Part shown: positions 1-33,922 of the stretch, piece after piece
Numbering within the stretch: position 1 is the first letter of the stretch
How the letters are laid out: each line of letters opens with the position of its first letter
Assembly (NCBI RefSeq): GCF_019689535.1
Contig: NZ_JADGHH010000008.1
Span: forward strand, 1-33,922
Length of the DNA: 33,922 nt
From: Pigmentiphaga sp.
GTDB lineage: Bacteria > Pseudomonadota > Gammaproteobacteria > Burkholderiales > Burkholderiaceae_B
Direction: 5' to 3'
Notes under the pieces: generated by a model
Databases searched by the model: none
What the model was told of the DNA's origin: nothing
The model's input: only the letters and a program-made list of their open reading frames with translations
Made by a program: the position numbers and the translations under genes

Positions 1-525
1 GAGCAGGCCCGCCGGGCGGCCGAGCAGGCGGCGCGGGAAGCCGGCCAGCCGCCCCCTCCCCGCACCGAGCCGCCGCCCGAGCAGGCCGTCGCGCGCAACA
101 CCCTGGTGCCCGACCCCTCGCTCACCGGCCAGTTCGAGAAACTGCGTGGCCGCCTGCGCCTGCCCGTCGCCGGCGACGTAGTGGGCCGTTTCGGCGCATC
201 GCGTGGCGAAGGCGGCACCTGGAAGGGGGTGTTCATCCGGGCGCCCGAGGGCACCGAGGTCCGGGCGGTGGCGGCCGGCAAAGTGGTGTTCGCCGATTGG
301 CTGCGGGGGTTCGGCAACCTGCTGATCATCGACCACGGCAGCCAGTATTTGTCGATTTACGGCAATAACCAGGCGGTCCTGCGCCACGTCGGCGATGACG
401 TCAAGAGCGGCGACGTCGTCGCCCAGGTGGGGGCCACGGGAGGCCAGGCCGAATCAGGCCTATACTTTGAATTGCGGCACCGAGGCGCGCCGTTCGACCC
501 GCTCAAGTGGGTCTCGTTGCGCTGA
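1..525 (+). CDS. envC: EnvC-like murein hydrolase activator, 3' part (degenerate LytM/M23 domain)
   Basis: The reading frame is open from base 1 and ends at a TGA at 523-525, so the N-terminus (expected signal peptide and coiled coil) lies outside the window. The visible part starts with a Pro/Glu/Ala-rich linker and continues with a LytM fold: RLRLPVAGDVVGRFG, then WKGVFI, GTEVRA, FADWLRGFGNL, a DHG turn, LSIYGNN and LYFELR. As in E. coli EnvC, the zinc ligands of true M23 peptidases are absent (Lys where the first His is expected, LYFE where HxH is expected). It should therefore activate periplasmic cell-wall amidases during daughter-cell separation rather than cut peptidoglycan. It lies 129 bp upstream of the protease gene, on the same strand. 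The family call is firm; the amidase partner is inferred from the family. Confidence 0.85.
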   Translation, partial: EQARRAAEQAAREAGQPPPPRTEPPPEQAVARNTLVPDPSLTGQFEKLRGRLRLPVAGDVVGRFGASRGEGGTWKGVFIRAPEGTEVRAVAAGKVVFADWLRGFGNLLIIDHGSQYLSIYGNNQAVLRHVGDDVKSGDVVAQVGATGGQAESGLYFELRHRGAPFDPLKWVSLR

Positions 526-654
526 GCCGTCCGACCCGGATATCCTGATCGCCGCGCGCACGCACACCACATTTCGACAATCGACGAGAACCCGAGAGAC
601 CCACTGGGTGTCATACTCACACACCGACATCCAGCCCCGGGCCCGGAGGAATAC

Positions 655-2157
655 ATGGGCAGCAAGAGTAAAGTTCGCAGTTTCGGCTTGGTCAGCGTGG
701 GCATCGTTGCCGGCGTACTGATCAGCCTGGGAATTACGGCGGTCGCGCAGAAAGAGACCCGCGGCCCCTTGCCGCTCGAAGAGCTTCGGCAGTTCTCGAC
801 CGTCTTCGCCACGATCAAGAACAACTACGTCGAGCCCGTCGAAGACAAGAAGCTGATCGACGGTGCCATCGCCGGCATGCTGTCCGACCTCGACCCCCAC
901 TCGGCCTATCTGGACGCCGAGGCCTACCGGGAAATGCAGACTGCCACCCAGGGGGAGTTTGGCGGCCTCGGCATTGAGGTGGGCACTGAAGACGGCTTCG
1001 TCAAGGTGATTGCGCCCATCGAAGACACGCCAGCCGCGCGCGCCGGGGTCAAGGCCGGCGACCTCATCGTCAAGATCGACGACAAGTCCACCAAGGGCCT
1101 GCTGCTCAACGACGCCGTCAAGCTGATGCGCGGCAAGCCCAAGACCTCGATCACGCTCACGCTGGTACGCAAGAACGAACCGCAGCCGATCGTGGTCACC
1201 ATCGAGCGCGACATCATCAAGGTCCAGAGCGTGCGCAGCAAGATGCTGGAGGACAACACGGCTTACGTCCGGATCGCCCAATTCCAGGAGCAGACCGGCG
1301 CCGACCTCGCGGCGCACCTGGAGCGCCTGGGCAAGAACGGCCCGCCGAAGGCCCTGATCCTGGACTTGCGCAACGACCCGGGCGGCCTGCTGCATAGTGC
1401 GATCGCGGTGTCGGCAGCCTTCCTCCCGCAGAACACCCTGGTGGTCTCCACCGACGGGCGCACGCCCGACGCCAAGCGCCAGTACAAGACCGTCCCCTCG
1501 GACTACCTGCGCGGCAGCGAGGATTACATCAAGCGCCTGCCCGCCTGGACCAAGACCGTGCCCATGGTGGTGCTGGTCAACGCCGGCTCGGCCTCGGCCT
1601 CGGAAATCGTGGCCGGCGCCCTGCAAGACCAGAAACGGGCCAAGGTGCTGGGGGCCCAGACCTTCGGCAAGGGCTCGGTGCAGGTCATCCTGCCGATTTC
1701 CCGGGAGTCGGCCATCAAGCTGACGACTTCGCGCTACTACACCCCGAGCGGCCGGTCCATTCAGGCCAAGGGCATCGTGCCGGATTATCCGGTCACCGAC
1801 ACGCCCGAAGGCGATCTCTACGACCGCCCGCGCGAGGCGGACCTCGCCAAGCACCTGCTCAACGACAAGGATCCCGACGGCGAAACCAAGTCCGCCCCGC
1901 AGGACCCGGCCAAGGCGGCGCAGCGCAAGCCGGTCAAGCCCATCGAGTTCGGTGGTCCCGAGGACTTCCAGCTCGCCCAGGCCTTGAACCTGCTCGCCGG
2001 CAAGCCGGTGCAGCTGGCCAAGGCCGAGGAAGTCGCCAAGGACGCCGCGGAGCTCGCAGAACGCAACAAGACGCCGTCCGAGCGGGCCCGTGAAGCGACC
2101 CAGGACGCGAAGAAACCCGCGGCTCCCGAGCAACCCACCCCGACGCCGGCCAAGTGA
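655..2157 (+). CDS. ctpA: C-terminal processing peptidase, S41 family (CtpA/Prc type)
   Basis: A 500-residue periplasmic serine protease that trims or degrades envelope proteins from the C-terminus. A hydrophobic N-terminal segment (about residues 10-31) acts as signal or anchor. A PDZ domain follows (about 95-175, with GGLGIEV and GVKAGDLIVKIDD). The S41 core carries the Ser-Lys dyad: the middle Ser of GSASASE (Ser314) and Lys339 in TFGKGSVQ, 25 residues apart as in E. coli Prc. The C-terminal 70 residues are Lys/Ala/Pro-rich and look disordered. The ATG has a strong GGAGGA at 645-650, 4 bases upstream. Its stop overlaps the start of the next gene by 4 bp. The envC-ctpA-thiF order is familiar from betaproteobacteria and suggests one transcription unit. 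Confidence 0.95.
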   Translation: MGSKSKVRSFGLVSVGIVAGVLISLGITAVAQKETRGPLPLEELRQFSTVFATIKNNYVEPVEDKKLIDGAIAGMLSDLDPHSAYLDAEAYREMQTATQGEFGGLGIEVGTEDGFVKVIAPIEDTPAARAGVKAGDLIVKIDDKSTKGLLLNDAVKLMRGKPKTSITLTLVRKNEPQPIVVTIERDIIKVQSVRSKMLEDNTAYVRIAQFQEQTGADLAAHLERLGKNGPPKALILDLRNDPGGLLHSAIAVSAAFLPQNTLVVSTDGRTPDAKRQYKTVPSDYLRGSEDYIKRLPAWTKTVPMVVLVNAGSASASEIVAGALQDQKRAKVLGAQTFGKGSVQVILPISRESAIKLTTSRYYTPSGRSIQAKGIVPDYPVTDTPEGDLYDRPREADLAKHLLNDKDPDGETKSAPQDPAKAAQRKPVKPIEFGGPEDFQLAQALNLLAGKPVQLAKAEEVAKDAAELAERNKTPSERAREATQDAKKPAAPEQPTPTPAK

Positions 2158-2912
2158 ACGACGAGCAGTTACTGCGCTATTCGCGCCATGTGCTGCTCGA
2201 CGAGATCGGTATCGAAGGGCAGCAGCGCCTCCTCGAGGCGCGCGCGCTGATCGTGGGCGCGGGAGGGCTGGGCTCTCCCGCGGCGTTCTACCTGGCCACG
2301 GCGGGCCTGGGCAGCCTAGTGCTGGCCGACCACGATACGGTCGACCTCACCAACCTGCAGCGCCAAATCCTCCACACGACTGACCGGGTAGGCAGGTATA
2401 AGGCGGAGTCAGGCAAACAGACGCTCAATGCCATCAATCCGGACGTCTCCGTGCACGCGTTGACGCAACGCTTGGTGGACGAAAGCCTGGGCGCCCAGGT
2501 GGCCGCGGCGGACGTGGTGCTCGACTGCACCGACAACTTCGCCACGCGCCACGCCATCAACCGGGCCTGTGTCCGCCACCGCAAGCCACTGGTCTCGGGT
2601 GCGGCGATCCGTTTCGATGGCCAGGTGAGCGTATTCGACCTCAGGCGCGAGGACGCGCCCTGTTATCACTGCCTGTTTCCCGACGGCGAAGACGTGGAAG
2701 AAGTCAACTGCGCCACGATGGGCGTCTTTGCGCCGCTGGTAGGCATCGTCGGCTCGACCCAGGCCGCCGAAGCCATCAAGATCGTGACCGGTACCGGAAC
2801 CAGTCTTTCGGGGCGGCTGCTCATGCTGGACGCGCTGGCCATGAAGTGGCATGAGGTGCGCGTGAGCCGGGACCCCGGCTGCCCCGTGTGCGGACATCAC
2901 GCGGCCGGATAG
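2154..2912 (+). CDS. HesA/MoeB/ThiF family sulfur-carrier adenylyltransferase
   Basis: A 252-residue E1-like enzyme that adenylates the C-terminal Gly of a ubiquitin-like sulfur carrier (MoaD or ThiS), for molybdopterin or thiamine synthesis. Visible features are the ATP-binding GAGGLGS near residue 40, the DxDxVDLTNLQRQ segment, the DCTDNFATR motif, a zinc-type CYHC pair matched by CPVC at the C-terminus, and the conserved Cys of NCATMG. The length fits MoeB/ThiF (about 250). The start is GTG at 2154, overlapping the protease stop as GTGA, which implies translational coupling. Without a neighbouring moaD, thiS or moeA the substrate cannot be decided; MoeB is the usual annotation for this locus. 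It converges with the next gene, leaving only 7 bp. Confidence 0.9.
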   Translation: MNDEQLLRYSRHVLLDEIGIEGQQRLLEARALIVGAGGLGSPAAFYLATAGLGSLVLADHDTVDLTNLQRQILHTTDRVGRYKAESGKQTLNAINPDVSVHALTQRLVDESLGAQVAAADVVLDCTDNFATRHAINRACVRHRKPLVSGAAIRFDGQVSVFDLRREDAPCYHCLFPDGEDVEEVNCATMGVFAPLVGIVGSTQAAEAIKIVTGTGTSLSGRLLMLDALAMKWHEVRVSRDPGCPVCGHHAAG

Positions 2913-2919
2913 CCCTCCG

Positions 2920-3897
2920 TTACGGCTCCACGCCTGGCACCCCGAGCCGGATGTTGCGGGAGAAGGACTCCCCTTCCGCTGTCCGGCGTGCCCGATCCGT
3001 ATAGCGGCCGGCGCTGCGGTAGGCGGTCACGTCATCCGCACCGCGCAAGGCGCCGAGCTCGAACAGGTATTCCGGCAAGTAACCTGAGAAAATCAGCCGG
3101 TAATCCAGCGGCAGACCGGGCACGATGCGCTGCGCCATCTGAAATACCAGCGTGGTGCAATTGGCCGTCAGCGTGTTGTAGAAGCGGGGCCGGCGCACGA
3201 GGTCGTTGGCAGTCTCGACATAGGCGAGGAACAAAGACCGCATGGCTTCGCGGGGCATGTGTATGCGGAAAAGGTGCCCATCCTCCCCGCGCACGTTCGT
3301 GCGCACGCGCAGGCAGTCTTCTTCGTCCGCCGCAATCACGCTCAGCTCATAGTTCCGGAAGAAGCCGCCAATTTCAGAGAATTGGTCGCCCTGCTTGCGG
3401 CGGATCTCGACCGAGAAAACGATGTACCGGCCGTCGTCGAAGCCAAACGACAACATCGCATGGGCGATGGCAGGCCTCCCCCAATACGAGAGGGCGAGGT
3501 CGAGCGAACGCATGCGCGAAAGCTCGTAGGTGCGCGTCTCCCAGCGCTCATCGAAATCCGAGGGGCTGCGCCATGTGAAGTTGCGCACGTTGTACAGCGT
3601 GACGCGATCTCCCTCTACCTCGCCGTGCGTCTGCCGGGCGACCTCCGGTATCCAGGCGCGCTCATTCGAGGGGCGCAGGCTCATCCACCATGCCAGCAGG
3701 ACGATCGCCGCCACGCCAAAGAGTGCCAGCCCGGCGTGCCACCCCGTCGCGAGGCCGGCCAGGGCAGCCGCCCACACGAGAAGCCACGCTGTGAGCGAGA
3801 CGGCACGGACCCGCCCCGCGAGCGCCGTGCAGTAAGCCAGGGCCAGCCCGCCCCAGGCGCCGAATAGCACGACGACCGCGGCCAGCAACACCATCAT
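2920..3897 (-). CDS. DUF4105 (Lnb N-terminal periplasmic domain-like) membrane protein
   Basis: A 325-residue protein whose first 75 residues contain two or three hydrophobic segments (MMVLLAAVVVLFGAWGG; a long Ala/Leu-rich stretch; FGVAAIVLLAWW). The soluble remainder matches DUF4105: NVRNFTWRS, the Trp/Arg-rich WETRTYELS, YWGRPAIAHAMLSFGF, VSVEIRRKQGDQFS-like strands, and the NTLTANCTTLVF segment with the family's conserved Asn-Cys. The conserved Cys/His arrangement resembles a hydrolase or transpeptidase-like site, but the substrate is unknown, so no activity is assigned. It starts 18 bp after the stop of the LprI-family gene, so the two are probably cotranscribed. ATG codons at 3897 and 3894 are both possible starts; neither has a strong ribosome site. 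Confidence 0.8.
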   Translation of the reverse strand: MMVLLAAVVVLFGAWGGLALAYCTALAGRVRAVSLTAWLLVWAAALAGLATGWHAGLALFGVAAIVLLAWWMSLRPSNERAWIPEVARQTHGEVEGDRVTLYNVRNFTWRSPSDFDERWETRTYELSRMRSLDLALSYWGRPAIAHAMLSFGFDDGRYIVFSVEIRRKQGDQFSEIGGFFRNYELSVIAADEEDCLRVRTNVRGEDGHLFRIHMPREAMRSLFLAYVETANDLVRRPRFYNTLTANCTTLVFQMAQRIVPGLPLDYRLIFSGYLPEYLFELGALRGADDVTAYRSAGRYTDRARRTAEGESFSRNIRLGVPGVEP

Positions 3898-3915
3898 GGA
3901 ACCGTCACCGACGCG

Positions 3916-4317
3916 TCACGGAGCCGGCACGGGACAACTCAGGTCGCCCTCCTGGCAGTTCAGGTACGCCTGCAACGCCTCGGTGCGGGCCCGGGTTTGC
4001 TGCGCAAGGCACATGGCCCGGACCATGGAATAGGACGAACCGCCCTCGGCCAGCGAACTCGAGAACTGGCACTCGGCATCGCGATAGGCAATCCATGCCC
4101 GCTGCGCGGAGACGAGCCGCTGCGCGAGCGGCTTATCGTCCTTCAGCCGGGCCAGGATGGCTCGGTAGGTCTTGTTCAATTCAGCGTCGGACTGCTTGAG
4201 CGCCTGCTCGGCGCAAGCATTCATTCCGGCCTGGCTGGCCTGGTTGCTGCAATCAGATTGCGCGCCAGCCGGCGCGGCGAGCGCCATCGACAGCGCGAAT
4301 AAAGTCCATCTCCGCAT
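3916..4317 (-). CDS. LprI-family (DUF1311) secreted Cys-rich protein
   Basis: A 133-residue protein with a clean signal peptide (cleavage near AGAQ, about residue 20). The mature part has the LprI pattern: DCSNQASQAGMNACAEQ, then DAELNKTYRAILARLKD, QRAWIAYRDAEC and MCLAQQTRARTEALQAYL, with six cysteines likely paired in the periplasm. The family includes the mycobacterial lysozyme inhibitor LprI, but most members have no known role, so lysozyme inhibition here is only a hypothesis. A strong AAGGAAGG precedes the ATG. It lies 99 bp downstream of slmA on the same strand and 18 bp before the DUF4105 gene, making a small envelope-related pair. Confidence 0.8.
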   Translation of the reverse strand: MRRWTLFALSMALAAPAGAQSDCSNQASQAGMNACAEQALKQSDAELNKTYRAILARLKDDKPLAQRLVSAQRAWIAYRDAECQFSSSLAEGGSSYSMVRAMCLAQQTRARTEALQAYLNCQEGDLSCPVPAP

Positions 4318-4416
4318 CGATACCTTCCTTTACATGGCCTGAGTTCGACATCGCGTCGCTGCACGCGCATGGTACCGCGTCCGCCCGTGCAGACGCACAG
4401 GCGGCGTCGGCGATGC

Positions 4417-4995
4417 TCAGCTCAACATGACCTGGATCTGCACGTCGATGAATTCGGTGGGGGATTTTTTCCAGCCGCTCTTGGCGTACCGTTGCCACCG
4501 CCCCAGGATGAAGTGCAGAATCAGGCTGGCACGTGCGTGGATATCGTCGGTAGGCGGCAGCTCGTTCAAGGCGAGCGCATTGCGCAGGCATTGCCGCAGC
4601 GACGCCTCGACGCGGTCGAGGAACTGGTTCATGCGCTCTTGGAGCCGCTCGTCCTCGGATACCAAGGCATCGCCGATCAGCACGCGGGTCATGCCCTTGT
4701 TGCGCTCGGCAAAGGTGAGCAGCATCAGGATGGCCTTGCGTGCCTGGATGAGGCCACTGGTCTCGGAACCGGAAATGGCGTTGAACAGGCCGAACACCGA
4801 GTTCTCGATGAACTCGATGAGCCCCTCGAACATCTGGGCTTTGCTCGCGAAATGCCGGTACAAGGCCGCCTCGGAAACCTGCAAGCGTGCTGCCAGGGCT
4901 GCGGTGGTGATTCGTTCGCCTTTGGGATGTTCGAGCATCTCGGCCAGCATCTGGAGGATCTGGGCCTTGCGCTCGCCTGACTTGCTAGAGGCCAT
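4417..4995 (-). CDS. slmA: Nucleoid occlusion factor SlmA (TetR fold)
   Basis: A 192-residue DNA-binding protein that, in E. coli, binds chromosomal SBS sites and antagonises FtsZ so that septa do not close over the nucleoid. The N-terminal helix-turn-helix is typical (ITTAALAARLQVSEAALYRHF). The C-terminal helical dimerisation domain has the SlmA-type segments FAERNKGMTRVLIGDAL, LQERMNQFLDRVEASLRQ and LILHFILGRWQRYAKSGW. The ATG at 4995 was chosen because the family starts at MASSKSGERKAQ; an in-frame TTG at 5055 would add 20 residues unlike the family. It is the third gene of argB-HAD-slmA, with a 75 bp gap after the HAD stop. Confidence 0.92.
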   Translation of the reverse strand: MASSKSGERKAQILQMLAEMLEHPKGERITTAALAARLQVSEAALYRHFASKAQMFEGLIEFIENSVFGLFNAISGSETSGLIQARKAILMLLTFAERNKGMTRVLIGDALVSEDERLQERMNQFLDRVEASLRQCLRNALALNELPPTDDIHARASLILHFILGRWQRYAKSGWKKSPTEFIDVQIQVMLS

Positions 4996-5070
4996 GTCGC
5001 GATAGGTTTCCGTGCAAAGGAGAGAAACGAGTTCGCCCGCTTTGCAGGTCCGCAACCGTGGCCGGCGCGG

Positions 5071-5909
5071 TCAACTGCGCCGCAGGGCGCGACGCTGTAA
5101 CAACAAGTGACTGACCGAGTTTACTTGAAGGTCGATGAAAAGCGGACGCCCTCGGTGCGACTTGGCAAAAGGCGTGCCGGGATGGCGCACGAGCACGGTC
5201 CGCATCCCGACTTTCCGGGCCGCCCGCAGGTTGGCGGAAGTATCTTCCACCAAGACTGCATTGTGAGGACTTACTCCGGTCATGGCCATGACGTGGCGCA
5301 GCATGGCGGTGGACGGTTTGACCCGAAACTCGCCATGGAAGTACATGTCCTCGACTGCCCACAGCGCATCGAAGCAATGCAAGATGCCGAGATGGCTGAG
5401 GATCGTGCGGGCGTAGTTGTGCGGCGCATTGGTCAGCAGCACCTTGCGGCCCGGTAGGCGTGACAAACGGTTACGCAGGTCTTTGTCCGTGCGCACCAGC
5501 GGACGTACGTCAAAGTTGTGGCTGCGGTGCAGGAACTCCGCCGCCGACACGCCGTGATGCTTGACCATGCCGATCAGTGTCGCGCCATACCGCTGCCAGT
5601 ACCGCCTGCGCAGCGCATCGGCCTCCTCGCGCGAAACATCCAAAGTTTCCATGACCGCCTCGGTCATGGAGAGGTCGATGTGCGAGAAGATCGCGTGGGA
5701 CGCATCGTGCAGGGTGTTATCCAGGTCGAAGAACCACACCAGCCCGTTCTTTTCCGAACGGGCCGGGCGACGCGCCAGCCGCACCCGCCCGAGCGGCTTG
5801 CGAACCTGCCTGCGCTGCGGCGAGGCGACCGACGGCACGCCAGTCACCGCAGCGGCTACCTCGCTGACGTAAAGCGTCTTCGCGCGCGCAGGCGCGTGAG
5901 GGCCGCCCA

Positions 5910-5910
<1 letters not shown>
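5071..5910 (-). CDS. HAD-IA family hydrolase (pyrimidine 5'-nucleotidase-like)
   Basis: A 279-residue HAD phosphatase. Motif I is FDLDNTLHDAS (nucleophile Asp and acid/base Asp), motif II is LLTNAP, motif III is the Lys of FRVKPS, and motif IV is LVEDTSANLRAA. Sequence type and place next to argB match the proteins annotated as pyrimidine 5'-nucleotidases in this group; the actual substrate is not visible. About 57 residues before motif I form an Arg-rich extension (RRQVRKPLGRVRLARRP) that may be partly untranslated if a later non-ATG start is used. Its ATG (5910-5908) shares one base with the argB TGA (5912-5910) as TGATG, so translation is probably coupled to argB. Confidence 0.85.
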
Positions 5911-6872
<962 letters not shown>

Positions 6873-6901
6873 TCAATTGTAGCCACTGCACGGCCGGGCA
6901 T

Positions 6902-7101
6902 CCGTCCACAGGATATCCCGTCGCTATCCCCAGGCTTGCCCACAGCGTTCTACACAGCTTCTCCACAAGTGCGCGCGGCTTACCCACCGCTTTTCCCCAG
7001 GTAACGCACAGCTTGCCCACAGCCCATCCACACCCTTCTCCACAACTTTTCCACATGGATATCCCCTGCATTTCCACAGGGTTTCAACAGGCTTTCCCAC
7101 A
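6902..7101 (+). repeat. Phased array of DnaA-box-like 9-mers, about 18 slots at 11-12 bp
   Basis: Reading the plus strand, a 9-mer resembling the DnaA box TTATNCACA recurs with its last base at 6910, 6932, 6944, 6956, 6967, 6988, 6999, 7010, 7021, 7032, 7044, 7055, 7078, 7089 and 7101. Weaker slots are expected at 6921, 6978 and 7067; the first and last of these contain the same ATATCCC string. The mean step is 11.2 bp, i.e. 9-mers separated by 2 (sometimes 3) bases, all in one orientation. Best copies, one mismatch each, are TTCTACACA (6948), TTCTCCACA (6959 and 7036) and TTTTCCACA (7047). Two copies of TTGCCCACA occur (6936, 7013). Spacing by 2 bp in one direction is the arrangement known for low-affinity DnaA sites in E. 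coli oriC. DnaA binding here is inference. Confidence 0.7.
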
Positions 7102-7136
7102 TCCCTTGCCCGAGCAGGACAGGTGCAAGGCAGCCG

Positions 7137-7167
7137 TTTACCTTGCCACGATGTTAAGGTTTAGGAT
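7137..7167 (+). promoter_or_regulatory. CueR-type operator within a 19-bp-spacer promoter, driving cueR-cusF
   Basis: The inverted repeat ACCTT (7140-7144) and AAGGT (7156-7160) is separated by 11 bases, the same geometry as the E. coli copA CueR box. It lies between a -35 like TTTACC (7137-7142) and a -10 like TAGGAT (7162-7167). The spacer is 19 bp, the overlong spacer that MerR-family activators correct by twisting DNA. Transcription would start near 7174, giving an 85-base leader to cueR. Because it precedes cueR itself, copper-dependent autoactivation is likely. Confidence 0.7.
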
Positions 7168-7259
7168 GACAGGGAGTCCCTCGCGCGAGGCCTGGCCTAT
7201 TCGCCGCCCGGCGACGAACGGGCTTCGCGCGGGCGAACCAGCGACACGGAGGACTGTCC

Positions 7260-7709
7260 ATGCAAATGCTGAATATCGGGCAGGCCGCTGCGGCCTCCGG
7301 CGTATCGGCCAAAATGATCCGTCACTACGAAGCCATCGGCCTGATCCCGCCGGCGCGCCGCACCGAGGCCGGATACCGCCTCTACCGGCAGAGCGACGTG
7401 CACACGCTGCAGTTCATACGCAACGCGCGCGATCTGGGCTTTTCCATCCCGCAGATCGCCAAGCTGCTTGCCTTGTGGAACGACCGCGAGCGCCCAAGCG
7501 CGGAAGTCAAGCGCTTGGCCTGCGACCACATCGCCGAACTGGAAGAAAAAATCCAGGGCCTGCAGGCCATGAAAGCCACGCTCGAACAGCTGGCCTCGCA
7601 CTGCCACGGCGACGACCGGCCGGACTGCCCCATCCTGGAGGGGCTGGCCACGCCCGGAATAGGCAGTCGCCGCGTGGCCGAAGGCGTCGATGTTTGTCAC
7701 GGATCATGA
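7260..7709 (+). CDS. cueR: Cu(I)-responsive MerR-family regulator CueR
   Basis: A 149-residue copper sensor. The N-terminal winged helix-turn-helix is typical (MLNIGQAAAASGVSAKMIRHYEAIGL, then RTEAGYRLYR). A dimerisation helix spans about residues 78-113. The metal loop is Cys115-x7-Cys123 followed by PILEGLA, the spacing and tail of CueR/HmrR sensors of monovalent copper, silver or gold. The C-terminal 18 residues beyond the usual end are not conserved-looking. The ATG at 7260 has GGAGG at 7248-7252, 7 bases upstream. A matching operator sits in its own promoter. The CusF-like gene follows after 98 bp on the same strand; no copper ATPase gene is in the window. Confidence 0.9.
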   Translation: MQMLNIGQAAAASGVSAKMIRHYEAIGLIPPARRTEAGYRLYRQSDVHTLQFIRNARDLGFSIPQIAKLLALWNDRERPSAEVKRLACDHIAELEEKIQGLQAMKATLEQLASHCHGDDRPDCPILEGLATPGIGSRRVAEGVDVCHGS

Positions 7710-7807
7710 AACCCGTGCCCGCCTACGCCCGGCACCGCGGTGGAACCCTGTTAGCATTGGCCGTATCAGCGAGCGTTTGTCCCGCTCATCGCAGAAAGGA
7801 GAATGCC

Positions 7808-8101
7808 GTGAAACGTTTACTCGCCCGCATTGCCACGGTCGGCGCACTCGCGCTAGCCGCGGGCGCGGCGCTCGCGCAAGCGCTCAACGCAGAAGGCGAG
7901 GTACGCCGCATTGACGCCGCGCAAGGCAAGATCACCCTCAAACACGGGCCCATCCCGAACCTGCAGCTGCCCGCCATGACCCTGGTGTTCAAAGTCGCCG
8001 ACCCCGCCATGCTGAATCGGGTCAAGCCCGGCGACTCCGTGCGGTTCGCGGCGGAAAAGATCCAGGGCCAGTACACCATCACGGCCATCCAGCCGAAATA
8101 A
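7808..8101 (+). CDS. CusF-like periplasmic copper-binding protein
   Basis: A 97-residue protein with a signal peptide (KRLLARIATVGALALAAGAALA, cleavage near residue 23) and a small OB-like barrel of the CusF family: GEVRRIDAAQGKITLKHGPI, LPAMTLVFKVADPAML and KPGDSVRFAAEK. Of the four E. coli CusF site residues (His, Trp, Met, Met), the His (His46) and first Met (Met57) are kept. The cation-pi Trp is Leu54 and the second Met is Leu59, so copper affinity may be reduced. The start is GTG at 7808 with AAAGGAG at 7795-7801. Its partner CusCBA efflux genes are not nearby; it probably hands off or buffers periplasmic copper under CueR control. Its stop lies inside the hslU terminator element. Confidence 0.82.
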   Translation: MKRLLARIATVGALALAAGAALAQALNAEGEVRRIDAAQGKITLKHGPIPNLQLPAMTLVFKVADPAMLNRVKPGDSVRFAAEKIQGQYTITAIQPK

Positions 8102-8126
8102 AAAACGGCGCGCAGCAGCGCGCCGT
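8098..8126 (-). terminator. Rho-independent terminator of hslVU
   Basis: A perfect 9 bp stem (8105-8113 with 8118-8126) and a 4-base loop is followed, reading the minus strand, by a T-rich tract (8104 down to 8098). It lies 25 bp beyond the hslU stop. On the plus strand the same hairpin directly follows the cusF stop and may also end that transcript, but no T-run follows there. Confidence 0.8.
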
Positions 8127-8150
8127 CCCACCGGCCGCGTGCAGGACTGT

Positions 8151-9476
8151 CTACAGCACGTAGCGCGCCAAGTCCTGGTGCGCGGCCGTTTCTTCCAGCT
8201 GCTTGTTCACGTATTCGGCGTCGATACGCACCACCTCGCCGCTGCGGCGGGTCGCGTCGAACGACAAATCCTCCAGCAGCTTTTCCATGACCGTGTAGAG
8301 GCGGCGTGCGCCGATGTTTTCCGTCTTCTCGTTCACGGCATAGGCCAGCTCGGCCAGCCGCTCGATGCCGTCCTCGGTGAACTCGAGCTTCACCCCTTCG
8401 GTGGCCAGCAGCGCCGTGTATTGCTTGACCAGCGAGGCATCCGTTTCTGACAGGATGCGGACGAAATCCTTGGCCGTGAGCGACTCGAGCTCGACCCGTA
8501 TCGGGAAGCGGCCCTGCAGCTCCGGGATCAAATCGGACGGACGCGACAAATGGAAGGCGCCGGACGCGATGAACAGGATGTGGTCGGTGCGAACCATGCC
8601 GTACTTGGTGTTGACGGTGGTACCTTCCACCAGCGGCAGCAGGTCCCGCTGCACGCCCTGGCGCGAGACGTCCGAACCCGCCACGTCCTGACGCGTCGCG
8701 ATCTTGTCGATCTCGTCGAGGAACACGATGCCGTTCTGCTCCACGGCGGCCAATGCCTTCGCGCGCAAGTCTTCCTCGTTCACGCGCCGGCCGGCCTCCT
8801 CTTCGACCAGCATCTTGAAGGCTTCCTTCACGCGCAGCTTGCGCACCTTCTTCTTGCCCTGCGCCAGCCCCGCGAACATATTGCGGATTTGTTCCGTCAT
8901 CTCTTCCATGCCCGGGGGAGACATGATCTCCATCTGGGGCACCGGCTGGGCAACCTCGATTTCGATTTCCTTGTCGTCGAGCTGCCCCTCGCGCAACCGC
9001 TTGCGGAAAACCTGTCGCGCGGAGTTCTCCTCGCGCTGGGGGTTACCGTAGGCGTCGCGCGCAGGCGGCACCAGCACGTCGAGAATGCGGTCTTCGGCGG
9101 CATCCTCTGCCTGGGTGCGCACCCGCCGCATTTCAGCCTCCCGCACCTGCTTGACCGCGACCTCGACCAAGTCGCGGATGATGGTATCCACATCGCGCCC
9201 GACATAGCCCACTTCCGTGAACTTGGTGGCTTCGATCTTGACGAAGGGCGCATCGGCCAGCTTGGCCAGCCTGCGCGCGATCTCGGTCTTGCCCACGCCC
9301 GTGGGCCCGATCATCAAGATGTTCTTGGGGTGGATCTCATGCCGCAGCGGTTCGGGCACCTGCTGGCGCCGCCACCGGTTGCGCAACGCGATCGCCACCG
9401 AACGCTTCGCGCGGTCCTGGCCGACGATGTATTTGTCCAGTTCCGAGACGATTTCAGCGGGCGTCATCATGTTCAT
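8151..9476 (-). CDS. hslU: HslU, ATPase subunit of the HslUV (ClpYQ) protease
   Basis: A 441-residue AAA+ unfoldase that recognises and threads misfolded or regulatory proteins into HslV. The N-terminus [17 protein letters not shown] is diagnostic; Walker A is GPTGVGKT (residues 57-64), Walker B is [11 protein letters not shown], and sensor motifs lie near the C-terminal domain. The intermediate I-domain is present (from about [12 protein letters not shown] to RKLRVKEAF). The C-terminal DLARYVL is the tail that docks into HslV. ATG at 9476 overlaps the hslV stop as ATGA; ATGs at 9470 and 9467 are alternatives. Length matches E. coli (443). Confidence 0.97.
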
Positions 9477-10009
9477 TCCAACACCTCGACGGTGTGATGC
9501 TGATTGGTGTAGATGCAAAGATCGCCTGCGATGGCCAGCGACTTCCTGACGATTTCCTCGGGCGCAAGCTCGGTGTTCTGCAACAGGGCGAGCCCCGCCG
9601 CCTGGGCGTACGCACCGCCCGAGCCGATCGCGGCCAGCCCGTGCTCGGGCTCGAGCACGTCGCCGTTTCCGGTCAGCACGAGCGTCGTCTCGCGGTCGGC
9701 CACGATCAGCATGGCCTCCAATCTGCGCAATACCCGATCGGTGCGCCAATCACGCGTCAGGTCTACCGCCGCCCGCAGCAGGTGGCCCTGGTGCTTCTCG
9801 AGCTTGCCTTCGAAGCGCTCAATCAACGTGAACGCGTCGGCCGTGGCGCCGGCAAAGCCCGCCAGCACCGAATCCTTGTACAGGCGCCGGACTTTTCGGG
9901 CGCTGCCCTTCATGACGATATTTCCCAGGGTGACTTGCCCGTCTCCCCCGAGGGCAACCCGGTTGCCCCGACGCACGCTGACGATGGTCGTGCCGTGGAA
10001 TTGTTCCAT
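9473..10009 (-). CDS. hslV: HslV, peptidase subunit of the HslUV protease
   Basis: A 178-residue threonine peptidase, a proteasome beta-subunit homologue forming a double hexameric ring. After removal of the leader MEQFHG, the N-terminal nucleophile is Thr7 of [10 protein letters not shown]. The family strings [38 protein letters not shown] and [15 protein letters not shown] are clear. An AGGAA lies about 7 bases before the ATG. First gene of hslVU, read from a sigma32-like promoter at 10105-10136. The stop overlaps hslU by 4 bp, keeping subunit synthesis coupled. Confidence 0.97.
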
Positions 10010-10104
10010 ATGCTGTTCCTGGTGAGCCGCCCGGAGAAGGCGGCACGAGCGGCCCGCCGGGCCGATTGCCGGCGCCCCGCGGCGGGGCGCGTGCGATTCT
10101 AACG

Positions 10105-10136
10105 ATAGTGAGGCCGGACCTGCGATTCTTCAAGGG
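10105..10136 (-). promoter_or_regulatory. Sigma32 (heat-shock)-like promoter for hslVU
   Basis: On the minus strand CCCTTGAA (10136-10129) is a full match to the -35 core of heat-shock promoters. After 15 bases it is followed by CCTCACTAT (10113-10105), a partial match to the CCCCATnTA -10. The start would be near 10098, about 90 bases before hslV. Regulation of hslVU by RpoH is well known in E. coli; the call here rests on motif and position only. Confidence 0.55.
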
Positions 10137-10139
10137 CCC

Positions 10140-10168
10140 AAAAAAAACGGCGCCCCCGAGGGGCGCCG
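10140..10168 (-). terminator. Rho-independent terminator of dksA
   Basis: On the minus strand a perfect 9 bp GC stem (10168-10160 with 10156-10148) with a 3-base loop is followed by eight T (10147-10140). It lies 21 bp after the dksA stop and immediately upstream of the hslVU promoter, so it insulates hslVU from dksA. Confidence 0.9.
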
Positions 10169-10189
10169 CCGGCTTGCATCTCGCCCGGA

Positions 10190-10678
10190 TCAGTCGCCGT
10201 ACAGCTTTTGCCGCAACTCGCGGCGCTGCTGCGCCTCCAGCGAGAGGGTGGCCGTCGGCCGCGCCAGCAGGCGGGCAATGCCGATGGGCTCGCCGGTTTC
10301 CTCGCACCAACCATATTCGCCCGACTCGATGCGGGCCAGGGCCTGCTGCACTTTCTTGAGCAGCTTGCGCTCACGATCGCGGGTGCGCAGCTCCAGCGCA
10401 TGCTCTTCCTCGATCGTGGCTCGGTCCGCGGGATCGGGAACGAAAGGTGTTTCCCGCAGGTGCTCGGTGGTTTCGCCCGCGTTCTGCAGCAGTTCGCGTT
10501 CGATTTCCTGCAGCCTGTGCTTGAAGAAGGCGAGCTGGGCTTCGTTCATGTAGTCGGCTTCGGGCATGGCCAACAACTCTTTTTCAGAGAGCACGGCTCC
10601 AGCCGGCTTGGTCACCACGTTTTCCAACGCGTCCTCCTGAGTAACGCTCAAAGTTTTGCTTGACGCTTTTGTTGCCAT
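10190..10678 (-). CDS. dksA: DksA, RNA polymerase-binding regulator (single-cysteine type)
   Basis: A 162-residue transcription factor that enters the RNA polymerase secondary channel and works with ppGpp in the stringent response. The coiled coil runs from about residue 45 to 118; its tip holds the acidic DPADRA motif (Asp82, Asp85). The zinc-finger region has only the first of the four cysteines of E. coli DksA (Cys125 in YGWCEETGEPIG); the others are Thr, Ser and Ala (RPTATLSLEAQ). Such single-Cys DksA occurs in alpha- and betaproteobacteria and probably folds without zinc. GGAG lies 7 bases before the ATG. It lies downstream of zur-cobW, separated by a palindromic element, so it is likely its own unit. 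Confidence 0.95.
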   Translation of the reverse strand: MATKASSKTLSVTQEDALENVVTKPAGAVLSEKELLAMPEADYMNEAQLAFFKHRLQEIERELLQNAGETTEHLRETPFVPDPADRATIEEEHALELRTRDRERKLLKKVQQALARIESGEYGWCEETGEPIGIARLLARPTATLSLEAQQRRELRQKLYGD

Positions 10679-10739
10679 GAAAATGCTCCGCTATCGATAA
10701 AGCCGTCCAATTCCCACAGCACAGTCACCCACCCCGTCC

Positions 10740-10818
10740 AGGATGCAGCGGATCCGGCTTCGCCGGCCCCGTCCGCATCGCCCCCTTGGGGGGCGCGCGT
10801 CAGCGCCTAGAGGGGGCT
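10740..10818. repeat. REP-like cluster of GC-rich palindromes at the cobW 3' end
   Basis: Between cobW and dksA lie stacked inverted repeats: CCGGC-TTC-GCCGG (10754-10766), GCCCCC-TTG-GGGGGC (10780-10794) and GCGC-GTCA-GCGC (10795-10806). A final GGGGGC (10812-10817) can pair with the first C-tract instead. The element runs into the cobW TAG stop (10819-10817). It resembles intergenic palindromic elements I have seen in related high-GC betaproteobacteria, but that is from memory. Likely roles are 3'-end protection or termination; no T-run follows. Confidence 0.5.
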
Positions 10819-11953
10819 AATTCACCAAGCATTGCTCCAGGCCGTGCATGAATATGTCGCGGGGCAGGTTGCGGCCAATGAACACCATCTTGCTGCCGCG
10901 TTTCTCGCCCGGCGCCCACGGCCGCCCGGCGTCGGCGCCCATGAGCATATGCACGCCCTGGAACAACATGCGGCGGTTCACGCCCTTCATGTACAAGATA
11001 CCCTTGTACCGCAATAAATCCGTTCCGTACACCTGCACCACGCCGCCCAGGAATTCCTCCAGCAGCATCGGGTCGAACGGCTTGTCCGACTTGAAGACGA
11101 AGGCCCCGATGGCGTCGTCGTGGTGGTGATGGTGATGATGGCCATGGTGGTGACTGGGATCATTGCAGCCCTCCACCGCGCAGTGCTCGCCATGCCCATG
11201 ACCGTGGCCATGACCGTGGTCGTGGTCATGGTCATGATCGTGATCGTGGCCATGCTCGGCGGCGTCCGGATGTTCTTCGGACAAGAACTCAGGATCGATG
11301 TCCAGGATGGCGTTCAGGTTGAAGCCATTGATGTCCAGGATTTCCTTGAGATCGACCTGCCCGAAGTTGACCGGCGTGATCGGGGCACGCGGATTGATGC
11401 GCACCAGGCGCGAGCGCAGCGCCTGGTACTCGGCATCGCTCACCAGGTCCACCTTGGAAACCAGCAGGCGATCGGCGAACCCCACCTGATTGAGCGCCTC
11501 GGGCTGCTCGTCCAGGGTCTGCATGCCGTGCTTGGCATCCACCACCGTGATCACGGCGTCCAGCCTGAAGTGGCTGGCCACCTCGTCTTCCATGAAGAAG
11601 GTCTGGCAAACAGGCCCCGGATTGGCCATGCCGGTGGTCTCGATGATGACCCGTTCGAAGTCGATCGCGCCGAGGCGGCGCTTGTCCTTCAGGTCGATCA
11701 GGATGCGCACGAGGTCGCCGCGCACCGTGCAGCACACGCAGCCGTTGTTCATCTCGACGATCTGCTCGCCGCGCTCCTGGATCAACAAATCATTGTCGAT
11801 GCCTTCAGGCCCGAACTCGTTCTCGATCACCGCGATCCGGCGGCCGTGCTGCTCGGTGAGAATGCGATTGAGCAGCGTCGTCTTGCCTGCTCCCAGGAAT
11901 CCCGTCAGGACAGTTACCGGAATCTGCTTCGGTGTAGTGTCCGCAGCCTTCAT
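10817..11953 (-). CDS. CobW/COG0523 family GTP-dependent metal chaperone, probably zinc
   Basis: A 378-residue G3E GTPase. Walker A is GFLGAGKTT (18-26), the metal-site GCVCC follows IVEMNNG, the guanine motif is SKVD, and the C-terminal CobW_C domain covers about residues 285-378. Between the domains (about 226-280) is a long His/Asp/Gly-rich loop with many HD and HG repeats, two cysteines and a seven-His run, a strong transition-metal buffer. Members beside a Zur gene (ZigA, ZagA, YeiR types) deliver zinc in zinc-starved cells. Here it follows the zur gene by 37 bp on the same strand. Cobalamin synthesis, implied by the old family name, is unsupported by context. Confidence 0.88.
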   Translation of the reverse strand: MKAADTTPKQIPVTVLTGFLGAGKTTLLNRILTEQHGRRIAVIENEFGPEGIDNDLLIQERGEQIVEMNNGCVCCTVRGDLVRILIDLKDKRRLGAIDFERVIIETTGMANPGPVCQTFFMEDEVASHFRLDAVITVVDAKHGMQTLDEQPEALNQVGFADRLLVSKVDLVSDAEYQALRSRLVRINPRAPITPVNFGQVDLKEILDINGFNLNAILDIDPEFLSEEHPDAAEHGHDHDHDHDHDHGHGHGHGHGEHCAVEGCNDPSHHHGHHHHHHHDDAIGAFVFKSDKPFDPMLLEEFLGGVVQVYGTDLLRYKGILYMKGVNRRMLFQGVHMLMGADAGRPWAPGEKRGSKMVFIGRNLPRDIFMHGLEQCLVN

Positions 11954-11990
11954 CTATACAACTCCTTGCACATGCGTCCCCATGGACGCC

Positions 11991-12479
11991 TCAATGCGCG
12001 TTGCGCCCGTTGCCCGCCTTGCGGCCGGTGCGCACACAAGCCGGGCACCGCCCGCGCACTACTATTTCCACATCGCGGCCTTCGAACCCCTCGGGCAAAC
12101 GGTCGAGATTCTGCTGGATGCCCACGGGCGCATCGATGCAATACATGCGGCGGCAAACGTCGCACTGGAAATGCCCATGCGGCTCGCCGTGGTGATGGTG
12201 CGCATGGTCCGGCCCCGTTTCGTCGCCCGGCCGCGCAACGCTGAATCGCCAGACACGGTCTTCTCCGGCAATGCGATGCGCCAGGCCGGTCTGCACCAGC
12301 CATTCCAGCACCCGGTACACCGTGACCCGGTCGACGGAAACCGATGATCCAATGCGATCGAACAGCTCCTGATGCGACAGGGCGCTGGCCGCCTCCATCA
12401 GGGTCGCCAAGACGTGCACCCGGGTCGCGGTGACTCGCGCCCCTTGGGCACGTATCGCCTCGCGGGCCAAATTCTCCAC
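11991..12479 (-). CDS. zur: Fur-family regulator, Zur-like
   Basis: A 162-residue metal-dependent repressor. The winged helix has VTATRVHVLATLMEA, LSHQELFDRI and VSVDRVTVYRVLEWLVQTGL. The hinge and dimer domain hold a His cluster (DHAHHHHGEPHGHFQC) and two CxxC pairs (CDVC, CPAC) for a structural zinc. Zur rather than Fur is inferred from the adjacent zinc-type CobW GTPase and the extra His cluster; Fur itself is usually a separate gene. The start is GTG at 12479 with AGGAG at 12490-12486, 6 bases away. The last 15 residues are basic and not family-like. Transcribed with cobW. Confidence 0.82.
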   Translation of the reverse strand: MENLAREAIRAQGARVTATRVHVLATLMEAASALSHQELFDRIGSSVSVDRVTVYRVLEWLVQTGLAHRIAGEDRVWRFSVARPGDETGPDHAHHHHGEPHGHFQCDVCRRMYCIDAPVGIQQNLDRLPEGFEGRDVEIVVRGRCPACVRTGRKAGNGRNAH

Positions 12480-12534
12480 GCATCACTCCTTGTTGCGTCC
12501 GGCCAACGAGCGGGGCCGGATTACAGCACAAGCC

Positions 12535-12585
12535 GTTTGCCTCGGGCAAACCCGGACAAACCCCCGGTTGCCGCAAAATCGGCAA
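12535..12585. other. Two hairpins between rlmI and zur
   Basis: GTTTGCC (12535-12541) pairs with GGCAAAC (12545-12551) around a 3-base loop, and TTGCCG with CGGCAA shortly after. They lie downstream of rlmI and upstream of zur on the minus strand. No T-run follows either, so they are at best a weak or Rho-assisted end for rlmI, or operator-like elements ahead of zur. No convincing Zur box was found. Confidence 0.35.
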
Positions 12586-12697
12586 AACACCGGACGGTGT
12601 AACACGAAATGCCTTCGGCAAGCCGAAGAAATGGGGCCGATGTGGGGGATTTCAAGCTCGGCCCCCGCCTTTGGTAACCGATTGCGACCATGGCTGT

Positions 12698-13891
12698 TTA
12701 GACCCGCTGCAGCAGCAGCCCTTTCAAGTACTCACCCTCCGGGTGCGTCATGCGCATGGGGTGGTCCATGCCCGCTGCCAGCCGCTCCAGGAGGACGAAG
12801 TCCTCCCGGGAGTCGATGACGGCGCCCGCGACGATTTTCTGGAACAGGTCTACGCTGACCGCCCCCGAGCACGAAAACGTCAGGAGATAGCCGCCCGGCT
12901 TGACGAGCTTCATGCCTTTCAGGTTCACGTCCTTGTAGGCACGGGCGGCCTTGTCCACGTGATGGACCGACGGCGCGAACTTGGGCGGGTCGAGCACCAC
13001 GATGTCGAACTGCCGTCCCTCGGCCGCCAGGGCCTTTTGTGCATCGGCCACCTTGGAGACCCGGCACTCGAACGCCGCTTCAGGCAGCCCGTTGCGGGCG
13101 GCATTGCGTGCGGCCATGGCCAGGGCGTCCGCCGACGAGTCCACCGAAATGGCGTGGGCTGCGCCAGCGCGCAAGGCGGCCAGCGAAAACCCGCCGGTAT
13201 AGGAAAAACAGTTCAGCACCGTGGCCGACGGCCCCACCCGCGCCGCGAGCTCGGCCACGAGCCGGCGGCTTTCGCGCTGGTCCAGGTAGAAGCCTGTCTT
13301 GTGGCCGTTGACCACATCCACGCCATAGCGCACCCCGTCCTCGACGATTTCCACCTCGGCCGGAGGCTGCCGGCCCCGCAGCACGCCCGTGCGCGCCGCC
13401 AGCCCGTCGCGCTCGCGCGCCGCGGCATCGGACCGTTCATAGACATTCGAGCAGCCCGTGGCCGCGACTAGGGCGTCTACCAAGGGCTCGCGCCAGCGCT
13501 CGACCCCGGCGGCGAGGAATTGCACCACCAGTTGATCGGCGTAGCGGTCGGCCACGAAGCCGGGCAGGGAGTCGCCCTCCCCGAACACCAGGCGGACGGC
13601 GTCGGTCCGGCCTGCCAGGCTCGCGCGCCGGGCCACCGCCTCGGTCACGCGCGCCGCCATCCAGGCTGCGTCGATGCCCTCTTCCTCGCGGAAGCTCCAG
13701 CAACGCACTCGGATCTGGGATTCCGGGCTATAGGCGCCCCAGGCGAGAAAATCGCCGCGGCAGTCGACGACGCGGACGGTGTCGCCCGGCTGGGGCCTGC
13801 CAACGACCTGCGCCACGGCCGTGGCGTAAACCCAGGGATGACGCCGCAGCAGGGATTTTTCCTTGCCGGGCTTGAGCACTACATCATTCAT
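12698..13891 (-). CDS. rlmI: Class I SAM-dependent 23S rRNA cytosine methyltransferase, RlmI-like
   Basis: A 397-residue RNA methyltransferase. An N-terminal PUA-type domain (VVLKPGKEKSLLRRHPWVYATAV, about 1-75) is followed by a central EEHEE-like domain (FGEGDSLPGFVADRYADQLVVQF). The catalytic Rossmann fold has VLNCFSYTGGFSLAALRAGA, ISVDSSADAL and the DPPKFAP motif with a downstream TFSCSGAVS Cys. In E. coli RlmI makes m5C1962 in 23S rRNA; that target is inferred. Length is the same as E. coli RlmI (396). Read on the minus strand after xerC with a 233 bp gap, and it has its own candidate promoter. Confidence 0.9.
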   Translation of the reverse strand: MNDVVLKPGKEKSLLRRHPWVYATAVAQVVGRPQPGDTVRVVDCRGDFLAWGAYSPESQIRVRCWSFREEEGIDAAWMAARVTEAVARRASLAGRTDAVRLVFGEGDSLPGFVADRYADQLVVQFLAAGVERWREPLVDALVAATGCSNVYERSDAAARERDGLAARTGVLRGRQPPAEVEIVEDGVRYGVDVVNGHKTGFYLDQRESRRLVAELAARVGPSATVLNCFSYTGGFSLAALRAGAAHAISVDSSADALAMAARNAARNGLPEAAFECRVSKVADAQKALAAEGRQFDIVVLDPPKFAPSVHHVDKAARAYKDVNLKGMKLVKPGGYLLTFSCSGAVSVDLFQKIVAGAVIDSREDFVLLERLAAGMDHPMRMTHPEGEYLKGLLLQRV

Positions 13892-14016
13892 GACTTCCTC
13901 GGCCCGGGCGCGCGACGATCAACCGGCGCAAGAGCGGAATGCCATGAGCCGATGCCGCAGTCGGAACCCGCGCCGGTGGCGCGCTTCCGGTATCCGGGCA
14001 TTTCTGCGAACCCGTC

Positions 14017-14045
14017 AGTCTAGAAAGAAAAAACAGGGGGTGCAA
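14017..14045 (-). promoter_or_regulatory. Candidate sigma70 promoter for rlmI
   Basis: On the minus strand TTGCAC (14045-14040) and TAGACT (14022-14017) are 17 bp apart, each 4/6 to consensus, with a T-rich spacer that is rare in this GC-rich DNA. The start would fall about 115 bases upstream of rlmI. The rest of 13892-14124 shows no gene. Confidence 0.4.
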
Positions 14046-14124
14046 ATGACGGTATGCCGCAGGGCGGCCCCGGCCCGGCCCGCGCACAACGTGCACGGCA
14101 CCGCGGCGCGACGACGCCTTGCGG

Positions 14125-15141
14125 CTATTCGTCGCCCTTGCGCGCCCGCCCCGCCCGGGGATGGGCCTTGTCGTACACCTTGGCCAGGTGCTGGAAATCC
14201 AAGCGGGTATAAATCTGGGTGGTGGAAATGCTGGCGTGGCCGAGCATTTCCTGCACGGCGCGCAAGTCTTCGGCCGACTGCAAGACGTGGCTGGCGAAAC
14301 TATGGCGCAGCACGTGGGGATGCACGTGGGTCGGCACGCCGGCGGCCTGACCGCGCTTGGCGAGCTGCGCCTGCACCACGCGCGCCGAAATGCGCTTGCC
14401 GCGCAGGCCCACGAACAATGCATGCGCATCGCCGCCCCGGGCGCCCACGGCGAGCAGGGGCCGCACCTCGAGCCAGGCGCGCAATGCCTCGCACGCTTTG
14501 CTGCCTACCGGCACGACACGCCGCTTGCTCCCCTTGCCGAGCACGCTGACCTGCGCCTCGGCCAGCTCCAGCCAGCTCGACGACTCGTAGCCCGGCTCGC
14601 GCACATAGGCCACGTCCAAGTCCACCAATTCAGAAAGGCGCAAGCCGCTGGAATAGAACAGCTCGAACATGGCAAGGTCGCGCAGGGCGACGGCCTGCTG
14701 CCGCGCGTCGTCGCCACCGGCGGTTTGCGCCGACGCGGCCGCATGATCGAGCAGGGCCTGCGCCTGGTCCACCGACAGGGCCTTGGGCAAACCGCGCGGC
14801 GCTTTCGGCCCCCTCACTCCGGCGGCGGGATTCCCGGGCATGCCAGCGCGGGGCGCCCACCATTGGTAAAACCCGCGCCAGCTGGCCAATAACCGCGCGA
14901 GGCTGCGCGGGCTCATGCCCTGCGCATGCAGCTGCCCCAGATAGCGCCGGATGTGGCCTTGGGAGATTCGTTCCAGCGGCAGCCCACCAGCCAGTTCGAC
15001 GAGGCGGGCGAGGTCGCGGCGGTATGCCGCCAACGTATGTAAAGAATAGCGACGGCCCGAGTTCAGGTGCTCGAGCCATTCGCGCATGGGTTGGCCGAGC
15101 GCAGCCTCGGCATGGTCGGCCCCGGGTGTGGCGGCGGCCAT
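14125..15141 (-). CDS. xerC: Tyrosine recombinase XerC
   Basis: A 338-residue site-specific recombinase that, with XerD, resolves chromosome dimers at dif near FtsK at the septum. The N-terminal SAM-like domain contains YSLHTLAAYRRDLARL and SPRSLARLLASWRGFYQW. The catalytic domain has the Arg of SSGLRLSELVDLD, the Lys of GKGSKRRVVP, HPHVLRHSFASH, LGHASISTTQIYT and the Tyr nucleophile in this last string. ATG at 15141 was chosen: it is 11 bp after the DUF484 stop and begins a family-like N-terminus. It is about 40 residues longer than E. coli XerC, mainly near AASAQTAGGDDARQQ. The dapF-DUF484-xerC order is the classical one. Confidence 0.94.
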   Translation of the reverse strand: MAAATPGADHAEAALGQPMREWLEHLNSGRRYSLHTLAAYRRDLARLVELAGGLPLERISQGHIRRYLGQLHAQGMSPRSLARLLASWRGFYQWWAPRAGMPGNPAAGVRGPKAPRGLPKALSVDQAQALLDHAAASAQTAGGDDARQQAVALRDLAMFELFYSSGLRLSELVDLDVAYVREPGYESSSWLELAEAQVSVLGKGSKRRVVPVGSKACEALRAWLEVRPLLAVGARGGDAHALFVGLRGKRISARVVQAQLAKRGQAAGVPTHVHPHVLRHSFASHVLQSAEDLRAVQEMLGHASISTTQIYTRLDFQHLAKVYDKAHPRAGRARKGDE

Positions 15142-15152
15142 GTCCGGCCCCG

Positions 15153-15842
15153 TCAGGCGGCCGGCCCCTCGGCCAGCAACCGCGACAGCGAAGCGCTGGC
15201 CAGCTCCCCGATGCGCGTCAGGAAGGCCGTCCCCATGGTGGGGGTGAAACGCTCGGCGTCGGGAGAAGCCAGCACGAGCAGGCCAAAGGCTTCCGGGGCA
15301 ATGCCCACGCGCAACGGAATCAGGGCCAGTGAGCGGGCCTCGCCCTCGAGCCAGTTGGCGGCCTCGAAACCCGAATTGGGACCGCAATAGGGAGACATCA
15401 AGCCATTGGCGAAGGCGCGGGCATCGGCCGAGACCTCACTGCGCCAGGCACCCTCGGCCTTGCCCTCGACAGTATCGGTCCAAATGCGCAATGCCACCTG
15501 GGGCACGCTGAAAATTTCGGCCAGGCCGCGCGTCACCACTTCTGGCAGGGCCAGCGGGTCGCGCTCTTTGAGGAGGCTGCGGCTCCAAAGCAGCAGCCGG
15601 TCGGATATGTGCTCGTTCTCGGACGCCGCACGCACCAGCTCCGCGACCCTGAGCTCCATGCTCCGCACCCGCTCGCGCAAGGTCAGCACCTGGCGCTCGG
15701 CCAACGAGACGGCCTTGCCCTCGTGCGGATGCGGCACCTTCATGGAAACGAACAGCTCAGCGTGCCGCTCGAAAAAATCGGGGTTGTCCTTCAGGAATTG
15801 CGCGACTTCGTTGGCGTCCATGTGTTTCCCGGTTTGACTCAT
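15153..15842 (-). CDS. DUF484 family protein (GAF-like)
   Basis: A 229-residue cytoplasmic protein of the DUF484 family, found between dapF and xerC in most gamma- and betaproteobacteria. The N-terminal helical part has ANEVAQFLKDNPDFFERHAELF and a coiled-coil segment SLAERQVLTLRERVRSMELRVAELVRAASEN (about 45-77). The rest is a GAF-like sensor fold ending in AFGLLVLASPDAERFTPTMGTAFLTRIGELASASL. Its function is unknown; the coiled coil plus GAF layout is like a signalling or scaffold module. It is the middle gene of the operon, 36 bp after dapF and 11 bp before xerC. Confidence 0.9.
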   Translation of the reverse strand: MSQTGKHMDANEVAQFLKDNPDFFERHAELFVSMKVPHPHEGKAVSLAERQVLTLRERVRSMELRVAELVRAASENEHISDRLLLWSRSLLKERDPLALPEVVTRGLAEIFSVPQVALRIWTDTVEGKAEGAWRSEVSADARAFANGLMSPYCGPNSGFEAANWLEGEARSLALIPLRVGIAPEAFGLLVLASPDAERFTPTMGTAFLTRIGELASASLSRLLAEGPAA

Positions 15843-15878
15843 TGATAGAAGGGGCTTGCGCTTCGCGCGCTTGCCGCC

Positions 15879-16754
15879 TCAGCCCAGCAGCCGGTCGACG
15901 TCCACGGTGCCTTCGAACACAGTGACGGCCGGACCGGTCATCAGCAACTGCTCGCCGTCCCACGCGATGGTGAGGACGCCCCCACGCGTCTGGACCCGCA
16001 CCGGCGAATCCAGCAGGCCGCGGCGTATCCCGGTCGCGACGGCAGCGCATGCCCCCGTGCCGCAAGCCAAGGTTTCGCCCGCGCCGCGCTCGTAAACACG
16101 CAACCGGATGTTATGGCGATCGACGACCTGCATGAACCCGGCATTGACCCGGTGCGGGAAGCGCGGATGGCTTTCGATGCGCGGGCCGTAGCTTGCGACG
16201 GGCGCCGTATCGACGTCGTCGACGACCTGCACCGCGTGCGGATTGGAAATGCCCACCGCGGACACCCAGACGATGCGCTCGGGCTCACCGGGCGCCGAGA
16301 TGTCGAGCGGCCACAGCAAATCCTCGCCCTGCTGCTTCGGCGTGAGGCCAGCCGCATCGAAAGGCACGGCGGCGGGATCGAAGCTGGTGCGGCCCATGTC
16401 GACGCTGACCTCACCGTCGTCCTGTTCGGAGAGGACGATGATGCCGGTGCAGATTTCGGCGCGCACGGGATTGCGATCCGTGAGGCCCTTCTCGCGCACG
16501 AAGCGAACGAAACAGCGGGCGCCGTTGCCGCAATGTTCGACTTCCCCGCCGTCGGCGTTGAATATGCGATAGCGGAAATCGGCATCGGCCCGGGTCGGCC
16601 GCTCGACCAGCAAAATCTGGTCGGCCCCCACGCCGAACTGGCGATGGGCGAGTTTGCGGGCCCGCTCGGGGGTCAGGCGGATCTCTTGGCGCACGCCGTC
16701 CAGGACGACGAAATCGTTGCCTGCGCCATGCATTTTGGTGAAGTGCCAGGTCAT
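15879..16754 (-). CDS. dapF: Diaminopimelate epimerase
   Basis: A 291-residue cofactor-free racemase converting LL- to meso-diaminopimelate, for lysine and peptidoglycan. The start [20 protein letters not shown] matches the family. The two catalytic cysteines are visible: the Cys of HCGNGARCF and the Cys of LACGTGACA. The binding strings SVDMGR and [11 protein letters not shown] are also present. ATG at 16754 is preferred over TTG at 16757. A consensus TATAAT (16766-16761) sits only 6 bases before the ATG (see findings). First gene of dapF-DUF484-xerC. Confidence 0.97.
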
Positions 16755-17039
16755 CAAGGGATTATATAGGCGGGCCCACCACCCGCGGCCGCGCGGCGCC
16801 GGGCCGGGGCGCGCAGGCTTGCCTGTATCCTAACGGTCATGCTCACGAGATCGCCTATCGCCTTGGCCGTCGAAGAAATGACCCATGCCCGCGCGAGCCG
16901 CCTGCGCACCGCGGCGGCTCCCGCATTCCCGCCCGCCCGGAGCCTTCATGCACCGGGCGCAGCCACGCACCCCGGGTGCAGTGCGCGCCGGGCCCGCAGG
17001 CGCCCCGTCCCGGGCGTGCCGCACGCATAGGAGCGGAGG
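16755..17039. other. 285 bp divergent gap between dapF and the helicase gene
   Basis: It contains the TATAAT just before dapF and, at the other end, the AGGAG (17029-17033) of the helicase gene. The middle is very GC-rich. Short open frames there have no family-like content and are not called. No clear -35 was found for either direction. Confidence 0.5.
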
Positions 17040-18686
17040 ATGGCACGCATCGTCCCAGACGGATGGCGGGAAATCAGCGCCATGGGCGCCGCCCGCCGCC
17101 AGCTCGAGACCTTGGCCACGCTAGAGAAAGGCCTGCCTGATTCCTACACGGTCTACCACGCCGTGCATTGGACGAACGTGGAACAAGGCTTTTCCGTGTA
17201 CGGCGACATCGACTTCGCGATCGTCAATGCCGCGGGAGACCTCCTGCTCATCGAGCAATTGAGCGGCTTTCTGGAAGAAACGCCCGACGGGCTGTGCAAG
17301 AAGTACCCCGGGCATAGCACCAACGTGTCCGTGCAAATCGCCCGCCAGCTCGCCGTGCTGCGCTCCCGGATGGCGCGACGGCCGCACTTGGATGCCGTCC
17401 GCATCGAGTATTTGCTCTACTGCCCGGATTACACCGTGCGCCATCCGGAGACGGCCGGCATTTCGTCCGAGCGCATCGTCGACGCGACAGAACGGGACCG
17501 CCTGTGCTCGGTCATCCAGCTGGCGCTGCCCCAGGCACCGTCCTCCCCGGCCGCGGCGGCGGTACGGCGCTTCCTGGAAGACGTGATCCAGCTCGAGCCC
17601 GACGCGAACGCGCTGGTGGGCCAGGCCCGGGCGCTCGTCACCCGTATCTCGGGTGGCCTGGCACACTGGGCGCGGCGGCTGGAATTCGAACCGTTCCGGC
17701 TGCGGGTCATCGGCACGGCTGGCTCGGGCAAGACCCAGCTCGCCCACGCCGAGTACCGCGCCGCGCTCGAGGCGGGCCGGCGTCCCCTTTACGTTTGCTT
17801 CAACCGGCCACTGGCAGACCATTTCAACAGCATTGCACCCGAAGGCGGCTTGGCATGCACCTTCCACACCCTGTGCGACAAGGTGCTTCATGCTGCGGGC
17901 CAACCGGTCGACTTCTCCGGCCCCCATGCCTTCGACGACCTGGTCGAACGGGCGGCGCGCGAGGCCGTGCCGGACCACCTGCGCTTTGACACCATCATCG
18001 TCGACGAAGGCCAGGACTTTTCGAACGAATGGCGGGATCAGGTCCTGCGCCACGCGCGGGAGGACGCGCGCATGGTCTGGCTCGAAGACCCGATGCAGAA
18101 CCTGTATGGCAAACCCGCCGTGCAGCTGCCCGGCTGGGTGACGATGCGGGCGCAGAGCAACTACCGGAGCCCGCGCAGCATCGTCAAGATGCTCGACCGC
18201 TTGCTGCCCGACGGCCTGTACATCGAGCCCCGCGGCCCCATCGCCGTCGGCGGCCTCCACGTGCAAGTCTACGAAAACGAAGCGGAACTGCTGGCCCACA
18301 CCAAGAAGGCGATCTCGCAATGCTTGGCGGCAGGCTTCAAGCGTGCCGACATCGCCGTGGTCTGTTTCCGCGGTCGAGACAGTTCCGCCTTGCTGGGCCA
18401 ATCCCAGCTCGGCCCCCACTCCATGCGAACCTTCACCGGCCGGTACGATCTGTTCGGCAAACCGGAGTTTTCGGCGGGCGAAGTGTTGATGGAGTCGGTT
18501 TACCGTTTCAAAGGCCAGGCCGCGCCCGCTGTGGTTTTTACGGAAATCGACTTCGACCAGCTTGACGAAAGGGCTGCGCGCAAGCTGTTCGTCGGCGCAA
18601 CCCGTGCCTTGCTCCGGCTGGAACTGGTGGTATCGCGCCATGCCATGGAGCACGGGCTCCAGCCCATATTGGCCGACGTCCGGTAA
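17040..18686 (+). CDS. NERD-like/superfamily 1 helicase fusion protein
   Basis: A 548-residue protein. The N-terminal part (about 20-115) looks like a nuclease-related NERD domain: YGDIDFAIVNAAGDLLLIEQLSG, with the acidic residues Asp58 and Glu72. The expected ExK Lys is Leu74, so nuclease activity is doubtful. The helicase part has Walker A GTAGSGKT (225-232), the Q/CFNRPL and CTFHTLCDKVL segments, motif II VDEGQDF (321-327), a GDP-like motif III (LEDPMQNLYG), motif IV SNYRSPRSI, and late motifs YRFKGQAAPAVVF and FVGATRALLRLEL (518 on). It belongs with UvrD/PcrA-like ATPases and presumably translocates on nucleic acid. AGGAG precedes the ATG by 6 bases. Role unknown; DNA repair or defence are options. 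It stands alone between dapF and the first accessory block. Confidence 0.8.
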   Translation: MARIVPDGWREISAMGAARRQLETLATLEKGLPDSYTVYHAVHWTNVEQGFSVYGDIDFAIVNAAGDLLLIEQLSGFLEETPDGLCKKYPGHSTNVSVQIARQLAVLRSRMARRPHLDAVRIEYLLYCPDYTVRHPETAGISSERIVDATERDRLCSVIQLALPQAPSSPAAAAVRRFLEDVIQLEPDANALVGQARALVTRISGGLAHWARRLEFEPFRLRVIGTAGSGKTQLAHAEYRAALEAGRRPLYVCFNRPLADHFNSIAPEGGLACTFHTLCDKVLHAAGQPVDFSGPHAFDDLVERAAREAVPDHLRFDTIIVDEGQDFSNEWRDQVLRHAREDARMVWLEDPMQNLYGKPAVQLPGWVTMRAQSNYRSPRSIVKMLDRLLPDGLYIEPRGPIAVGGLHVQVYENEAELLAHTKKAISQCLAAGFKRADIAVVCFRGRDSSALLGQSQLGPHSMRTFTGRYDLFGKPEFSAGEVLMESVYRFKGQAAPAVVFTEIDFDQLDERAARKLFVGATRALLRLELVVSRHAMEHGLQPILADVR

Positions 18687-18696
18687 CCGGCCCTAG

Positions 18697-19683
18697 TTAC
18701 TCGGCCGAGACCTTCACGCCGGCGCGCTGGATCACCTTGCCCCATTTCGCGGCGTCGCTCACGATGAGGGCGCCGAAGTCCCGGGGGGCATTGGCCACGA
18801 CCTCGCCACCGACGGCGGTCATGATCTGTTTTTTCACTTCCGGCTGGCCAAGGATGCGGACGAGCGCGGCGTGCAAGATGCGCACGGCCTCGTCGGGGGT
18901 CCCTCGAGGAGCGACCAGTCCGTACCAGACACTGGCTTCGAAGCCCGGCACGCCGCTTTCGGCCACCGTCGGGATCGAGGGATAACCGGAGAGACGCGTC
19001 AAAGACGTCACGCCCAGCACGCGCGCCTTGCCGCTGTTGGCGATGGGCATCACGTCATTGCCGAAAATCATCTGTATCACGCCCGCCGCCAGCTCATTGT
19101 TGCGCGTGGCGGTGGCCTTGTAGGGAACGTGCACCGTCTGCACGCCCGCCATGTCGTTGAATAATTCCGCCGCCAAGTGCGACGACGTACCGGTGCCGGA
19201 TGAACCGACGTTCAGCGCCCGCGGCCGCTCCTTGGCCAGGGCGATCAGCTCCTGGACGGTTCGGGCCGGCACCGAGGCGTTGACGGCAAGGAAAAACGGC
19301 GTGGAGGCCACGACCGTAATCGGCGTGAAGTCATTCACCGGGTCATAGCGCAATTGCCCGTAGAGGGCAGGATTGATCGACAGCGTGGTGACGGTCGCCA
19401 TCAAGAGGGTATACCCGTCGCCCGGCGCGCGGGCGACCTGCTCGGCAGCGAGCATCGTGCTGGCGCCCGGACGGTTCTCGACGATGACGGCCTGGTTCAA
19501 TTCATGGGCGAGCTTGTCGGCGACAATGCGCGACAACTGGTCGGCCGCACCCCCCGGCGCATGGGCGCAGACGATGCGTACCGGCTTGTCCGGATACTCC
19601 GCCCTGGCGGCGCCCAGTCCCGCGAGAGCCAGACAGATCGACCACGGGAGAAAATGCAATACGCGAGAATTGCGGCCCTTCAT
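18697..19683 (-). CDS. Bug-family (TctC) tripartite tricarboxylate transporter receptor
   Basis: A 328-residue periplasmic solute-binding protein. The signal peptide ends at AARA before EYPDKPVRIV. The two-lobed TctC/Bug fold shows APGGAADQLSRIVADKL, VIVENRPGAST, DGYTLLMATVTTLSINPALY, GSSGTGTSSHLAAELF and IPTVAESGVPGFEASVWYGL. Bug proteins bind carboxylates or similar anions; the ligand is not predictable here. ATG at 19683 is chosen because GGAGA (19695-19691) is 7 bases away; ATG at 19689 is too close. No TctA/TctB genes lie nearby. Divergent from the LysR gene at 19873, its probable regulator. Confidence 0.92.
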   Translation of the reverse strand: MKGRNSRVLHFLPWSICLALAGLGAARAEYPDKPVRIVCAHAPGGAADQLSRIVADKLAHELNQAVIVENRPGASTMLAAEQVARAPGDGYTLLMATVTTLSINPALYGQLRYDPVNDFTPITVVASTPFFLAVNASVPARTVQELIALAKERPRALNVGSSGTGTSSHLAAELFNDMAGVQTVHVPYKATATRNNELAAGVIQMIFGNDVMPIANSGKARVLGVTSLTRLSGYPSIPTVAESGVPGFEASVWYGLVAPRGTPDEAVRILHAALVRILGQPEVKKQIMTAVGGEVVANAPRDFGALIVSDAAKWGKVIQRAGVKVSAE

Positions 19684-19836
19684 GATCATGTCTCCGGTCG
19701 TTGCTGTTATAGTCGGACCGTCCGGCACGAGGCCGGGACAGTTCAGCCAGTCGCCGCCCCGCGCTGCCGTCGACGAACGGCGCAACGCCTAGACGGCAGG
19801 GCTTACTGTGTAAAAGAAGCAGCTCGCGCACAATCC

Positions 19837-19856
19837 ATTTAATCTCATGAGGTTGT
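19837..19856. promoter_or_regulatory. Candidate LysR operator dyad (block 1)
   Basis: The perfect 8 bp palindrome CTCATGAG (19844-19851), extending imperfectly to 14 bp, sits in the divergent Bug/LysR spacer just before the LysR coding start. LysR regulators usually bind such dyads near their own promoter. Assignment is by position only. If GTG 19855 were the true start the dyad would abut it. Confidence 0.35.
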
Positions 19857-19872
19857 GAGTTTTCTTCATACG

Positions 19873-20817
19873 ATGCGACGGCTTCCCCCTCTGAACGCCA
19901 TCCGCGCCTTCGAAGCAGCTGCGCGCCACCTGAGCTTTACCAAGGCCGCCAACGAACTCTGCGTCACGCACGGCGCGGTGAGCCGCCAGGTGGCCGCGCT
20001 GGAAAGCCATCTCGGCCTCGCGCTCTTCCACCGGTCCAACCACCAAATACAACTCACCGAAGAAGGCCGCGCCCTGCTCTCGGAGGTCGGCCCGGCGCTG
20101 GATCGCATCGCGCTCTCTACGTATGCGTTGACACGCAAGGCGGGGCGCGTCGTGCTGGCCGTGAACGCGCCGCCCACCTTTACGATGAAATGGCTCATCC
20201 CGCGGCTGTCGGGCTTTCAGCGGAGGCATCCTGAAGTCGAATTACGCCTGACGACGGGCATCGCCGCGGTCGAAACGATGGCGCTGCCCGAACTCGATGC
20301 GGTCATTCGCCGACTAAGCGGCCCCCTGCCCCGGTTCTCCTGCCACGAATTCCTGCGCACCAACCTCGTGGCCGTTTGCGCGCCGGAAATCCTGGAAACG
20401 GCGCCAATAAGGGAAGCGCGGGACTTACGGCACCACACGCTGCTGTACGCATCGACGCACCCGCACGCCTGGGAGCAATGGTTCGCCGCCGCCGGCCTGG
20501 AAACAGTCGCCCCGGGTGGCACCTTGATGTTCGAAGAGATGTACTTTGCGCACCAAGCCGCCGTGGACGGACTCGGCATCGCCTTGGTGCCCGAACCGCT
20601 GGCCATCGACGACCTTGCCGCCGGCCGTCTCGCGGCGCCGCTGGGCGCGCCCAAGGTCTACGACCCGAGTTATTTCCTCATTGTGTCGCCGCATGCCCGC
20701 CACCGCGACCTGCTGGACGACTTCCTCGCGTGGCTGCAGGAACAAGGGATCGAGTCGGACAAACTTTGCGAGGAAGTGCTGGGCGCGGTGCGAAGCGGCG
20801 CTGCAAGCACGGCGTGA
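19873..20817 (+). CDS. LysR-family transcriptional regulator (GcvA-like)
   Basis: A 314-residue regulator. The N-terminal winged helix is of the GcvA type: RRLPPLNAIRAFEAAARHLSFTKAANELCVTHGAVSRQVAALE, then ALFHRSNHQIQLTEEG. The effector domain includes FTMKWLIPRLSGFQRRHPEVELRL, and VDGLGIALVPEPL near the end. Start choice: ATG 19873 gives the usual N-terminus; GTG 19855 would add MSFLHT. Neither has a good ribosome site. It lies divergent to the Bug gene and convergent with the CoA-transferase/dehydratase operon (40 bp gap), and is the only regulator in block 1. Which genes it controls is inferred. Confidence 0.88.
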   Translation: MRRLPPLNAIRAFEAAARHLSFTKAANELCVTHGAVSRQVAALESHLGLALFHRSNHQIQLTEEGRALLSEVGPALDRIALSTYALTRKAGRVVLAVNAPPTFTMKWLIPRLSGFQRRHPEVELRLTTGIAAVETMALPELDAVIRRLSGPLPRFSCHEFLRTNLVAVCAPEILETAPIREARDLRHHTLLYASTHPHAWEQWFAAAGLETVAPGGTLMFEEMYFAHQAAVDGLGIALVPEPLAIDDLAAGRLAAPLGAPKVYDPSYFLIVSPHARHRDLLDDFLAWLQEQGIESDKLCEEVLGAVRSGAASTA

Positions 20818-20856
20818 CGTGCCCGCCGCAGCCGCTCCGCTATAGAAACGCCGGGC

Positions 20857-21189
20857 TCAGATCAAGCGCGCATACCCGACCAGGGTCTTGCCGAACTGGG
20901 ACTCACACTGCGCCTGGCCCTCGTCGTCGAGCGACACTTTCAACTCATCGCCGGGACACACCGGTGCGATGAACTTGACCGAAATCTCACCGCGGTAGTG
21001 CCAGTCCTTGCCGTACTTGCGGGCCGCCAAATCGGCAACGTATGCCAGGTACATCAGGCCGTGGCCCAGGGTTCCGCGAAAGCCGCGCTTGCGGGCGTAT
21101 TCCGGGTCGTAGTGCAGGATGTCGTTGTCGCCGTTGAGCCGTCCATAGGCGTCGAACATGTCCTGGGTCTGGGGAATGATCCGTTCCAT
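20857..21189 (-). CDS. MaoC-like hot-dog dehydratase, C-terminal-type half
   Basis: A 110-residue single hot-dog domain. The hydratase signature is present: FDAYGRLNGDNDILHYDPEYARKRGFRGTLGHGLM, with catalytic Asp and His of the R-hydratase type. Next comes SVKFIAPVCPGDEL. It probably pairs with the upstream hot-dog protein to make one enoyl-CoA hydratase/dehydratase, as the two halves of mesaconyl-CoA-hydratase-like enzymes do. The ATG at 21189 has AGGA about 6 bases before it; ATG 21201 overlaps the previous stop and is possible. Third gene of the CaiB-MaoC-MaoC operon. Confidence 0.87.
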   Translation of the reverse strand: MERIIPQTQDMFDAYGRLNGDNDILHYDPEYARKRGFRGTLGHGLMYLAYVADLAARKYGKDWHYRGEISVKFIAPVCPGDELKVSLDDEGQAQCESQFGKTLVGYARLI

Positions 21190-21197
21190 GGTTGTCC

Positions 21198-21647
21198 TCA
21201 TTCCGGAAAAGCGGAGGTGTGCAGGATGCGGGTCAGCTTCTGGCCGTCGTCCCGCGTGAAGTCGACCGAGTAGCATATGTATTTCCGGCCTTTCTTCTCG
21301 TACTTGTCCTCGACCTTGCCCGTGCCGACCACGACCGTGTCTTCATCGGCCCAGATGGGATGGTAGAAGGTGAAGGTGTTGCCGATCATGATGCCGCCCT
21401 GCTGGGGCGGATATTTGCGATACATCACGGCCATCAGGTAGACGGCCACGACATTGGGCGGCGCAGCGCGGCGCCCATCGATCACATAGGCCTCGGGCGT
21501 CGCGTTCACGACAGACATGTACTCGTCGATGACGTCCGGCGTGATCGTGAAGCGCAACTCGGGAAACTCCGCGCCCACTTGCCAATCCTTGTACAGCGCT
21601 GCAGGCAAGTCGCCTTCCCGGGGCTTGATTTCGCTAGGTCGCGTCAT
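21198..21647 (-). CDS. MaoC-like hot-dog dehydratase, N-terminal-type half
   Basis: A 149-residue protein with the N-terminal-type hot-dog of bacterial hydratases (FAS1_DH/MaoC_dehydrat_N style): LYKDWQVGAEFPELRFTITPDVIDEYMSVVN, AAPPNVVAVYLMAVMYRKYPPQQGG and TFTFYHPIWADEDTVVVGTGKVEDKYEKKGRKYICYSVDF. It lacks the catalytic Asp/His loop, which the next gene carries, so a heterodimer is likely. GGAGG lies 6-7 bases before the ATG. The ATG overlaps the CoA-transferase stop by 4 bp (ATGA), and its own stop lies 8 bp before the next ATG. Confidence 0.85.
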   Translation of the reverse strand: MTRPSEIKPREGDLPAALYKDWQVGAEFPELRFTITPDVIDEYMSVVNATPEAYVIDGRRAAPPNVVAVYLMAVMYRKYPPQQGGIMIGNTFTFYHPIWADEDTVVVGTGKVEDKYEKKGRKYICYSVDFTRDDGQKLTRILHTSAFPE

Positions 21648-22846
21648 GCTCTTCCTCCTTCGGAAATCACTCGTTGTTGAACCAAGGTGTCGATCGCGGC
21701 ATCGTCGTAACCGCACAGTCGCCGCAATAGATCGCGGGTGTCCCCGCCCAAGGCGGGCGGATAGGAAAGAGGCTGGCCCCCTTCGTACTTGAACGGGTTG
21801 CCGAGGAAGCGCATGGGTCGGCCGGACCGGGGATGGGGCAGCTCCTCCACCATGGCGCGCATCTTGGCCAGCGGCTGGGCGACGGCCTGCGCGACGTCAT
21901 TGACCGGTGCGGCCGGCACGCGCTTGGCGAACAGCTCCTCGCCCCATTGCGCCGAACTCTTGGCGGCGAACACCTCGTTCAGGATCTCCGTGAGCGCATC
22001 CACGTTCTCGATGCGGTCCTTGGCTTCCTTGAACCGGGGATCGCTGGCGAGGTCCTCGCGCCCGATCGCCGCGCAGAACGTCCGCCAGAACTGCTGCCCC
22101 GTGGGCGAAATGGCGATGTAGCGCCCGTCCAGGCAGCGATAGATGTCGCTGGGCGCGATGACGGGGTGGCGCGCACCGTTCGCGGCAGGTACCTCGCCAG
22201 AAAGAAAATAGTTCTGCGCTTGCCAAGTCAACAGCGCCAATTGGCAGTCGAGCAGTGATACCTGCACCAGCTCCCCACGGCCTTCGCGCAGGGCCTTCAG
22301 CATGCCGCCGACGCAGGCCAGCGCGAGATACAGGCCTCCGGCCAAGTCGGCGATCTGGTAGCCCACTCTTACTGGCTTGCCATCGCGCTCTCCCGTGATG
22401 CTCATCACGCCTCCCAACGCTTGCACGATCAAGTCAAACGCGGGGGCGTTGGAAAACGGGGGCTGGTCGTGCAGGCCGATTAGCTGGGCGATGCACAGCC
22501 GGGGGTTCACCGCCAGCAGGGAGTCTTTGTCCAAGCCGAGGCGCTGGGGAACGTCCGGCGCGAAGCCGTAGAGCATGGCATGGCTGCGCCGGACGAGGTC
22601 GTACAGGACTTCGCGTCCGCGGGGGTGCTTGAGATCCAGCGCAATGCTTTTCTTGCCGCGATTGACTGACAGGAAAAATCCCGGGTCGCCCTCGAACTCC
22701 ATGGCGTGCCGGGACACCTGCCGCGCCAAGTCGCCTTCCAGCGGCTCGACTTTGACGACCTCCGCGCCCAGTTGCGCCAACAACTGGCCCGCGAAAGGCC
22801 CCCCCAGCACCCAGGTGAGATCCAGGACGGTGAACGATGAAAGCAT
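21644..22846 (-). CDS. CaiB/BaiF family CoA-transferase (family III)
   Basis: A 400-residue enzyme moving CoA between carboxylic acids. Typical strings: VLDLTWVLGGPFAGQLLAQLGAEVVKVEPLEGDLAR, NRGKKSIALDLKHPRGREVLYDLV, the catalytic Asp in NAPAFDLIVQALGGVMSITG, YQIADLAGGLYLALACVGGML and a conserved C-terminal FKYEGG. AGGAGA lies just before the ATG. With the two hot-dog halves it forms a three-gene operon that would activate an acid as CoA ester and hydrate or dehydrate it. Together with the Bug receptor and LysR of the block this suggests use of an organic acid; the substrate is unknown. Confidence 0.93.
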   Translation of the reverse strand: MLSSFTVLDLTWVLGGPFAGQLLAQLGAEVVKVEPLEGDLARQVSRHAMEFEGDPGFFLSVNRGKKSIALDLKHPRGREVLYDLVRRSHAMLYGFAPDVPQRLGLDKDSLLAVNPRLCIAQLIGLHDQPPFSNAPAFDLIVQALGGVMSITGERDGKPVRVGYQIADLAGGLYLALACVGGMLKALREGRGELVQVSLLDCQLALLTWQAQNYFLSGEVPAANGARHPVIAPSDIYRCLDGRYIAISPTGQQFWRTFCAAIGREDLASDPRFKEAKDRIENVDALTEILNEVFAAKSSAQWGEELFAKRVPAAPVNDVAQAVAQPLAKMRAMVEELPHPRSGRPMRFLGNPFKYEGGQPLSYPPALGGDTRDLLRRLCGYDDAAIDTLVQQRVISEGGRA

Positions 22847-22862
22847 GGTCTCCTCGCGCTTG

Positions 22863-22992
22863 CGTGATTCTCACGGCCGGCCCGATGCCGGCGCCGGCCA
22901 GACGAATCATGCGTAGCGCGCAGGGTGCGCTCAATCGAAATAGTGAGGGAGGGTCGTGAGCGAAACTCACATCGGCGCCGCGGGGGCGGCGC
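22863..22992. promoter_or_regulatory. Two GTGA/TCAC dyads and a GC hairpin between CaiB and lpxL
   Basis: CGTGA-TTC-TCACG (22863-22875) lies 17 bp upstream of the CoA-transferase start; GTGAG-CGAAA-CTCAC (22956-22970) lies further up. Both are perfect. They share the GTGA/TCAC half-site and could be operators for the operon. A 7 bp hairpin (22975-22981 with 22986-22992, loop GGGG) lies 23 bp after the lpxL stop and may end lpxL, though no T-run follows. Confidence 0.35.
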
Positions 22993-23014
22993 GACGGGCA
23001 TGCGGGCGCGGCAG

Positions 23015-23860
23015 CTACGCCGCCGGCGGGGCTTCGCCGCGAGGCGCCTTGTACCGGTTGTAGCCCCAGAGATATTGCTCAGGGCAACGCCGTATCATCG
23101 ACTCCATGCCGGCATTGACCCACGCAGCCTGGGCCTCGGGCGTCTCGGGCACCGGCCCGGGCCACCGCACGAAATGAATCTTCCATCCCTGGGCGCCGGG
23201 CAGGCGCTCGCCCGCTGCGAGCACCACCGCTGCCCCGGTCTGGGAAGCCAGCCGTCCCGGCAACACCATGGAGAACGCGGGCCGGCCGAAAAACGGCGCC
23301 CAAACGCCCTCGCCGTTGCCCGGCACCTGGTCCGGCAAGATGCCGACCGCCTCGCCCTTGCGCAAGGCGCGCACCAGCTGGCGCACGCCCTGCAGATTGG
23401 CCGGCGCCGTATCGAGGTTGGGGCCGCGCCGCCCGCCTTCGACCAGCTGCGCTACCCAGGCCTTGCGCGGCGGCCGGTACAGCACCGTGATCGGACCGCC
23501 CCGATGGGCGTAATAGCGGGCGGCAACCTCGAAGCACCCCAGGTGCGGCGTCAGGAAGACGATGCCCTTGCCCTCGTCAAGCGCAGCCTGCACGACGTCC
23601 CAGTCATCGGTATGGCACTCGGCCAAGGCCTGGTCGGGCCGGAACCAGACACGCGGGATCTCCAGCGCCCCTTCCCCGGCAGCCGCAGCCGACCGGCGGA
23701 CGAAAGCCTCGCCTGCATAGCCGGCAAGGGCGGCGTTGGCGCGAAGGCGCGCGGCGTAGTCGGAGGAACTCCGGTAGACCAAGAGCCCCAGCCAGCGTCC
23801 AAGGCGATGCAACCACCGCAGGGGCAGCCGGGCGAGTAAACGATAAAGAGTCAGAAACAT
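23015..23860 (-). CDS. lpxL: Lipid A biosynthesis lauroyl/myristoyl acyltransferase, LpxL/HtrB family
   Basis: A 281-residue inner-membrane-associated acyltransferase that adds a secondary acyl chain to lipid A precursor. An N-terminal hydrophobic/basic helix (LTLYRLLARLPLRWLHRLGRWLGLLVY) anchors it. The catalytic HxxxxE-type motif is HLGCFE, followed by TVLYRPPRKAWVAQLV, VGILPDQVPGNGEGVWAPFFGRPAFSM and the C-terminal PEQYLWGYNRYK. The acyl chain and position used cannot be read from sequence. It is divergent from metK (238 bp between). The lpxL-metK pair is a known neighbourhood in Burkholderiales. Confidence 0.9.
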   Translation of the reverse strand: MFLTLYRLLARLPLRWLHRLGRWLGLLVYRSSSDYAARLRANAALAGYAGEAFVRRSAAAAGEGALEIPRVWFRPDQALAECHTDDWDVVQAALDEGKGIVFLTPHLGCFEVAARYYAHRGGPITVLYRPPRKAWVAQLVEGGRRGPNLDTAPANLQGVRQLVRALRKGEAVGILPDQVPGNGEGVWAPFFGRPAFSMVLPGRLASQTGAAVVLAAGERLPGAQGWKIHFVRWPGPVPETPEAQAAWVNAGMESMIRRCPEQYLWGYNRYKAPRGEAPPAA

Positions 23861-23910
23861 CGATCGGGGATTCGAAAACGACAGGGATGGGCCACCCAGG
23901 GATTTTCCCC

Positions 23911-23916
23911 TAAAAT
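23911..23916 (+). promoter_or_regulatory. -10 element of the metK leader
   Basis: TAAAAT at 23911-23916 matches the -10 consensus in 5 of 6 bases. A start 6-8 bases downstream would be at about 23922, exactly at the 5' arm of the riboswitch-like P1 stem. No convincing -35 is seen. Confidence 0.45.
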
Positions 23917-23921
23917 AACGG

Positions 23922-24006
23922 AGATCGCCGAGTTAACAGACAACTTGCGGGGCGATCGCGGCGCCGGCTCCCGGCGCGCGCATAAATGCCGCTAAAGCGT
24001 CGCTGC
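23922..24006 (+). promoter_or_regulatory. SAM-II-like pseudoknot riboswitch upstream of metK
   Basis: P1 pairs GATCGCC (23923-23929) with GGCGATC (23951-23957). Loop 1 GAGTTAA follows the P1 5' arm directly, close to GATTTAA of SAM-II. A pseudoknot can form: GCGG (23947-23950), next to the P1 3' arm, with CCGC (23989-23992), and CAGAC (23937-23941) with GTC/TG in 23999-24005 around a 2-base bulge. The conserved strings TTGC (23945), ATAAATG (23982-23988) and GCTAAA (23991-23996) occur in SAM-II order. Unlike classical SAM-II, a 7 bp GC hairpin (23961-23967 with 23971-23977) is inserted between P1 and ATAAATG. SAM-II binds SAM to repress; here it would give feedback on SAM synthesis. A 92-base leader follows to metK. 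Covariance support is untested. Confidence 0.62.
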
Positions 24007-24098
24007 TCGAAACCGGTCCCAGACCGACGTGCAACACGCCGCGGAACCGATAGCCGGCTCGCCCTTCGCACGCCGGTCAGCTTTTAAAGGACTATCGA

Positions 24099-25259
24099 GT
24101 GGCCAATTCCTACCTTTTCACTTCGGAATCCGTCTCCGAAGGACACCCCGATAAAGTCGCCGATCAAATTTCCGACGCCATCCTGGACGCCCTCCTCGCG
24201 CAAGACCCGACGTCCCGCGTCGCCGCGGAGACGCTGTGCAACACCGGGCTGGTCGTCCTGGCGGGGGAAATCACCACGCGCGCCAACGTCGATTACATCC
24301 AGATCGCCCGCGAAACCATCAAGCGCATCGGTTACGACAACACCGACTACGGCATCGACTACAAAGGCTGCGCGGTACTGGTCGCCTACGACAAACAATC
24401 ACCCGACATCGCCCAGGGCGTGGACCGCGCCTCGGACGACTACCTGAACCAAGGCGCGGGCGACCAAGGCCTGATGTTCGGCTATGCCTGCGACGAAACG
24501 CCCGACCTCATGCCCGCGCCGATCTGGTATTCGCACCGCCTCGTCCAGCGCCAAAGCGAGCTGCGCAAAGACGGCCGCCTGCCCTGGCTGCGGCCCGACG
24601 CCAAATCGCAGGTCACCTTCCGCTACGTGGACGGCAAGCCGGTCGAGGTGGACACCGTCGTGCTTTCCACCCAGCACGCTCCCGACGTCTCGCAGGAAAC
24701 GATTCGCGAAGCGGTCATCGAAGAGATCATCAAGAAGACCTTCCCCGAAGGCCTGCTGACCGACAAGACCCGTTACTTGGTCAATCCCACGGGCCGCTTC
24801 GTCATCGGTGGTCCGCAAGGCGATTGCGGCCTGACCGGCCGCAAGATCATCGTCGACACCTATGGAGGCGCCTGCCCGCACGGCGGTGGCGCCTTCTCGG
24901 GCAAAGATCCGTCCAAGGTGGACCGGTCAGCCGCCTATGCGGCCCGGTACGTGGCCAAGAACATCGTCGCCGCCGGCCTGGCCACGCGTGCGCAGATCCA
25001 GGTCAGCTACGCCATTGGCGTGGCCGAACCGATCAACATCACCGTGCATACGTTCGGCACCGGTGTGCTGCCCGATGACCAGATCGCCAAGCTCGTGCGC
25101 GAGCACTTCGACCTGCGTCCGAAGGGCATCATCAACATGTTGGACCTGCTGCGCCCGATCTACCAAAAATCGGCAGCCTACGGGCATTTCGGACGCTCGG
25201 AGCCCGAGTTCACCTGGGAAGCGACCGACAAGGCCGCGGCGCTGCGGGCAGCGCGCTGA
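24099..25259 (+). CDS. metK: S-adenosylmethionine synthetase (methionine adenosyltransferase)
   Basis: A 386-residue cytoplasmic enzyme making SAM from methionine and ATP. Signatures: [65 protein letters not shown] and the P-loop-like [27 protein letters not shown]. Length and motifs are complete. The start is GTG at 24099 with AAAGGA at 24086-24091, 7 bases away. It lies divergent to lpxL behind the SAM-II-like leader and ends in a strong terminator. In many relatives ahcY follows soon after; here block 2 intervenes. Confidence 0.97.
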
Positions 25260-25297
25260 AGCTGCCGTTTGGCGTGGCCCATGCGGGCCGAAAGATG

Positions 25298-25329
25298 AGG
25301 CGAAGCAGTGCATGCCGCTTCGCCTTTTT
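25298..25329 (+). terminator. Rho-independent terminator of metK
   Basis: A perfect 9 bp stem (25298-25306 with 25317-25325) with a 10-base loop ends in five T (25325-25329), 38 bp after the metK stop. It separates metK from block 2. Confidence 0.88.
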
Positions 25330-25343
25330 CTCTTGATGAAAGA

Positions 25344-25380
25344 CAGGGCCGCCGGCGCCCGAGGGGGGGCGCTAGCCCTG
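25344..25380. repeat. GC-rich inverted repeat at the 3' end of amidohydrolase 1
   Basis: CAGGGC (25344-25349) pairs with GCCCTG (25375-25380) and, inside, GCGCCC (25355-25360) with GGGCGC (25367-25372). It overlaps the TAG stop of the minus-strand amidohydrolase. It may end that transcript or belong to the same palindrome class as the element at the cobW 3' end, which also covers a TAG stop. Confidence 0.4.
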
Positions 25381-26277
25381 TGCCGTTTCCTTGCCGAAGG
25401 GCCCGTACACCTCGCGGGGGTTGTGCACGAGGATCCGTTCGAGCACCGCAGCATCGTCCACCCATGCCGCCAGCAAGTCGAACAAGTCGCCGTCGTTCGG
25501 CATGCTCCGGCCGTGCATGTTGGTGTGCGGCCAATCGCTGCCCCATAGCAGGCGTTCCGGTGCGTGCCGCACCAGCGCCCGCGCCAGGGGCGTGACCTCC
25601 GAATAAGGGTAGTCTTGCGTCGTGCACCGCATGGGACCCGAGATCTTCACCCACACTTTGCCGGTATCGAGCATGTCCAGCAGCCGCCGGAACGCGGGCT
25701 GGTCCACGCCGCCGGCCGCCGGAATGCAGGCGAAGTGATCCAGCACGATGCGATTGGGCAGGCCCAGCAGGGTATCGGCATGCTCGAGGAGGTCGGTGCC
25801 GTGGGGGTAAAACTGGACGTGCCAGCCGAACTCGGCCACCAGCTCAGGGATGCGCGGGGAGGATAAGCGCGGCAGCGCGCCGCGATGCCCTGGGCTGACG
25901 AACCTGGCACCGCGCACGCCCAGCGCGTCCAGCCGCGCGACCGTCGCCCGGTCCACGTCGTCCGGCAACAGCGCGACGCCGCGGAAGCGATGCGGAAACC
26001 GCGTCAACACCTCTTCGAGATGGGCGGTGTTCGGACCGTATCCCGCGCCGCTGACGACCACGGCCCCGCTCAACCCCAAGGTGTCTTGCAGGGCAATATT
26101 CGTTTCGGGCAACGCGTCGGCCGACCGGTATTTGCTGTCGGGATGAAAGGGATAGCGGCTGGCCGGGCCGAACAAGTGGACGTGGCAGTCGATGGCGCCT
26201 GCCGGCGCCACCAACTGGGGCTTGCGCGGATGCGGATCGGGCGGAGGGGTCAGGGGCGGTAGCGTAGCTTCGGTCAT
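25372..26277 (-). CDS. Amidohydrolase-superfamily metal-dependent hydrolase, LigI-like
   Basis: A 301-residue TIM-barrel hydrolase. Metal-type ligands: HxH in AIDCHVHLFGPASRYPFHP, the His of RIVLDHFACIP, and the Asp of LLWGSDWPHTN. The strings KISGPMRCTTQDYPYSEVTPLARALVRHAPERLLWG and PNDGDLFDLLAAWVDD closely fit the 2-pyrone-4,6-dicarboxylate lactonase (LigI) branch, which opens lactones in aromatic breakdown; the true substrate is uncertain. ATG at 26277 is 8 bp after the Bug stop; a TTG at 26289 overlapping that stop is possible. Cotranscribed with the Bug receptor, which suggests a shared substrate. Confidence 0.86.
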   Translation of the reverse strand: MTEATLPPLTPPPDPHPRKPQLVAPAGAIDCHVHLFGPASRYPFHPDSKYRSADALPETNIALQDTLGLSGAVVVSGAGYGPNTAHLEEVLTRFPHRFRGVALLPDDVDRATVARLDALGVRGARFVSPGHRGALPRLSSPRIPELVAEFGWHVQFYPHGTDLLEHADTLLGLPNRIVLDHFACIPAAGGVDQPAFRRLLDMLDTGKVWVKISGPMRCTTQDYPYSEVTPLARALVRHAPERLLWGSDWPHTNMHGRSMPNDGDLFDLLAAWVDDAAVLERILVHNPREVYGPFGKETAQG

Positions 26278-26285
26278 CTCGGCGA

Positions 26286-27278
26286 TCAATTAATCGTGAT
26301 GCGGGAACGCCGCACCACGTCTTTCCATTGCGCAATCTCTGCGGAAATCATCTTCGCAAATTCCTTGGGCGTCGTGGTACGCGGCTCCACGCCCGCCGCT
26401 TCCAACTGGGCGGCCCATGACGGGTCGCGCCCGATCTCGGCCATGGTCCGGTGCAGCACATCGATCACCGCACGCGGCGTGGCGGACGGCGCGAGCACGC
26501 CCAGCCACAATATGCCCTCGTAACCCGGCACGCCCGACTCTGCGATGGTCGGCACGTCGGGAAGCAACTTGGAACGCGACGCGCTGGCGATGGCGAGCGG
26601 CTTGATCCTTCCACTCGCGAAATGCGGCTGGGACGTGGTGACGGTATCCATCTTGAGGGCAATCTGGCCGCCCAACAAATCATTGAGCGCCGGTGCCGCC
26701 CCCTTGTAGGGCACGTGAACCACGCTCAGGCCGAGCTTGAGCAGCAAGAGCTCCATCGTCACGTGGGGCAGCGTCCCGTTGCCGGCCGAACCGTAGGTCA
26801 GCTTGCCCGGATTCTTTCGGGCGTAATCCACGAAGCCTTTGAAGTCATCGAAGGGCTGCTTGCCGCTCGCCACCAGCAACTCCGGGATTTGCGCCACGAG
26901 CCCCACGGGCGCAAGGTCTTTTTCCGTGTCGAAAGCCAGGTTCCGTATCACGGCCGGGTTGATGGTGTGGTTCGGCGTGGTGAACAAGAGCGTATGCCCG
27001 TCCGGTGCGGCGCGGACGACGCGTTGGGTGGAGATCACGCCGCCGGCACCGGGCACATTCTCGACCACGACCTGCGTCTGCAGCCGCTTGCCCATCTGCG
27101 CCGCCAGCATCCGTGCGACGGCATCCACGGACCCGCCCGCCGGGATCGGCAATACCATCGTGATGGGCTTATTGGCCGGATAATCGGCCGCACCGACCGG
27201 AGCGGCCCAAGCCATTCCGGCAGCGACCATGAACGCGGCGCAGCTTTGCAGCGCCCCGCCAGCAACACGCAACAGCAT
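26286..27278 (-). CDS. Bug-family (TctC) solute receptor
   Basis: A 330-residue periplasmic binding protein. The signal peptide MLLRVAGGALQSCAAFMVAAGMAWA is followed by DYPANKPITMVLPIPAGGSVDAVARMLAAQMGKRL. Bug signatures: VVVENVPGAGGVISTQRVVRAAPDGHTLLFTTPNHTINPAVI, LTYGSAGNGTLPHVTMELL, VPYKGAAPALNDLLGGQIALKMD and DVPTIAESGVPGYEGILWLG. ATG at 27278 was chosen: GGAGG (27292-27288) is 9 bases upstream, whereas ATG 27287 directly abuts it. The open frame continues upstream across the regulatory gap and antisense to lysR, but without family content. Divergent from the LysR gene. Confidence 0.92.
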   Translation of the reverse strand: MLLRVAGGALQSCAAFMVAAGMAWAAPVGAADYPANKPITMVLPIPAGGSVDAVARMLAAQMGKRLQTQVVVENVPGAGGVISTQRVVRAAPDGHTLLFTTPNHTINPAVIRNLAFDTEKDLAPVGLVAQIPELLVASGKQPFDDFKGFVDYARKNPGKLTYGSAGNGTLPHVTMELLLLKLGLSVVHVPYKGAAPALNDLLGGQIALKMDTVTTSQPHFASGRIKPLAIASASRSKLLPDVPTIAESGVPGYEGILWLGVLAPSATPRAVIDVLHRTMAEIGRDPSWAAQLEAAGVEPRTTTPKEFAKMISAEIAQWKDVVRRSRITIN

Positions 27279-27348
27279 CGTATCCATCCTCCACGCTTGC
27301 GGGACGCAGAGCTTAGATAAGGGCTGCGCGAGGCTCAAATGATTGTTT

Positions 27349-27373
27349 TGCACCACTTCATGAATTTCGTGCA
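27349..27373. promoter_or_regulatory. Nested dyad, candidate LysR operator (block 2)
   Basis: In the 151 bp divergent Bug/LysR gap, a perfect 8 bp palindrome TTCATGAA (27357-27364) is centred inside a second inverted repeat, TGCAC (27349-27353) and GTGCA (27369-27373). The centres coincide within half a base. This 25 bp dyad is AT-rich relative to its surroundings and lies 57 bp before lysR and 71 bp before the Bug start. A -10-like GATAAT (27388-27393) is on the LysR side. Confidence 0.5.
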
Positions 27374-27429
27374 TAGTCGGGCGCGGCGATAATGTGGACG
27401 GCTGTCCGGCATCCAGACGAGGCATTCCC

Positions 27430-28344
27430 ATGCAAATCGACTTCCTCGGTATGCAGGCTTTTCTCTGCATCGTCGAGCAAGGCGGCTTTCTTCCGGCCGC
27501 CGCCCACCTGAATCTTTCGCAAACTGCAATCAGCCACCGATTGCGCAAGTTGGAAGACAGCCTGGGCATGAAACTGCTGACCCGCACCACGCGCGCCATC
27601 ACGCTGACCGACGCCGGCCGCGCCCTCTTGCCCCGGGTACGCAAGGCCATGCGGGAACTGGAACTGTCGTACGACACGGTGCGGCAGCACGCCCGGTCCG
27701 CGCCGCGCTGGCTGGTGTTCGGCTGCCTACCCACCCTCGCCGCGACCCAGCTCGCCCCCGCGCTGCAACGCTTTACCGCGCAATACCCGGACGTCGCCGT
27801 GCGCGTGCTGGATGACTCCATCGGCGAAATCGCCGAACACGTCCACAACGGGACCGCGACCTTCGGCGTCTCGCTCGCCAGTTCGAACCGGTTCGGACTC
27901 GACATGGAAGTCTTTGCCGAGGAACCGTTCGCCCTCGTTTGCCCGCCCCGGCACCGGCTGGCGCGCGCCCAGTCCCTGGACTGGGAGAAACTGCGCGGCG
28001 AACCGCTGATCCGCATCAGCTTGCCCGCGGGCAATGCCGCGACCATCGACGATGCGCTCGGCGACCGCCGCCTTCAATTCCGCTGGGTGTACGAGGCGCA
28101 ACACACTGCAATCGCGCTGGACCTGGTGGCAAGCGGCCTGGGAGTTACGGTCGTGCCCGCCTTGTCGGCCATCAAGGCGCCGGGCGTGGTGGTGCGACGT
28201 CTCACCGGCCCCCGGGTGACGCGCCATTTGGCAGTCATTACTCGCCATGGCGCCATACTGCCCCCGCCGGCACAGGCCATGCGCGAGCTCCTGGTCGACG
28301 AGATCCGGCAAAGACTCGCCGCCATCGATGAACGGCATGAATAA
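27430..28344 (+). CDS. LysR-family transcriptional regulator (block 2)
   Basis: A 304-residue regulator. Helix-turn-helix: FLGMQAFLCIVEQGGFLPAAAHLNLSQTAISHRLRKLEDSLGMKLLTRTTRAITLTDAGRALL. The effector domain has FGCLPTLAATQLAPALQRFTAQYPDVAVRVLD, EPFALVCPPRHRLA and LVASGLGVTVVPALSAI, the aromatic-type layout. ATG at 27430 has GAGG at 27419-27422, 7 bases away. It sits centrally between two Bug-amidohydrolase pairs, one divergent and one following, and so can control both. The inducer is not predictable. Confidence 0.9.
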   Translation: MQIDFLGMQAFLCIVEQGGFLPAAAHLNLSQTAISHRLRKLEDSLGMKLLTRTTRAITLTDAGRALLPRVRKAMRELELSYDTVRQHARSAPRWLVFGCLPTLAATQLAPALQRFTAQYPDVAVRVLDDSIGEIAEHVHNGTATFGVSLASSNRFGLDMEVFAEEPFALVCPPRHRLARAQSLDWEKLRGEPLIRISLPAGNAATIDDALGDRRLQFRWVYEAQHTAIALDLVASGLGVTVVPALSAIKAPGVVVRRLTGPRVTRHLAVITRHGAILPPPAQAMRELLVDEIRQRLAAIDERHE

Positions 28345-28455
28345 ATCCGTCAAACAATTCATTTGTCGGTAGTCCGCCGCCTGCATAGACTGCTGCGCAG
28401 CGACGGCCCTGCGCGCTGCGACCGGCGCAGCGGGCCACAACAAGAGGAGACCCCT
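28345..28455 (+). other. 111 bp spacer between LysR and the second Bug gene
   Basis: Holds a short CAAA-7-TTTG dyad near 28353-28367 in an AT-rich patch and the AAGAGGAG ribosome site (28442-28449). A promoter for the second pair is possible but no convincing -35/-10 pair was found. Confidence 0.35.
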
Positions 28456-29454
28456 ATGCTCGACTGCGTCAGCAGGCCGCGGACCGCCCGGCGGTGGCGG
28501 CGCGCGGCGTTCGCCGCCATGCTGTCTTTCGCCATGGCCCCGCTTCAGGCCCAGGAAGACAAATATCCCGACCAACCCATCAAAGTCATCGTGCCGTTCG
28601 GCGTCGGAGGATTGGCCGACATCTCGCTCCGGCTCGTCACCCAGAAGCTCTCGGAACGGCTCGGGCAGCAGATCGTCGTCGAAAACAAGCCCGGCGCCGG
28701 CGGCGTGGTCGCGGCAAACGCCGTACTGGCCGCGCCCCGCGACGGTTATACGCTGGCGGTGTTTGCCAACGGCACCGCCATCAGCAAGACCTTGTTCAAG
28801 CTGCCGTACGACCCGGTCACGGATTTCGAGCCGATCTCGACCGTGGCCTACTTCGACCTGGTGCTGCTGGCCAATGCCAAGGGCCCGCTGCGATCGCTGT
28901 CCGACCTGCTGGCAGAAGGCAAGAAGCGCCAAGTAGTGCTCGGCACCATCAACCCCGGCAGCACGCAGAACCTCTCGGCCGAGCTGTTCAAATCCATGGC
29001 CGGGCTCAACGCCATGGTCGTGCCGTTCAAGAGCACGCCCGAAGTGCTGACCGCGCTGCTGCGCGGCGACATCGACGTCATGTTCGAATCCTATGCCGCA
29101 CTCAAGGGCGCCATCATTTCTGGACAGGCCCGGGTGCTGGCGGCCACGGGCACGAGCCGCTCGGCCTGGCTCCCTGACGCGCCCACGGTGGCCGAAAGCG
29201 GCGTGCCCGGCTATGAAGTCGCCGGCTGGAACGCCTTGTTTGCGGCGGCGGGCACTCCGCCGAGCCGCCTGGACCGCCTCAACGCGGCCATCAACGAGGT
29301 ATTGGGCGAGCCCGCGATCCGCAAGCGGCTGGAAGAGCTCGGCACCGAAGCCAAGGGCAGCACGCGCGACGAACTGGCCGCCATCTTCAAGCGCGACATC
29401 GCCAAATGGGCCGACGTCATCCGCAAGGCTGGCATCCCGACTCAACAAAACTAG
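28456..29454 (+). CDS. Bug-family (TctC) solute receptor
   Basis: A 332-residue periplasmic binding protein. The signal peptide is basic then hydrophobic (TARRWRRAAFAAMLSFAMAPLQAQ), followed by DKYPDQPIKVIVPFGVGGLADISLRLVTQKL. The ligand loop has GVGGLAD where most Bug proteins have APGGxxD, so ligand contacts may differ. Further signatures: IVVENKPGAGGVVAANAVLAAPRDGYTLAVFANGTAISKTLF, LGTINPGSTQNLSAELF, VPFKSTPEVLTALLRGDIDVMFES and DAPTVAESGVPGYEVAGWNALF. AAGAGGAG precedes the ATG. Its stop lies 12 bp before the next start, so receptor and hydrolase form a unit. Confidence 0.93.
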   Translation: MLDCVSRPRTARRWRRAAFAAMLSFAMAPLQAQEDKYPDQPIKVIVPFGVGGLADISLRLVTQKLSERLGQQIVVENKPGAGGVVAANAVLAAPRDGYTLAVFANGTAISKTLFKLPYDPVTDFEPISTVAYFDLVLLANAKGPLRSLSDLLAEGKKRQVVLGTINPGSTQNLSAELFKSMAGLNAMVVPFKSTPEVLTALLRGDIDVMFESYAALKGAIISGQARVLAATGTSRSAWLPDAPTVAESGVPGYEVAGWNALFAAAGTPPSRLDRLNAAINEVLGEPAIRKRLEELGTEAKGSTRDELAAIFKRDIAKWADVIRKAGIPTQQN

Positions 29455-29466
29455 CAGGAGCCCTCC

Positions 29467-30279
29467 GTGACTTTCGCCACTCACGCGACCGACGCCGTTC
29501 TGGTCGACGCCCACGTCCACGTATTCAAGCGCGACATGCCGCTCGTGCCCAATCCGCGGCACAGCCCCGACTACAGTTTCACGGTCGAACAATTGCTAGA
29601 CACCATGGACCGGCACGGCGTGCACTACGCCGTCATCGCCGCGGCCAGCCCATGGGGCGACTACAACGACTACGTCATCGAATCCCTGGGCAAGTCGCCG
29701 CGGCTGCGCGGCACCGTCATCACGGCCCCCTCGGTGGAGCGGGTGGTGCTGGACCACATGCATGCGGCCGGCATCCGCGGCGTACGGCTGCCCTTCATCG
29801 GCATGAAAGACCTGCCCGACCTCGATTCCTGGGATTACCGCAAGTTCCTGCGCCGGCTGGTCGATTTGGATTGGCACGTGCACGTCCACATCGAAGGGCC
29901 CCGCCTGCCTGCCGTATTGCCCGCGCTGGAGCGATCAGGCGTGAAAATCGTGATCGACCACATCGGACGCCCGGACCCGGTCGCCGGCACCCGCTGCGAA
30001 GGTTTCCAAGCCATGCTGCAATCCGTGCGCAAAGGCCGCACCTGGGTCAAGATGTCGGGCGCCTACCGGCTTGGCGCGAATGCCCGCGACTGCGCCCAGG
30101 CGCTCTACCGAGAAGTGGACGTGGACCGGCTGATGTGGGCCAGCGACTGTCCCTTCGTCGGCGCGGAGTCGAGCATGACGTACGAGGCCGCCATCACTTG
30201 GTTGGAAGAAACCATTGCCGACCCGGCCGATCGCCGTAGGATCTTCGGCGCGAACGCGTTGCGCTTTTACTTCTCCTGA
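29467..30279 (+). CDS. Amidohydrolase-superfamily metal-dependent hydrolase
   Basis: A 270-residue TIM-barrel hydrolase, distant relative of the LigI-like protein at 25372. Metal ligands: HxH in VLVDAHVHVFKRD, the His of IVIDHIGRPD and the Asp of LMWASDCPFVG. The strings AGIRGVRLPF, VHVHIEGPRLP and TWVKMSGAYRL are conserved-like. No signal peptide, so it acts in the cytoplasm, presumably on a lactone or cyclic acid. Start GTG at 29467 with AGGAG at 29456-29460, 6 bases away. The Bug-hydrolase pairing repeats that on the other side of LysR. Confidence 0.87.
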   Translation: MTFATHATDAVLVDAHVHVFKRDMPLVPNPRHSPDYSFTVEQLLDTMDRHGVHYAVIAAASPWGDYNDYVIESLGKSPRLRGTVITAPSVERVVLDHMHAAGIRGVRLPFIGMKDLPDLDSWDYRKFLRRLVDLDWHVHVHIEGPRLPAVLPALERSGVKIVIDHIGRPDPVAGTRCEGFQAMLQSVRKGRTWVKMSGAYRLGANARDCAQALYREVDVDRLMWASDCPFVGAESSMTYEAAITWLEETIADPADRRRIFGANALRFYFS

Positions 30280-30333
30280 CGCCCTCGCTGCCGGGCGGGG
30301 ACTCGTCCGCGGATGGCGCTAAACTCCCCCCAT

Positions 30334-30552
30334 ATGACTGCCAAGCGTCCCGCCTCCGAGTTTCCCGCCTGCCCGCCCGCCAACGCCGACTCGCCCTGCG
30401 TAGCGGTGTGTTCGACCCTGTTCGACGAAATCTGCCGCGGCTGCGGCCGCACGGCCATGGAAGTGGCCAACTGGGTCATGCTCAGCGACGAGGAAAAGCA
30501 GGCGATTTGGAAGCGCATCCTCGCCGCCGGCTATCCGCGGCGCAAGGGCTGA
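30334..30552 (+). CDS. DUF1289 family small protein
   Basis: A 72-residue Cys-rich protein. The DUF1289 core is plain: DSPCVAVCSTLFDEICRGCGRTAMEVANWVMLSDEEKQAIWKRI, with CxxxC and CxxC that likely bind a metal (an iron-sulfur cluster or zinc). Function is unknown. ATG at 30334 is preferred; an in-frame ATG at 30313 would add seven residues. Neither has a clear ribosome site; a TAAACT string just upstream (30320) could be a -10. It lies between block 2 and the ahcY leader, and probably belongs to the conserved backbone. Confidence 0.78.
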   Translation: MTAKRPASEFPACPPANADSPCVAVCSTLFDEICRGCGRTAMEVANWVMLSDEEKQAIWKRILAAGYPRRKG

Positions 30553-30658
30553 GCCCGAGGCTCCCCCGAGGGGACGCTCCGCCTATTCATTTCTGTTCGT
30601 TTGTTACATAAACCCGTCACCACTGGGGTTTTCCCCGCAGCCGGCGGCGGGAACCCGC

Positions 30659-30664
30659 TACAAT
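30659..30664 (+). promoter_or_regulatory. -10 element of the ahcY leader
   Basis: TACAAT at 30659-30664 is a 5/6 match to the -10. Its start, about 30671, falls one base before the SAH riboswitch P1 stem. No clear -35 at the right distance. Upstream, AAACCC (30610-30615) and GGGTTT (30626-30631) form a weak hairpin followed by a T that may end DUF1289. Confidence 0.5.
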
Positions 30665-30671
30665 GTCGCCA

Positions 30672-30769
30672 CCTGAGGAGCGTTGCGACGACCGGATGCC
30701 GGTCGCCAGGCTCAGGTTACGGACTGGCCGCAGCCGCCACGGCGGCGCCGGTCCCCGGCAACGGCGCTC
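30672..30769 (+). promoter_or_regulatory. SAH riboswitch upstream of ahcY
   Basis: P1 pairs CCTGAG (30672-30677) with CTCAGG (30711-30716). The conserved GAGGAGCGTTGCGAC follows the P1 5' arm. P2 is a perfect 7 bp stem (30689-30695 with 30699-30705) around ATG, then the conserved GCCAGGCTC. A long extra stem pairs 30721-30728 with 30747-30754 (one wobble) and, inside, 30733-30738 with 30741-30746. The pseudoknot pairs GAGCGTT (30678-30684) with GGCGCTC (30763-30769). Known SAH riboswitches upstream of ahcY in betaproteobacteria have just these parts and turn expression on when S-adenosylhomocysteine builds up. It should control ahcY and the genes behind it. Confidence 0.93.
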
Positions 30770-30854
30770 GCCCCCTATCCTGCCCTTTGCAGGCCGTGCG
30801 GCGAGCCATCCCGGTTTCAGCCGCGGCGTCAAGGGCAAGCAATTTGGAGTCCCC

Positions 30855-32273
<1,419 letters not shown>

Positions 32274-32291
32274 TCGTTCTTGCAGCGTCCC

Positions 32292-32310
32292 CCGGGGCCT
32301 TGCGCCCCGG
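32292..32310 (+). terminator. Hairpin between ahcY and the holin-like gene
   Basis: A perfect 7 bp stem CCGGGGC/GCCCCGG with a 5-base loop, 18 bp after ahcY, without a following T-run. It may partially attenuate read-through or stabilise the ahcY message; it does not look like a full terminator. Confidence 0.35.
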
Positions 32311-32345
32311 CCTTCCCCTGACTCCAACTTTGCAAGGAGTTCGCG

Positions 32346-32684
32346 ATGACCTTGTTACTCGTCTGGCTGCTCAACGCCGTAGCGCTTCTCGTCGTCGCCT
32401 ACCTGTTGCCCGGCATCACGGTGGCGAGCTTTGGGTCGGCATTGATCGCGGCATTGGTACTGGGCCTGCTCAACTCGCTGGTCAAACCCGTCCTGGTCAT
32501 CCTGACGCTACCCATCACCATCGTCACGCTGGGGCTGTTCTTGCTCGTGCTGAACGCGCTGCTGTTCTGGTTCGCCGGGTCCATCCTCAAAGGATTCCAG
32601 GTCAGCGGTTTCTGGTGGGCCGTCATCGGGGCGCTGCTCTACAGTCTGATTTCGGGTCTGCTTTCGTCCATCGTGCCGAACTGA
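32346..32684 (+). CDS. Phage-holin-family (4-TMS, PF04020-like) membrane protein
   Basis: A 112-residue very hydrophobic protein with four predicted membrane segments (about 4-21, 27-45, 50-72, 85-107). NSLVKPVLVILTLPITIVTLGLFLLVLNALLFW is the family core. Despite the name, it is a common chromosomal protein of unknown function, and there is no phage here. It lies between ahcY and metF, the usual place in Burkholderiales. An AAGGAG lies 6 bases before the ATG. Confidence 0.88.
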   Translation: MTLLLVWLLNAVALLVVAYLLPGITVASFGSALIAALVLGLLNSLVKPVLVILTLPITIVTLGLFLLVLNALLFWFAGSILKGFQVSGFWWAVIGALLYSLISGLLSSIVPN

Positions 32685-32709
32685 CCCGCCACTTACAGGT
32701 TGCTCCCAA

Positions 32710-33573
32710 GTGAGTTCGTCCATTTCTCCCGGTGCGGCGCCGGACGCCGCGCCGGTTTTCAGCCTTGAGTTTTTCCCGCCGCGCGACATCGCCGCGCAGG
32801 AAAGGTTGATCCGTACGGCCAAGCAGCTGCAAGGCCTCAACCCCCATTTCGCCAGCGTGACGTTCGGCGCCGGCGGCTCGACGCGCGACGGCACGATGCG
32901 GGCCGTTTCCATGCTGCAAAAGCTCGGCTATGAAGTCGCGCCGCATCTTTCGTGCATCGGTTCGACCAGGGAAAGCCTGCGCGAAATCCTGGACGCCTAC
33001 CGCGCGGCCGGCATCAAGCGGCTGGTCGCCCTGCGCGGAGACCTGCCTTCGGGCATGGGCGACATGGGCGAATTGCGATATGCGCGGGACTTGGTGCGCT
33101 TCATCCGCGAGGAAACCGGTGACTGGTTCCACATCGAAGTGGCAGCCTACCCCGAGATGCATCCCCAGGCGCCCGACCCGGAATCCGATCTGGACCATTT
33201 CGTCGAGAAGATGCGCGCAGGCGCCGATAGCGCCATCACGCAGTACTTCTTCAACGCAGACGCCTATTTCGATTTCGTGGACCGCGCAACGGCCAAGGGC
33301 GTCCTGGCGCCCATCGTGCCGGGCATCATGCCGATCACGAATTACACGCAGCTCGCCCGCTTTTCAGACATGTGCGGAGCGGAAATCCCGCGCTGGATCC
33401 GCCTGCGCCTGGCTTCCTACGGCGACGACAAGGCCTCGATCCGGGCCTTCGGGCACGACGTGGTGACCCAGCTGTGCCAGACGCTGCTCGACGGAGGCGC
33501 GCCTGGCCTGCATTTCTACACGATGAACCAGGCCGACGCCACGCAGGCCATCTGGAACGCGCTCGAGCGCTAG
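32710..33573 (+). CDS. metF: 5,10-methylenetetrahydrofolate reductase
   Basis: A 287-residue FAD-dependent enzyme that makes 5-methyl-tetrahydrofolate for remethylation of homocysteine. Motifs: FSLEFFPPRD at the N-terminus, ASVTFGAGGSTRDGT, APHLSCIGSTRESL, LVALRGDLP, EVAAYPEMHPQAPD, ITQYFFNADAYFDFV, IVPGIMPITNY and a GAPGLHFYTMNQ end. The start is GTG at 32710 with only a weak ribosome site; the short upstream gap (25 bp) suggests cotranscription with the preceding genes under the SAH riboswitch. That links SAH removal and methyl supply. Confidence 0.96.
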   Translation: MSSSISPGAAPDAAPVFSLEFFPPRDIAAQERLIRTAKQLQGLNPHFASVTFGAGGSTRDGTMRAVSMLQKLGYEVAPHLSCIGSTRESLREILDAYRAAGIKRLVALRGDLPSGMGDMGELRYARDLVRFIREETGDWFHIEVAAYPEMHPQAPDPESDLDHFVEKMRAGADSAITQYFFNADAYFDFVDRATAKGVLAPIVPGIMPITNYTQLARFSDMCGAEIPRWIRLRLASYGDDKASIRAFGHDVVTQLCQTLLDGGAPGLHFYTMNQADATQAIWNALER

Positions 33574-33706
33574 ATGCGCCCGCACCCGATGCGGTGCACT
33601 CCCCTGCGGCAGCCGACCGACCACGCGGTCGACGGCTGCCCGAAAACTCCCTTTGCCTCACGCAGAAGGACGGACGTCCGCTCCCGAACCGGGCGTCCGA
33701 AGCAGT
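33574..33706 (+). other. 133 bp spacer between metF and the MFS remnant
   Basis: Contains short dyads: GGCAGCCGAC (33607) with GTCGACGGCTGCC (33629) forms a GC hairpin that could end metF, and CGGACGTCCG (33671-33680) is a 10 bp perfect palindrome with a related GGGCGTCCG copy at 33691. No gene seen. Confidence 0.35.
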
Positions 33707-33922
33707 ATGAAAAACCATCCCTCCTCCCTCCCAGCCGAAAACCCGGGCCGGCTGATCCTGGTCCTGGCCATGCTGGCCGCCTTCGCGCCCCTTGCGACGG
33801 ACATGTACCTGCCCGGCTTCGCCCATTACGCTGATGATCGTGGCGCCCGTTTTTGCGCCGCTGCTGGGCGGGTGGATATTGGTCACGGCCGGATGGCAGG
33901 CCATCTTCATCCTCCTGCTCGC
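33707..33922 (+). pseudogene. Bcr/CflA-type MFS drug transporter, broken by internal deletion
   Basis: From ATG 33707 the frame encodes a typical Bcr/CflA N-terminus: a short leader, then LILVLAMLAAFAPLATDMYLPGF (first membrane helix and family signature). After 33820 or so this frame becomes nonsense (HYADDRGARF). From about 33826 another frame reads ITLMIVAPVFAPLLGGW, then TAGWQAIFILLL, which is family sequence normally found near residue 135-165. So roughly 100 codons (helices 2 to 4) are missing at the join and the halves are out of frame. The rest lies beyond the window. It could instead be an assembly error. Confidence 0.8.

Follow-up and report, generated by a model that had tools for sequence, protein, structure and literature searches.

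The window, by which we mean the whole analysed stretch of 33,922 bp from Pigmentiphaga sp., carries the divergent genes argB and cueR, separated by a non-coding gap of 420 bp that holds a long array of DnaA-box-like 9-mers (Table 1). At the likely -10 box of argB, ATTGTAGC is invariant across nine aligned sequences. The palindrome between the array and cueR is named for its likeness to the operator motif of CueR. The gene behind cueR presumably encodes a CusF-like protein, an identity assigned by eye. The window genome is an assembly of 340 contigs and 3.6 Mb, and its dnaA lies on other contigs.

Table 1. Features in and around the argB-hslU interval of the window.
Feature	Position	Strand	Basis or remark
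argB (acetylglutamate kinase)	5910..6839	-	NCBIfam TIGR00761; divergent from array
TACAAT, likely argB -10 box	6876..6881	-	Sequence and alignment; putative promoter element
18-slot array	6902..7101	+	Genus consensus TTKTCCACA plus GG/GC linker; step 11.24 bp
Degenerate slot within array	6969..6979	+	22-bp jump at the same place in all 8 other chained argB-cueR arrays
TTTTCCACA slot	7047..7055	+	Sole slot in window array matching TTWTNCACA exactly
CueR-operator-like palindrome ACCTTGCCACGATGTTAAGGT	7140..7160	+	Between array and cueR, distinct from array; conserved in alignment
cueR (Cu(I)-responsive MerR-family regulator)	7260..7709	+	NCBIfam TIGR02044
Putative CusF-like copper-binding protein, 97 aa	7808..8101	+	Named by eye
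hslU	8151..9749	-	NCBIfam TIGR00390 and synteny; far border of argB-hslU interval

A direct scan and a dynamic-programming chain both recovered 18 DnaA-box-like 9-mers on the forward strand of the gap, in agreement with the original prediction of about 18 same-direction copies at a period of 11.2 bp. Slot starts run from 6902 to 7093, with individual steps of 10-12 bp. The chain relied on a DnaA-box matrix set before looking, derived from the consensus TTWTNCACA, and the count of 18 excludes three weaker upstream 9-mers (6857, 6869, 6879) that were pulled into the chain. Mismatches to TTWTNCACA number zero in one slot, one in six, two in seven, three in two, and four and five in one slot each. 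Four slots (6948, 6959, 7036 and 7047) are a single mismatch away from TTATNCACA, which is the number of near-consensus copies claimed earlier. In the array and its edges, CCACA occurs nine times on the forward strand and never on the reverse strand. The window array reaches a chain score of 99.1 with the matrix, and simulated sequence, a control akin to the shuffling proposed beforehand, yielded no similar array. First-order Markov copies reached at most 22.2 for the whole window (40 runs) and 31.0 for the array region itself (1000 runs). In 400 kb of real DNA from a complete relative (20 x 20 kb), the best chain scored 32.1 and fell at the likely oriC of that relative. Column-permuted matrices scored 10.7 on average on the array region, with one of 300 attaining at least 50 (86.2). 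By allowed period, the chain score was 26 at 9-10 bp, 89 at 10-11 bp, 99 at 11-12 bp, 57 at 12-13 bp and 16 at 13-14 bp. The array is missing from the Tandem Repeats Finder output for the window. A periodic, same-strand array is confirmed as real and far beyond chance.

The array is present in all 12 Pigmentiphaga genomes examined, with about 10-22 slots each. These are 11 genomes of the genus and the MAG SCN 70-15 (filed as Rubrivivax), whose array is near-identical to that of MAG 67-32 and hardly independent of it. The named loci of P. kullae K24, P. humi, P. litoralis, two other Pigmentiphaga strains, MAG 67-32 and the Alcaligenaceae bacterium SAGV5 were each counted once. The array adjoins argB in 11 of the 12 genomes and cusF in the remaining one. 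Nine genomes show the order argB-array-cueR. Two others (G096 and G116) carry argB-array-copper ATPase-cueR-cusF with 11 chained units, the ATPase being named by eye. In G135, the order is hslU-cusF-array with 13 chained slots, and cobalamin-type and other genes fill the 11 kb up to argB. The array had at first appeared lost from G135 until a model search located it beside cusF. On the far side stands hslU in G000, G151, G096, G199 and G135, the five genomes whose stretches extend that far. The orientation of the array relative to the copper genes is constant across all these arrangements, and the gene that it precedes is cueR in nine genomes, the copper ATPase (by eye) in two and cusF in one. 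A copper gene is the constant neighbour of the array in Pigmentiphaga, and neither argB nor cueR is.

Outside the genus, the argB gap looks different. Among 80 argB loci scored, the eight of the genus have chain scores of 44-124; for the 72 others, the maximum within 4 kb of argB is 25.2. Arrays had been expected in the argB gap across Alcaligenaceae, and these 72 loci have none. A strict three-box pattern was too stringent for such searches. It missed ten of the 11 arrays of the genus and matched three genus genomes, with only the match in G000 being the array. R1 is a sequence-only model of four array units that was also run over wider genome groups. The long one-way array is the main R1 match in each of 11 Pigmentiphaga genomes, and extra short matches occur only in G190 and G096. 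The locus L195 (G190:C9) is a four-box array with 11-bp phasing. At the loci L042 and L043 (G096:C1:3855141 and G116:C1:4222766), an apparent priA-type coding region contains three TCCACA boxes in steps of 12 bp. In both genomes, the likely oriC is about 50 kb away.

The constant copper neighbour raises the question of local control. DnaA or another protein bound to the array might regulate argB, the copper genes or both, and tie them to the replication cycle. The position in a gap between divergent genes fits such cis-regulation, as does the same relative orientation ahead of cueR, the copper ATPase or cusF. However, the array persists at a distance of 11 kb from argB in G135, and cueR lies behind the ATPase gene in G096 and G116, which indicates independence of argB or cueR alone. 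A separate CueR-operator-like site exists downstream of the array, and control of a promoter would hardly call for boxes over 200-250 bp. Arrays in Achromobacter flank ssb and a methyltransferase gene, an amidohydrolase gene or a permease gene. We thus regard cis-regulation as rather unlikely. The suggested switch for argB or cueR in particular loses ground, since the array survives apart from either gene and similar arrays adjoin unrelated genes in Achromobacter. The array may still act on copper genes, one of which it always precedes in Pigmentiphaga. A purely replicative role does not predict this constant copper neighbour, which counts against titration.

The array units resemble the DnaA box. 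In the 11 arrays examined, without G135, CCACA occurs 2-13 times in forward orientation and never in reverse, and no TTWTNCACA was found on the reverse strand either. All boxes in these arrays thus face the same way, as is expected of datA. Among their 191 units, exact matches comprise one TTATCCACA, 11 TTTTCCACA and eight TTGTCCACA. Position 3 is G or T in 139 units and A in 35. Position 5 is conserved as C, whereas this position is free in the E. coli DnaA-box consensus. The preference at position 3, the single exact TTATCCACA and the constraint on position 5 count against reading the array as a DnaA-binding locus.

Divergence among genomes depends on the position within the unit. Nine argB-cueR gaps were aligned. 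Their array part spans 200 bp in the window, against 237-280 bp in each of the other eight. Large alignment gaps of 22, 23, 46 and 57 bp correspond to about 2, 2, 4 and 5 units, and the small ones measure 1 bp or, in P. humi, 6 and 5 bp. Among five close genomes, the pairwise difference is 0.000 at positions 6 and 7, 0.019 at 2 and 8, 0.029 at 5, 0.057 at 1, 0.086 at 9, 0.114 at 4 and 0.181 at 3. The linkers differ by 0.095, the DNA between array and operator by 0.173, the argB leader by 0.009 and the CueR operator region by 0.013. Under an a-priori split by TTWTNCACA, with positions 1, 2, 4 and 6-9 specified and positions 3, 5 and linkers free, variable columns amount to 13/147 versus 17/84 in five close genomes (p=0.024), 35/147 versus 37/84 in seven (p=0.0019) and 70/147 versus 61/84 in nine (p=0.00031), bearing in mind that columns are not independent and that 21 slots in P. 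kullae were recognised by their likeness to the box. CACA alone (positions 6-9) gives p=0.015, 0.0011 and 1.3e-6 for five, seven and nine genomes. A post-hoc split on positions 2 and 5-9, picked after the rates were known, gives 7/126 versus 23/105 in five genomes (p=3.0e-4), 23/126 versus 49/105 in seven (p=4.2e-6) and p=8.2e-9 in nine. The a-priori split is weaker than this and still significant. A neutral minisatellite, i.e. a repeat born by slippage and without function, could account for length differences of about whole units. Yet the difference rises from 0.000 at positions 6 and 7 to that of the linkers and the adjacent DNA, the array is kept in 12 of 12 genomes, and its copies are too diverged for recent slippage. 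A neutral origin is hence very unlikely.

The array lies away from the origin of replication. GC skew was sampled at 20 places of 20 kb each in the complete genome G151. Its sign changes between 5.64 Mb and 0, near 5.87 Mb in the mnmG region, and a second time between 2.7 and 3.0 Mb. The likely oriC is a cluster of boxes at 5.8863 Mb, at a distance of 15 kb from mnmG. The likely Pigmentiphaga oriC contains TTATCCACA boxes with A at position 3. It lies beside a Sir2-like gene named by eye (L180 16290-16500, L039 7300-7550). DNA similarity served to locate the corresponding cluster in other genomes; in G096, G116 and G135 it consisted of short matches only, all within about 15 kb of mnmG. The distance between array and oriC is 544 kb in G151, 417 kb in G043, 557 kb in G179, 596 kb in G096, 688 kb in G116 and, assuming a circle, about 661 kb in G135. 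The array hence lies 417-688 kb from the likely oriC in six of seven measurable Pigmentiphaga genomes, the exception being the draft contig of G199 with about 2.0 Mb between array and mnmG. G073, G166, G190 and G000 fall outside this set, as array and mnmG are on separate contigs or mnmG was not found. No consistent rule relating array strand to fork direction was found by eye.

Dense same-facing DnaA boxes are also a feature of origins, and the array might act as a secondary replication origin. We consider this extremely unlikely and reject it on GC skew. No sign change occurs around the array of G151 at 5.34 Mb, with samples at 5.1 and 5.64 Mb having the same sign. Inspection by eye of the window and eight relatives showed no evident AT-rich stretch for unwinding next to the array. 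The claim of a non-origin gap with no dnaA nearby is supported.

Among known control loci, datA is the closest in position. The E. coli locus is described in PMC5742627 as non-coding DNA at 0.47 Mb from oriC with essential DnaA boxes facing the same way, and minimal datA as three boxes and one IHF site that is required. A datA-like site would inactivate DnaA, with ATP-DnaA oligomers hydrolysing ATP aided by a DNA-bending protein. The same-facing boxes, the non-coding DNA and the distance of about 0.4-0.7 Mb from oriC agree with this. A second, weak DnaA-family match, an open frame of about 243-258 aa, is found in 11 of 11 genus genomes and looks like Hda, which makes a cycle of ATP- and ADP-DnaA plausible. 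Unlike datA as portrayed there, the array has about 10-22 slots with uniform 2-3 bp linkers, and both box number and spacing argue against the analogy. A scan of arrays and flanks for the IHF consensus with at most one mismatch found nothing in eight of 11 genomes and one match each in the other three. Two of these three matches share a position, though their arrays are nearly identical; a genuine site deviating by two or more mismatches would escape such a scan. With no conserved IHF match in the 11 arrays, the strict form of datA is rejected, and a looser datA-like role appears unlikely. DARS1 and DARS2 are likewise non-coding DnaA-box clusters, with boxes I and II head-to-head according to PMC5742627. 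No reverse box was found in the 11 arrays examined, which contradicts the DARS option on orientation.

Related arrays occur in other genera, mostly in other gaps. Searches with R1 that spanned more than 40 genomes used strict filters, under which weak matches are lost, and the counts for other genera are to be read as lower bounds. At E<=1e-4, 231 of 268 family genomes have no match, including 30 of 43 genomes of the genus Achromobacter. The family at large thus does not require the locus, which counts against titration. Among 399 genomes of the order (E<=1e-5), three others matched, namely G561, G359 and G508. The arrays of G561 and G359 have perfect TTATCCACA boxes, mostly with 2-bp linkers and 11-bp steps. 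The DNA there is AT-rich and has boxes in both orientations, and by eye these loci are origin-like. The third has a seven-slot array in an apparent rplI-dnaB gap, with genes named by eye (L200 6779-6854 in reverse-complement numbering, L191). This genome is a GC-rich order-mate, and its array stands ahead of the apparent gene of the replicative helicase dnaB. Among 369 genomes of the class (E<=1e-4), ten others matched, mostly with perfect or near-perfect box runs.

In Achromobacter (genus g4), 21 of 41 genomes matched at E<=1e-3 and 20 did not, and the arrays are shorter and in other gaps. Group A, in a gap beside ssb, comprises ten genomes, eight of which have two 7-slot arrays about 200-208 bp apart. 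The pair looks like a duplicated module. In L229, L210, L212, L242 and relatives from this gap, the two same-facing arrays are about 207 bp apart, and the fifth slot is degenerate in both. Group B comprises four genomes (G168, G226, G118, G227), and group C seven genomes, with an amidohydrolase gene adjoining in both that were scanned. Group D, beside an amino-acid permease gene, is found in G218, which also has A. Groups A, B and C do not co-occur in any of the 21 positives (E<=1e-3). Distances of group A to mnmG are 138 kb (G209), 96 kb (G215, G230) and 103 kb (G181). Those to the box cluster beside mnmG are 432 kb for B (G168, circle assumed), 21 kb for C (G231) and 23 kb for D (G218). Achromobacter arrays thus lie 21-432 kb from oriC or mnmG in seven of seven genomes measured. 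Closeness to the origin gives an exploratory, post hoc combined p of 2.0e-4 by Fisher's method, or 4.7e-4 with G199 representing Pigmentiphaga, using one genome per locus and the farthest measured if there were several. Arrays of G139 and G064, and probably G061 and G077, lie in oriC/mnmG regions and were excluded from the non-origin count, with G061 and G077 being placed by a similarity group shared with mnmG loci. In four Achromobacter genomes, the main box cluster is beside mnmG, and two or three further boxes stand about 11 kb away. The latter are perhaps at the same place as the Pigmentiphaga oriC. The genome G194 (g27) has a 12-unit array between genes for a beta-CASP nuclease and glucokinase (L231 6641-6778). 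Its units are near-identical CCACC units (TTATCCACCcgg x4), and this array seems younger than the others.

A protein other than DnaA could also read direct repeats of CCACA, as part of a plasmid-type centromere, replicon iterons or an MraZ-type repeat. The ParR/parC plasmid centromere has 11-bp repeats, and MraZ-type repeats have a 10-bp period. Direct repeats of 11 bp are hence known in such systems too, and four-box TCCACA arrays in the family adjoin an RPA replication initiator, perhaps in mobile elements. However, no partition or initiator gene was found among the 11 window ORFs scanned, the period is 11.24 bp rather than 10, and the unit resembles a DnaA box, with perfect-box versions at origin-like loci. 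Another reader of the repeats is quite improbable. The four-box arrays with 11-bp phasing (L234 6328-6383, L236 6952-6994, L204, L213, L214) have boxes like GCATCCACAggATGTTCACA...TTATCCACA. In L234 and L236, they adjoin the RPA initiator (Pfam PF10134) and are perhaps origins of mobile elements.

The array looks like one of the origin type, but with mostly weak boxes. Perfect-box arrays with the same step at origin-like loci of other genera support DnaA as the ligand, and DnaA is very probably what binds, judging from sequence. The identity of the boxes, their filament-like spacing of 2-3 bp and a non-origin control locus are the parts of the original prediction that gain from comparative evidence. 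Known oriC arrays are informative about the spacing. For two T. maritima DnaA boxes facing the same way, cooperativity of DnaA binding is strongest at a spacing of 2 bp (PMC10316083). Same-facing boxes support head-to-tail assembly of ATP-DnaA in E. coli and are not always needed for it in T. maritima, according to PMC10316083 and PMC5742627. The boxes of E. coli oriC and the direct boxes of T. maritima oriC are same-facing, like the array. Besides an unwinding element, the E. coli oriC contains five boxes in each direction (PMC10316083). The array differs in its off-origin location and in the number of slots, up to about 22.

Chromosomal titration offers a functional parallel. The E. coli chromosome titrates DnaA and has an excess of boxes close to oriC, and experimental evidence for titration was lacking until recently (PMC12371093). 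Accumulation of sites near the origin is common to both cases, but the E. coli sites described there are spread over a wide region and those of Pigmentiphaga are condensed into one array. In B. subtilis, removal of six non-origin DnaA-box clusters causes early initiation, and one cluster restored at various places partly relieves it (PMC5295017). The same review also states that, unlike in E. coli, no clusters of significant role have been identified in B. subtilis. Both the B. subtilis clusters and the array are non-origin, although the former occupy six loci and the latter is one long one-way array of mostly weak boxes. The array likewise has the makings of a DnaA-box cluster, with several DnaA-box-like sites in non-coding DNA, away from oriC yet usually proximal to it.

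On balance, we favour the array as an oriC-proximal, non-origin locus for DnaA titration that nucleates a one-way filament of ATP-DnaA. Of the options first offered, titration fits best, and a function in titration or timing seems somewhat likelier than not. With about 10-22 mostly weak same-facing boxes 2-3 bp apart, ATP-DnaA would assemble as a single head-to-tail filament. The best boxes (7047, 6959, 7036 and 6948 in the window) would nucleate the filament, and cooperativity would fill the weak ones. Affinity may be low, given G or T at position 3 in array units versus A in oriC boxes. At no more than about 0.7 Mb from oriC, the array would normally be copied early, and each round would double its sites and presumably withdraw DnaA from the origin. 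Such a titration or reservoir site could hinder premature re-initiation.

More speculatively, some Alcaligenaceae might possess a movable, DnaA-counting element. It would consist of about 7-22 deliberately weak, one-way boxes that are filled only once ATP-DnaA is high enough to polymerise, setting a sharp filament-based threshold of titration. The element would usually stay near oriC and change its gene neighbourhood by clade, on the argB side in Pigmentiphaga and in at least four other gaps in Achromobacter, and might substitute for datA/DARS in the family. We offer this tentatively, as a possibility that we would not bet on. A literature search found no report of such an array in Alcaligenaceae, a search that is weak for datA as the term also matches "data". 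In our judgement, control of DnaA outside E. coli and B. subtilis is largely open. Here a single short locus offers about 20 graded DnaA-like sites in filament register. It can be deleted, moved or trimmed by one unit at a time, so that filament-based titration lends itself to direct tests. The array would also be a natural substrate for measuring the length of DnaA filaments on double-stranded DNA.

Two further elements lie elsewhere in the window. An Rfam scan of the window returned a SAH riboswitch alone, at 30669-30776 on the forward strand (RF01057, 54.1 bits) and away from the array. It stands at the start of a 536-aa ORF, which is probably the gene for S-adenosylhomocysteine hydrolase. 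Short tandem repeats at 11191-11258 fall inside a CobW-family GTPase gene (10817-11953, reverse strand) and probably encode a putative metal-binding loop.
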